Shown piece after piece: positions 1 to 64,000 of a stretch of DNA of 64,000 nucleotides. How positions within the stretch are numbered: position 1 is the stretch's first letter; every line of letters starts with the position of its first letter. The stretch is from Sclerotinia nivalis (Eukaryota; Ascomycota; Leotiomycetes; Helotiales; Sclerotiniaceae): assembly GCA_029531795.1 (NCBI GenBank), contig JAPEIS010000003.1, positions 682,001 through 746,000 of the forward strand, written 5' to 3'. The translations under genes and the position numbers were made by a program. Below the pieces are notes generated by a model that saw only the letters and a list, made by a program, of their open reading frames with translations, was not told the DNA's origin and did not search any database.

Positions 1-264
1 TTATATCATATTTCATTTGTTATTTTTCTTATTATATACGAGAGTATTTGTAAAATGGGCTTTGTTCTCCAAGATTAGTTTTCACTTTTTTCATTCAAAA
101 ATTAGTAGATTAAGGCCACTTCAATCTTCCCAAATTGTATTAACTACAGCCGAATATGGCCAGCAATTCTCCATTTGTTACTTGTTAGAAGTCTATAAAG
201 CTCCTAGCCGTCTTAGATAGTCTTAGACTCAGTGTAGACGTTAATTTAATCAATCAATCAATCA
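1..264. other. Non-coding flank before the LINE fragment
   Basis: AT-rich sequence with no ORF opening at ATG that resembles a known protein. A short run of the tetranucleotide AATC (about 248-262) sits exactly where the LINE homology to its right stops, so it may mark the break point of that element. Confidence 0.5.
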
Positions 265-1900
265 ACATCACACGAGGCCGGGTTTCCCAGTTGTCGAGTG
301 GTGTGAAAGTTTCATAAGCAGGATGAGATTTAGTGATTCGGTGTGAGATGTCTGAGAATGTATAAGGTTCTTGAATCAGAATTATATTAATACAAGAATC
401 ATTGGTTAAGGAAAGTGCTAATTCGTGTAAAGTAGCGTTTTTGGCTATATTAGCTTGTAAAATGATTAATGGTTTAAAAGATAATCTAGGATTATATATT
501 AAAAGGAATCGGAAGAGAAGGAGTTTTTAATGTAATGAAACGATTAGAAAGATTAGAAAGGGGTGGTATCAATGAAGATAATATTGAAGGAGTTCGGATT
601 GGAGTTGAAAGAGCAATAGATTTCTTTATAGGGGAATCGGCTTTTGGGGTTCGAGAGCATTTTGTATTAGTACAAGTTCTAATCTTAGCTTTTTTTGAGG
701 TTTTCTGGATAGCTTGTTTTTCCGATTTGTTTTTGGGGCTTTTGTTAGTCAAACGAAGGGGGCAATGTAGATCGTCTGCAGGATGGGGGTTTCTACAATG
801 TAGGCATTTCGTTGGGCAAGTATGGGTTGTATTGTATCAAATTGAATGATTCTTTTTTGTATGTTTGGTTGTATTACAGATTCGGTATCTTTCTGGATGA
901 GAGCAAACTCGAGTATTGTGTTATTGAAAGTATCGAATATATTGGATTATCTTGGGTTTGAAAACGATTTGGGAAGTATTAATTGTAGTTCCTAAAATCC
1001 GAAGGTTCTTGGGAAAAGCTGTATATTGTAAAGCTGGAAAACTCAAAAACCAAATAGAATTATATAATCCGGATTCTTTGCTTTATATAGATTCAATTGT
1101 TTGGATTGCTTGTTATCCTATATTATCGTTGATAACATCAAGTATAATTTCCAATTCGATTAAAACGATAATCAATTGTTATGAATCTCCTAGAGTTGTA
1201 ATGGTTCGTGGAATGTAATTCAATCGATATGTAATCTATGATTGTTATCGTTCGATTTTGTAGGTTTCGAATACTTTTTCGATTATATTTGAAAGGTTTT
1301 CTAAAGCTGTTAAATTCGCTAAAGAGTTCGTATATAATGCAAATTCAGTATTTATTACTTAAACTTCTTTCAAAAGTTTAGTATCATTTTCTAATTATCC
1401 TTTCAATGTATTAAGTATAGCGAAGGAATCAGCTTTTCGAGTTGGATAATCGAATCTAATTCGAATAAAAAAGCGAATATCAATTTTGTATAAGATTTGA
1501 GATTGAATTTTGGGTTGAGATCCGGTTCGGTTTCTAGTTTTTGGGTTTGTAGATTGTATAATTGGTGGTAAAAAAATCGTAGCCTTTTGAGTATAGGTGG
1601 AATTTTTGAGATATTGAATTGTAGAAGGGCCTTTTATAGGTTTAGCAATTTCAGGTGTAAATACTGATTGAAAGGTTTGTATATCAGGGTTAGGGAGATT
1701 GATAGAAGTTTTGGTAGAAAATTTAATAGATCGAGAAGGATGAGATTTATTGATAAATACATCGAAATGCTTGTTTGCTGTAAGAGAGATATCGGTATAT
1801 AATGCAATCAAGGGTTTTCGAAATCGGGTAGGGAGAGCCCGAATTGTTTCGGTATTGAGATAATTGTTCTATAACGAAACGATGGGGTTAAAAATCTGTT
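265..1900 (-). mobile_element. Decayed Tad1-type LINE fragment (ORF1 gag and start of ORF2 endonuclease)
   Basis: Read on the minus strand, about 1850-1390 gives a gag-like segment with the phrase RFFIRIRFDYPTRKADSF followed by an Ala-Ile-Leu-x-x-Leu-Lys stretch, typical of ORF1 of Tad-clade LINEs. About 822-760 gives a zinc-knuckle-like stretch (CLHCRNPHPADDLHC). About 460-265 gives the opening of an apurinic-type endonuclease (LQANIAKNATLHELAL, then ILIQEPYTFSD and DNWETRPR). Reading frames are joined only across stops and frame changes, so the copy is dead. The reverse transcriptase that should follow is absent, because homology ends near 265. This truncation removes the 3' half of the element, the opposite of the usual 5' truncation of LINEs, which suggests a later deletion or rearrangement. 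Confidence 0.8.
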
Positions 1901-3086
1901 GACCTTTATTTGCTCTATTAGTAGCAGTATTAATTGTATTAATGAGGGCTTAGGAGAGGGAGGGGGTCGAGGGGGTGGGAGGTATAATAGCAGAAACGCG
2001 TCCGTACAGCGCTTGCCGGGGCTGAAAAGTTTCGTTTTTAAATCCTATAGATGATAAGAACGATCGATTGATCAATAAAACGCGATAATAAACGCGTTTT
2101 TGAACATGTACATGGAACGCATGTATTCAGCTGTGATATAGTTCGGATCTGATGACTTGAGATACTGGCCCAGGTAGTAACTTTGAACGCAATTAGCGCA
2201 AACAATCTCATGGCTAGAGAATAAACTAAGCAAAGGTTTCACATGATATCAGAAGTCGAGCGCACGGGATCCGTATCAAGGATAAAGACCAGTTACAGGC
2301 TATCGAAGGTGCCACAGGAAGCTTACTGACCTCTGCGCTATGTTTGGAAGGCCTGTGGAAGTGGGTATAAAGCATAGTCAGTTCTCCATTTGAACATCGT
2401 TAGAACATATTGTAGTAGGAGATTGGCTACTACTTCACGTATAGACACGACTGATTTACTCTGTGCGACGGGAACAGCTCGGTATGGCCGATGTTGAGAA
2501 TCAGATGTATTGCGATTATTTCGACCCGAGTTGTCGGTTTCTTTGGTAGTGCGGGAATGGAATGTTAACTGGGGAGTTGAGAATATTTTCATTTACTGGA
2601 ATTTTGCTCGAAAGTATAGAAAAGTGTGGTTGTTACACTCATTGTTTCGAATGCGCAATAGAAGTTTTGAAAGGTTTCGATATTTGCTTTAATTAGTCAA
2701 CTATACTTTGATTTCTGAGTTCCTTCGGAAGAGCATCCGCCGCAAGGCCGACCTTGGAATGGGAAGGAAACAATGGATTCAGACCTTGGTAGATCATATG
2801 GCTAAATTGTGTGCCTGTCTATATTGCTGATTCTACCTATGGCTCCATTTAATACGGCTGGAATGTCAAATTGTGGCATCATGAATGATTGCATGGCTGC
2901 GGTAGCTATGGTAACTATGGTAGCTAATGGTCAAGACTACGGCCGTTCAGTGACGGTAATTACTATATCTACCAGCATACGCATACGTGCCGAGTAGAAC
3001 ACGTTTTCTTAACTTCTTGTCATCAGAAAATCTCATACAACACTTTACTCGAAAATTGCCAATACATTATTAACAGAGCGCACGCG
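1901..3086. other. Intergenic region, no gene recognised
   Basis: The first part may be 5' leader of the LINE. Beyond about 2000 there are only short ORFs in several frames without recognisable domains. The last 90 bases lead into the SprT-like gene. Confidence 0.4.
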
Positions 3087-4046
3087 ATGGGTCAAGCACC
3101 TTCAAAGATTTCAACTCATGTCAGAAGAGAATCAGCTGTATCAGAAAGTCTCGCCGAAATCCTTTGTGGAAATCGATCTGCACTAGATGAATTCTCTCAG
3201 CAAGAAGAGCATTACTATCCACATGCTCTGATCCTTCAAGGACCCGACCCAAAGGCAAATAAACTCTCGACCAGATTATTTTTCCGTCGACCTTTGACTT
3301 TGAACAACCTAAAGCTCTTCAAACATCGACCCGCAAGTCTCGTTGGCGCTGCCTGGAGGTATATCGAGCCCACTGGTCCACATTTAAGCGATATCCAAAA
3401 AGAAGCCATTATGAGGTGGAAAGAGATAGATATTCTCAATTCAATCAATCCATATCAGCTTTCACCAATCCAAAAAGTTCTGGAAAAATACTTTCACATA
3501 TTCGATGACTTATTCTTCGGAGGTACCTTGGAGAAGCACGTCATTCTTATCACTTCCAAAACATGTGCTGCTACGATACCTGGTTGTAAGGGTAACACGT
3601 CTGAAGACTCCAATATTGTTTTCAAAAGGGCTAAAAATGATCAGCTGCAATGTCGCTTTAACCCGATGAGCACAATCACTATCTACATTGACGAGGAGCT
3701 CGAGCCCATCTCTGGAAAAGTACTGAAAGGTATATTTGGTGTGTTAGTCCATGAGATGTGCCATGCATTTTTCCATATTTATGGTTGTGTCGGAAAATGC
3801 TGCAACGACGGATCTTTAGACCTGGGAACACGAGGCCATGGAATCATGTTCCAGGAAATAACATTCAATATCCAAACTATGGCGGCAAGTAAGAGTGTTC
3901 TAGGCTTTAACCTCAATATGGGTAGATATTTTAGTTTACTGCATGAACTGCGCGATAGACCGGGTTGGAAGGAGCAGATGGATGTGAGTAGGTGGGGTTT
4001 CGACGAGAAGAAATTGATCAATGATTTGGTTAAAATCAATACTTAA
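3087..4046 (+). CDS. SprT-like domain metalloprotease-family protein, 319 aa
   Basis: Single-exon gene starting at an ATG in good context (GCGATGG). The SprT-like domain fills roughly residues 130-300 and carries the zinc-protease motif HEMCH (residues 222-226), followed by a candidate third zinc ligand His251 in the context RGHGIMF. SprT-like proteins include the DNA-protein crosslink protease Spartan/Wss1 group, but here the N-terminal half has no recognisable partner domain and no PCNA or ubiquitin-binding motif is obvious. The N-terminus MGQAPSK fits an N-myristoylation signal (Gly2, Ser6, Lys7), which would place the protein at membranes; this is inference from the motif alone. Fungi often carry several SprT-like paralogues of unknown role, so a specific function cannot be given. 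Confidence 0.85.
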   Translation: MGQAPSKISTHVRRESAVSESLAEILCGNRSALDEFSQQEEHYYPHALILQGPDPKANKLSTRLFFRRPLTLNNLKLFKHRPASLVGAAWRYIEPTGPHLSDIQKEAIMRWKEIDILNSINPYQLSPIQKVLEKYFHIFDDLFFGGTLEKHVILITSKTCAATIPGCKGNTSEDSNIVFKRAKNDQLQCRFNPMSTITIYIDEELEPISGKVLKGIFGVLVHEMCHAFFHIYGCVGKCCNDGSLDLGTRGHGIMFQEITFNIQTMAASKSVLGFNLNMGRYFSLLHELRDRPGWKEQMDVSRWGFDEKKLINDLVKINT

Positions 4047-5100
4047 GGGTATGATTTAATCCCATATGAGGAGAAAACACCCGAGGAGAAAGGGCCATGG
4101 CAAGCTGGTTGCACAGATTCAATGTTCAGCAAAATAAATACTCTCAGAAGTCATATTTATTTACAATTCAAAATCAATCTAATAAAAAAAGGTTGTATAC
4201 TTGATGATATATCGTGAATGGTTTCAGTTTTGCTTTGCTGGGATTCCCATGTATTTGGTTAAAATCCTTTTTTCCATAGAAAACTTCAACTTTTATTACG
4301 TCGCCAGACCAGTGTCTTTTATAATTTATAAAGAGTCAGATGAATAATCTCTCGTGATCAAAATATATCCAACATATGATATTTAAAATTCTTCTACTTC
4401 TTCCTGCTTTAATGATAACTTTAAATTCAACCATTTGGTTTGGGGAGGAATTCTACGCAAATGTTTAAGCGAAAGTCCTCTACAAACAATAGATCTTCGT
4501 CTACAGTATTAGGCAGCCTATCTACTGCCCGTTAAATCGCGCTGTACTATCATTGTTTCTATCAATTGAAGTATCTCTCCGTAATTCCAGTCAATCATTC
4601 CATCGGAATTGAAGCCACATCCCAGGATCTTTTTGCTTAGGGTCATCCACAGCACGGTATCCAACAATCCGAATCAGCAGATTAGCTTTAGATGTAAGCT
4701 TTCAATGTTTGAGAATTTTAAGTGTTCAATATTAGAGGTAAACGTACTCTCGATTCGCTTGTTCTTTGACGCCAAAAGCGTCCCGATTTTATACAATAAC
4801 AATGGAAGCTCCTCACATTTCCTTGGAATGTTCGTCAATTCTCACAAAGGATTTCGATAACCTCGCACTTTTCAAAGGAAACCTACACACAAAGAAGCGA
4901 GTAAAGTTCGACGACCAAACCTTTGACTGGAAATCAATATCATCAGGCAAACAAAAATCTTCGGGCTCATTACCAAGCAGCTGCTCACTTCTTGAAGATT
5001 CATACCACGATCCATTAGGCTCGGATCAATACCATCAACTTGAAGGTAGCCGCAAGACCACAACCTCCAATCTATCATACTCGCATTCTACTGCTTCTCT
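4047..5100. other. Intergenic region with an upstream ORF that may belong to the next gene
   Basis: An ATG at 4802 opens a frame that runs to a stop at 5113 and overlaps the start of the next gene by 13 bases in another frame. The encoded stretch (start MEAPHISLECSS) is hydrophilic and looks codon-like. A GT at 5046 and an AG at 5127-5128 would splice it in frame onto the downstream ORF, but the donor GTAGCC is poor. It may be a 5' exon or an upstream ORF. Confidence 0.35.
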
Positions 5101-6453
5101 ATGGCCACCATAATCCATAGTCGTCGAGGAACTGTCACTCGATTGAGGCGAGACAGCCAGAGTACAAGTGACTCTGATGAAAATATATACACAGCTCCCC
5201 TTACGCCACCCGTTTCGCCTCAATATCCCTTTGGCCGATATCCTGGGCAATGGAGTCTACGCCTTCAACTCGAAAAATGGCTATGGTCGAGATTCAGCCT
5301 CTTTATACTAGGCTCGATGTTGACGTATTTTGCCTTATTTTACCAACGCGAGAGTGGCCTCAGATTCACTGGAGACATTGCAGGAATCAATCGCGAAAGG
5401 ATATCTGCAATTCCGCTGTTGTATAAGGATGTCATATACAATGCGACAAAAATGGAAGGGAACATATTCAAAGGACAGCTAGATACATTTCCGGGCGACA
5501 CGCTTTCGGTGACCCGGCGTTTTGCTAAGGAGATGCCAGACTATCCACAAGTACGCAACATCTCAGGCCTGCTTGAGGATTTACAAATTACTTCTGACAA
5601 GGTATATCGCGAATATATGTACTATTATGATGCTGTCCGTCGGCACGCGGAGGACACCATGATACTAACAAACGCTTTAATCGAGGATTCAAAGGAAGTT
5701 GCGCAAGATTGGAATGCCTCAGATGGTGAGCCTGCTAAAATCTATCATTTGAGGCGGTGGATTGGCAAAGGCTCTTATTGGTGTTATTTTTTCACTTGCG
5801 AATCTCAAAGGATGCTTATTAAAGCCATATACCTCAAATATTTGAAAGCACTACTAGAAGGATATAACCTACCCGACAAGCATTTGGACAATCACAAATC
5901 GTTAGGATTGACTAAAGTTCTGATAACAGGTGAAAGACTGTTGCCGATATTCGAAGAGGCCAAAAATAAAAGTGAAGTGCTCAGATTCACAGTGGAGCTT
6001 GGTATCAGTAAAATGTCCTCGAATGAAACTTCAAATTCTGAACCTGCCTACAATCAGGGCAATGACACAGTCGGGTACATGAAAAACTGGCTTGAGAATG
6101 ATTTCGCGAGCGGTCAACACGTGCGTGAAATCGAAATGCCCAACTCGATTCGTCAATTTCAGCAGGCATTAAAAGATATTGAGAGAAATATCAGAGACCT
6201 TCTTTATATCTTATTGCATATGGAGAATTACCCTCACGATCATTGGGATGTAAAATGTCATACTGATGCAATGGCAAAGGCCCTCAAATATCTCGCCTCT
6301 TATTACAACTTCGGTCATCCATGTCGTCCCGGGTTAGTCTGGGAGGTGTATAAATGTATCTGGAAACGTGAAGATACGGAGCCATTGATAGACTCGGCTG
6401 CTTGCAACACACAGCACGCGTGGGGAGAATCTTACGGACGAGCTGCAGCGTAG
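5101..6453 (+). CDS. Unknown single-pass membrane protein, 450 aa
   Basis: I do not recognise a family. The protein has a hydrophilic N-terminal tail of about 60 residues rich in Ser, Thr and Pro (TAPLTPPVSP). One hydrophobic segment follows (FSLFILGSMLTYFALFY, about residues 62-80), then a long Lys/Glu-rich, mainly helical-looking region with Asn-X-Ser/Thr sites and paired cysteines (WCYFFTC; CHTD, HPCRP, YKCIW, AACNT). The layout suggests a type II membrane protein with its large C-terminal domain in the lumen or outside the cell. Similar lineage-specific proteins with one N-terminal membrane span are common in Pezizomycotina. The start is the first ATG in frame; an upstream exon beginning at 4802 is possible but weakly supported. 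Confidence 0.7.
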   Translation: MATIIHSRRGTVTRLRRDSQSTSDSDENIYTAPLTPPVSPQYPFGRYPGQWSLRLQLEKWLWSRFSLFILGSMLTYFALFYQRESGLRFTGDIAGINRERISAIPLLYKDVIYNATKMEGNIFKGQLDTFPGDTLSVTRRFAKEMPDYPQVRNISGLLEDLQITSDKVYREYMYYYDAVRRHAEDTMILTNALIEDSKEVAQDWNASDGEPAKIYHLRRWIGKGSYWCYFFTCESQRMLIKAIYLKYLKALLEGYNLPDKHLDNHKSLGLTKVLITGERLLPIFEEAKNKSEVLRFTVELGISKMSSNETSNSEPAYNQGNDTVGYMKNWLENDFASGQHVREIEMPNSIRQFQQALKDIERNIRDLLYILLHMENYPHDHWDVKCHTDAMAKALKYLASYYNFGHPCRPGLVWEVYKCIWKREDTEPLIDSAACNTQHAWGESYGRAAA

Positions 6454-7350
6454 AGTTGGTTTCTTAAAAAAAGTCATGAGTTTGGCAAATATCAAGAGAT
6501 TGAACTCAATTGAAAATGAGAATTGGTTTGGACCCTTTGGCACGTCTTTGGCGACTTTAAAACTGCTGTTAATGTTTATATTGAGTTGATTTGGGTCTAG
6601 ACCTCAAATGCCCGTCGAGCCTTTCCAGTATCTGCGGCATTTGAACTAGATGTCACGGGTGGTGCGCGAACTAACCCTGGACTTAACCGAATTTTCCTTG
6701 GACTAGACTAGTTTCCGGCCCCCTAAGGGCTACAAGCTCGGTTCAATTTATATCAAGATCTTTCCTTACTAAACTCATGAATATGGACCTCCATAGTCCG
6801 TGTATATGGCAAAATTCCACAGCAAACTTGTTTACTTGATTCCATTTTCTGCTATCCTATTTGTTCTTTAGAACTAGATCCTACAATCATGCGTAATAGT
6901 AGCAGTAATTCTCCCTGGCTTGATCGGAAAGATATAGGGTTATGTCTTTCAGTTCGCTCGGGGATGTATAGTTTATACTCAGTACAATTCACTCAGAGGG
7001 GTAAGATAGCTTGTCTCTAGACCATGGAATCGGTCTTTGAATGAAGCTTTAATAGCAGCTGGTACTTTCTTGGGTGGTGGTAATATTAAATTTTCTGAGG
7101 CATTCTCAACTTTTGCTCACGAAGCAACACGGAACTGGTGCAATTTCCCAAAGCAATTACTGAACTGAGCTACTGTTTAGTGCGTATTAATTCTATTAAA
7201 ATCTCAATGCACCACAAACTGCCTGGAAATTTAAATCCTATTATATATGCCGTCACCTTATAATCATGATCCCAACACGCTATTGACACTTGTCATCTAT
7301 CCTAAATAAATTCACTTTACATATCATGCCTTATGAGCAGAATTCTCACA
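6454..7350. other. Intergenic region, no gene recognised
   Basis: About 0.9 kb of AT-rich DNA with only short open frames on both strands. It ends at the MITE that begins at 7355. Confidence 0.5.
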
Positions 7351-7563
7351 GATATGTTCCAGGCCATTGCGTAATATTGACATTCCGAAACCAACGTAGT
7401 TTATTTCGAAATAAACTAGCTTATTGGTTAATGCTCTGATCTATTTATTAATGAACTTAATTTTGGAATGAATTAGGGTATTTAAAAATACACCCATATA
7501 CAACGAAATTAAAGCTAGATTGATTTCGGAATGCCGATGTTGCGCAATGGCCTGGAACAGATA
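7351..7563. mobile_element. MITE-like element with about 38-bp terminal inverted repeats
   Basis: The segment 7355-7392 is matched, reversed and complemented, by 7522-7559, with five differences in 38 positions. All five are transitions, and the left copy holds the T/A state each time. Both repeats begin with TGTTCCAGGCCATTGCG. The four bases GATA occur directly outside each end (7351-7354 and 7560-7563) and look like a target-site duplication. Inside is a perfect 22-bp palindrome at 7397-7418 (core TTTATTTCGAAATAAA). There is no ORF, as expected for a non-autonomous DNA transposon of about 205 bp. The parent transposase family is unknown. Confidence 0.75.
7397..7418. repeat. Perfect 22-bp palindrome inside the MITE
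   Basis: TAGTTTATTTC followed at once by its own reverse complement, with no loop. It could form a cruciform or bind a dimeric protein; most simply it is part of the transposon's internal structure. Confidence 0.7.
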
Positions 7564-7701
7564 AGATACTTGGGTGGCATTATGATTTGCTGCTATACTG
7601 TGCAAATGTCTTCAAGCTGAGTATACGCTTGCAGTTAACGTCCTCTATTGCCCGATATATTGCCATGGAGCGCAAACAAGCAAGATTAATATGACTGGCA
7701 C

Positions 7702-8564
7702 TTAGTACTTTCTTTGTTGAACTTCCCTGATCATCCAACACCTCCCATACTTTCCACTTCCTCCATGTGCCTCCAAATCTATATCTAAGCTCTTCCTTAC
7801 AACCCATCCACCTTTCTCGTAGAACCTCCGAGCTTGCGGCGTGCTGACCAAACATATTTTCCTGCCTTGTTTGTCTGCTATTTCAAGTCCCCATTGTAAC
7901 AGCATATTTCCTATTCCTAATTTCTGGTACTCTGGATCCACAAAACATAGATCGAGCACTATACCATAAGCACTGTACTTTGGAAACATGGGGGAGAGGG
8001 AGCGACACAGGAGTGAAGAGGGATAAAAAATATAGCCTTACTTATGTCTCTTTCTGCATCATAATCGCGTTGCTTACACTCAATTGAACCCTTCACCTTT
8101 CGCATGAATAGATCAAAATTCATTCCATCAGGTGTTTTCCAACCCTCATCCATCTTCTGTTTGATCTCAGCCGTGGCAGTTCCATCAACTTTCTCAATAT
8201 CGGCATGTCGTTTCCCTCTTTTACCATCAACCTCGTTGCCAGCTTTAAACGCTGCCATTTTAGAGTCAACAGACATAAACCACCGAGCATATCCCACGAT
8301 ATTCCCATCAATTTCTACTTTCCACGTAACTTTCGTATCACTTTGCAACGGATTGAATAACATCAGGGAAGCGGCATCATGAGCGCCCGGAGCAGTATTT
8401 CCCCATACAAGGGGGAATATTGCATCGCTTGCCTCGAAGGCTCGTGTAGTGATAGCAGCTAGGCGAGGCGTATCTTGAGGCTCTGCGAGTAGAATAACTG
8501 GATTAGAGTTTGGGAAGACCATCTCTGAGTCGAATTCCAGGGCACTTTGAGTTTCGACGAACAT
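7702..8564 (-). CDS. GNAT-family N-acetyltransferase, 259 aa, two exons
   Basis: Exon 1 is 8564-8042 and exon 2 is 7958-7702, joined across an 83-bp intron (donor GTAAGG, acceptor TATAG) so that the frame reads ERDIMLDLCFVDPEYQKLGI. The acetyl-CoA binding signature is Q-K-L-G-I-G-N-M-L-L (the R/Q-x-x-G-x-G/A loop), followed by the beta5/alpha4 region with RRFYEKGGWV near the C-terminus. The first half holds the N-terminal strands, including IVGYARW. This is the small-molecule acetyltransferase type common in fungi; the acceptor cannot be read from sequence. An earlier AG at the exon edge (TACAG) would give an in-frame stop, so the downstream TATAG acceptor was chosen. The start at 8564 is the first ATG; a second lies 14 codons in. 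Confidence 0.88.
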
Positions 8565-10903
8565 GAAGAAATTAACGCGTGGGCGTGATCGTAAGATTGT
8601 TGTCAGAAAATAAGATGATGACTAACTCCACCCACCTTTCCAGCCACCAGGCACCAAATCCATCCCACTTTATCATAAATCACATGTTTGCAATCATTTA
8701 ACTCCTCTATCAATTTTAAAGCAAAGTTATATCGAAAGTGAATGCTTTTTTAACCTTTTAATACTTTTTAATAAAATTTTCATTATCAACAACAATTTCC
8801 TACTTAATATAATTTTCTTGTCTAATTTTTCTTTCTGCTTTTGATACATGAAAGTTATTGTAGAGGTCAAGCTGTGACAATGGTTTAATTCAAGGCAGAA
8901 TAAGAAAGAATCAATTTATCTATATTAGAGAATAACAAACTGCTGTACAATACATAATAGAGTTGAGCCTTTTATGGTCCCCACGAAGGGGACCAAAACC
9001 TTAAGCGAATGAAAAGCCCTGCCCAGGGTGGCGTTCTGAGGCATTCATGCCAGGATCGTCACACAAGCCAGCTAACTGCATCCTTGCATAGGGCTGTGAA
9101 ATCTTCCAGACAAGGATTCAAAGTGACCAATCAGACAGCTAGCTGGGGGTGCTGTTTACCAGCTAGTGGTCTAAACCAGAAAACATTCTTACTTGCAAGT
9201 TAACCGAGCGCTAGCGGTCGACTTACCAGCGGATAGGTGGGCTCTAATGTTTTGAATCTATTTTGTGAAGTACCTGGAAGATATTTTCGAGGAAATTTTG
9301 AATTCATTTTCTTTTCCGCTGTTGAGCTACTGGTACTTCTATCAATAGTCATAAATGGTTTCAAATAATTATAGCCCAGAGCAGAGTGCTTGGGATTTAT
9401 TCCGTACTTGGTCTGGAAAATATTCATGAATGACAGTCAAGCACTCAAAATGTAGCTGCTACTACACAATACACCGTTAATGTTTCGAAATGAAGGAAGT
9501 GAGAGCTACTAGAGCTCACAATCGCTAAAATGCACTATGGGATCACACAATCTTCCCTTGGAGAGAAATATGTCCAGGTTCATTTTGGCACTGTGCAATA
9601 ATACTTCACGCAAGCGTGATGTTTACAGCCCTAGTTTTGAACCATTTAATTTTCATTGCATTTAGACTGTGCTCGACCGTCCGATGTTCAGGACTGCATA
9701 ATTATAGCCATACCATTAAATTTCTGCATGCTGACATTCGTCCGGCGAACCAACATCTAAACCTCAATTCGACCGTCTCACACAACAGAGGGTTGATCGG
9801 CCATACTAAAAATCATGCCAAGTCACTATTAGAACTGTGTAATTCATCAATCAGACAGAATTAAGGAGAATTAGACACAGGATTATTTCGAAAATTTAAT
9901 CGTCGCGTAAATTTTTGGATGCGGCACTAGAGGATGAATTATCATGTATAGCTCAAAGCGCAGGTTTGGGATAAAGTACAAAGGCCAAGAATGAGGGAGA
10001 ATGCTATTTCAGTTTTGCTTTGAATCCGATTTAAGGCACTAGGAACCTGTCGTCTCCCCCTTCATCACGCACGGACCCAAATGCTAAACATCACTTCCCT
10101 GAGTTGCGATGACAGAATTCGTCATACAACCCAATCAAAGCGAGGATGTTAGCTCTTCCGGGCATCTAAACAGAATATTCGAATGTGTGACGCTCCATTA
10201 TCAATTAAATGAATCAAATAACACGACTGCTTACGCGGTAGATAGGCACCCAGTAATAATTGTCTGCCCAATCGTGGGCTAGAGCTAGCTAAGTCGAGAA
10301 TTCCTTCGTTGTGAATACTTCCCAGTTATCTAATGCAATAAAATCAAAGGCGCATTAGAGAATTGTGCCTTGCATAAGTTCCCTGCCTTTGGTTGAAAGA
10401 TATGGATGCAAACGAGTGAAGGATGGAACAGACAGAATGCCTAGTTTCAGTCATGTCTAGCATTCAGGAGCCTCTATTTGGCCTACTCGGTTATCCCGGA
10501 AGCGTTTAATTTCACGAATTCACGTCCTAGACACCGCCAACACCAATTGCAATATCAAAGCATTGAAAGCAGCGATGGCTCCAAGTCTTTCGTTTGGGTT
10601 CTGGAAGTGCTGTACATGTCAGATTAGTTGAGCCATTGTCAGATTTTGTCAAATGCAACCACAAATTTGACCAAACCTTTCAATTCTCATGATGACTTAT
10701 CTGTTGACAGGTGTTGATAGCTGCAATAATTATCTAATCGTATTTTTGCGCTCTCGTAAGCAAGCAAAACGTCATTGGCGCACATGCCAGGGTCGTAAAT
10801 ATAAATTAATTTCCTCAGATGTATCTTAACTCACGCAGAATTTCCCACCACGATCAACAATTTTGATACCAGCAAAAGCTATGCTACTATAGGAGGTCAG
10901 CAG
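8565..10903. other. Gene-poor 2.3-kb region
   Basis: No ORF here resembles a known protein. The only structured feature seen is a short hairpin at 8975-8995. The last part upstream of 10904 may contain the true 5' exon of the next gene, because the next frame opens without a convincing ATG. Confidence 0.45.
8975..8995. repeat. Short GC-rich hairpin
   Basis: TGGTCCCC and GGGGACCA form a perfect 8-bp stem around the loop ACGAA. No gene ends nearby, so a role as terminator is not supported. It could be the edge of an old repeat. Confidence 0.4.
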
Positions 10904-12296
10904 GTGAATAACGTCAATTACCGAGACCAGGGACAATGGAATCCAACCTATTTTGGTATAAATACACACAACTCTCAAAAAGCCGATATCAATTTTGGTG
11001 TACTGAGAGATGGACCAGAAGCAAACGCAATGACTGTGTCATCTCAGAGCCCTTGTTACCACCCAGGAATGGCATATACGATTCGGGATGGATCCGAAAT
11101 CAGTAGACCTGTTGAAAACTCCCAGTATCCTCAGCATACTATGGGTCCCCATCATACTCCTGTATATGTCTACACGGCGGTGAACTTCGAGCACCGGCAT
11201 GAACCTTGGAACGATCGCTTATAAAGTGGACCTCCTAATTCCAGAAAGCGGACCCGCACGAGCCATGTGCAAGACAACCAGCCTCCGACCCAACGAAAGC
11301 GCGCTCAAAATAACACACGGAATGGTCGAGCATTCCCTGCAACACTTGGCGATCTGAACGTTGACCAGGATGAACGCATGTACAAGTCAACGCCTGACAT
11401 TTTTGGAGGACAGGAACTTCAGATGTTCGATCAGCAGACAATGAACCGTGGCGGCTTTGATAATTTGAACCGAGAACTTCTTCCGTCGCCTGAGTTCCAG
11501 TCGACGTTCCAAGATTTCATGAGTGATGACTTGGCTCCGCCGCCAAACGGATTTTATGATACAACTTTGAATAGCGGAAAGCGCGCAACAACGCAAAACA
11601 TCAATCCGGGAGATCCGGGTTCAGGCGCTCAAAACGTCAGTTTCGGCGACGCGATTCCGGCACCCAAGAAAGCTAAGGAGGGCGCATCAGCTAGGCACGG
11701 GCGCCCAGCCTATCTGGACAGCGATGTATCAAAGTATCCACGTGTTCAGATGACCGAGACAGAGTTGAAGGCCATTGACCCTACTTATGAGAAGAATCAT
11801 CGGCGAACCTTTCAAGATATGAGGAACTCCAAGAATGGCACCAAGCCTTGTCGAATAGACTGGGATCAAGTGGAATTGCTTAATGCGTGAGTATCCTCTC
11901 AAGCCTATTCATTAGAACAAATTAGATCATCACTAACTACTCTCTAGACACCGCCAAAAAGCCAGGCATGATGAAGAAGAGCGTCAAAAGCTTTGTGGTC
12001 CCGGCGAATACGTGCCAAAATTCATTGCTGCAGACTACAAGCCGAAAGACAAGCTTCAGAAATACCAGAATGCTTGGCTAGAGGCAAAGAAGAAGGGGGT
12101 GATTTCTGATGCCTGGATGAATAGGAAAAGACGAAGTATCAATAGTAGGTACAAGCCGGTGGAAGAGGCAGAAAATCAAAAAGATGGTGGATTTTTTGGA
12201 GTACTCAGATCATCCACAGACATGAATTTCCTAAGTGGTAGTCAAATGCCAAGTGTCCAAGATGATATGCGGGCTCTGCGGTCATACCAATCATGA
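10904..12296 (+). CDS. Unknown basic, probably nuclear protein (copy A of a diverged pair); 5' end unresolved
   Basis: The clear part is exon 11246-11886 joined across a 61-bp intron (donor GTGAGT, branch CACTAAC, acceptor CTCTAG) to 11948-12296. It encodes a low-complexity protein with a Lys/Arg-rich stretch (PTQRKRAQNN), a block YPRVQMTETELKAIDP, and a charged C-terminal part (KARHDEEERQKL; NRKRRSINSRYK). Upstream, the same frame is open from 10904, with the first ATG at 11030, but is cut by a stop at 11222-11224. A GTATCC donor at 11125 and the CCAG at 11241-11244 would remove it as a 120-bp in-frame intron. Alternatively the gene starts downstream of the stop or is damaged. The next gene shares the PRVxMTExE motif and the position and phase of the last intron, so the two are probably old tandem duplicates. 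No function is known. Confidence 0.6.
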
Positions 12297-13857
12297 ATTC
12301 TCAGGTTCAAAGAGAAATTGATCGAGTTCCCAAGAAGAATTCGAGGAGTCCGACACAGAGGAGCCATGTGCAGAGCGAAGTAGGGAATGGGGGTTTCATT
12401 AGATGACCAACAAGTTGTGGTCCGTGCAATGACCTGCAATGAGAAGAGGTAAAGACACTGGGGGGAATTATTCTAGTTATAGTACCCTGGGTAGCATTGT
12501 ATAAGAACTTTCTAGTTCTTTATTTACTTGATACAAACTTGCATAGATTACTCCTTGTTCCTGATTGTTTGGTGGATTGTAGAGAAAGAATGGGAGAACG
12601 ATATAACAATACTCCAACATATTCCTAAATTCACAGATGCATCTTTTTGAGGTTGTTGCTACTTGCATAAATGTCTTCGTTCTTGAGGCTTTGATCCAAG
12701 ATAATTTAGATTTTGAGCTAACAGGCACTTTTGTCCTAGTATGTAAAGTACCAGATTTCCTTAGATTTATTTGTGGTAAGATTGAGCCAACAATGTGTCA
12801 AAAGTAGGTTGTCAAATAGAATAAAGTGAAATCATGTCCAAAATCTTGTGTCAACTCAGTGAAATTCAGCATCGTGAACACATGCTCATTGGGCCTTTGA
12901 CATCACATACTTTGGAGTCTAACATACAGAAAGTCTGTAGGTCATCATGAAGCTCTCGATTCAAGGAGAGCAAACGTAAGATAGAGAGCGTAGCGGATTT
13001 CTCCCTATATATATGTGTGAAGCACAATATCCCGCCTGGAGGAGGTATCAGATATAAGTATATACATCTTGCGCAATGACCAATGGGCAATGTTCCCGAT
13101 GATATCACAGTCAATATGGCACATTTCAAACGCGCTTCAACTTCTGGTAAATCTTTTGACGAGCATAAAATTGTTAACTTTCCATGAAAGCTCCTAGATC
13201 AACAAGCAGTATCTACAACGTGTGGGCAAAAGAAAAAGCACTGGAAAGTGAAATTTGTCGCATGTCTAATGTTCTCGCAAAATTGCAGACAAATTCAGTT
13301 ATTGGAGACTTTAGTTCCAGGATGTAGTGCTGAACCTCGGTTGACCCCTTCACTTAAACACCAATCTATCTGCTGGATAATATCAGGCCAGTTGCATTAA
13401 GCCTCTGCTGAATAGATCATTGATATACAGCCCATTACTATCAACTAATTTACTCAGCTAGCCCATCGTGGCAAATACAAATAGCTAATCTGCGCGCGAT
13501 GACTTGGATCCGGCCCTGCGAATCAAGCCTTGGCTGTACCAGACAATGGAAACAATGTATAAAAGCGCGTTCTAGCTACTGTATAGAGAGGACAGCTATT
13601 TCACGTGTACATGGTGCAGTACAGCCAGCAATGGTTCTTGATGAGTATTACAATAATACAAAAGATCCAACCATCTTCATCCACAATCCTACCACAGTCC
13701 TACTTCCAGAGAATTTTGTCACAAAAGTTCTCAAGTTGATAAAGAGCCTGTGCAACAACTTCCAAGTCTTTGGACAAATTATCAACAACTATTCGACAAT
13801 CCATTTCATAGTTCACATAACATTGAGAAACTTCTACCAACATTGAAACAGGAGAAA
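12297..13857. other. Intergenic region between the paralogous pair
   Basis: About 1.5 kb with short open frames only. The GTG-initiated extension of copy B that begins at 13750 is not a plausible start. Confidence 0.45.
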
Positions 13858-16538
13858 ATGTCTAGCCTACGAAGGTTTTTCAACGGCATGAAGGAGGCCG
13901 GCGGAAAGGTTCTTGAGAAATCGAAGAGAACGTCTAGATCCACACCAACAGAACAGCAGCTAGACTATCCTACGTACGAATCCGACGATACATTGTTTGT
14001 CCATGCGACTTCGACAGATATACATAGGGAAGTCTTTCAGTCCAACGGGACTGAACATATCCCCAGGAAAATAATCCATAACGACATGAGGATCGGGCCC
14101 CAACGAGTGTTCTATGGTATGATATGTGAGTTGGATCACCACCATGCAGACAAATCTAACACTGTGCCACAAAACGGAAATGTCTTGGCAGAAAATAATA
14201 ACAGCTTCGAACCGCTAGTTACAATCAACACTTCAGCACAGTGGAACACGACCCCGGAGGGCCCCCATAACCTTCGCCAAAACCTTCACGGTGAAGAAAG
14301 AATGTACTTCGATGATCAATTGGAGGAACATAATAGCAATGTTGGGTTGGCGAACACTAGAGAAGGTCAAGTAGCATCGAACATAGCTTCTTACGATGCC
14401 AATCATCACACAGGTCAGAGCGAAGGAAGAATGCAAGCTGTTGGGATGTCCGACCGTCGAATGTCTCGCGGTTCTGACCTGTCATTTCCTCTCGGTCCAT
14501 TAAACGAAGAGGACCTCAGCGGATTTTCGACGCTGACCCAAGAGGAATTCGAAGAATTCAATAGGCTCATCAACGGATCATTTGAAGAATCGAGCGCACC
14601 AGTACTTGAGTTCACCGAGGCGGATCAAGCGCTGTTAGATGCCATCGTGGCAGAAGAATCGGAACCAAGCCTTACGAATTATCCATACCAAGCAGGTTTG
14701 AGCGTGGATTTTCCTCAGGAGGCTTTAGTTCCAACTTCTCAAGATCCCACAATGCAGAGCACTGATTATTTGCAGGAAATTGGTACCATATACTACCCAT
14801 TACAACAGGGTATGGGGTATCCAGATCTTCCGGAGGATGAGCCAGTTCCTAGTCATAATTCACCACAAAAGAGTGGAACAATGCCATATCCACTTGCAGC
14901 AATGGTGGAATCGACTACGATGGAACTTCCCACAGATATTGATCATCCAACGCAATACCAGGAAGGCTCCTCATCTCCGATTTGCGCTGATCGACAATCG
15001 CCCGTAAATCATAATGGGAAAATCACCGGCAATTATCAGGCATTCGCACCTCTACCAGGCGCTGGAACCCGCCGACCAGTACCTGACGTGGACTTTCAGC
15101 ACCTATCAGCTTCCCGGAACGTAGCGAGGGCAGCTCAAAATCTATTTGAGCATGATCCATTACACCACAAACCAGAGAATGGTGAATATAATGGAGCCGT
15201 ACCGTTCCAGGCCAATGACATTGGGGCATATCCTGCACCACCATATGGTGGCTATATCCCTGCTGAATCGTCGCACCCTAACCCCGCCATGACAAATTAC
15301 GCTGAGAATAACTTCCGAGCCGGCGGAGAGATACAGCAGGCATACTACCACCCGAAGAGTGCAGAAAACGGTGTTGTCCATGATACCGAAAATGGGGTAC
15401 CGGGCAAAAAAAGTGAGATCGACAAAAGCGGGAAAGACATTCAGAGCCCCAAGAAACGACCTGATTGGGCAACGCGGCCTGACGCAGTTAGACCTAGGGT
15501 GTCCATGACGGAGGAGGAATATCAATGGCTGCGACCGGGAAAACCACCACGGGACATCTTCGCAACTGCCAGAAGAAAGGCCGATGACAAGAGAATGAAG
15601 GAAGAGGCCATGGCAGATGCGATGGAGAGGGCAGGCAAACCCAGGCCCAAACCCAAAAAGCAGATGCCCATCAAGGGAGGTGTGCACATCGAAGAGTGGG
15701 AGAAAGAGAGGCTCAATGAGTAAGGTCCCACTATTATATTTTCCAGAGATTATCAGTCAACATTTACTAACTATTGTGCTTTAGTTACCGCAAGAGCCGA
15801 GGTATGTTGGGTCGGTCGATATTCACGGCGAAACCTCAGACTCGTGGAAAGAGAAAGGCACGTGAAGTAGCAGATGCAGACCCACGGCAGGAGCCAAAGA
15901 AACAGAGGCTGTCAGAGAACGGAGATCATGGTTTTGGCACGATAAACGGTGTGAAAGAGGACATGTCTGACGGCAGATCGAGAAATGATACCGGTAAAAT
16001 GTCTGGTTATCCGTCGATGAAGAAAGGCAGAGGTCGTAAGAGAAGGCCAGCACCCACTGTACATACTCAACATAATCACAATAAGTATGTGTCAATTCCA
16101 AATGGTCAATCGGGACAAGTTTCTGAACATGGAGGCGGTACAAGCCGTGTCCCACGGCCATCACATGTAGGGCCAGCGCAAAACAGCATGGGTTCTCAGC
16201 TTCAACCTCCTCGACGACCACAAATGTTTGGGGCGATCGTTAGCCCCTGGACCGGAGCCGATCCTGCGTATCCATTGGTGGAAAATGGTGTTACTGGAAC
16301 CTTACCAGTGCTAGCCACAGAAGATGGGCAGGCCCCCTGGTTCTTCGATTCCACAGACCTCTTAAACCAACGCCAAGGAAATCTACAGGATTTCAACAGT
16401 CTGATTGATCCGAGGCTACGACCTCAGGCTCAATTCCCCGCACCTAGAGAAGAAACAGGCGCACCGAAGAGAGGTCGTAACAACGATGACGACTCCGATT
16501 TGGCGAAAATCCCGGTAAAAAGGAGGAGAGAGAATTAA
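13858..16538 (+). CDS. Unknown large, disordered, probably nuclear protein (copy B), 871 aa, two exons
   Basis: Exon 1 is 13858-15719 and exon 2 is 15785-16538. The 65-bp intron has donor GTAAGG, branch TACTAAC and acceptor TTTAG, and splices in phase 2. I chose the ATG at 13858 (GAAAATGTC) because the frame further upstream opens only with GTG. The protein is mostly low-complexity and rich in Pro, Asn, Gln and acidic residues, with no recognised domain. An acidic block (LTQEEFEEFNRLI, near residue 225) is followed by long linkers. Before the intron comes RPRVSMTEEEYQWLRPG and a highly charged helix (RRKADDKRMKEEAM). Exon 2 has bipartite-type nuclear localisation signals (RGKRKAREVADADP; EPKKQR) and ends in VKRRREN. 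The motif and intron position match the gene at 10904-12296. A nuclear role is inference from the signals. Confidence 0.75.
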
Positions 16539-19500
16539 AGCGAAAGGGCGTGAGTTCGCAGACAATATACAATGGATGCTAGAGTAAGGAAGAATAAATC
16601 TGACTAGATGCTTCTCAGAAATTTGGAAGATGAACCTTCGCGCTTTTGAATTGTATGAGTAATTTCGCTCGATGATACCCAGGGAACTGCATAGTGTTCT
16701 GGTTCTTTTATGTTCTGGTATCAAGTACCTACAATTACCAAGGGAATATGAAGTTTATAGCGTGGTATTATATTGATATTGATAGTCTTGTGTTCTTATT
16801 ATACTGGCAAATTGGATGATCTCATGACTCACGTTGACCAGGTATCTCCAACATAGGTATAATGATCTTGAAGAAATTGGATGAAGAACCCCCCTTCAAG
16901 CCTTTGTGGTTTGGATAGCTACCATAAAAGAATGGCTGATACTCATCTACATCCATCTTCAATCCATCATCCAATCAATATCTTTAGCATAGACACAACT
17001 TGAACATACAAAATACTTCGTCATATCAGTCCACACTCTTTTGACTACCATTAAACAATTATTGAAAACTTTCAGACTGTTTCTAGACCCTTTGAGTTAA
17101 TTATTACTCAACCAACTTTCAATAAAACGTACAAGCCTTGCCATAGCTACTTGGCAGCGCATTTGCGATGTTAGCAGGAAGGCAAGAATGTCCTCCATTC
17201 CCAGAGCACAAGCTAACGCGCCTAAGTCTACATTCATAGATCCTACCCAAACTTTTTGCGAAGCAGCTAATCATATGCAACTATTGCGACCGCGATCTCG
17301 ACAAGTCCAGGGATCCTTTCAGGACAACTAGCCCAAAAGAATGTTGTGGCAGACTGTTCGCTGGCGCCTCAGACTTGTATTCTAATGATGTCGGAAGATA
17401 ATGACTTCTATGAGGGAAAATAGGGGAATTATCGACATCTCGGAGGAACGACTGAAGATGATTTTGAAGATGATTTTGAAGACTTGGTAAATTGACTGAT
17501 TGATAAGGGCTTCATCGAGCGGAAATATCCCTCTAATTGTGCGTTCTATGAGTCGATGGTAACTTTAAGGATGCAGCTAAATGACTCGACAGGAAATGAG
17601 GCAAAAAAAAGTGATAAAAACGAGAAACAAGCCCCGATCGACACATCTCCCAAAGATACTGGTCCAAACACTCCCCTAGCAGGTCACCTTTGGCTTATGG
17701 AGGAGGATTGCGGCTCGAAAGATAGAACTTGTCTTCAAAAAGCCTTTTTATGGTGGGACTCACTTAACGGCTTTAAACTCGTCAAAAGAGCCTTATATAC
17801 AGAGCTTGCTTGAACAAGTGCTCCGCTACTCAAACTCAACTAGCACAGGATATATTGACAACCATAAACAACTTTTCCGATCACGCTTCGCTAGAGCACA
17901 GAGACAGTTGGACAAAAGCAGCCATAGCGGTGATAAAATTGGCGCTGCGAAGGAACTGCCACTGACCTTCTCAGTGTTTCAAATTTCGAATGCGAAAGCA
18001 CTCCGTTCAATACCTTACTCTCGAGGCACAACATGATGGCATCGACAAGGTAAAAGACACAAAGAAAAAGTCACATTTGAATGATGTTTACAGGTAAATG
18101 GTGGGTAGGATATCGGGCAAACGCTACGAGAAAAGTCCGCTGACATCCTTGAGAAAGCTGGATCCAGTGGCTAAGCACCTGTATTTGACATTGTGACTTG
18201 CCTTTCGATATAGAGTAAGAGAGCGATACTCGGTACCTAACATTAACGTCCAAGCTCAGATGCCCAGGTTGGGTCAAGGACATAACCAACTCCTGGTTCC
18301 AACAAAATCAGGGCCATCGGAAAACTAATAGTTACATTTTTGACGCTAGCGAGGTTGAGGAACAGCCCACGGAGAGGATATTGGGTGTCAGGCCCGCAAC
18401 GTTTTGCAGCACCCTAAGAGCGAAAGAGCACGTCATCAAGCTTGGGTAGGAAATCTGCCATCCCTTGAACTGTTATTGAGAGTAAAAATGGCTTTCCTAC
18501 CCGATAACAACTGACGTGAAGGAAAGTAGACACAACGGTATGAATCCTCGGGTTCCGGAGCCGCTGTGTCTCGAAAAATATTCCAAACATCCTCATTGCT
18601 TCGAAAGTTGCCACCTCGCATGGTGGCTTCTCGACCTGACATTCCACCACCACCTTCAACAACTTGTCTTCCTCTCATTTGCCACTGTCGATGTCTTCAT
18701 TTTCACACGATATGCCACGAAATAATTGCAAAGCACACGAAATCATATTAGCACTGTAACAGGAGGAGCAAGATATTTCATCAGCAAGATCCGGAGATCG
18801 TCAACGAAATAAGAACCCCACTTTAAATCTCAACAACCAAGTGTTCAAATTCATTTTGAAACCTAACTTTCATGGATCCAACGATCGCACGCATACCTTC
18901 CTCCAGAGACACATTCCTCCTTTTCGTCCCGCCTCTTCCCTGTTGTTCCCAAACGACACTTAATCTCTGCTGTGGTTTTCATGCCTCAGAATTGTCGGTA
19001 TCCAACCCATCACTGCGATCCCTTCGCTCAACCTTGCAACGACATTTGCCTGCCGTGAAAGATTCCTATCTTCCACGAATTTAATGTTAGTATTTTTTCG
19101 TTGCTCTTTAGATTTCCTAGTTGAATCGAAGGGTTCCATTGTTCCTCTGTGCCGGTTACCATTAATGGGTGCGTTTGCGCAGCGATGGTGATGGAAGCTG
19201 CGTTCAAGGATCCACTCGAGCGACCTTCAGTTGGGCTAGCACTCAGGAACAAGCACATGATGCAAGCGGCATTTCATCCAATGCTCACGAAGCTAAGGAC
19301 AATATCAGTCAGTCGGCTTCTTACCCATCACGCAAGTGTTGACGGAAGACCTGGCATTGCATTGCATTGAGTTGAGAAGTTGTGGTCTTTGCTGATAAGA
19401 TAAGCCCCCGCGTGAGCTTAGTCATCACCTCTTCCTCACACAACGAGCAAATGACTCCTCCTTCAATGTAGTGATATTATCCGAAAGTTTCGTTTCCAAG

Positions 19501-21387
19501 CTGGCACGGGTGTGGCTTGAAGTTCTGGGATCCTTTGGGACTGAGGGTCGCTTGGAGGCTCTAGTTACCGCGGGCGAGTTCAGATGTGTTTGCCATTTTC
19601 GTTATCTTGCTTTTGTCCATTGTCCAATGCCTTTTGACTTTGACTCTTTGCCAGGAGTGTCGTAGTTGAAGTCAACAGTTATGTTATATGCAGTGTTGGT
19701 CTATGATAAGCTGCTCCTGCCAATTCGGAGTTTCCTTGTGCTACAACCTATTATTTGGCATCCTTTTGTCTATCTATATTTAGCCAGCAAGATCTCTTTA
19801 ACATCTCTTGACCGACCTACCATAAGTTTTCAAGCCTCAATATGAAAACTCAATGTCTGGGCTTCAGGGGGATAGAATATTGACACTGGGGCATGATTGC
19901 CTTTTAAAGATGCCTTAAATGGTCACTTGGCCAAATTACACTATGAATGCAACCAGCCGGTCTCAAAACACACCATCAGAGAGCCAAACTGTATTGTTGT
20001 ATATCTACAATGGTTGAAATTGAGAGACCTCTCGAAGCTGAATCTGCTGTGGATGAGAAATGCTCTTTGGGATTTCGATACTACTGAGCATAATTCTTTT
20101 AAAGTACGGGTTAGCAAGCTCCTCGAAAGATGTTCTTGGGCCCATTTGTGTTATTCTCACCTTCTTATGATTGAATGGCAAAAAGTTTACTCCGAGGATG
20201 TGGAGGCGGGCAAGGAGTGAATTTTGGCCTAATATCAGACGAGAGACTTCCATGATGAGACTTACTGATCCCATATAAATTAGGGAGGTTGGCAAAGCAA
20301 TTGAATCTTTCTTAATTCAAAAGTGTCCGGAAATTTTCAGAATGACTCCATACCAATTCAACTGTCACTTACAAAAAGTGGCTCGAAGTCCTCTAATATA
20401 TTTAATAATAGTCACCATTCAGCTATCTATAAGAGTCCTAAACAAATACAAAGAATGGTTCACATGTATGGATAACTCGATATTAAGAAAGGAGTTTTCC
20501 CGGTCTCGATGACGTTGTTAAATTCGTTTCAAGACCCGGCTGAATCAAAGCCTTCGCGGCCGGATCGACGCTTCTATTGCAAATATAGAAGTTGAAAGCA
20601 TTGATTTTTTTAACGACTTCGTACACTTAGGTACATGAGTTTGTGTCCGGTGGAACAAGGCCGTACCAGCAAAGCACATCTGGCGTTTTAGCATTGCGCA
20701 AGTCGTTTTTGGTCGAGTTGATAGCGCTGGCAGATGGAGTAACTGCAATGGAATCGTAAGGGTGTGGAGATGAATTGGAGTTGAGGACATAGCGGCAAAG
20801 CCACAGAAGAAATGCGTGGAAGAGTATTTCGATAGAATTGAGTGAGAAGAATCAAGTTGTACTTGAACGTGTGAGTTGTGAGATAGGTCTTTTTAGGTGT
20901 GAGCTTTGATAAGAGGCGATCAAAATTGTGATGATGAAGCAGGATCAGAATTCTGTGACGGATGTTTTTGGACGATAATGTTGGAAGCAAGTGCTGCGTT
21001 TTTCAAAGCGTAATAAGCAAATATATGAGTAATGCTAATAGTCATCAGTGAACGAAGAGTCACTAGATCTGGAAAATTCACTACAGGTGTGAGTAAATAT
21101 CACGAATAATTCATTGAAGAGACACTTTCACGTTGCTCAATAAAACACCTCCGCAACTAAAGACTATCAACAATACCCGAGTCAAGAACTACCAACATCA
21201 TTCCCCTCGCCACCACAATTCTCCGGAATATAGACCCTTATTATCGGCCTATGACTCGACAATTCTAAACTCCAACCAAACGACCGCTGCCTGCGAGTCA
21301 CCAAGCCTTCTATCACCAGTGCGAGATCACTTAGATTCCTGTCGCCAGGTTAGAGACGCAAGTGCTACTTGTGCTTCAGTGCAGCAT
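16539..21387. other. 4.8-kb gene-poor region
   Basis: No intact gene recognised. A possible coding relic lies at 17189-18036. The rest has short, mutually overlapping open frames on both strands without domains or splice patterns I would trust. Its right end, from 21361, is the 3' flank of the RiPP precursor gene. Confidence 0.4.
17189..18036 (+). pseudogene. Possible decayed gene, unknown
   Basis: An ATG at 17189 opens a coding-looking stretch (MSSIPRAQANAPKS) that stops within 50 codons. Further on, a frame with an Asp/Glu-rich direct repeat (DFEDDFED, at about 17450-17485) runs through one stop into a hydrophilic segment ending at 17813, and another frame continues to 18036. No stretch matches a family I know. 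The pieces could be remnants of one gene or chance ORFs; I rate the relic reading as weak. Confidence 0.2.
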
Positions 21388-22038
21388 TCAGTAGAGTATG
21401 GAAGTGTCTTCATCCCCGTCCTCGGCTCTCTTATAGAGTATGGAAGTGTCCTCATCTCCGTCCTCGGCTCTCTTATAGATTATGGAAGTGTCCTCATCCC
21501 CGTCCTCGGCTCTCTTATAGATTATGGAAGTGTCCTCATCCCCATCCTCAGCTCTCTTATAGATTATGGAAGTGTCCTCATCCCCATCCTCAGCTCTCTT
21601 ATAGATTATGGAAGTGTCCTCATCCCCATCCTCAGCTCTCTTATAGATTATGGAAGTGTCTTCATCCCCATCCTCAGCTCTCTTATAGATTATGGAAGTG
21701 TCTTCATCCCCATCCTCAGCTCTCTTGTAGATTATGGAAGTGTCCTCATCCCCATCCTCAGCTCTCTTATAGAGTATGGAAGTGTCTTCATCCCCGTCCT
21801 CGGCTCTCTTATTATAGTTTGGGGAAAAATCTTCGTCCTCGGCACGTCGATAGATTATGGAGTGATCAGCTTCAGTCGACTCAGTTCCTGCTACAACACG
21901 GACTACAAGTCATGTTAGTGTCGGAAAGACGGAGAACCTTTGAGTTATCTTACCAGACTTGAAAGTGGTCCCCATGGGTGCTGCTGTCGCGACCAATAAA
22001 AACGGGAGAAGAGCAACGAGCTTGTTGATAGCAACCAT
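21388..22038 (-). CDS. RiPP precursor: secreted, kexin-cut repeat peptide precursor (dikaritin/UstA-like), 194 aa
   Basis: Exon 1 is 22038-21954 and exon 2 is 21887-21388. The 66-bp intron has donor GTAAGA, branch CACTAAC and acceptor TAGCAG, keeping phase 1. The ATG sits in a good context (CAAAATGG). Residues 1-20 form a signal peptide (basic start, hydrophobic LVALLPFLLVATAA). After a short leader the protein is a chain of segments ended by dibasic kexin sites: a first segment ending HSIIY-RR, a variant AEDEDFSPNYN-KR, then ten copies of the 14-residue unit AEDGDEDTSI(I/L)YKR, the last lacking KR because the stop follows Tyr. Acidic spacer plus a hydrophobic, Tyr-containing core between KR sites is the hallmark of UstA-type precursors, whose cores are cyclised by UstYa proteins. 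The divergent neighbour at 24158 is such a protein. The likely core is within TSIIY/TSILY; the exact mature peptide is not predictable. A linear kexin-processed secreted peptide is the main alternative. Confidence 0.92.
21391..21810 (-). repeat. Tandem array of ten 42-bp units inside the precursor gene
   Basis: Ten head-to-tail units of exactly 42 bp start at 21391, 21433, 21475, 21517, 21559, 21601, 21643, 21685, 21727 and 21769. Differences are few: Ile versus Leu before the final Tyr (units 1, 2 and 10 have Leu), and silent third-position changes. Inner units 4-9 share one set of silent states and the outer units another, which fits recent growth of the array from the middle by unequal exchange. 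A diverged eleventh unit lies at 21811-21849. Because 42 is a multiple of three, all frames stay open and long false ORFs appear on the plus strand. Confidence 0.95.
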
Positions 22039-24157
22039 TTTGATGCTTTGAGGAATGAGTCCTTAGATTGATTGAGGATAAGCGGGAAGTCCTTGTAAGA
22101 GTATGAATTGCCGGTGTTTCTGTCCGAGGTTATGAAGTGATGAGAGGAGGAACTGGGAAATACTTCCATACTTATACTTGTGATGCTGTTGATAACTATA
22201 CATACAGGAAAGTCGTGATGAATAAGATCGACACGGTAAACAGACATACTGAGTAGTCCGTTCGTATCCAAAGTGACTGGACTCAAAGAACCTCCTGAAA
22301 TGGGCTCAGAGCTTGTCCTGGGATCATAAAGCTGTGTTCGCCAATCACAAGGGTGTTCAATGTGGGAATCTCTCTTATCCCTAGATGTCAACACCTGATG
22401 ATATTAACAACAACGCTATCACCGCGGAGCCAGGTCACATCTACCTGGACAACAAACTGCCACTTTGTGTCGACCTCGGCAATTCTTACATCTCAAGGCA
22501 GATGAAGCGACTTGGCAATGGACAACAAAGAAGGGGAACAGAGTCTAAAGTCTCACCACAAGAATAGTGTGAGTCAGATAAATTGACGTGGCTTCAAGTC
22601 TATCAACCAACAGTATGAAGGCGAGATGATCCTCGCCCCTGACGGAGGAGGCGCCTGGTGGGGCGCCACCAAGGCGAAATGGGATATATTAACATGACTA
22701 CTCGAATAACGAGACGACGTTGATATTGAATGCTTATGCTCATGGCCGGCAATCATCATATAGTCAGACCCGCCCGCAGAGTCTGCTGGCATCAACGTCC
22801 TCCTACCCAGCAGTAGCGGATCTGGCAATGCAATCCATCCTCGGTAATGTTGTGCCACAAAGCAGCGGATTAACATGGATTGGAAGTGATAGAGTGTAAC
22901 ACTTGTCTTATGCTTCAAAATTGTCTTCCACCTCTCAATCGAAGCTTCTTGGAGGGGCAAATCTGACTTGCGGACTCCTCGAGCTAAATAATCTCCGAAG
23001 GTGGAGTATCTTGGGGCGACTCCATCAATCCTCCTTTCTATCCATCCGATCTCAAATGTTTCAGCTTGAGTTCGAGCTTCTGTCGTTACTTAGCCTGACC
23101 TCACAAAAGAGTACTCGTTCTGCCAGAAAGTCCGCAACACTCCACTTGTATGTGGGCCACTATTCTCCTTGCAGTTTACCATTTTGTGGTATGCGCTTAA
23201 TAGTGGAGTGTTGCAGACTTTCTGGCCGCACGACTCGTGCTGTGTATTCTTGCATTAAGTGGAAAAGGAATAGTATTGTAAAACCAGCGATCAGAGGAAC
23301 TGTTTATAATGCCTAATCTGATAAAGGATTATGTAAGCACCGGCCGGTGATTAATTCCTGCCTCCGCAGTGCTGCACGAGTAATAAGCTGCAATGCAACG
23401 ATAGTGAATATACATTGAGGAAACAAGCATTCATACAATTACACCGAATTCGAACTGTTACCGAATAGGGCAGATGGCAGCAATCTCACCAAAGATAAGG
23501 TTGTCAGCTTTCTCATAATCTGGTCCCGCTCCCCTTTTCGTTAACCCCCGCATGATTACGTCTGCTCAACTATGTTGCAATGATAAACTTTGAAGATGTC
23601 AGAATAAGGTTGGTCAGAGAAAGTAAGCCTTGGCAGTAAGCCACCCGTATCCCCGTGTTGCACTAAAAAGTTAGACTTGCGGTTCCTTATTGGCAACTTT
23701 CGCATCACGTGCACAACTTTCCCTTGTTATAAGCTACTGGGAAGGAAACAGTTTGGGTGTAGGTTGGGATACAAGACTTGTTTAGCGTCAGCTAATGCAA
23801 CATTGTCTCACTTCATTTCGGCATTTCGCTTTAGCTTACACCTATCGGTTACTTCCGCACCCAGTTTAAATTTGCGGTTGTGGCGGAAAACATCCTGAGG
23901 TCTCATATTACAGATTCTTACTTTTTTCAGTGATAATGCTAGCAAGCAGTTGTCATGAGTCATGACCTGTACTCCATAAGAGAGGTTGTATTGTATATGC
24001 GAGGCAATCAAGCTGCATGTGGATCAACAATATCCCTGCACATGTCTATTAGTCCTCCTCTGAGACAAGAAACTCAAACTACTATCCAAACATCACTTCT
24101 ACTTTCCCATCTTCAAATTTTATCCTTTTCCCTAACAAAGATTACTGGAAGTTCACG
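22039..24157. promoter_or_regulatory. Divergent intergenic region between the RiPP precursor and the UstYa gene
   Basis: The precursor and the UstYa gene are transcribed away from each other across 2.1 kb, an arrangement that could allow joint control. No trustworthy ORF is present; the open frames at 22574-22960 and 22903-23316 begin without good ATGs and show no domain. The region contains the inverted-repeat element at 23122-23226. Specific transcription-factor sites could not be assigned. Confidence 0.45.
23122..23226. mobile_element. 105-bp inverted-repeat element between the RiPP genes
   Basis: The 24 bases at 23122-23145 (starting GCCAGAAAGTC) are repeated as reverse complement at 23203-23226 with one mismatch. 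They enclose 57 bp without coding potential. It is either a very short MITE or a hairpin-forming regulatory segment in the shared promoter region. No clear target-site duplication was seen. Confidence 0.6.
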
Positions 24158-25434
24158 ATGATGGAAAAATTGTACAAGAAACTTCGTTCTGCTAGAACTT
24201 CCACTTCTACTCACAGACCTCTTTACAAAGATGAGTCGTCCAACGAAGATCTTTCTACATCATCTGATGGATTGCTTGAATCCAAAGATAATGAAAGTTT
24301 AGACTTTGATGTCAGCCCACGGAATTATAAAAGGAGAAGTTTTATGTGGGGAGTTGTAATACATTCTTTTATATTTGTGACCTACACCGTTGGGCTTTTT
24401 GCTACAAGCAGCTTCTTCAGACACCCATCAGGGCCACGTACACTGGCTTACAGTAAGAGGAAGAACCATTCCGAGGCTCTTTGTTACAGATAACTGATAT
24501 TGTAAAATAGCACCAGCGGCGGAAGCTTTACAGTATGAGAAAGTCTTTTATAACGGCACGCTGTTCGCAAGTGGTCTTTACAAAGGAGATCCACGTCCAG
24601 TAAGCTTTCTAGTTGAAGTCTAGTACGGTAATATGTTGATTTATACCGACATATTTTATAGGAACTTGACCTTGCATGGCATAATCTAGTCGAAAACAAT
24701 AATATCCGAATCAGCAAAGAAGAGCTTGGTAAGTTAGGTAGAACTGCTCTTCCTCTTGCTGATGGCTCTGGTTATTTTGGCGAACTGAATGTTTATCATC
24801 ATTTGCATTGCTTGGTAGGTTTGAGACATCTCAAATTCTCGTCGCAAGGATGGAGTTGACATTTGGCAGAAATTCATAAGAGAGGTATTCTACGCCGAAT
24901 ACTATCCTGATGCTCAGGGACCAACGACAAAACTGCATGTCGGTAAGTTATCATGATGCTTCCTTCCTTTGAGTTCAAGGCGATACTGACATCGAGATAG
25001 ATCATTGCATCGATGATATTCGCCAAGCGCTGATGTGCCACGCGGATACCTCCATCACTACATTCAATTGGGAAGAAGGTATTAGACGACCTATGCCTGA
25101 TTTCGCTGGGTAAGTATCTCCAACTCCTCACCAATCCTCGAATATCGCAGAGCTAAAGCAAAATAGTTGGCATACATGCAATAACTGGCAAGTTCTCGAT
25201 GATTGGGCAACTGCCCGTGCTTTCTCAATGTTCGATCAGAAATCGTTGATTAATCCCACATATGGTGAGCCTTTTGTCTATTCATTGTTTGTATATCCTT
25301 GGATGAGGAACTAATGGACTTGAATGACAGGAATTGCATTCCCTAAGATCAATGGAAAGATTGAGTATACACCCCCTGGTAAGGAGGGCTTCCGTGTTGT
25401 TTGGCCGGAAGACTTGGGTCATGTTCATGTTTAG
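24158..25434 (+). CDS. UstYa-family (DUF3328) oxidase, 306 aa, seven exons
   Basis: Exons are 24158-24452, 24511-24599, 24662-24814, 24870-24942, 25001-25109, 25167-25264 and 25331-25434. All six introns are GT-AG, 55-66 bp, and the frame closes exactly (307 codons). A 60-residue cytoplasmic tail is followed by one membrane span (about residues 62-84) and a lumenal domain. The domain carries both diagnostic metal-site motifs of the family, HxxHC: HHLHC at 174-178 and HVDHC at 202-206, each in its usual context (HCLKFIREVF; HCIDDIRQALMC). UstYa proteins are copper-type oxidases that cyclise ribosomal peptides (ustiloxin, phomopsin, asperipin) or act in other fungal pathways. Its position next to a UstA-like precursor makes peptide cyclisation in the Golgi the natural reading. 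A second start codon directly follows the first (24161). Confidence 0.95.
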
Positions 25435-25692
25435 AGATTTACTTTTTGTGATGATTTGGAAGTTTGAAAGTATTGGTTCGGCTATTTGCGTATATGGATG
25501 TGGAATGGTATTAGAGTTTTCTTCACCATGCCGCGAAGATGGTCTCGCTGGATAAATTGTCTTTCTGACAACTTCATCATCACGAGTACCGAAACTACGT
25601 AAAACCAAGACATTACATTGTTTCAATGGGTAAAATTACAAAGGCCGAGTTTTTTCTATCCATCAATCCACCATCACTTGACCCTGCAACTT

Positions 25693-26355
25693 CTACCCTC
25701 CATGAACCACCCCATCAACCATCGCAACTCCCTTCCCCGCATCACAATCTGCACTCTCTCTACCCCCCACATCCTCCTCACACCTCCGAACCGCACACTC
25801 AAACCCCGTCCACCTAACCACCCTCCCCCCAAAATCATCCGGATAATACGGTATCCCCCTCTCATCCACCGATAACTGAAAATCCACAAGTTTATTCCGA
25901 TACCAGATCTCATTATACCAACTTCCGTTCGCCACTTGAATGCTCAGATTACCAAGGAGAGGCGTGGATTCGGTGTTTATGGATATGTTTTTGTCGAGGG
26001 GGAGGGAGGTGAGGGTTAAAAGTGGGGGGCTGCAGGAGGGGCCGAAGATGGTGAGGGTTAGGGGGTTAGGGTTGTTGGAGTTGGTGGGTGTGGAAGTGGA
26101 GGCTGTGAACCAAAGGGTGCAGAGGGGTGCGTATTTTGGGGTTGCAGCGGCGGGGAAACAGGGTGGAAATGTGGCTGCAATGGTACGTGGGAGATGCGAT
26201 GGTGATGGTGATGAATGCAATGATTTTGATGGGTGTGGTAATGTGTGGAGACCGAGTGAGAGTGGTGGTGGAATGTACGCGCTGGCAAGGAAATCATTGC
26301 GAAAGTAGGCCAGGAAGTTGCAGAAGCTCACGAAAATCAATAATTTTTGAAACAT
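25693..26355 (-). CDS. Small secreted protein, 220 aa
   Basis: Single open frame from ATG 26355. The N-terminus is hydrophobic (LLIFVSFCNFLAYF) and reads as a signal peptide or signal anchor. It is followed by a Pro/Ser/His-rich stretch and a region with cysteines spaced as in small folded secreted proteins. The sections PLTLTIFGPSC and VVRWTGFEC recall PLSIQILDNNC and KIWTAPFDC in the next gene on the same strand, suggesting a diverged tandem pair. No known domain. The GC-rich third positions differ from the AT-rich surroundings. The last 25 residues might be replaced by splicing; I saw no convincing intron. Confidence 0.6.
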   Translation of the reverse strand: MFQKLLIFVSFCNFLAYFRNDFLASAYIPPPLSLGLHTLPHPSKSLHSSPSPSHLPRTIAATFPPCFPAAATPKYAPLCTLWFTASTSTPTNSNNPNPLTLTIFGPSCSPPLLTLTSLPLDKNISINTESTPLLGNLSIQVANGSWYNEIWYRNKLVDFQLSVDERGIPYYPDDFGGRVVRWTGFECAVRRCEEDVGGRESADCDAGKGVAMVDGVVHGG

Positions 26356-26957
26356 ATTTGAAGTTGAATTGAGTTTGAGGTTTCTTGTACTTGGTAAGTT
26401 TTGTTGCTAAGACTTCGAGATTTTCAAAATCACAACATTTGCCAGAAGTTCAAAAGTTTCTGTAGACCCAACGCTAATACGGCGTTGGGAAATGCTGCAT
26501 CCGCGTAAGTTTACTTTGGAAGAGTCATGGATTGACCCCCTGACTCAGGGGAGAGAGAATTGACTCATTCTAAACTTTGTCAGTCATGCCCTTGCTGTGT
26601 GACAATAATCGACTCATGTGCTGATATTCACTTCCTTGATATCAGGTGTGTACACATATCTCGCTGCTGAAAGTCACAAGACTATCTTTTGTCATGACTT
26701 CAAGATATTGTATTATTTTCTAGTATTGCATTTCAGGAGTAGTAGGAATTGTCATGTGCATATATCTAGAGATGGGAGAATATCATATCTATATCAACCA
26801 ATGAAGTTAGGTTATGAGTTTAGTTAGGCAAGCAAATTTGAAAAGCAACGAGTTTGATTCTTATGTTATGTGTTCCATAGCTAATATAACCCCAAGCCAT
26901 ATACACGACTCGGCATCGTGATGACCGGCATCATAACCAAACTTCCACACTATAAAA
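26356..26957. other. Intergenic region between the two secreted-protein genes
   Basis: About 0.6 kb, AT-rich, holding the promoter of the gene ending at 25693 and the 3' flank of the next one. No further gene seen. Confidence 0.5.
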
Positions 26958-27443
26958 CTATGGATTTGACCTTCTTCTTCGCATGTGACAATCAAAAGGC
27001 GCAGTCCAAATCTTCTTGTCTCCCTTATCCGCCGATCTCCAAAACAATTCTTTTCCATCTGCCTTTATCTTAGCAGGCTTACCATCCACAACATAGTCCA
27101 CCGTAAATTTCGTAGTCGGTGATGTCTGTCTAGGATCTGTTTCGATGTCGTCAGGGGTGGCATTTATTGCTAGATGCTTTTTGCCTCCTATGCCGTTCTC
27201 GCAGTTGTTGTCGAGAATTTGGATGCTAAGAGGGAGGACTTCCTTGCAATTGATGATATATGCGATGGTGCATGTTCCTTCTTGTTCGGTGTGGCAATAG
27301 TTGTAGCCTACTTGTCTAGGAGTGAGAGATGTGAGGGGTAATGGTGTGGAAGCTGAGGAAGACTCTGGAATGTAGAGACCAAGAGTGAGGTGGGATATGC
27401 CAGCTAAGAAAACCGTGAAAGCGATGAGTTGTTGGCTGTACAT
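26958..27443 (-). CDS. Small secreted protein, candidate effector, 161 aa
   Basis: Starts at ATG 27443 with a clear signal peptide (MYSQQLIAFTVFLAGISHLT, cleavage near residue 22-24). The mature part has cysteines at the motifs GYNYC, GTCTIAYIINC, DNNC and the final PFDC, and a basic tail HMRRRRSNP. An N-glycosylation site (NAT) is present. No named domain is recognised. Architecture and short motifs match the gene at 25693-26355, so both may belong to one lineage-specific family of secreted proteins. Position beside the RiPP locus may be coincidental. Confidence 0.7.
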   Translation of the reverse strand: MYSQQLIAFTVFLAGISHLTLGLYIPESSSASTPLPLTSLTPRQVGYNYCHTEQEGTCTIAYIINCKEVLPLSIQILDNNCENGIGGKKHLAINATPDDIETDPRQTSPTTKFTVDYVVDGKPAKIKADGKELFWRSADKGDKKIWTAPFDCHMRRRRSNP

Positions 27444-28857
27444 ATTGAGATATGTTAGGTTGTGTGTGGCTGTTTTGTGATTTAAGTTGCTGGTTTTTGA
27501 AAGTGTGGAGTATCGTGCAGAAAATAAGAAGGGTTTGAGGTGGTGTTAGATTATTCGAGTTTGAGGATGTAACTTGATGGACGGGGAAACGCAAGTCTGT
27601 AAAACACCTCGACATGTTCTCTGGTGAGTAGCTCATGGAAATTAATGGTGACGTAGAGTCATGGCAATGATTCAGGGTTTTGTAATAATAATGGGTATCA
27701 GGGTTGAGGTCAGAGAGGAGTGAATCTGCTAGTTGTAGCCGTATCACTACAAAATACATATCTTAATATTCATAACTGCGACTAAGTTGGGACCGTTCTG
27801 GGAGCTAGCCATGACCACCCCTTCGGCAAATAACATCTCGGTACAAGTTACTAAAAATAGGATTGATGGTAACCTGCTTGCTTTTGTTTGGTACATAGAC
27901 AGGTATCTCCCAATAGCCAGCGCAGCCAAAGTATTCGATGGTCAGACCATCGGGTGGGCTGCATTTGATACCTGCGTGGTGCATTTGGTAAGCAAATTTC
28001 GTTCTTTCATATCGCAATCTCTCCATGCAGACCAACTGATTTCTTCCGCCTTAGGGTAACAGATACGAAAGCGTAAACGACCCTCGGCGTAAGGGTAATT
28101 TCAAATGATTTATGGTTCCATAGTTACTTATCCAGGCGCAGGGTAACCTTGATATTGTCTGGTCGCGCAGATCGTTTGCATGGATATTAAAACAATATAG
28201 CAGTGCTTGATGGATGATGGCACAATTCACACTCCGTAGACATCGGAAAGAATGCCTAGAAATACCATGGATCGTGAGTGACAAACATTTCCCAGGATGA
28301 TAGTTAAAACGGAAATGACATTCTCGCCGTCGGCTAGACCACAGTTGAAAACCCAACATCATATGAAGAACATGGCTGTGGGACTTTCCAACCCAATAAA
28401 CCGAGTCAGTCTTCTCGCGAATCGTATAAACGAATTCTGCAGTATCGATAACATCCACTCTCCACGCATCATGTCCCAAACATCAGCTCATAAAAAACGT
28501 CTTGCCCCCTATTCGCACGTGCCACAAAAAGTTTCCGACCCGTTTTGACAACCCCTGAATCCGCTCCACCAACGAGCCGCCCTCTCGGTATATATCCACT
28601 AATGAGAAACGAACACACTTTACCGACGACCTCTTTAGCGGAACTTTCTGCAAAGTGACCGCTTAAATATGTGAGATCTTACGATCCTCAGTTCCCGCTA
28701 TACTCGAATGTGGTAAGGTGGATGACAAATCCACCGGAATACAAACTCGCCTTCCAATTTGCAAGACAAGTTAAGCGGAAAATTTGCTGAGCTATTAAGT
28801 TCAGAAATTATCGATCGGTCGTCAGAAAGGAGGAATTTTGCGAAGAGATCATCAATC
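27444..28857. other. Intergenic region, no trusted gene
   Basis: A minus-strand open frame at 28051-28479 begins at TTG rather than ATG and shows no domain, so it is not called. Otherwise short frames only. The right end contains the promoter of the methyltransferase. Confidence 0.4.
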
Positions 28858-30367
28858 ATGGAGATGAATACCGAACCAAAGGTGATTGCTGCACCAATTT
28901 CATACATAGTTGAGGAATTGGGCTCTTATGTGGATGCAAGAGAACCGGAACTAGATGTGAGTGTGCTTTCCATGGAATAAGATGCTCGAGTGTGAAGATT
29001 AATCAAATTGGAAGTCTGGATCTGATATGGATTCTGCTCTTGGTAGAATGAGCTTGAGGTAAAGATAACAGATACTGGAGCTTTAAAATGTATTTAACGA
29101 CACATGAAGGAGTTCCAATTTCACTGTCGAATCGGAGTTATACCAACATATCGAAGAAAATGGAAGAACTTATCATCGTTATAAGCATGGTCGTAAGTGG
29201 TTCCTTGGAAGATACATTCCTATAACGGAAACTGAACATTCATCCAACAGAATATCCGCTACCGAATGATGCAGTATGTCTGGTAATGTAACGTGGGAAT
29301 AGCACTAGCTGATAAAACGTGCGACATTCAGCTAGAACAATATAGGCTTGGTACTTGCTCTTGTATCGCCCGTGTTGAAAAATGACCAATCCTGATACTC
29401 ATCTAGAATTTCAACACAGGTTACTGCGTATGACTATCGACGGAAAGTTATTTGTGTCACCGATAGACACAGATCGTCCAATAAATGTGCTAGATGTTGC
29501 CACTGGTACTGGAATTTGGGCGGTTGAATTTGGTAATTTCTCAGATTTTGAAATGATAAATTTTTAACGATATGTAGCCGATGAATATCCTCACTCAACG
29601 GTATTTGGTACTGATCTTAGCCCCATTCAGCCGCACTAGTAGGTATTTAGAGGTCAATCTCTAAATCCTCCGAAGATCACTAACCTGGAACTAGTGTCCC
29701 CACAAACTGCTCGTTCCGGATCGAAGACGCCGAAGATCCTTGGACTTTTGACGATCTTAAATTCGATCTGATCCATGGACGCGTCTTATTATCCTGCTTT
29801 CGCTCCCCGAAGACCGTTTTCGCATCTGCGTTCCAGGCTCTCAAACCAGGGGGATACCTTGAGCTTCGAGATCCAATCTTTCCCTTTAGATATGCGTCCC
29901 CGCCTCCTGAAGACTGTGCGTTGGTAAAATGGAATAATATGATAGTAGAAGCTAGTACGAAGACTGGAAGACCATGGACAAATGGAGCATATTACAAGCA
30001 GTGGATGGAAGAAATCGGCTTTGTTGACATTGTGGAGAGAAGGGAGTTTGCACCCATGAGCCCATGGGCAAAAGGCCAGAGAAATAAAGTCTTGAGCGTA
30101 TGGGTACAGAAAAATGTTTTGATGGGTCTGGAAGCGCTGAGTATGGCCTTATTCACAAGAGTTTTGGGAATGAAAAAAGAGCAGGTGAAAGAGTTGTTGG
30201 TAGGAGTGAAAGCAGACATCGAAAACACAAGGATACATTGTTACTCAGAAGGGTTAGTAAGAGCTTCTTTCAATACCCCTTTTCCTTGTGCTGAATGAAA
30301 CGATCAGCTAACGTACGTCGCATCCAGAGTCCTAGTGTACGGTAGAAAGCCGGAGGGGAATTCCTAG
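28858..30367 (+). CDS. SAM-dependent methyltransferase of the TAM/LaeA-like type, 349 aa, nine exons
   Basis: Exons: 28858-28956, 29015-29058, 29113-29192, 29251-29273, 29332-29350, 29407-29532, 29578-29638, 29695-30252 and 30328-30367. The frame closes over all eight introns (350 codons). Order of features: a short acidic N-terminus, the family signature ENGRTYHRYKHG, the loop YPLPND, then FQHRLLRMTIDGKLF. SAM motif I follows (VLDVATGTGIWAVEF), then GTDLSPIQP and the post-II segment LKPGGYLELRDP. The end VLVYGRKPEGNS is the usual close of this family and is only reached by splicing the last intron. Members methylate small molecules or act as regulators like LaeA; many lie in secondary-metabolite clusters. 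It is 3.4 kb beyond the UstYa gene with two secreted-protein genes between, so a role in the peptide pathway is possible but unproven. Confidence 0.9.
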
Positions 30368-30560
30368 GGAATGGCTCCTGAATGTTGAAATTCTCTATTC
30401 GACATAATTTTTGGGCAATCCCTACAAGATTATTCATGCGTGAATTAGCAGAGAAAATATGGATCAGTAATGGCTCAGTCTATCAGTTGGAGTTTGGATC
30501 TCCACCGCAGCATTATACAATATCATTCGTGTAGAATCCATTATGTAATATTGTGCGAGC
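30368..30560. other. Short spacer
   Basis: Convergent 3' ends of the methyltransferase and the broken 2EXR-like gene; nothing else seen. Confidence 0.5.
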
Positions 30561-31535
30561 CTACTTGATTTCTAGGTGGTCAGTTCCAGGAGTGAGCAGG
30601 ATTGTTTGAAGGTACGTGGAACGAATCTCGTTTGGCGACACATCGTACCGGTCAACTGCGAGGAGAATACTCTCAAATTTGATGGATGGATATCGCATCT
30701 GCAACGCGTTTTGAAATATTTTAAGTACCATACGTAACGTCCTACGTTCTTCATTAGGGTTGAGAGCATGCTGGGAAATGCAGGCCCTCCAAACTGGCAG
30801 GTACATGGCTTTGGTATGGCACGGCAACTGAAAGTTGCCATTGGGCTCCTTTTATTTAACTAACTCCAGCTCCTTCAAAGCTATGAACTGTGACAATTAC
30901 CATATTAGACTTTTATTTCTTCGAAAGTGTGGCATAAGACGCAATGACGCAAAACCATTCGTTGTATTTGATTCGATAAAAGGGGGAATCATCACGAATC
31001 GTGTAAAGAGGATAGGGTGGAGTATTATCTTGGATTCTATTCTCGGAAATTCTAGCAGGCGGAAGCACTGCATCGATGCTGGAAGTCCAATTGGCATTCC
31101 CGACTTCGCCCTAGTTATTTTGAAGCTCCAGGTTTAATAGCCCGGAAGGTAGGCAATAAGCCGTCAGCCGTGGCATAACTTGAATGCCATAGAACCTGAT
31201 TGAACAACGGAACGTATGAGCAATGATTCCCTGGACTCTGAGGTATGAAGAACAAAACCGTGCTGGCTCTGCCACTGCAGAGATATAATTCTTGGGATAA
31301 AGGTCGAAGCCAAAGCCATCTCCCATATCATAGAGCTGAGCTCTCGTGGAGGATCCTGAAGCCTCACCAATGAAATCGCGCTTTGCTTATTATTGTAGTC
31401 CGACATATCGATGCAATCGTATTTCAATATGTTGGGGTGTATATCGTTGTTAAATGGCGGGTTCGATTGATGTTGCGTAGGTACTGAGTGATGTGATGTT
31501 CTGGAGTAACGATGCGAAACATGGTTACCCCGCAT
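30561..31535 (-). pseudogene. 2EXR-like protein gene, apparently broken
   Basis: An ATG at 31535 opens a frame that carries the start of a 2EXR-type domain (RLQDPPRELSSMIWEMALAS, then PRIISL and HTSESRESLL). These match the pattern P-x-E-L-x-x-x-I-W of that fungal domain and its later SRE. The frame stops at about 31164. Coding-like sequence continues in other frames (ISENRIQDNTPPYPLYTIRD; LQMRYPSIKFESILLAVDRY) down to a stop at 30561. No splice pair I tried joined them cleanly, so frameshifts are likelier than introns. The function of 2EXR proteins is unknown. An intact gene with several unusual introns is the alternative. Confidence 0.4.
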
Positions 31536-32074
31536 TTATCGAAATTAAGCTAGTAGGATAGTGTGATTGAGCCTATAATTTATAGTGTGGACCCCTCAGC
31601 CAACAATAACAAAATGATATTCACCATCGAAATCACCGAAAGAGTTTTTCTCCATTTATTCATCTATAAATATCCGTAAATATAATCTACACACCACAAT
31701 ACGTTAAATCATTTTTGAACAAGGTTCCTAAAACAATGTCTATATTCAATAGAAATGATTCTTGACATTTTGGTACTACACTAGAGAACTAGATTATGTT
31801 CCGCCTTTCCATCTTCCTTTCACATAACTGGTCTAATTTACAGTAAAATAGATTGATCAAGTATTATTGTACTCAAATGGCACTTGAAAAATCACCTTAT
31901 GTTATTATACATAGTTGTTGAACTGTCAAAATCCTAAAGTTGGACTGCGCACGAAATCTATAAGTTCATCGGCTCTAAACCTTTACACCATCAACTATAT
32001 GTCTCATTAATCATTACCCAACCTCCAAGCACCTCAAAATCTCTCCTCCCAAATCCAGCCGTCCATCCGCACTT
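31536..32074. other. Intergenic region, no gene recognised
   Basis: About 0.5 kb of AT-rich DNA serving as upstream region of the 2EXR-like gene and 3' flank of the sugar transporter. Confidence 0.5.
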
Positions 32075-33837
32075 CTAAACCCCTCCATCCACCCGCTCAA
32101 CATGCACACTCATCACATTCTCACCATCCCCCTTTCCTAACCCTACCTCGCCATCCTCCCTCCGCATTTCCCTCAACCTATTCGACCTCCTATACCTCGG
32201 TATCGTATCCTTAAACGCCCCTTTAATAATCTCCCCCTCAAAAAGCGTATGAATCCTCTCCAACGGCACATTCATCGTCTCGGGTACGCAAATCACCGCA
32301 TACACCGTCATCAACAAACAACAGGCTCCAAAAAGCAAGAAAGTCCCATACGTAATCCCACTCAGCATGAACGGCGTAATCTTCGAGATGATAAAGTTGA
32401 ATAACCATTGTACGGCAATAGCAAGCGCCATACTGAAACTGCGGAGATGGTTTGGAGAACATTCGGAGCTGAGGACGAAGGGGATCGGCCCCCATCCGAA
32501 GGAATAGAAAACTACGAATAGATATACGCAGATAATTGCAAATATTGAGTTCCCGTTCAATGGGGCTCCATCGACTGGAGGATTGACGGCTTGGTTTATT
32601 CCAATGTAGAACATGGCGAAGGCCTGCCCGAGCCCTCCGACAATTAAACACCACTTCCTCCCGATTTGCTCTGTCGCAAACATGAGCCCCAGCGCGGTAA
32701 TACACACCTTCACGACACCATAAATTCCCGTCGCGAAAAGGCCTGCCGATGTACCAGTAAGACCCACTGTCGAGAAGATTTGCGGCGAATAATAATTGAT
32801 ACTATTTGTCCCCGTCCACTGCTGCCAAAATTGCAGTATAGCAGCCATAGAGACCGCATAAAATGAAGCTTTGTTCGACATTGTAAGCTTCATTTGCCGG
32901 AGGAGAGTTAATTTTTCTTTCCCGTGGAAATCAGCAATGATTTCATTGTATTCGCGTTGGATGAGGGGATCTGTTGGGGAGCGACGACGCACGTGTGAGA
33001 GGGCTTGGAGGGCTTTTTCGTGCTGGTCTTTTTCGATGAGCCACCGGGGACTTTCGTTTTGGAAAAGGAGTCCGAGCCCGAGGAGGACGCCGGGTAGCGT
33101 TTGTAGGGCGAATGGAATGCGCCATTTTAGGGGATTATTGCCGGCCACGTTTTTGTTCATGCCAAAATTTATGAAGTAGGCGAGCATGATACCTGTTCTG
33201 GGGTGTGTTAGTCCACTTCGTCTTCTTCTTGCTATAAAGATAAGAGTGATAAAAGTAGAGAAACGTACACATTAAATAACTGCATGCACCCCACGCATCT
33301 TCCTCTAATTTCCTTATTCGCATTCTCCCCAATATAAGTCGGCACAACCGCACTCACCAATCCGACCCCAAACCCTCCAATAAACCTTCCTACATAAAGC
33401 TGACCTAAACTAGTGGTATTAATCCCGCTCGTAGTTTGGATAATAGATCCAATGAGAAAGAAGAAATCAGCCACAAGCAACGCTTTTTTACGTCCAAACA
33501 CATCACTAATATAGAAACTCGACATAGCGCCAAAGAAACATCCTCCTTGCAGAACAGAAACGATATTTCCAGAGAGATTTGTGAAAGAGGAGGATCCGTG
33601 GTCGAGGCCGAAGGAATCTTGAAAGGAGGACATGGTGAGAATTCCGCCGATGAGTCCGGTGTCCCAACCGAAAAACATCCCGCCGAATGAGGCGACGATT
33701 GTGAGGAAATATGCATTGCGATTTATGGATATATCATCTATGAATTGACGATAACGGGAGGGTTTAGGCGTGGGTGGAGTTCCTAAACCATTGTGGGAAT
33801 TGCCGCTGGAAGATCCAGGAGTATGCGGTGCGGACAT
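32075..33837 (-). CDS. MFS sugar/polyol transporter, 563 aa, two exons
   Basis: Exon 1 is 33837-33269 and exon 2 is 33197-32075. The 71-bp intron (donor GTACGT, acceptor CCCCAG) restores the expected sequence QLFNVTGIMLAYFIN. Twelve membrane spans are present. Sugar-porter signatures: FGRKKALLVAD (loop 2-3), GRFIGGFGVGL with PTYIGE, NESPRWLIEK after helix 6, QQWTGTNSINYYSPQIF in helix 7, IGRKWCLIVGG in loop 8-9 and PETMNVPLERIH after helix 12. It would import hexoses, polyols or quinate-type compounds across the plasma membrane by proton symport. The substrate cannot be read from sequence. Confidence 0.93.
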
Positions 33838-34683
33838 AGTAGCGATGGTTTGTACACACTATCGTTAGATCTTCATAGACGATACATTCAAGATAAATTT
33901 ATGTAGTTAGAAAAGGAAATAATAACGAATTCAATTATCCAAATAAAAACAGAGCATTAACAATCAGCATTCGATTGAATGAAAGTGAGGGGTACTTCCT
34001 TCCTCTACTTCTACTTGTATACTTAGCAAGTGGGTCATCGAAAAATCAATATGCAATGTAACGCTCAAACCACCGATTCCCGTCGTCAACTCCCGCTCCA
34101 TGTCACCCCGCGCCAACAAACGATACGAAGATCTGGGTTGGAAGAAGGTAAAGTCGCTACTAGATAGTCTGAAATAGCGTGGTTTCACTATCAACACGCG
34201 TAAATCCACTGTTTGTGGGGTCTTAGCGTATAAGAACATACGTGGGGCAGCTCAGTGTGTCGCATTGTGGGAACGGGCTCGGATTTTGAAGGGGTAACGG
34301 AATATACTTTGCTGCATAGAAACAGGTGGTTGACCGCGTGATTTGATTTGTGGTAATTTTTTCGTTTGAAGAAGAAAAGTTAACGAATGAATAGGGTTGT
34401 GGAGCTGCTTTCACGTCATACCGCGTCTGGACCGAAAACGTGGGGGCTGGATTGTACCCCACGGGGAGGGGAAATTTATCCGAGATGCTTCCGCTGTTTC
34501 ATCATGAATAAAGCGGGACGGAGGATGTAATCATTATTGTCCCTTTATGACAGTGGTAAAGTCTTATGCTATTTTCGAATAGCATGTGAGAACCTCTTGA
34601 ACAATCATACCTATCCACCATAAACCACCAATGTAAACATAAATGCAAGCTAGAAGAACATCTATCACCAGCGTTCATGGCAT
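33838..34683. other. Intergenic region, no gene recognised
   Basis: Promoter region of the transporter on the left and 3' flank of the kinase pseudogene on the right. Small open frames only. Confidence 0.5.
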
Positions 34684-36195
34684 TCATTCTACTACCTGAT
34701 TAAGCCACGGATCATCAATTAGCTGTCTTGCCGTCTTTCTATCCTCAGGACGCCATTGAAGCATGCCTTGCATGAGTTCCAAAAACATATCCTTATTCTT
34801 CCCTCGAAGACGCAGCTCGGATTTCTCCAAGCTCATATCTTCCATGATAGATATCTCAGCTATCCATTTCCCTACACGCGCAGGGGATTAGATTAGGGTT
34901 TTTGATTTAGACCAAAAGTTTCTTTAAAGTACATACCTTCTTCGTCAAAAAACTCGGGACTTCGCATACCTCGTTTGACTAGATCCAGAGGGGGAGGGCC
35001 AGCATTCCAATAACCTCTGCTAAATGCGCGCGAGTCGAGTAACCTTTCCCATCGGGATCATTGCCATGAAACATATGCTTACCTTCAAAAAGGTCCCAAA
35101 CCATAACTCCAACATTCCAGATGTCAATAGTAGCTCCATGTGGCTTTTATCATGACTTCGGGCGCCTAATAGCAGGTTAACATGGTCAATCAAATCATGC
35201 TTTACGAGCTGCAATCCTGAAAGACACAGTATAATACGAACCCTATAAATCTGAGGTCCCGCATTGTGATTTCTCTTTTCATCGCCCCGCACCGCTGAAC
35301 CGAAATCACTCAAGACGGAGTCACCGAAGAATTTCGGAATTTCCAATTGTCTTCAGGTATAGACCGTTACTCTGTTAACCGATTTTCGGGGAGAAGGGTT
35401 TCGCATTTCCGTATTGGTGAAGGCATCAAGAATAGATTTGTCTTCTATTTGAGAAAGAATATTGTCGGCTTTGATGTCTGTAAACAGCAATCAGTAAAGT
35501 GCCGAGCAACACGGGTCTATCAACTGATATCACTTTAAACCTGAGTACCCCGCACCATGGAGACAATATAATTTCTCTCGCCTGTGTGAACAAGTTTACA
35601 CTCGGTGTGTATAGAACAATTGTTTAAGGGAATTTTTGAGAAGTTCCTCGGTGAACATTCCATCCGGAAGACGATATCTCAGGTCTCTAAAGCTCTCCCA
35701 CATTGGCTTTTGGGCAAGGCAGGTATGGCTTCCTCCAGATCGGGGTATTAAGAAGGTTTCTAAGGCGGTCCTGATGTGAGAATAGCCCGGGTGCCAACGA
35801 TTTCCTTTCTCTAGGAGCTAATAAATTTTGAATTCTTCCTGTGGATCCCCATCGCGAATATATATCTTCAGGGCAACATAATCATATGCTCTAATTTGTT
35901 AGATCAAATAGACGATATGAACGATATGATGAAGAATGTGGAAGACTTACTGAAGATCGCGAGCTAACCATACGGTAGATGTTACACCATACCCAAGTTT
36001 TCCAACGACTTGGTATTTCGATGCAATATCTCCAATATTCACAGGGTAGTATAAGCCCCGCCTGAAGCCTTCAAATTTCTCTTCCTCTAGCGGTTGGACA
36101 TCATTGATCCATTCAATTCCCGTTGTCGGAAAGCACCTGGACGGCGATGGTGCCCTTCGAAAAGCGGTCCTTGTCCATCTAAAAATAGATGCCAT
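34684..36195 (-). pseudogene. SRPK-type protein kinase pseudogene
   Basis: The minus strand reads as a complete SRPK-like kinase of the fungal type: YYPVNIGDIASKYQVVGKLG with the Gly loop, an exon junction, DYVALKIYIRDGD (VALK lysine), a catalytic-loop remnant DIKADNIL, LSDFGSAVRGDEKR (DFG), APEVMIKATW, and a C-terminal lobe ending WRPEDRKTARQLIDDPWLN. It is broken in several places. A TAG follows EEFKIY, and a TGA lies after VTVYT. Sequence is missing between LKQLF and HTECKLVHT, removing the segment before the catalytic loop. The frame shifts after ATWSY, and one base is lost at VIGML before the expected GPPPLDLV. One intron donor now reads GCGAG. Several introns are still recognisable. The high remaining similarity suggests recent loss. 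I have not rebuilt the product. Confidence 0.85.
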
Positions 36196-36485
36196 CGCGG
36201 GAATGTAGAAAGCGTCCGATCGAATTGTTTAAACTATGACTTCTTACTTGAGGAAGTTAATGAGAAAAAGGTTTTGCTAGTTTGACGATAATGAAGATCA
36301 TGGTAGTTCTCTTACTCTGAGGGTGAATATAGACGAGATTCGGCAATCATTATCAATACATGTGACAGATTTCTCTCGTTAGGCACATAATTTACAACTA
36401 CACGTGCTATTAATACTAGATACACCCAGGCTGGGGCGCCTACATGTCGACTCCCTACAAGAACCTTCCACAACTATCTCCGAGT

Positions 36486-38623
36486 TTAAAGTCGAGCCTT
36501 TATCTCATTCCTACTAATTTCCTCCTTTGCTTTCTCTCTCAGCACCTTTCTCAATATTTTTCCGCTCTTAAATTCTTTCAGTTCAAGGCTCCAAGCACCT
36601 CACACACTGCTCCTCTCCAAAAATTTCGAAAATGGAGCGAGCAGACATCAAAAAAATCAAAACTCACCGGATTCTTAGGAATCGCCTCCAGAAATACCAC
36701 ACCACCCTTCAACCACTTAAACCTGGTAGTTCTCTCCTCTACCCACTTCATCACCTCTTCTTCCGTCACATTTCCATCTCCAATCTTCACCACATAAGCT
36801 CTTGGGGCCTCTCCTTCCCCAATCGTCACCCCAATCACGGCCGCATCAGCAATCCCTGGATGTTCTAACAAAAGAGCCTCCAGTTCCGCCGGTGCAACTT
36901 GATTACCTTTTACTTTGATAAGTTCTTTCATGCGGTCGACGATGTAAAAATTGTTTTGGGAGTCCACGTAGGCTATGTCTCCTGTGCGGAGCCAGCGGCC
37001 ATCGGGAGAATTTACGATTGTTTCGTGTGTGGCTTCAGGCTTGTTCCAATAGCCTTTCATTATACTTTTGGATTTGTCAGTACCGTGCCCGTTGTTGTTT
37101 GCGTTGAGAATAAAAGTAAACAATAGAAACGTCGAACATACTTAGGAGCTTGAACCAAGATTTCCCCTCGTTCACCCTGCTTGACCTCCTCCAAAGTCTC
37201 CGGGTTCACGATCTTAGAGCGGCAATTGGCGTTAAGCTCACCAACTGTGTTTGGGAGAGGATCAAGTCGAGGATCGCAACCAAGGATTGAACATGTTGCT
37301 TCAGTCATGCCCCATCCTTGCTTTATGTGGTATTAGTTGTTTTGGATAAGAATACAAATGAAGTGAGAAATAACGACATAGGAAAAGGAAACTTGCCGTA
37401 AGTTTTACACGTCCATTTGGCCACAGTTTTTCCGCTGCTTCTATCACTTCTCCACTTAGTGGTGCTGCACCAGACCCCATATCGGTAACACTACTAAGAT
37501 CATACTGTTCTGTGAGGGGCGATTTCACGAGCATCTGGATTTCCTCCCGTCAATGTTTCGTTCCCTTTTATGTAACAATTGGATGGTGGGTACTTACAAC
37601 AACAACAGGAGGTACCATATTCAACACTGTAATCTTATATTTCTGTACCGCTTCCAACATCTCTTTAAAATCAAACTTCTTCATGATATAGACTGGGATT
37701 CCACGTTTAGGGGCTACCGTGCAGAAAATTGTTTGTCCCATTGCGTGGTACAACGGGAGGAAACATAACCATTTTCTAATATGCAAACCGAGTTAGAAGA
37801 TGGAAAGCGGTCAATGGGCGTACTTACGCTTTTTTGTTTCTTTTTTCTATATCGGCATGGAGTTCATGTAAGTGCCTGTATTGCACTGCGTTCGCAACAT
37901 AATCTAGGTAGTTTCGCCGTCAGTACTCCATCCAAGTCTGGACAAGTTTCGCGAACATGATCACAGATCAAGAAGAGATGAAAACTTACTATAATGCGTA
38001 ATCATCACCCCTTTCGGTACCCCAGTTGTCCCACTACTATAATTCAAACAACAAACCGTTTCCTTAGGATCAATATCCTCGTTCCATTGGAATCGCCCCC
38101 CAACCTCCTCACTCTCTAACAATTCCCACCAACTTTTCATTCCCCCTTGTGCTGCCTCTCTGCTACCACTAATCTCCTCATCATCAAAACTAAAAACATT
38201 CTCCTTTCCAAGTCCCACTTCCTCCGCAGCTCTCAGTCCAGTCCCCAGACCCTCCCTCCCACAAATCAAAAACTTCGCGCCACAATCCTTCAACTGATAC
38301 ACCAACTCCCTCTCCACAAACCCCGGATTAGCTCCTGTAAAAATGCCTCCTGCCATAATTATCCCCACAAGCACAACTGGAAAAAATAAATTATTGCCCG
38401 AGAAAAGTAATACTCGATCACCTGGTTTCAACCCATTTTTGATGAGCCCAGCAGCTAGACGCTGCGAATAGAGACGAAATTTTGAATGGGTGAGGAAATG
38501 CGACGGGTCTGCGGCATTAATGAAGGTGGGCTTTTCTGGGAGAGGGTATGTGGGAGAGGTGAAGAGATAGGTTGGAAGAGTTACAGGAGGAATAGTGATC
38601 TGCCAACGGGAGGAGATGGGCAT
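36486..38623 (-). CDS. Acyl/aryl-CoA ligase (4-coumarate-CoA ligase-like), 560 aa, seven exons, PTS1-like end
   Basis: Exons: 38623-37990, 37903-37828, 37775-37598, 37534-37397, 37320-37142, 37064-36668 and 36566-36486. The frame closes over all six introns (561 codons). The intron at 37396-37321 uses a GC donor (GCAAGT), needed to give VKLTQGWGMTE. ANL-superfamily motifs are in order: YSSGTTGVPKGVMITH (A3, phosphate loop), FLPLYHAMG, QGWGMTE (A5), TGDIAYVD (A7), VKGNQVAPAELE (A8 hinge) and the A10 lysine region PKNPSGKILRK. The C-terminus ARL fits a type-1 peroxisomal targeting signal, as in many fungal ligases of this class. It would activate a fatty or aromatic carboxylic acid with ATP and CoA. 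The substrate is unknown. Confidence 0.93.
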
Positions 38624-39408
38624 TTTTCGTTTTGAAATCTAGTTTAATATTGTTTTTTTTTTGTTTTTTGACTAAAGTGAGCAAAGAAATGGGTATTCAA
38701 AGTTCGAACTAGTTAAGTAAATACAATTTCACAAAGTTAAGAAACGAAAGAGAATCAAAAAGTTGTCACTAGCCAACAGCTGATAATTGTACATGTACCT
38801 AGGTAGATACTACTCACAATTTCACATTCGATGTACCTCTCCGTAATGCATCCCATATTTTGCGGGGTACTCAAGTGCGGGGGCGGGGCATTGCCGTGTC
38901 TAGCTTTTGTTTTCCTGCTAGTTCCGAGGTCATTTTCGGGTATTTCAGCGAATTGAATGACTCGTGCTTTTCCCCTCTATCTCTGGTGCGTCCGGAAAAC
39001 CGGCAACGGATGAAACTTTTGTGCATATATACTAGGTATTTTGCATATTCAGTCAGCAAATTGCGACGGCACATACAGTGTTAGCAGTGAAGATGTGACC
39101 TTAGGTTAGGCCACTTGCATTTCACGTGGAAAGACTAGCTTAGCCTCACATGGTGTATATTCAAAGCTTCCTATATTAAAAACAATCAAACTTATTACAC
39201 GCTGCTAAACTGAGACCACTAAACAGGATCTTGTCTAAATAATGGCATTAATCTGATGTCTATTTCTACAAGACTCTGATACTCATGGCATTTACCACGA
39301 CCCAAAACCTGTTGGATGCGGAAGGCTACTTGAGGGATACCTGTATATGAGCAGGATCTCCCAATAGTCAACACAAAAAGTCTCGCTTCCTCCATCACTA
39401 ACTCCACT
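38624..39408. other. Intergenic region, no gene recognised
   Basis: About 0.8 kb between the ligase start and the end of the first oligopeptide transporter. It contains a T-rich tract near 38654-38670 close to the ligase start. No other structure seen. Confidence 0.5.
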
Positions 39409-42140
39409 TTATTCAGCAATAGGACAATGATCGTAATTCCCATTGAAGTTATTCCCCCACCACTGCGGGAACGGCGCCGCGAAGCCACCGGCTCCAAAGA
39501 CAGCGAATGATAAGATGAACAAAACAGTGTAACTAGCACCGTCCCAGGCTCCGGTAATTAAATACGAATAATTCTTGAAGATACTCGGACGATAATTGCG
39601 GAGATAGAATTGGGTGAAGAATCCAGCAATCACTTGGCTGAAAATCACACAGGTTTGCGATTGATTGTAGGGAATGTAGCCGGCATATTGGATGAATTGA
39701 GGCATGTTGATTTCGGTTAGGGCAAAACCGCGGATTTTGGGGATGAACTATTTGGAAGAGTCTCGGTTAGTGAAAGGAGAAAGCGGGAAGGAGATTGGGG
39801 ACACTGACAAATACGACAATACGATGTGCCAAGACAAACGCGGCGCCGATAACCAGACCTAAGGGTACAATTGAATATTTGGCTCCGGATTTGTAAAGTT
39901 CCTTGGCCAGTGCCCACGAAGCTGCATTGGTGTTGAAAGCCTGAATTGAGGCGCCACTCCAGGAACTATTACCATTTCCGGTGGCAAGAAGTTCGCGGTT
40001 AGAGTTTATGATCGATATCATGACGACGTAATTGACAAAACCTCCTAGTACAGTACCATATATTTGAGTAAGAAACATGGTACGAGGAGGGATTTTGACT
40101 GGATTTATTGGTTAGTTCGTGGATACATATTGTAAGGGTAATGGTTACGTACGGTATTCGCCCAACTTGAGGTCATTCGAAAGATTGACGGTGTTGGCGA
40201 TGACATTATGCGACCAAGCAGCAAAGTACATGTTACCGACAGGGCGTCCAGGAAGCATTAGACCCGCCAACATCTTACTTAAGTTATTTGTGGCGATACC
40301 ATTTCCATAGCGAGCATATAGGAGATTACTCTGGTTTAACGTTAGAGTTTTAAATGCCACAAAACAGCTCAAGGGATATACATACCAAGGGAGCAATGAA
40401 ACATCCCAGCAGCAATGCAACAATATATGCCCAGACAGGAAGAGTGATATGCTCCTTGATAACGACCACAAGACCAAGAACAAAGCTGATGATGAGGATC
40501 CCAATGTACCACCACCATGGAGCCTCTTTATAATTTTTGGCCATGTGCGCATGATGTGGATCTTCGTATGTTCCTGCCTTTGCACTTTTGAATGCTCGGA
40601 CGACATCCCCGCCCCAGAATACAAAACAATGAGTGATTAGAGCACCAATCTAAAATTTTCAAAGTCAGTATCCCCGAACTTGTGAATGATGGTGGTAGAT
40701 TGAGACACTTACAGCAGCATTTGCCATGAACATAGCATACGCAAAACTTCCTGTCAGACTAGGATTACCATATTCTTCCAAAGCCGTCCTGTTCAGTATA
40801 CCATCGGAGAAGACTTGCCCGGTGGGATACCTCGAGCCATTTTCGGAACGAAGTTGTGTTGACATGAAAGGTTGCGCTTTTGCATCCCATGCGTTGGTAT
40901 AGTAGATACCGAGCATGGCGGCAAAACAGACGACGTATCCTGCGACACTATGGGCTTGTGTCTTGAGCGGAAGGGAAGTGTTGAAAGATGTAATCTACGA
41001 GTTCGCTCCAGTTAGTTCTTCTCTTTCATTTCAAACAACATACAATCGGGTTTTTGACTTACATATTGCCAATCAAACGACAGCGAGAAGAGTCCCAGTC
41101 CTTCATTATTCGTCGCACCTCCAAAGATATTGGTAAGTGTACTCGCCTTACTACCCGTGGCATTCATAGCAGCCAGACAAGGAATGGAAACAGAATTCAA
41201 CCATGGGAAAATATAAGCCGGAAGGAACTCATAAGCGGACATGCTTGCAAATGCATACCAGAAGTATCTGAGAGGCTTGGAATGTTTTAGATCTTGCCAG
41301 TGAAGTCCTTGTAAGGTTTTCACTGTGGGTAGTGTACTCCAGTATACGGATTCTGGGTGCCATACCATGATGGGACGAAGCATTCCGCAGAGACCGTAGC
41401 CGAAGAGACCGATGGAGATTACTGCTAAGATGACGGTGGTAGCGCTGAGAGGTATGCCATAGAAGAGATCTTGAGCCGCAAATACTGTGATGGTTTCGGC
41501 GGCATTGGAGGCTGATGTGGCAGTGATGGCGCAAATAGCGTGTTCTTTAAGATTCCATGGTCCATAGTTGAAGAATGAGATAATGCGAATATACATCGGT
41601 GGTTTACCCTGTCCACCCCTTTCTCTCCATCGAGCTTCAAATTTGTCGCCGCGGGGAAATACGTTTGCCCATGCCTTACCCAAGAAGTAGGCAATAAGAA
41701 CGATGAAAGTACCTTGGATAACACCTTGGGAGGTTGGTTTGAACTAAGTTCAGAGATTAGCTTTTGTTCATCCAAGCAGATATCTATTTACGACCCACCG
41801 AGTAAATCTGGTACATGACTGCCTGAAATCCTGAAAGCACAGTAGCTAGCACAATGCTACGGAAGCTTAAAGCAGGCTCTCCATCATCCCTTAGAGGCAA
41901 CAAGTGCGCAGCTGCATCCGCACCGGTAACAATAATAATATCATCGTCACTCTTGTCATCTCTACCGTTATCAGACAATTCTTTCGTCTCAATGTCTAGC
42001 GGATCTTTAGAGACCTCTCGTTTATCAGCCGAGATACGAAGCTTCTCGTCAATTTCCTGGTGTGTGGGGACGGCAATGACTTGGCCCTCAACAGGGTTGA
42101 ACGCCCCGACGACTGAGATGTCGGTATTGGCGCCTGGCAT
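39409..42140 (-). CDS. Oligopeptide transporter (OPT family) 1, 791 aa, seven exons
   Basis: Exons: 42140-41799, 41743-41063, 40994-40713, 40649-40386, 40330-40153, 40098-39809 and 39747-39409, all GT-AG, frame closed (792 codons). After an acidic cytoplasmic tail of about 90 residues, some 14-16 hydrophobic segments follow. OPT signatures include NYGPWNLKEHAICAI (usual NPGPFNxKEH), SLSFDWQY, ARYGNGIATNNLSKMLAGLM and PGRPVGNMYFAAW. The end FPQWWGNNFNGNYDHCPI is also typical. OPT proteins import tetra- and pentapeptides, glutathione or metal chelates by proton symport at the plasma membrane. A second, clearly different OPT gene follows upstream on the same strand. Confidence 0.93.
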
Positions 42141-44211
42141 TTTGTCGAATTGACTTCTGCCGACTTTGGTCTGGAAAAATCAAGACTCGTTCGCAAGCTG
42201 AAAGCAGCACAATCGAGGACACGTAGGGCATCACAAGGTAGATGTACTCCCTCTCATATATTGGAGGTCTTCCCAGACCCCTGATAAAGCCCATGCTTGT
42301 TCAATGGTGCAACAGGCCCTGGTATCGCGGGATACAAACATGATATCTCGTACGAGCACGATAAGGTAAAGAGGCCCTTATGTGATAGTAGCCTTATCGC
42401 ACGCCTTCGCTAGAAATCCCAGCTGATCGCGTGAAACTTACAATTAAAGCTTGTTTTCTCGGAGGGACTAACGAAATTGATATGGCCCTAAACCTTACGC
42501 TACGACTGGGCATGGATACCATACAGGGTCGTCTAATGTAAAATCTCGGGCTAAATTCCGTTAGTATGAAAGGTAAGCTTTGAGATTCCATGGATAATTT
42601 GTTTGGCGGGGATTGAAGTCAGAGACAATTTGAGGAAGTAGATGATAGGTGGGATAACAATGAAGAGGATATCTAGTCCCAGGAACGTCTTCCTTGGAAA
42701 GATTTAGCGAAGGGCACGACCGATGATCACAGACATCTTATCTCCCCACGGCGTGTCCGTCCGGATCGAGAATTAGATTTAATACTTGGAAGTGGAAGTG
42801 GATCAGGTTCGGAAAGGTGGCGCTTAATTTTGGGATTTATCCGTGAATACCTTACCCAGTATTGCTTGTCGGAACACCTGCCATCAACCCATTCTAATTT
42901 CTCTCCGCGACTTTATCGTCTGGGAAATGGGACTGTTATTCAAAAATGTACCCTTGGGTGCTGCGGTTCATATAGACTGTAAGTAGTCACAGTAAGTTGA
43001 AGCTATAAAACGTGGCCATGAAAAATTAGTCCACCAAAAAGTTAAAAAAAATTGTCTAATTTACCTAAATAAGCATCGAATTCAGATCAAGTCGTTGAGC
43101 TAGACTAGTCAGACGTTTCGGTTGCACCCTGCCGAATGCCCAGTCGGGTGATAGGAAACTATCCAGATTAAGCAGGTCATTATGCAGAACTGATAAGGAC
43201 ATTCCACATCTGGGAATTTTACAAGTAGTATTGATTGATAGATTCTGGGGATTCTCCAGTTATCATATTCCAACTTCCAACAATTATTCTAGTTTACTTA
43301 TCTCCTCTAATTATCTTTCTAATCTATCCGAGCTGATGTTTAAATCTTGGCGATTACATTGGTGAATTTTGAAATGAACGAAGATGATTGGTTTGTTTTC
43401 GAATGTAACCTCATCGAGCCGATCGAGTGTAAGTTCCTGGATATTTCATGTTGAGGTTACAATATTGATATTCCTTCAGTCGTCCCGAGACTGCGGATCG
43501 GGCACCAGCAAATGAGGGGCGAAAGATAAGTATTCTTAGCGTGCAAATAAGAATGGTGAACGAAAGAGGCAGGAGGTTAAGGAGAGATCATGAATTAGGT
43601 TACTCATTTCCTCAAATCTCAGTGTACAACCACTTTCCATCGCACGAAATTAGATAGTACAGCTGCACAACAGTTGGCTTCTAGAAGAAATCTACAGTAC
43701 ACGGACCATTGATCGGTCCCAGATCCCAGCTGTCACCCCTCCTTTTGGTACACTTTCTAGCTTTCGTTAACTCTATTGAAAATGATGCAATTTGCGACTA
43801 ATCGCAACTCTTCCACTTCCGAAAGTCCCACATGGATGTATAAGGTTACCCCTCTATACATCAAAATCCTTGCTGAGATTTCATAACGTTATTTGACCCT
43901 GAAATGAGGATATCAAAACCTCGTATAAACGAACTCTTTTGCACAAAAGTAACATACTATCAAGATAACTTCGATGTTAAAAGAAGGTGCTTACGTGCGT
44001 GGATATGGGTAAGCGTTGCAGGTTTTGATTGGTGATTAGAATACGAGGCGCTTACATCAGCAACGTCATGATGTAGTATGCTTTGGATTTTTGCAGTGGC
44101 GAAGATAGAATTGAGTCGACACAGACAATCAAAAGACATTCATAATATAGTTCTAACTCTCAACTCTCTACAGTCTTATCTCATCCCAACAGTCTATCAT
44201 CTAACCTATCC
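42141..44211. other. 2-kb intergenic region between the OPT genes
   Basis: Contains the promoter of OPT 1. Only short open frames (for example 42394-42591) without domains. No repeat larger than a few bases was noticed. Confidence 0.45.
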
Positions 44212-46884
44212 TCAGTTCAAAGCATTGGCAGGTAAATTCCCCGGCGGGAAACATCTATCGACAGCCATCGCATTATTCCCCCACCAATTTGGAAACGTGG
44301 CGTTGGGGAGATTGAGACCAAATACCATGACCGTTTGCATGAGTTGAGTACCGCAATCGAGGCCGACTCCTAGGAGGTAATTGTACTTTCGGAACCAGAC
44401 AGGATGGTAGCGATAGACGTAACCCATGCTGTTTAATTGTTAGCTTTAAAATACCATAGAGGAATATTCCAATAAGAGGAGCGAGTGAGGTAAATGAAAA
44501 AAAAAAAAAACACTTACAAAAATACAGAGAAAGCAGCACTAGTAAACAGATTCGTTGTCTGGTATACCGGAAAGACAGTAGCACCATAGCAAATCAATGT
44601 AGGGTTGAATCTTTCCTCGATCTTCCAATGAGGTTTCCATTTATGGACGATAAAGGTTAAGATGACGAGTATGGGACCAAGAAAAAATCCATAGCAAATC
44701 CAAGAGTATATGGAACCGTGCCCGAAAAAAATCTTAGGACCGAGAACTCCCCAAATTACAGATAGGGAATAGTAATTGCGGGTCTTGACGGCATTCCAGG
44801 CTTGGGAGGCAACGGCGCCGGTTAGTTTTGGGCCTTCGGAGTCTATGATGAATCCTGGTGGTGGTCAGTTAGTTACAGTTTCGTTGAATAAAATGGAAGA
44901 GGACTTACTCATCATGCCGTAGTTGATGAAAGGGCCCAAAAGTGTGCCATACATCTGGCCTATAAACATCTCCGTTTCTGGGATCTTCATATAGAACCCA
45001 AACTTATAATCAGAGATCAAGTTGAGATTCTGCTCCAAGATCTGTCGACCGTAGACCATGCACGTAAGAACAGCCAGAGGTTTGCCCGGGAAAAGAGCTC
45101 CAGCGATCACCTCGGATAGATATTGCATTCCGACTTGCATATTGGCAATGCCCCAAAGTATTCCATTTGGAAATGTGAATATACATGAGATGACTGCAAT
45201 AACTATAAAACCCCTACATCAATCAATTAGCCGGTGACACATTGGTCTGAAAGGGGATACACTTACCACCAAGGAAGTTGCATTTCACCTCCATAGAGTT
45301 GACCAATGGCAAGTCCAGAGCAGATGAGCAACAAAATTGCATACCACCAATGCGGAACGCGAGGGTGTATTTCCATCAACTTAAGATAAGGATCATCATA
45401 ATTACTCCTTCTATTTCTAAAAGCATCTTTCATTCCCTGGTAAGCGGGTGCACCATACCACAGCACTGAGTATACCATGGCCCCAGTAGATGCAGCAAAC
45501 CCAAAGAAAAATTGAAGAGCATAAGATGCAGACCAATAGGGTGAAGAGTAAGCATCCATTGCTTCGTGATCCAGCGTGAAATCTGGTTTGAGTATTCGGG
45601 AAATATTATACTTGGCGCCGGTGTTATCCCACGTACCAGAGCCCATAGGGGCAAAGTTCAAAGCGTTGAGACTGTTGGTGAAATACAAAAGAGGGTAAAT
45701 CATCCAGCATGCTAGAATTGCACCCATGAATTGATTCGCATTTGCCCAGAGCGGTGTGTAAAGTGGTGAGAAAAAGGAAATATAGTTCCAATCCAAGCTG
45801 ATATCGAGAACTCCCTGGAGTGTTCATTAGTATGTGGTAATTGTCATCAAAATCATGGGAGCATACAAAGCCATTATATCCGGACCCCATCACATATGCT
45901 TTCCAATTACCGTGGCCAAAATAGCAAATCAGTGGGATGGAACTCAACATTGGAAAGATAACCGAAGGAAACCATTCATAGCAGAACGCGCAACATGCAA
46001 CAATAGTAAAGAATTTGAGAGACTTCTTCGTAACAGCCGGGTTTTTGTGCATGGCGTTGAACAGAGACACGTTTGGTAAAACTCCCGGATAGTAAATATT
46101 GGGAGGTCGAACGAGGATATCCCGAAAGAGTCCTGCAAATCCATAACCTATCATTTGGGTCGTGATGAGGAATAGAATTCCCCAACCAGCATTTATCTTG
46201 CGGCCATAGTATAATTCCATCGCAGAAAGTGGACCGAGACCGTACGCAGTGTAGCACTTATTATTATGATCAGTAAAAGGAACAACAAAGAGCCATGAAA
46301 TGTACTTACACTACCCCAATAAGCTACTACCACGAGAGCGTGTTCCTTTGCGTTCCATGGCCCCGGGTTAAGACTCCATTTGAAACCAAAGGTATTGAAG
46401 ACACGCTTTGGTAGGTAAGCGGCCATGCCAGTGCCCATACCCCAAGACAGGAGTTGCACGGCATAACTCGTAAGGTTCATGGAATATGGCTTAAAGTAGT
46501 AAAATGAAGAAACTCCGCATCCAATAACCACCCAAAAAGTAGAACAGAACCAGAATCGGAACGTGAGGATTGGTTCCCTGCATTATGATCATAAGGATAG
46601 GTATAACGTTTGGGATTTGTTTCGGCATGCACTTACGTAGGGTCATTGTGCAGGTCAACAGTCTTGGCCAGCAAAGGGATAGGGTAATTTTTCAAACGAG
46701 GGTCGATGACGACATCGTCTTCTCCAAGTACGATGAGCTTCTCACTGGAGATGTCCTGAAAATCGTTGGAGTCGAGAGCTTCGATCTCAATATCCGCAGT
46801 CTTCTTTTCGGAGACAGGGGATTCTGTGGAGTTTTGAGATGTAGAATCCCCCCGTTCTCGATGTACATCTATGGTATCCATCAT
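44212..46884 (-). CDS. Oligopeptide transporter (OPT family) 2, 770 aa, seven exons
   Basis: Exons: 46884-46637, 46577-46310, 46256-45867, 45814-45267, 45213-44909, 44854-44518 and 44428-44212, all GT-AG with closed frame. The frame opens three codons earlier at TTG, but the first ATG is 46884. OPT signatures: NPGPWNAKEHALVVVAYWGS, MELYYGRKINAGWG, SLDWNYISFFSPLYTPLWA, GGEMQLPWWGF, VLTCMVYGRQI, and the C-terminal FPNWWGNNAMAVDRC. The sequence is only distantly like the downstream OPT gene, so this is not a recent duplicate. The intron at 44517-44429 carries a run of about 14 bases of A on the plus strand (T in the transcript) right beside the donor. It would import short peptides or related compounds. 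Confidence 0.93.
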
Positions 46885-47254
46885 CGAGCACAACCGTGCG
46901 AGTAAAAAAAGATAATTTGTAGTAACCGCTTTACTGCAGTGATTTTTAAAAAATGCTGGCTGCTGTGGTACGTTCTTATATACCCCGCGTTCTGCGTTAA
47001 CCCACAGGCCTTATCTATCATCTCACGGTCTTTGCCTAATGCAATGCGGTCAGGGGCCTGGATCCTCAATATTTTGTGGTTGATATCTTTCCCAAAAGCT
47101 TGTGGGCGGTTCCAAAACGGCAGCGTGCCCGACGAATCTTCGATTCTCGATAGATACGACTTTCCTTACCCCTCCGTATTCGAATAGCAAATGGTGGACC
47201 ATGTTGACAGATAAGAGCCAAGAGAAAAAGGCTTAGCGTGAAAGCTACTGTACG
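46885..47254. promoter_or_regulatory. Short divergent intergenic region
   Basis: Separates OPT 2 (minus) from the small unknown gene (plus). No specific sites identified. Confidence 0.35.
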
Positions 47255-47716
47255 ATGTTGCTTGACGACTTCCTGAATGAGCACTTGTTCCCCGCAACTT
47301 GGCAGGAAATATACAACGTCCATTTTAACGACACCAATAACTTTGCCTCTTATCACAACAATATGCAGATTTTGAGTATCGCAACCTTCCGAGAAACCAT
47401 CACAAGATGCTCCGCACCAAACAAACTTGCTCAAGTGCTGAAGTTACATGCATATAATGCAAGATACGACATTGATACTTGCAATTTAGTGGGGAAATCA
47501 ATCATGAACCCGCAATTCAACCGAGACTCTGCTCTAACAGTTGGTGATTTAGCAGAAGCCATTGGAGAAAAGTTCACGAACTATCACGAATGGCTTCAGA
47601 TCGGCATCGAGCTCAAAATCGACTTATCAAAGAGGAGTCTTGATAGATTATCAGAATACACGATCCAAATAGGCAGGTGTAAAGCTTACCAAGGAATTGA
47701 TAATGCACTTTTCTAG
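47255..47716 (+). CDS. Unknown small protein, 153 aa
   Basis: Open frame from ATG 47255 (start MLLDDFLNEHLFPATW). The product is soluble-looking, with no signal peptide and no domain I recognise. Composition is balanced and codon use is gene-like, so it may be real. It starts 371 bp from the OPT 2 start, in divergent orientation. A fragment of a larger broken gene or a single-species orphan are alternatives. Confidence 0.4.
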   Translation: MLLDDFLNEHLFPATWQEIYNVHFNDTNNFASYHNNMQILSIATFRETITRCSAPNKLAQVLKLHAYNARYDIDTCNLVGKSIMNPQFNRDSALTVGDLAEAIGEKFTNYHEWLQIGIELKIDLSKRSLDRLSEYTIQIGRCKAYQGIDNALF

Positions 47717-48052
47717 ATTCTCGACATTGGTGGCTGTTACACAGGACGAGACAGAGAATCATCATGGGCGAAGGCTTGAGGCATGGAAGCCGATTAAAGC
47801 CGTCTTAAAGCCATCTTGCTCGTGGTGACAGTCCTAATCGTCGTCGATTAGGTTCAGCGTGGTGTGGTATGCTTGGAACGTAACTCGCGTAGTGTATCGT
47901 GATGATCGGTAGGATATTCATTCGGATAAATAGGAGAAGAGAAAGCAGAGAAAGAAAATTGATGGAAGAAAGGCGAGCACCAACAGTTGCACTAAGTATC
48001 ACAAATCTCAGTCACGTGACTATGTATGAACAAGGCTCGGTATGACTCACAC
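47717..48052. other. Intergenic stretch with a small hairpin
   Basis: CCTAATCG (47833-47840) and CGATTAGG (47845-47852) form an 8-bp stem around TCGT. Nothing else seen. Confidence 0.4.
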
Positions 48053-48553
48053 CCTAGATAGGGGGGTTCTATCAGGATATATGTCCTCGATTCCCTATAC
48101 AATTTATTGATTGAAGGATTGCTTTGATTTTTATTTTTATTTTATGTTATTTTTGGATTTTCTTTGTATAAGGCGTTGGGTTTTGGTTCGGAAAGATTGA
48201 GTTTGTATAAACTTAAAAAAAAAAAAAAAATCTTTATATTAACAAAATCACATTAAAAAGCTCGATTGCGATGACGAAGGAGAGGAGATCAGGAATCGAG
48301 GGATCTAACTGTATTGTGGAGGACAGCTGAAATATCTACCCAAGGGATTAACTCAATACGCAACGGCAATCATGTAAACCCTGCTGAAGCATTTAGCATA
48401 TATAATACTAGTAAATTTAGATTAGCTAGTTAGAAACCCAGGGGCCTTCCTCCCCTGGCGTCCTTTGTCCCAATTGGGAATTTGAGGCCTGTGCTTCGCA
48501 CAGAGCCTCGGACGAAAAATATCACACACACACACACACACCTAGATAGGGGG
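48053..48553. mobile_element. Candidate retroposon with 13-bp target-site duplication
   Basis: The 13 bases CCTAGATAGGGGG occur at 48053-48065 and again at 48541-48553, flanking 475 bp with no ORF. Near the right end is a strong hairpin (48484-48509: GAGGCCTGTGC, loop TTC, GCACAGAGCCTC with one bulged A). It is followed by GGACGAAAAAT and an (AC)n microsatellite that abuts the second repeat. A 3' stem-loop plus simple-repeat tail between direct repeats is what a SINE or short LINE-derived insertion looks like. An internal run of 17 A (about 48212-48229) may be an older tail. No pol III boxes were identified, so the class is uncertain. Confidence 0.5.
48523..48540. repeat. (CA)n microsatellite
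   Basis: Nine CA dinucleotides in a row directly before the right-hand copy of the CCTAGATAGGGGG repeat. Confidence 0.85.
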
Positions 48554-51019
48554 ACTTGCGAGGCCTTGTTACATATTTCAGTATTTCATGTCGTATAATT
48601 GGTCACCTGCTTTTTTGATTGCATCCAGTAGCGAATCCGAAAGCTCCGGGACGTCGATGACATCACATCGATATCATGTTTGATTTCATACTTCACACTT
48701 GTTTGTGAAGAATTCATAGTTTCATATTATTGTCCCAACTATCAAAAGTATATCGTTGACTTAGCACCAATATAGACAGCAATGATGGGAGTAGCACGCG
48801 GCGTAATTCCTACACCCGCACTACAGTGAGGCATGTTGCACTTTTGGACACGCATTGGAGTGTATAACATCGAATTCTACACCACTCATATTATCGAATA
48901 TCATATTGAATATTACGTATCATTGGAATTATACAGAAATATTAGAATTCGAGGAATTCGATAAATTCTTTTCCGTAATAGGCAAAGTTGAAGTCATGTT
49001 TATTGGAATTCAATAGGTTTCAATGGAATGTAATTAGTTAACATTAATCAAAATTTAGCAGAAATTTACCGAATTCTAAGTGGTATAGGTTGAGGTGCTG
49101 CAGTAGATGCTACGATTTAAACATATTGCTGTAATATCAAGTCCTTCAATATCAGCCACCATAGTACTAATTCACACTATTCTCATCACTGGTAGACGTG
49201 TACAGTTGATTCTTGGAGATAGGAATTTGGGCAAGAGGTGAATTCATGTTATTCCGGATGATCAGTCTAGATGTGAACTTCCAATGTTTGAAATCAGTTT
49301 GTTCTTTAAAGTAACTTCAATATGGAAAATGATAGCGATAATTCCATTCGATCCGAGTAACCATCCCAATGAAATCCACAAAGAAAAGCAACCCCTCGAT
49401 ATTGAACTACTATTCAGACTATCACAATTCCTAGAAAACAGAAATGGACAAGTATCCCAATTCCGTACACAAACCATCCCTCAAGAAGTGTAAAAGAAAT
49501 CCTACAAACTCCACAACAGTAAATATCATTAATCTCTTACCATACGTACTTTGAAGTAGATCCATCCCATTATTCCTGAGGAATAGTCTTCTTAAAGAAA
49601 TACATTTACATTCCTGACAAAAATCCTCCAAAAAACAGATAATAAAGTACAAAAAATAATAACTGATCAAAAATTCCACAGAAGTATGTAAATAACCTTA
49701 CTAGCAATGAAATGAAAAGAACCCCAAGTACTCCACAACCCCATCCCATCATCTCCTCGCCAAAAATCTACAGCTACTCAACCACAAGCTCAAGCAGAAG
49801 TATACAACATCACAAAAAACCCCAAATCTCAAATCCCAAATTCCAAAAAAATCCACCCATACACTATAAACTATAAACTAAATTCCCAAACAACCGTAAA
49901 CCTCTTCACACAATATGAAATTTGTATCCCCGAGTAATTCACTCCAAAAAGAAAAAAAAAATTACTAGTACTCTCCTCCGAAGGCATATCGAAGCCCTTT
50001 TGTTGCCGCTATGGGTATTCAGAAGATCGGAGACCCGATACGGAAGCTGGGTTTGGATTTTTTTGAGATCGGGAGAGCGGGAGGAGATAGCGGGTTGTGG
50101 GTTGTATTTTGAGGTAGGGTAATTTGATGTAGGAGATGGATGGATGGATAGATTATAGAGGAAGAGGAAGAGGAGGAGGGAGGGAATGTGAGATGTTGAT
50201 TGTCTGTGGAGATGGGTATGATATATTGTACAGCCGGCTGTGTGATGTATTTGAGTCTGCTTTGTTGTATATATAGATGGGAATAGTTTACTGTGATCCG
50301 AGGTTTTATCATTTGTGAGTGTTTTTGCTGATTTTTTGGGGGGATTACAGTATAGAACTCTATAAAAACGATGAACATCTGTGGACTTCGATGAATTATT
50401 AGAGGCAAGACAGAGACTCTGGGTGATAATATGATGCTCATAGATCTAGTATCCAACTACAAATATCCCTCTCTACTACCAAGTGCTTCTGTAAATAAAC
50501 ACCTCCCTTTCATTACATATTATATCAATACATCACCCACATTGATAACCTCTCAAGAGAAAAAAGCGAAACCATGACCAGTATATCAATTATAAAAACA
50601 TGTATACCCAGATAATACAATAATGTGAAAGACTCTGTAGTTGAAAGTGAGAGTATCGGAACAACCTTTCCCTTTTAATCAATAATCAAATAGCACGTGG
50701 GAGCGGCTTGAATGAGAAATTATTGTCCTTCTTAGTTCGAAGACTGTCCCGTGTTTTGAAACAGAATTTTCTCTATTTATTTTGAACCTTTGATTTCAAT
50801 CCTCTTCCTGTACTTCCTTTCTCCTACAAGCAAGTTCTTCCATATCTTAGTTTTTCTTTTTTACAATTGCTCTTGCTAGGGAATACTTTTAGCAATATTT
50901 GTTCTCCTCGATCATTGTTTGCCTCATCAACTTGCTTGCACTTGCTTTTGCAATCTCCTTTCTTGCTCCTTTAAACCTCGCTTTTTACCTCACTCTTTAT
51001 CAGTCAAGCCTGCATCACA
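48554..51019. other. 2.5-kb gene-poor region
   Basis: AT-rich, with repeated GAATTC/GGAATT-like words around 48930-49080, a purine-rich tract at about 50157-50190, and pyrimidine-rich sequence before 51020 that is probably the promoter and leader of the dioxygenase gene. A 69-codon frame at 49284-49493 has no domain and is not called. Confidence 0.45.
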
Positions 51020-51987
51020 ATGGAGTCCTTGTATGTTGTCACTCGCGAGCAACATCTATTCTTCGAGGACCATGGTTACCTTGTTATCACCAATGGCTTC
51101 CCAAAGGAAGAGATTGAGAACCTTAAGGTCTTGACAAAAGCTGTCCATGACCTTCCACGAGTCAAGGAGCCTTGTGGTTATCTCCAATACGATGAGATCA
51201 ACAAAAAGGGCGAGCGTGTGCTCTGCAGAGTTGAGAATTTCGCAGAGGAAGTCGTTGGATTCAACTCATTGCTCCGTGGTAGGAAGCTTATCAGTATCGT
51301 CAGCCAATTGTCGAAAGCACACATGGTTTTGTTCAAAGACAAGTGTAAGTTATCTCTTCATGAAACTTTGAAAGTCTGCTAACTTGTTCAGTGAACTACA
51401 AGTTTGCTGGTTCTGGTGGATTTGCAGCCCACATCGATCGTGCTGGATATGGAACTTTTAGTAACCTTAAGCACTTGTCTATTGCTGTTGCAATTGACCC
51501 AGCCCACGCGGGAAACGGTGGTATGGAGGTAGTCCCGGGTAGCCACAAGATGGATATTCCAATCAGCAGCGACAAGACTCTCGAGAAGAGCTGGGTCGAA
51601 TCCCAACAATGGGTTCCAGTTGACCTCAAAGCTGGTAAGACACATCTCTTGATCTGAAGATACGGGCAAAAAACTAACAGAGTCCACACAGGCGATATGC
51701 TCATCTTCGGAACATCCTTCGCTCATAGAAGCGGTCCTAATAATAGTGCAAATGGTCGTCGAGTACTTTATGCGACATATAATCGAGCCGTAGATGGCGA
51801 TAACCACGATGCCTACTATTCGGAGCGCGCCAAGCGATACCCCTCTACTCACCACCGCATTCCCGGCGCCGATTACCGAGATGGTTCAAAAGACTATGCG
51901 TACGGCACTCCAATGCTCACCATCGAAGGACTGGTTGAGCCAACAACTGCAGGCAAGAAAGTCGGCGCAAAGGAATCTTCTGATTGA
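51020..51987 (+). CDS. PhyH-type Fe(II)/2-oxoglutarate dioxygenase, 287 aa, three exons
   Basis: Exons 51020-51344, 51392-51634 and 51692-51987 close the frame (288 codons). The double-stranded beta-helix fold of the phytanoyl-CoA dioxygenase family is indicated by the iron-binding triad H122-x-D124 (FAAHIDRAG) and H201 (TSFAHRSGPN), with the usual GNGGMEVVPGSHK loop between them. N-terminal FFEDHGYLVITNGF is the typical family start. Such enzymes hydroxylate small molecules; fungal members include secondary-metabolite tailoring enzymes and catabolic ones. The neighbours give no pathway hint. Confidence 0.9.
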
Positions 51988-53584
51988 TGTACCAATGACA
52001 GAGATGGAACCTAGTGTGATAGCGACGAAGTACAATGGTATTATAGAACGTTCTTCGGGATATAGATATCGTTCCTTTTGCCCATAATTATTTGCTTGGG
52101 TTTAAGAATCGTTTTAGCCAGCGTTTGCGTTCCCACTTGGGTGTGCTGATACTTTGCATATAGCCCCAATAATAATTCAAGATTTATATAACTAGAAGTT
52201 ACTTCAACATGGAAATGATTTGACTGTGAATTGATATGCTTGTTGAACGCAAAAAGTAGAAACATCTTGCAATTGCAATTGGCTTCTCATTGGCGGCGCA
52301 AAGACAAAGGATGCCACTTGACAATCTGAGTATGCATGCGATCCAATTGACAAAGAGCGAAGCATAAAAATACGATCGGTACATAATGATTTTCGTTGGG
52401 GATGCAAATTGTGGGGAGTGAAATCCTGAAAGTTGCTCGAAAACATTCTGACTAATTAGCGTGATCAGCCCTATGGGCTGAACCTTACAGCAGCATCTGT
52501 GCTCATTAATTTTAAACAACTCACCCCTCAATCCAATCACCCACCCCCTCATTTCGCTCAATATAGTAAAAGAAGACTCTCTAGAAATACTTCATTTCCT
52601 CACCTCAATATTTGAAGCTTCTACATACATCATTCAGACTACAGATTACATAACTACATACAAACCGCAGAATATTGTCCAACTATCCAAAGATTCCCTT
52701 TTCACAACAACCCTCGACCCAGCAATAACATAAATTCATGTAGCGACAGCAATTTCCCTTTCCAAGAAGCCCTATATCAGATTCGAACATAGATGAGGTA
52801 CGCAGGCTTATGAGTTTCGAGAATAGAATGAATAGGAAAGGCACATTTACTTCACAATAGTATTGCGAGGACCTAGATAGATAATTCAACGAGGGAATAC
52901 CGATGCTACTTTAATTTCTACTTCTACTTTTACTTCAACAATATCACTTTCAGGTAAAACGACCAAAGCCAGACTCAATCTTTCATAGACAAAATGCAGC
53001 GTAGAATTCCTCTTGTTCATTCGAATACCGGAAAACAAACCCTACTTCATTTCCCAATACTTCTCTTACTTTGCAAGATCTGATCATTACCATATAGGCT
53101 AATTTCGTCCTATAAAAATCGAAGGGAATAATAATGAGAATGAGTTTGATCCTGAGCAAATGTAAAAACCAGGCCTTCTTACATAGAGAAACATTGTTGT
53201 CTTTCCCAAAGATGGAATTGACAAGAACGCAAATAAAAAGGAAATCGAATTTGTTTAATTCGTATCAAGAACCAATAGATTATCTATGTATAATCAAAAG
53301 ACTACTTATCGTAGCAAGCAAGAGCTAACATGCACGTTTTGAATACCTCAACTATCCTGAAGGCCTCAATTGATTCGCTAACATGAAAAGATCTTCTTCA
53401 TCGATGAAAAGCAGTCGTCTGCATTGTCTAAAGCTAGCCTATCATCTCGAATTGTAGTCCCCAGAAATCTGAGAAGTATCTTCCAACCCTGTCATAATAA
53501 TTTGAAACCTCGATACTTCTTTAAAACCATTTCTTCAATTACTTAAAAGGTCTAATTTGGCTCCATAAAATCCTGTAAAATATA
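51988..53584. other. Intergenic region, no gene recognised
   Basis: About 1.6 kb of AT-rich sequence between the convergent dioxygenase and FunK1 kinase genes. Several 60-120-codon frames overlap each other on both strands without domains. Confidence 0.5.
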
Positions 53585-56047
53585 TTACATACCTGCCACC
53601 TCTTGATTCTTCCAAGTTTCGCAAAGGATTTTCGTCATGCTGGAGTACAAATCTGGATCCTCATTTTTCCATCTCTGACCGTTCGGGAATACCACCCTCC
53701 TTAATTTATTAACACATCGGACCAATGGTTGGTAGTATGGCGTAAAGTAAAGCTTTGCATATTTAAGGAAATCCTCTTCGCTGTTAATCATACCCGTCTT
53801 AATAAAGGCCAAAGAATCATATGATCCATAGTTCCAATATTCAAGGACAGTTGAGCCAACTTTCTTGTCTGGCCCATCGTAATGAATGCATATCCAAAAG
53901 AGTACCCAGAAGAACGTTTCAAGATCGTGCATATAGGAATGCAGATCACCCATAAGAATCCCTATAGCCATAAAAACTCTTGTGCCAGTCTTCCCCTTTG
54001 CGCCTGAGGAGCCCTTTCGATCCTCTTTGATAGCTAAATCAAGGTCGATCAAGAACGAAAACCACGAACGATTCTCTTTATCTTTATCTTCATTAATCAT
54101 CAGATTATTGATTGAGATATCTCTATGTAGGAAGCCAGCTTTGTGTAGAGATTCATGTCCTCCTATACAATCTGCTAATGCAATAAGCAGAGACTTTCGG
54201 GAGCTTGCTGTATAGATAGGTTTTCCATAATCACAAATAATAACTCGCCGATGTATCCGATTTGAGTGCTCTCTACTATTGATATTGATTAGAGATGCTG
54301 GAGGAGATGGTGAGGTGGATCGTTCGTTGGATAAGGATGCCTCATTATTGATATCGGCTGAAGATGCCAAGGAAGACCTTGGACGAGATCGCTTGCTGGG
54401 TGGCGGAGGTATAGGCGTGTTAGTTTGGCTCGATGATCGCTTCTTGTCAGTCCTGCCTGAAGGACCAATTGAACCTGTATTCTGAGAAACGACCGACTGT
54501 TTTCGCGGGTAGTTTGATGTCCGGGCTTTTGTGATGTCCAATCCCTTCCGAATATTCCCGATGATATCATCTTCCATACCAAGTATTCGGATAGTTTCGT
54601 GATGATAGTAGCGGCAAACATTAACCACATCCTTTTTAGTTGCTTCGCAAAGCAGCTCCCCTTCTTCATTACGCTCCGGGTATTGCCATGAATCCTTGAT
54701 AACAAAAGACATTGAAGAATTTTTTTCATGATGGGCTTTCCAGCATGTTGTTGCCCGACCAGCTATACAACGTGCCCGTATCATTAATTCGTCAATGATA
54801 AGACGCTCTTTCCGATTTTCCCGTTCAATCTCTATAAAACGTTGGTTATTTTCTGTTTTGATTGTAGAATCAAATCCAACCTCTTCCTCATTCATCCAGA
54901 GAAACCCAAGGATCGTGGATACAAAACGAAGACCTTTTTTATTGATATCAAATTTTTCTGATGCAATCCCACCAACTCGATCGAATTCCCATACCCTCAT
55001 AAAAGATCCGCAAAGTGTAAAGCCCAAAACAAAACGACGAGTATCTTGAGCAGCGAATACTTCTCTTGCATACTTCGCAATATCAGTCCATGCGTTTGAA
55101 CGTATATCGGCATCTGGATTGCTCTTAAGCTCTCCCGGTATGATGATTTCCGACCAATCGCATTCTGTACCTTCCAGAGTATGGTTCACAAAGCCGAAAT
55201 CCAACTTCCGGATTGAGTGCGGACTTGGAATTGGCTTTTCGGGCTTTGCTATAATCCTTCGTGTTTGAATCGATCTGTAGCCCTGTGCGAATGCTGCCAG
55301 CTTCTCGATGAATTTTGTTAACCATTTAATAACAGCCTTCTCCTTTGCATCGCTAGGCCATCCAGCCCATCCTTCACAGAAATATGGATCAGTTCCTGCC
55401 TTGCATTTCTCAAAAAAGGCTCGAGAAGTTGTTTCAAGCTTTTCCACATTTCCAAAAAACTTTTCCCAAATTTGGGGAACATCAACATGTATCTTGTCAA
55501 GTTCAATATTAAGTAGGCGATCAACATCTCCTCGATGCTCAGAAGAATTCACTACGCTACTTGTAATATGAGTGTTTGGTGTTTGCTGAAGGGCGGACAC
55601 AATCGTTCGTAAAGGTGGAGTGTATTCGGTAAGAGCATTGTAACCCTCCTCCCAGATCTCTTGATCAGGTTTGTTGAAAAGGACCGCATTCAGAAGAGGT
55701 TTAATACGATTGCAATCGAAGCTCTTGGAATGGACGCGGGAATAGGCTCCCGCCAGATCGTGACGCAGATCTTCATTACTTATTCTTGAAGGTAGTAGTT
55801 CGGATGCTTTGTGAGATACTAACACCCAAAGAAGTTTGGAAGAGAACCGACGAAGATCTAGATAGCAATTAGAACAGGCAATAGTTAAAGCTCAGATTGT
55901 TAATATAGTACCTTCATTGTTAATGGTATCAAGGGACTGAGAGGTACCAAATGATTTACGAAATAATGTACGGAAGTCATCCAACTGTTCATGGATCGGG
56001 TTCTCTTGTATGATATTCATCTCCACTTCCAAAGTGGACTGAACCAT
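53585..56047 (-). CDS. FunK1-type protein kinase, 802 aa, two exons
   Basis: Exon 1 is 56047-55912 and exon 2 is 55857-53585, joined across a 54-bp intron (GTACTA...CTATCTAG) to give NNEDLRRFSSKLLWVL. The family is the fungal-specific FunK1 group. The N-terminal domain has IIIPGELKS and FVLGFTLCGSFMRVWEFDR; a central Ser/Pro/Arg-rich insert (PPPPSKRSRPRSS) looks disordered. The catalytic loop is HRDISINNLM (His near residue 623), and the metal-binding DFG is replaced by the family's DLD (FLIDLDLAI). The end has FFWVLFWICIHYDGP. FunK1 kinases are expanded in mushrooms and some ascomycetes; substrates are unknown. The first 45 residues come from the upstream exon, since the long frame alone opens at GTG. 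Confidence 0.9.
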
Positions 56048-58270
56048 TGTATTGTATCGTGATAGTAATGTTTTGAGGTATTGGTGTTTTGAAGGCTTTC
56101 TTTTAACAGATATTGATAGAAGTTATCAATAAAACAAACAGAGGGAGATCAATGTTTGCCATACAAAACATGGTAATGAATGGAAAACAAAAGGAAATGT
56201 ACGATCCATAAGACCCTTACTCAATCAAGTAACATCCCATCCAACATCCGACATTCCGAACCACCGATATACCGATATACCAATATTCTTTCCAAATAAT
56301 CAGAATTGAAGGACTTTTAGGTTACATGAACACAGCCTCTATGTCTGTTTCATAAGAAATACCATTTTAATAAGACATGTAATCTTACAACCTATTTCAT
56401 TCAGGAGCACTTCACTCCATTGGCAGATACGAGAATATAACTTTGAGTGGAAGACAACAAGTATGGGAGCTACTAACTACCCTGTGTGTGTGATGCAAGG
56501 GAAGCCACACTTGTCATTTCACACAAACTTGGTAATTTTTGGTTGTGTTCCATTACTTCCTTCTCATTGAATCTCACTAGTCTTTGTTGTATATCTCTAC
56601 GTCTATTAGACATGAACATATAGAAGTAAAAAGCAATTGCTATGGCTAGCTTTATGATAAGCAATTAACATATATGCATAAAAGAGTTCACCCACTAGCT
56701 GAACACCCGTTGATTGAATGTCTAAGCCTAATTAAGCGATATATCAACAGAATTCTATTGTGAGGGTATTTTCGAATTGAGTATAAATTATTGAGCCCTA
56801 AATATAGTAGAATGATGATCTAATTATATTAGATTATTCAGTTGACCGGTGAACTCTGGTATGCAGTTCGATGTGAGTTGGATGTGAGTTGGATGTGAGT
56901 TCGATGTGAGTTCGATGTTAGTTCCATATCTGGCTAAATCATATCAACTTGGATAAGGGTAATTTGCTTGTTATGCTCAATGTTTACTTACAAGCTTCAC
57001 TGGTAATGAATGTCTGCCTACTAGCAAACATTCTTGCTGCTGCGAGTTGCTTTTCAGTGTACCCTGCAACGTTGGAAAATACCACCTTATGGATAAGACA
57101 ATAAGGTTATGAATTTATGATTAGATGAATCACAAAAGTGAATTGAAATTTCTAATCCATTTTGTTGATTCTTCCATCCGATATAGGAAATAATAAATAA
57201 CCTTAATTCAAAAGGGTTTAGCATACAAGTCATCAGGTTTCTACCATAGGGCTGATTAGATTACTCACTCGTACCTTATTCTCAGCTTGGGTAGCCCCAC
57301 CAGAAGCTCAGAAGCGATAAAATCGAGTTCGCTAAGATCATCATCACCCATCATCACCATCATCCAACCACCAAACAACATCCCGAAGAACTGAATGGCT
57401 CCTCCAGGAATTAGCACATAACCTTATCGTGAGCTTAAAGTATCAAAGCCAAATCTTATGATATTTATACCGGCGAAACCAGTCACCCCTGCTATAGGCA
57501 TTTAACCCGCCACTGCCATGAAAGAAATAGTACTCAGGTTTTGGGGTTCTTGATCATCCATCTATACGGCATGATATGGTTTTAAAACATGATTCTGATG
57601 CCTTAATGAATTCCTGTCATTCTATCCACATCTATGGCTGCTTTCCCTCGAGTCAATAGGAACCGAGTCGTTGATGGACTCTCGGAAAGTAATATCCATT
57701 GGGAAAAGCTTTCCAATAATTGTTGATCAAGTGATATATCTATTCATTAATGTATATTTACAATTGTTCTGTTATATTTGGTGGGTGTATGAAGCTCTTT
57801 CTCATCGTCCATCACTACTGATTGGATTGTCAAATTCTCAATTGTCTTACAATTTCCATTATCAAATTTTGGAGTCCTCCTTGCAAATTTCACATTCCTC
57901 AGTTTCTTGGCTGTATTTTCAGATTCATTACTAATGATGATTTGATCAATTGTAAATACTTCCATTTATCGTGTATATATAAGTCGCACAAAAGCATCAT
58001 AATTCTTTCTTGTCCTGCTGAATATTACAAAGGCATATCCGAAAATGATCCAATTCCGGTTTGATCTTTATTATTAACAATGATTTGATTTTTCTAGTTC
58101 CTTTTATGAAGGATTTGTGTATCATAACAAAGACTTCATGTCCAAACCTTGTCTTGTAGAAAATTTCATATTTGAAATTCAAGTATTATAATGTTGAAAA
58201 CTTATTCAACTCTTGTCCCTACACTTCTTCTCCTGAAATTTATGATCTTATATCGCACAATTAAGTAAAA
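56048..58270. other. 2.2-kb AT-rich gene-poor region
   Basis: No gene recognised. Contains the 11-bp minisatellite at 56870-56924. Open frames at 56473-56664 and 57671-58182 are short, in conflicting frames, and without domains. Confidence 0.5.
56870..56924. repeat. 11-bp minisatellite, five copies
   Basis: Five tandem copies of GATGTGAGTT(G/C), the last with one change (GATGTTAGTTC). It lies in non-coding DNA. Confidence 0.85.
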
Positions 58271-59686
58271 ATGGTAGAGCAAGTAATAGATCCAGCTAAA
58301 CCTATCTTATCAATTAAAGATCGAGAAACAATTCTCCAAGGTCATAAGCAAACATATGCAGAGCCAAACAGCGCAGCTCTAAAAGTTCTCGATTCAGAAA
58401 TTGAGGGTATTGGAACACCTGCGGGACCTACAGGAGATCAAAGAGATACCAATCTCCTTCCATTCAAACCTTTGACCATACAGGATCTTCAAAACTTTCG
58501 ACACTGGTGCGGGCCGATTTCGGGTTTGGAAGACAAAGCTGAATACACTGAAGCAATCGGTGCGAGCATTCTTAAAGTAACAGATGCCTATATTCGTCAA
58601 ATATGCCTATTTGTAAATAGTCATTCACCAATCCGGAATCGTCGCGATGATTATCCAACCATGGCCTATTTACCCCACGATTTCTGGAATCCGCCGACGG
58701 ACCCTCCTTTAGAAGCTTACATAGAAGAGAGAGCGGAATACATAAGGACGACAGCACGTCTCCCGCCTCAACGGATTAGTGCTCTCACTCACTTGTTCAT
58801 TCATATTACACAATCTCCGAAGAACCTCGGTGTCAAACCAGAGAGTGCCTTGATGGTAATAACGCCCAGGGCGGCGACGATAGAGTACTTTGATCAAATG
58901 GACCATCCTGACAAACATCACCGAATAGGAGATATCATGAGTGTGATTTCTCGCGTGGATCCCACGCGCCATGGAACATGGTTAGAACTCGCCGATTGGA
59001 AATGTAGAGCTGGACAATCAGGTGGACAATTGGAAATCCTTGATCTACCGCCGGAAAAAAAGAGAGCAAGTCAGATTTGGGTGTGCACGAATGCTCTAGG
59101 CCAGGCCTTTGGTCATGATGTTCAAATGTTCTATCCTCTTAAGCCTATGGAAACCATGGGATTCGGTACATATGATTTTTTAATGTGGAGGAAAGCAATG
59201 GTCATTGTCATCGATTTGTACCGCGGGTATTTCTCAAATGTGATTGGTGACCCGCAGTATAAACCAAGGGTGAAGATAATGTTTGGTCATCGTATATATA
59301 AGGAAGGGGAAAACTACTCTTGGCTGGATAATCCACGACAGCGGAGGAATGGTTCGCCGTGGCTACATTTCTCAGAGAAGGTCTACAGGAGACTTTTACC
59401 TAGAGAGTTGGCGCAGTGGAATGCGTCGAATGTTTGGCGGAATCTTGATGAGGAGGGATTGTACAAAAAAGCCATTGAGAGAATGCGACACCACACTAGG
59501 GAGGGTAGATATGATGGTGCACCTCAAGGAGCAGAGTTGGGGGAATTTGGAGAGAAGATGAAGGGGACGAGGGCGAGGAAATTGAGAATGTGGTTGGAAG
59601 ATACGGATATCAATGAGGGAAAAAGGATAGATCGTTATCATAGTCCTGATGATTCGGTCGGGTGGAGTGTGGGTGGGAGGATGTAG
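58271..59686 (+). CDS. Unknown protein, 471 aa, single exon
   Basis: Starts at ATG 58271 in a favourable context (AAAAATGG). No signal peptide or membrane segment. I do not recognise a family. The middle part has HLFIHITQSPKNLG, then a block that looks like a buried strand with acidic ends (ALMVITPRAATIEYFDQMD), TWLELADWKC, and SQIWVCTNALGQAFGHDVQM. The order His, Asp, Gln/Cys is faintly reminiscent of C48-type (Ulp1-like) cysteine peptidases, but the spacing is not convincing. The C-terminal third is Trp/Arg-rich and basic (RQRRNGSPWLHFSEK; KMKGTRARKLRMW). Full-length and gene-like, so likely functional. Confidence 0.7.
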   Translation: MVEQVIDPAKPILSIKDRETILQGHKQTYAEPNSAALKVLDSEIEGIGTPAGPTGDQRDTNLLPFKPLTIQDLQNFRHWCGPISGLEDKAEYTEAIGASILKVTDAYIRQICLFVNSHSPIRNRRDDYPTMAYLPHDFWNPPTDPPLEAYIEERAEYIRTTARLPPQRISALTHLFIHITQSPKNLGVKPESALMVITPRAATIEYFDQMDHPDKHHRIGDIMSVISRVDPTRHGTWLELADWKCRAGQSGGQLEILDLPPEKKRASQIWVCTNALGQAFGHDVQMFYPLKPMETMGFGTYDFLMWRKAMVIVIDLYRGYFSNVIGDPQYKPRVKIMFGHRIYKEGENYSWLDNPRQRRNGSPWLHFSEKVYRRLLPRELAQWNASNVWRNLDEEGLYKKAIERMRHHTREGRYDGAPQGAELGEFGEKMKGTRARKLRMWLEDTDINEGKRIDRYHSPDDSVGWSVGGRM

Positions 59687-60678
59687 TAGTTGGCACAAGG
59701 GAGTAGATGGATGAAGAGTGACAGTTGCACGTCTTGATTTTATGGTGTATTTACTTCTTGCGAGATTTTAGTCATGTCTAAATACGAATGATTCATTGAA
59801 ATGATATTCTCCTCGTTAAGACTATATCTACTTCTAGTGCAGATAGTCTTTCTACTAAACGTGTAATCTATACTAGCTCAGGAATGAATTCCTGCGAAAA
59901 CCAAATTGCTAAATGATAAGTGTAAAGCTAACTTTATTGTATAACATCAGCGTTAAGATAATCGAGGCCCGCGACCCAAAAACATATGATTTAAGTCCAC
60001 CATCCTACATCCAAAATACCACAATGTTCCATGGATCTTAACCCCGGATGCGTAATAAAGTCCGCATATGAAACTCTGCACATATCTTCTAACTATGACT
60101 CATCTTCCAAAAGAAAGCTAGAGCAACTACACCTTTAGAACTTTGGAAATATTGAATGTACTCTCTCACAACCTCACATCTTGGCCTATGCTTTTTTAAG
60201 TAAAAGAATGTTACGGACTGGATTTGTCAACGGCTCCGACTGCCTGGATTTATACGTGGTAAGATCGGTCTATTTCTTGGAGTAATAGTTATATACTGAT
60301 TTTATGGAGCATTTGGGCTACACGGAACTTGATCGTATTATCAAAATATGAAGTCAGATATGAGCACTGGAAGAATCACCTCAGAGTCAAGGAACTCGTT
60401 TCAATTGCAATCAAAAATCACGGAGTCACCAAATAGAAGCACAAGCACCACAATAGTTGAACAATAACTGCTTTTCAATCAAAAGATTAAAATCACAAAA
60501 AAATGCCTCGTCTGCCCATCCCCAATATGATATGCAAACGCAATCTTAAAAGATGTTTTGCTGATGAATTGAAATAAACCCCAAACAAAACGCAAACCCG
60601 CGATCCAAATGAAAAGAAAGGCCTAAAGCATTCCCAGAGACAAACGAAAAAAATGGATCAAGTATACTGATACTCAAT
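59687..60678. other. Intergenic region, no gene recognised
   Basis: About 1 kb between two convergent genes; 3' flanks only, no notable repeats. Confidence 0.5.
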
Positions 60679-62444
60679 CTACAAGACGTTGGCGATGGCG
60701 AAGACGGCAGCGAGGAATCCCCATGCCGAGATGGCAATGCTGGTTCCTGCACCGGTGAATTGTTCAACTCCGGAGGCATCTCCAGTGGAGGCCTCGGGAA
60801 CGAAGGTGTCGGGGGAGGTGGCATCGGTAGCATCGGGTGTAGTGGCGGGGCTAGCAGTTCCGGCTGGGTCTGCGGCGACGGCAGCAGCCTTGCTTCCTCC
60901 GTACCATGGTCCCCATCCGTTGCTGTTGGTGAGACTGTTGAGGTTGAGACCCAAGTTCTTGTTCTATTCGCATTGTGGAATCAGTAATTGTTCAAGGAAA
61001 ACCACGAGGATGCGGAACGGGAGTCATGTGAGTGTACTTACGATGTTGGCATTGGCATTGCCATTGACATTAACATTTGTGTTCTTGTTGATGTTGGCCT
61101 GGTGCGAGAGAATTAGTAACATTCTTGGAAACAAAGAAATAAAGTGGAGGGAAGGAAGTGCAGGATCAAACATCTCCTTACATTCAAGTTCTCGTTCTCA
61201 TTTTCGTTCTCATTTTCATTTTCATTCTCATTCTCATTGCCGTTTGCGTTGCCCTATAGCATAATAGTTAGTAGTTGCCCATCGATAGAGGTATTGTGAG
61301 AAAATAGCAGTAGGTGAGATATCAAAGTCAGGCAAAAGTCGAGATTGAGATTCTTGGTCTCAAAGAACTGGGTATTCTTACGTTGCCATTTTGGTTTCCA
61401 TTTCCATTTCCATTGCCGTTTCCGTTTCCATTACCGTTGCCGTTGTTGCCATTGCCATTGCCGTTGTTTCCTCCATTGTTTCCGCCGTTGTTGCCTCCAG
61501 GTCGTCCAGTTGCTTCTGGAGTTGGAGCAATAGGGGCGGAACTAGCCTCGGCGTCGTCCTTTGGCTTGGGGTAAGGCTTTTGACCTGGAGGGCATACGCA
61601 ATTTCCATCAATGTCTTGGTAATTGGCACCAACGGCTGGGCCAGCATAGGAGCCGGAACCATATGGGCCTGCCCAGGAACCAGCACCACCAGCTGCGTTG
61701 ATACCAACTTGAGTGGCATCCACTGACGCTGATGCCGCTGCTGGTGCTGGTGTGGTTGGCTTTGACTTTGGCTTCCACCCGCCGTTCCACCCGCCGTTCT
61801 GTCCCTCATTCTCTTCGTCATTTCCACCACGTTGTCTCTTCCATGGTCTCTTGGGGGGAGTGGTGTCTATGATATGAATAAAGTTTGCCTCTGTGTCTGA
61901 ACTGGCACCTTGCGCCTCTGAAAACCCATGTATTAGTTAAAGTCCTAGAATGGATAGAAGAACATGAGATCGGATCTCTTACGTAAGGTACTGGCATCTA
62001 GACCTGCTCCATCACCCCATGGGTAACATTGGCAGTTTGAAGCTTGAATGGCACCGGCGTTCGATGATCCGCTAGCTGTGGAAATCAAAGTCTCCTTTGA
62101 GGGTGGTGGGTAAGAGCCTGAAAAAGTTAGCATTTCTGGTTATAAGGCTGCTACAAATACTAACCTCCTTGACCTTGGCCTTGACCTTGGCCATTACCCT
62201 GGCCATTGCCTTGGCCATTTCCTTGACCATTTCCTTGACCATTACCCTGGCCATTGCCTTGACCATTGCCTTGACCGTTGCCTTGACCGTTGCCTTGACC
62301 GTTGCCTTGACCGTTGCCTTGACCGTTGCCATTGCCGTTTGGTCCACCAACACCATTTCCATTACCTCCAGGTTGACCGCCACCTTGAGCAGCAGCGAGA
62401 TGGGCCGTAGCCAAGAGAATTTGAAGAATGACTTGAGCCTTCAT
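60679..62444 (-). CDS. GPI-anchored Gly/Asn-rich cell-wall-type protein, 454 aa, six exons
   Basis: Exons: 62444-62165, 62117-61983, 61917-61382, 61253-61182, 61098-61042 and 60963-60679; the frame closes (455 codons). Residues 1-19 are a signal peptide (ILQILLATAHLAAA). Exon 1 then has about 13 tetrapeptide repeats of Gly-Asn-Gly-Gln. Exons 2 and 3 hold CxC motifs (NCQCYPWGDG; GNCVCPPGQ), a basic patch PPKRPWKRQR that could be a processing site, and a (Gly-Asn)n run. Exon 4 encodes an (Glu-Asn)n run and exon 5 an Asn-Val-Asn/Asn-Ala-Asn run. Exon 6 gives an Ala/Thr/Pro-rich stalk and a C-terminal hydrophobic tail (AISAWGFLAAVFAIANVL) preceded by small residues, a GPI-anchor signal. The product is probably a wall or surface protein. 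Function unknown. Confidence 0.85.
62193..62390 (-). repeat. 12-bp coding minisatellite (Gly-Asn-Gly-Gln)n
   Basis: Tandem 12-bp units, on the minus strand GGCAACGGTCAA and close variants, encode the first low-complexity block of the GPI protein. Unit-to-unit changes are mostly silent. Such arrays change length easily, so copy number may differ between strains. Confidence 0.75.
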
Positions 62445-63842
62445 GATGATAAACTTTGATTTAAAGTAAGTGAATGTGGTATGTCTTTAAGACTATTTAT
62501 TGTTTGGAAGAAAGAGTGTATACAAGTTGGTTCCTGATGTACGAAGGAGGAAGAAACGACGGAATTGCATCGTGATTTTATATTCGAGATCATCTATGTT
62601 GTGATCCAGTTGGAGCCTCATTTTTGAGAACTAAAACTGTGAGGAATGAATCTTCGCCATGGTAAGGGACATCAGATATGGGAATGTGGAACCCAAACAA
62701 TCTAGTAAATCTCGTGCTCGATGGCGAATTATCTCAAGATGGAGATGCTATTGGTTCGGATACTAAGAATTCGGAACTTTCCTTTGCTGAAGTGTTTTTT
62801 TCGATAGATGTAGCATAACTGCCAAGATGTTGCTAAGAGGAGAATGTGTGTTGTGGTTGAGGAATGTACTTGTTTCGCTACAGACCAATCATGATAAGCA
62901 TAGAACCAAAACACAACTCATCCACATATCACAGCTTCACGAAGAAAATCGCATCTCGAGAATCTCCACGGCGCCACAATATGAAGGTATGGAAATAATT
63001 CTTTAAGTCGCGCTTAAATGTGGCAATGGTAACATCGCCATCGTTCTCGGCCAGGAACTCTCATTCCTTGAACCATCGAACTGCTATTATATAGCAATTC
63101 TTCTAGAATATTCTGCGGATGGTAATACTCGAAAAGGAATCTCCTTGGAATGGAATTGAGAATTTAGCATTCGTCTTGAGTAGACGAAACAATTGATTAT
63201 CGAAAGCTTGTGAAGTACGGTAGTTAACAAAGGGATGAGCCAGTAGCTGCCATGCCTAAAATAAAGTGAAGCACCTGCTGGTCACTTTACAACCTTGAAA
63301 AATTTGCAACCAGCTAGTCCAGGCCTACATTAGGCAAATGCAAGTTACCAAATGATGATCCTAGATAGACATTGAATTTCGTGGTATTTTCGTATGTTGC
63401 TGTCATTGTGCGTGCTTAAAGTGAATCTTCGTGATCTCTTCAGTCTACAGGAAGAAGTTTCGTTGGCCCATGTTGAATATTCGAGGCAAAATGATTGATC
63501 CAAAGTAGAATCGAAGAACCAAATGCCTCATCTAGTGAGAATACTAATTAACTTTACATTCGCATAATTCTATCGGCGATTTTAATGGATATAGTAGAAG
63601 AACAGTGCAATACTGCTGAGGCCGGCACTTGCGGGCTATGAGATAGATCGATGTTCCAGCTTCAAAAAATTGGAGCTGCCACGGCACGGTATAGATTCAC
63701 TATCAAACTTAATCAATATGTCATCTTTTTCCAAACACATCCAACCGCGTTATAGCTTGTGATTCTTATCTTTGCTCCTCTTGAGAACTTCAATGCCCAT
63801 CAACAATATCACCGTTATTCAACCTGAAACTTTAACCACCAC
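62445..63842. other. Divergent intergenic region of 1.4 kb
   Basis: Lies between the GPI protein (minus) and the gene starting at 63843 (plus). No gene is seen in it. It contains the heat-shock-element-like site at 63101-63113. Confidence 0.45.
63101..63113. promoter_or_regulatory. Heat-shock-element-like site
   Basis: TTCTAGAATATTC is a perfect alternating TTC/GAA/TTC trimer with two-base spacing, the consensus for HSF1. It lies about 660 bp upstream of the GPI-protein gene and 730 bp upstream of the partial gene. A chance match in AT-rich DNA is possible. Confidence 0.3.
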
Positions 63843-64000
63843 ATGATATCAATCAAAATGTACTCCAAGTCATTACCCAACCTCGAATTTGTTCTCGTAG
63901 AAACCAAAACTCCTCGGGTCCTCTTGAAAGTTTTATCCTCTGATGATGTCAACCCGATCATAACACTCACTGCCGAGGGAGTCTCGAACGCTCTCTTCTT
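63843..64000 (+). CDS. Start of an unknown gene, cut by the window end
   Basis: ATG at 63843 opens a frame of 52 complete codons with no stop to the window edge (start MISIKMYSKSLPNLEFV). The preceding sequence is rich in C and T with short A runs, like a fungal promoter and leader. Too short to name; an alternative start is the Met at codon 6. Confidence 0.45.
   Translation, partial: MISIKMYSKSLPNLEFVLVETKTPRVLLKVLSSDDVNPIITLTAEGVSNALF

Follow-up and report, generated by a model that had tools for sequence, protein, structure and literature searches.

A minus-strand repeat gene beside a UstYa gene in Sclerotinia nivalis as a candidate dikaritin-like RiPP precursor

Gene content of the locus

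The stretch of DNA analysed here, hereafter the window, comprises 64,000 nucleotides of the genome of the snow mould Sclerotinia nivalis (assembly GCA_029531795.1, contig JAPEIS010000003.1, positions 682,001 to 746,000 of the forward strand). Read on the minus strand from position 22038 to 21388, and with one intron removed, it encodes a predicted secreted protein of 199 residues (Table 1). The protein opens with a hydrophobic, signal-peptide-like stretch, recognised from its sequence and hydropathy only (9-residue peak 2.96), which is followed by a short pro-region, a unit ending in HSIIY-RR, a unit AEDEDFSPNYN-KR, and ten further units. Of the two divergent units, the first has a different upstream part ahead of its HSIIY-RR, and the second keeps the AED start but not the SI[I/L]Y core, which counts against a RiPP reading. 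The ten-unit array was reported by TRF with a period of 42, 10.0 copies, 96% matches and a score of 723; each unit is 14 residues long with its KR. As in Kex2-processed repeat proteins (KEPs), similar units lie between dibasic sites, namely nine KR sites, whose DNA is identical across the nine KR-bounded units, in addition to the RR and KR of the divergent units. In the tenth unit the Tyr is followed directly by the stop codon. Tyr, a residue expected in the core of a dikaritin, is present in all ten units beside an Ile or Leu, and this neighbour is the sole residue that varies among them.

An earlier note on this DNA had described a minus-strand array with a signal peptide and a single phase-1 intron, all of which are present in the sequence on that strand and at those coordinates. 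It counted ten KR-bounded units of 14 residues; the number stands, but the tenth unit lacks KR and two divergent units precede the ten. Likewise, the intron that it placed at 21888-21953 has the correct donor (21953) but an acceptor that is probably misplaced by 15 nt, since the first AG after the branch-point-like CTAAC motif ends at 21903. Acceptors at 21891 (63 nt) and 21888 (66 nt) would also keep the frame, and an intron of 51 nt rather than 66 nt is the more likely on the basis of general knowledge of fungal introns.

Table 1. Features of the precursor gene, the adjacent UstYa gene and a neighbouring methyltransferase exon (window coordinates)
Feature	Position	Strand	Description
Precursor exon 1	21954..22038	-	signal-peptide-like MVAINKLVALLPFLLVATAA, then start of the pro-region; 85 nt
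Precursor intron (more likely form)	21903..21953	-	phase 1, 51 nt, GTAAGA...CTAAC...TAG
Precursor exon 2	21388..21902	-	the two divergent units, the ten-unit array and the stop codon
Divergent unit 2	21805..21843	-	AEDEDFSPNYN-KR
Ten-unit array	21391..21804	-	AEDGDEDTSI[I/L]Y; KR after nine, stop codon after the last
UstYa/DUF3328 gene	24158..25434	+	seven exons, 306 aa, intact; hand assembly
UstYa exons 1-4	24158-24452, 24511-24599, 24662-24814, 24870-24942	+	
UstYa exons 5-7	25001-25109, 25167-25264, 25331-25434	+	
SAM methyltransferase exon (Methyltransf_23)	29684..30298	+	upstream frames carry more of the gene

A UstYa gene is transcribed divergently from the precursor gene, with 2,119 bases between the two starts. 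Two stretches of the window, and no others, were hit by the UstYa profile (PF11807) in the genome search, and the assembled protein, which places a UstYa near the precursor as expected of a dikaritin, matches the profile at E 9e-56. It is identical over its full length to OCU04_003431 of S. nivalis. Two HxxHC motifs are present, HHLHC at 174 and HVDHC at 202. Such motifs are described as the suspected active site of UstYa-type proteins, and UstYa/DUF3328 has been proposed as the class-defining enzyme of dikaritins (both from the accessible text of PMC12048977). In an AlphaFold model (mean pLDDT 79, pTM 0.63) both motifs lie on confident helices, 171-186 and 199-216, and a helix at residues 59-86 is a probable membrane anchor, the protein being predicted to cross the membrane once. 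Both motifs occur in 46 of 54 database hits, the S. nivalis protein itself counted. In an alignment of 37 of these 54 hits, proteins of Botrytis convoluta (BCON_0364g00090), S. borealis (SBOR_5203), Monilinia laxa (EYC80_000824), B. porri, B. elliptica and M. fructigena share 75-85% identity with it, the next relative being an Aspergillus niger protein with 56% identity. Its nearest paralogue in the genome, on contig C6, is 40% identical, and no array was found at that place. Solved structures provided no credible relative by sequence (one hit, E 0.3), and none of 68 matches by fold reached E <= 0.001. The earlier note had proposed a UstA- or dikaritin-type architecture, and the complete UstYa gene 2.1 kb away supports this more strongly than was the case there.

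Elsewhere in the window, 102 stop-to-stop ORFs of at least 100 aa were found, and the 66 retained by a greedy overlap rule were scanned against Pfam together with two shorter pieces. The names returned include a methyltransferase, a sugar transporter, an AMP-binding enzyme, pieces of OPT transporters, a piece of a GNAT acetyltransferase and a fungal protein kinase. Genes made up of many short exons are poorly caught when open frames are scanned with Pfam (the first exon of UstYa was missed), and the absence of tailoring genes therefore rests mainly on whole-genome family searches. These gave no match in the window to tyrosinase, a gene expected in clusters of the ustiloxin/phomopsin branch, to FMO-like proteins or to P450s (92 of 228 P450 candidates scored). 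On the same contig, about 0.75 Mb separates the precursor from the nearest tyrosinase. For the S41 peptidase, also looked for as a mark of that branch, the single match in the genome is on contig C8, with none in the window or in the pieces scanned with Pfam. The methyltransferase is a possible but unproven cluster member; nothing links it, the sugar transporter, the AMP-binding enzyme or the OPT transporters to the peptide, and we do not count them as part of a cluster. The OPT oligopeptide transporter exons lie on the minus strand at 39770-41743 and 44868-46582, 14-21 kb from UstYa, and probably represent two neighbouring genes. A small secreted-looking ORF with several Cys and without a Pfam match is located between UstYa and the methyltransferase (26961-27545, minus strand).

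Coding strand and fate of the repeat protein

Taken alone, the array is weak evidence for a gene, because random repeats are often open and dibasic: in 20,000 random 42-nt repeats of the same base composition, 51% had at least three open frames and 26% had a dibasic site within an open frame. In the real array three frames are open, one on the minus strand and two on the plus strand, and it is overlapped by two ORFs of the plus strand, 261 and 197 aa in length. Since 42 is divisible by three, chance alone would be expected to leave several frames open, and the repeat might be a non-coding minisatellite, or part of a plus-strand gene, with an accidental minus-strand reading, a view with which the failure to find the precursor among database proteins would agree. 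The pattern of substitutions argues otherwise, although it comprises six variable columns only. Five of the six fall at third codon positions of the minus frame (one-sided binomial p = 0.018, which is modest because there are so few columns, the repeat copies being non-independent as well). In that frame five of the six variable codons are synonymous and the sixth is the Ile/Leu swap, whereas in each of the two open plus-strand frames none is synonymous; the third plus-strand frame likewise has five silent codons and one changed, yet contains 10 stops. The upstream sequence points the same way. The 300 minus-strand bases upstream contain one signal-peptide-like ATG, against an expectation of about 0.13 from the window's own rate (0.42 per kb per strand), and the 493 plus-strand bases preceding the array contain none. 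Considering also the in-phase intron with its branch-point-like motif and the UstYa neighbour, we regard an accidental minus-strand reading as very improbable. That larger false ORFs on the plus strand conceal the gene, as the earlier note had it, is borne out by the failure of both open plus frames in the substitution test. The frequency of arrays was controlled with shuffles and with the rest of the window. No run of at least two similar dibasic-bounded units appeared when the window was shuffled by a first-order Markov model to a total of 1.28 Mb, a lenient control because shuffled DNA lacks natural tandem repeats, and the rest of the window yielded no second array.

A genuine minus-strand gene leaves several possible fates for its product. 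It could be secreted uncut, as an acidic repeat protein with a role in the wall, at the surface or in interaction with a host, to which its signal-peptide-like start and very acidic repeats would be suited. A dibasic site after every unit but the last, invariant in DNA at the nine KR sites, would be hard to explain in such a protein, and we find this fate scarcely credible. A more serious alternative is that the protein is processed by Kex2 and that the peptides are secreted linear and unmodified, like pheromones or other signals, while UstYa serves another substrate. Linear products may indeed be common: a 2020 survey of 1,461 strains reports, in its accessible part, 7,878 KEPs, of which 1,758 are near a DUF3328 gene and 6,120 have none within 15 genes (PMC7329392). 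The absence of a tyrosinase match from the window would also be in keeping with linear peptides. However, the divergent UstYa gene 2.1 kb off is the only UstYa match in the window, the window yielded no second array, and Tyr has been kept beside Ile/Leu in every one of the ten units. Linear peptides therefore appear unlikely to us, though less so than an uncut protein, and processing followed by UstYa-dependent cyclisation is the reading that we prefer.

Relatives in databases, in the genome and among known systems

No credible homologue of the full-length precursor was found in the protein database, in a search that scored the 7,991 candidates sharing most words with it. The sole hit, P0001, was rejected as an unrelated low-complexity protein with an acidic repeat by chance. 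With residues 1-76, none of 20 candidates reached E <= 10. Among bacterial and archaeal contigs the pattern matched 59 times but no relative emerged, which is unsurprising for a fungal gene, and no paralogue was found in the S. nivalis genome, the search returning the gene itself and one hit at E 0.4 which was taken as chance. These protein searches need shared five-residue words, and distant relatives would escape them; an identical database protein should surface, as UstYa did, so that the precursor gene appears to be unannotated. The pair, with UstYa present in the database and the precursor not found there, shows how such precursors escape annotation and agrees with the earlier note in that the gene is easily missed. 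For the repeat unit, which that note had proposed to search for, the protein database gave no credible match, and pieces of the unit were not found in a text search of the papers available.

In the genome as a whole, 45 UstYa matches were grouped by hand into 24 places, including that of the window. We examined 20 kb around 10 of the 23 others, and three more (L003/L005, L007 and L008) in 3-kb loci only. Dibasic-bounded arrays were present at four of the ten, on contigs C4, C6, C7 and C9, at 0.7-4.5 kb from the UstYa matches, which speaks for a UstYa-linked precursor in the window as well; the other six had no accepted array and neither had the three 3-kb loci. A nearby UstYa therefore need not imply a repeat precursor. 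Two candidate arrays were dropped, one consisting of two low-complexity units (L018 6302-6367) and the other being a weak hit under relaxed settings (L022 9038-9082).

The array on C7 (L027 6300-6800, minus strand, near 1583700) is located beside several UstYa matches and a tyrosinase, in what looks like a fuller dikaritin-like cluster, and its units read Asp-Glu-Ser-[V/I]-[V/I]-Tyr-Pro-Asp-Tyr, a motif resembling that of the window. The two arrays share the 42-nt period and the dibasic borders, with Asp-Glu-Ser-[V/I]-[V/I]-Tyr in three of the C7 units. Unlike the window's array, that of C7 has only about four units, which carry the extra Pro-Asp-Tyr and are bordered by RR in place of KR, and its cluster includes a tyrosinase. 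In a text search of papers for SIIY and four strings from the C7 units, SIIY was the only string present among the matches listed, and none of the titles listed concerned fungal peptides. The remaining arrays are of other kinds. KR-bounded units starting with FVPTVVPYADY lie about 3 kb from UstYa matches on C4 (L021 5100-5800, minus strand, near 1048000), and KR-bounded EPELSYVNS units, divided between two reading frames, lie about 4.5 kb from UstYa matches on C6 (L025 4200-4700, minus strand, near 2617300). On C9, dibasic-bounded GFFNNGD units without Tyr occur near UstYa matches (L032 3050-3300, plus strand, near 75800), where any cross-link would have to involve a residue other than Tyr. 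The search for kexin-type P-domains gave a single location in the genome, on contig C5. For 5.8S rRNA a single match was reported (L014 1501-1626, on C2 near 2566200); it scores below the family cut-off, and the rDNA array seems to be absent from the assembly.

Among characterised systems, asperipin-2a offers a close parallel in gene content. Its four-gene cluster is described as containing a precursor, aprA, and one UstY homologue, aprY, with no tyrosinase, and its Tyr side chains as linked to beta-carbons (PMC6514808, in the accessible text). The window locus resembles it in combining a precursor with a single UstY homologue in the absence of a tyrosinase, and differs in the core; the transporter and the isoflavone reductase of the asperipin cluster were not named by Pfam in the window pieces scanned. 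Ustiloxin B, with ustA, ustYa/ustYb and ustQ, and the phomopsins are similar in another respect. According to the same source, Kex2 is believed to cleave UstA into peptides of 13-14 residues before cyclisation by a tyrosinase homologue and UstYa/UstYb, and the window has KR-bounded units of comparable length, 14 residues with KR. The ustiloxin/phomopsin motif, as given in the available part of PMC6339444, also has acidic residues ahead of the core. In that motif, however, Tyr stands before Ile, whereas the window has Ser-Ile-Ile/Leu-Tyr, which counts against membership of this branch, and unlike the ustiloxin and phomopsin clusters the window has no tyrosinase, S41, FMO, P450 or second UstY match.

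The KEP survey provides a broader frame (PMC7329392, likewise from its accessible part). Tyr is reported in 65.6% of the repeats of DUF3328-linked KEPs, and is thus common but not universal. One of its types, G-5/P-1, is recorded from Sclerotinia, Botrytis, Rutstroemia, Aspergillus, Penicillium and other genera, has a profile that is Tyr-rich with several Asp, and apparently has 16 of its 35 members near DUF3328 genes. These genera are close to the distribution of the window's UstYa, and the precursor might belong to G-5/P-1, a likeness by description only. If the profile matches, the core type is already catalogued. The earlier note's suggestion of a new cyclic peptide family can accordingly be kept in part: neither the protein database nor the text of the papers searched yielded a credible match to the unit, but UstYa-linked repeat precursors are common and G-5/P-1 was compared from its description only. 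A study of S. sclerotiorum names a cluster containing a DUF3328 pair as possibly encoding a RiPP, and the window precursor is not described in its accessible portion (PMC6941272). In Venturia, dikaritin precursors are reported among candidates first taken as ordinary effector proteins (PMC9632046, from the part available).

Proposed product and its significance

The locus combines a precursor of this architecture, a minus coding frame better supported than its plus-strand competitors, and an intact, conserved UstYa. We read it as a tyrosinase-free module of two or more genes, like that of asperipin, for a Kex2-processed, UstYa-cyclised, dikaritin-like RiPP, with a probability of roughly 0.7. 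The minus-strand gene would yield a secretory precursor which, by analogy with ustiloxin and asperipin, Kex2 would cut after each KR; a carboxypeptidase may then trim the KR, so that each precursor could give as many as ten AEDGDEDTSI[I/L]Y peptides. UstYa would join the Tyr side chain oxidatively to a nearby residue with the loss of 2 H, and peptidases would afterwards remove the acidic part, both steps again being modelled on the known pathways. That no KR follows the Tyr of the last unit fits KR as a mere cutting site, and SI[I/L]Y is marked as the likely core by unit 1, which keeps HSIIY-RR while its upstream part differs. Since only the residue adjacent to Tyr varies, our guess is that Tyr is joined to the Ile two positions before it, the first and unvarying one in SI[I/L]Y. 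The earlier interpretation was thus largely right, with the intron corrected and ring formation presumed by analogy.

A bolder proposal can be made, which we offer tentatively and consider somewhat doubtful. A tyrosinase-free UstYa, conserved across Sclerotiniaceae, would close a small ring by joining the C-terminal Tyr to the upstream Ile of Ser-Ile-Ile/Leu-Tyr, in an order reversed relative to ustiloxin and phomopsin. The peptide would then represent a new dikaritin core family that annotation has overlooked, and the Ser-Val/Ile-Val/Ile-Tyr units of C7 would be a second, tyrosinase-assisted branch of the same motif within one genome.

UstYa-linked repeat precursors being common, the type of system is known, and it is the peptide itself that appears to be new. 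The interest of the locus lies not in a new principle but in the new core, in the minimal module without tyrosinase, and in the gap in annotation. UstYa matches occur at about two dozen places in this genome, several of them with very different arrays, and the peptide repertoire is probably under-counted. If the proposed reading is true, a precursor with one UstYa and no tyrosinase would make a minimal test case for UstYa acting alone, and the UstYa-made cyclic peptides would gain a distinct core, from a group of plant-pathogenic fungi.
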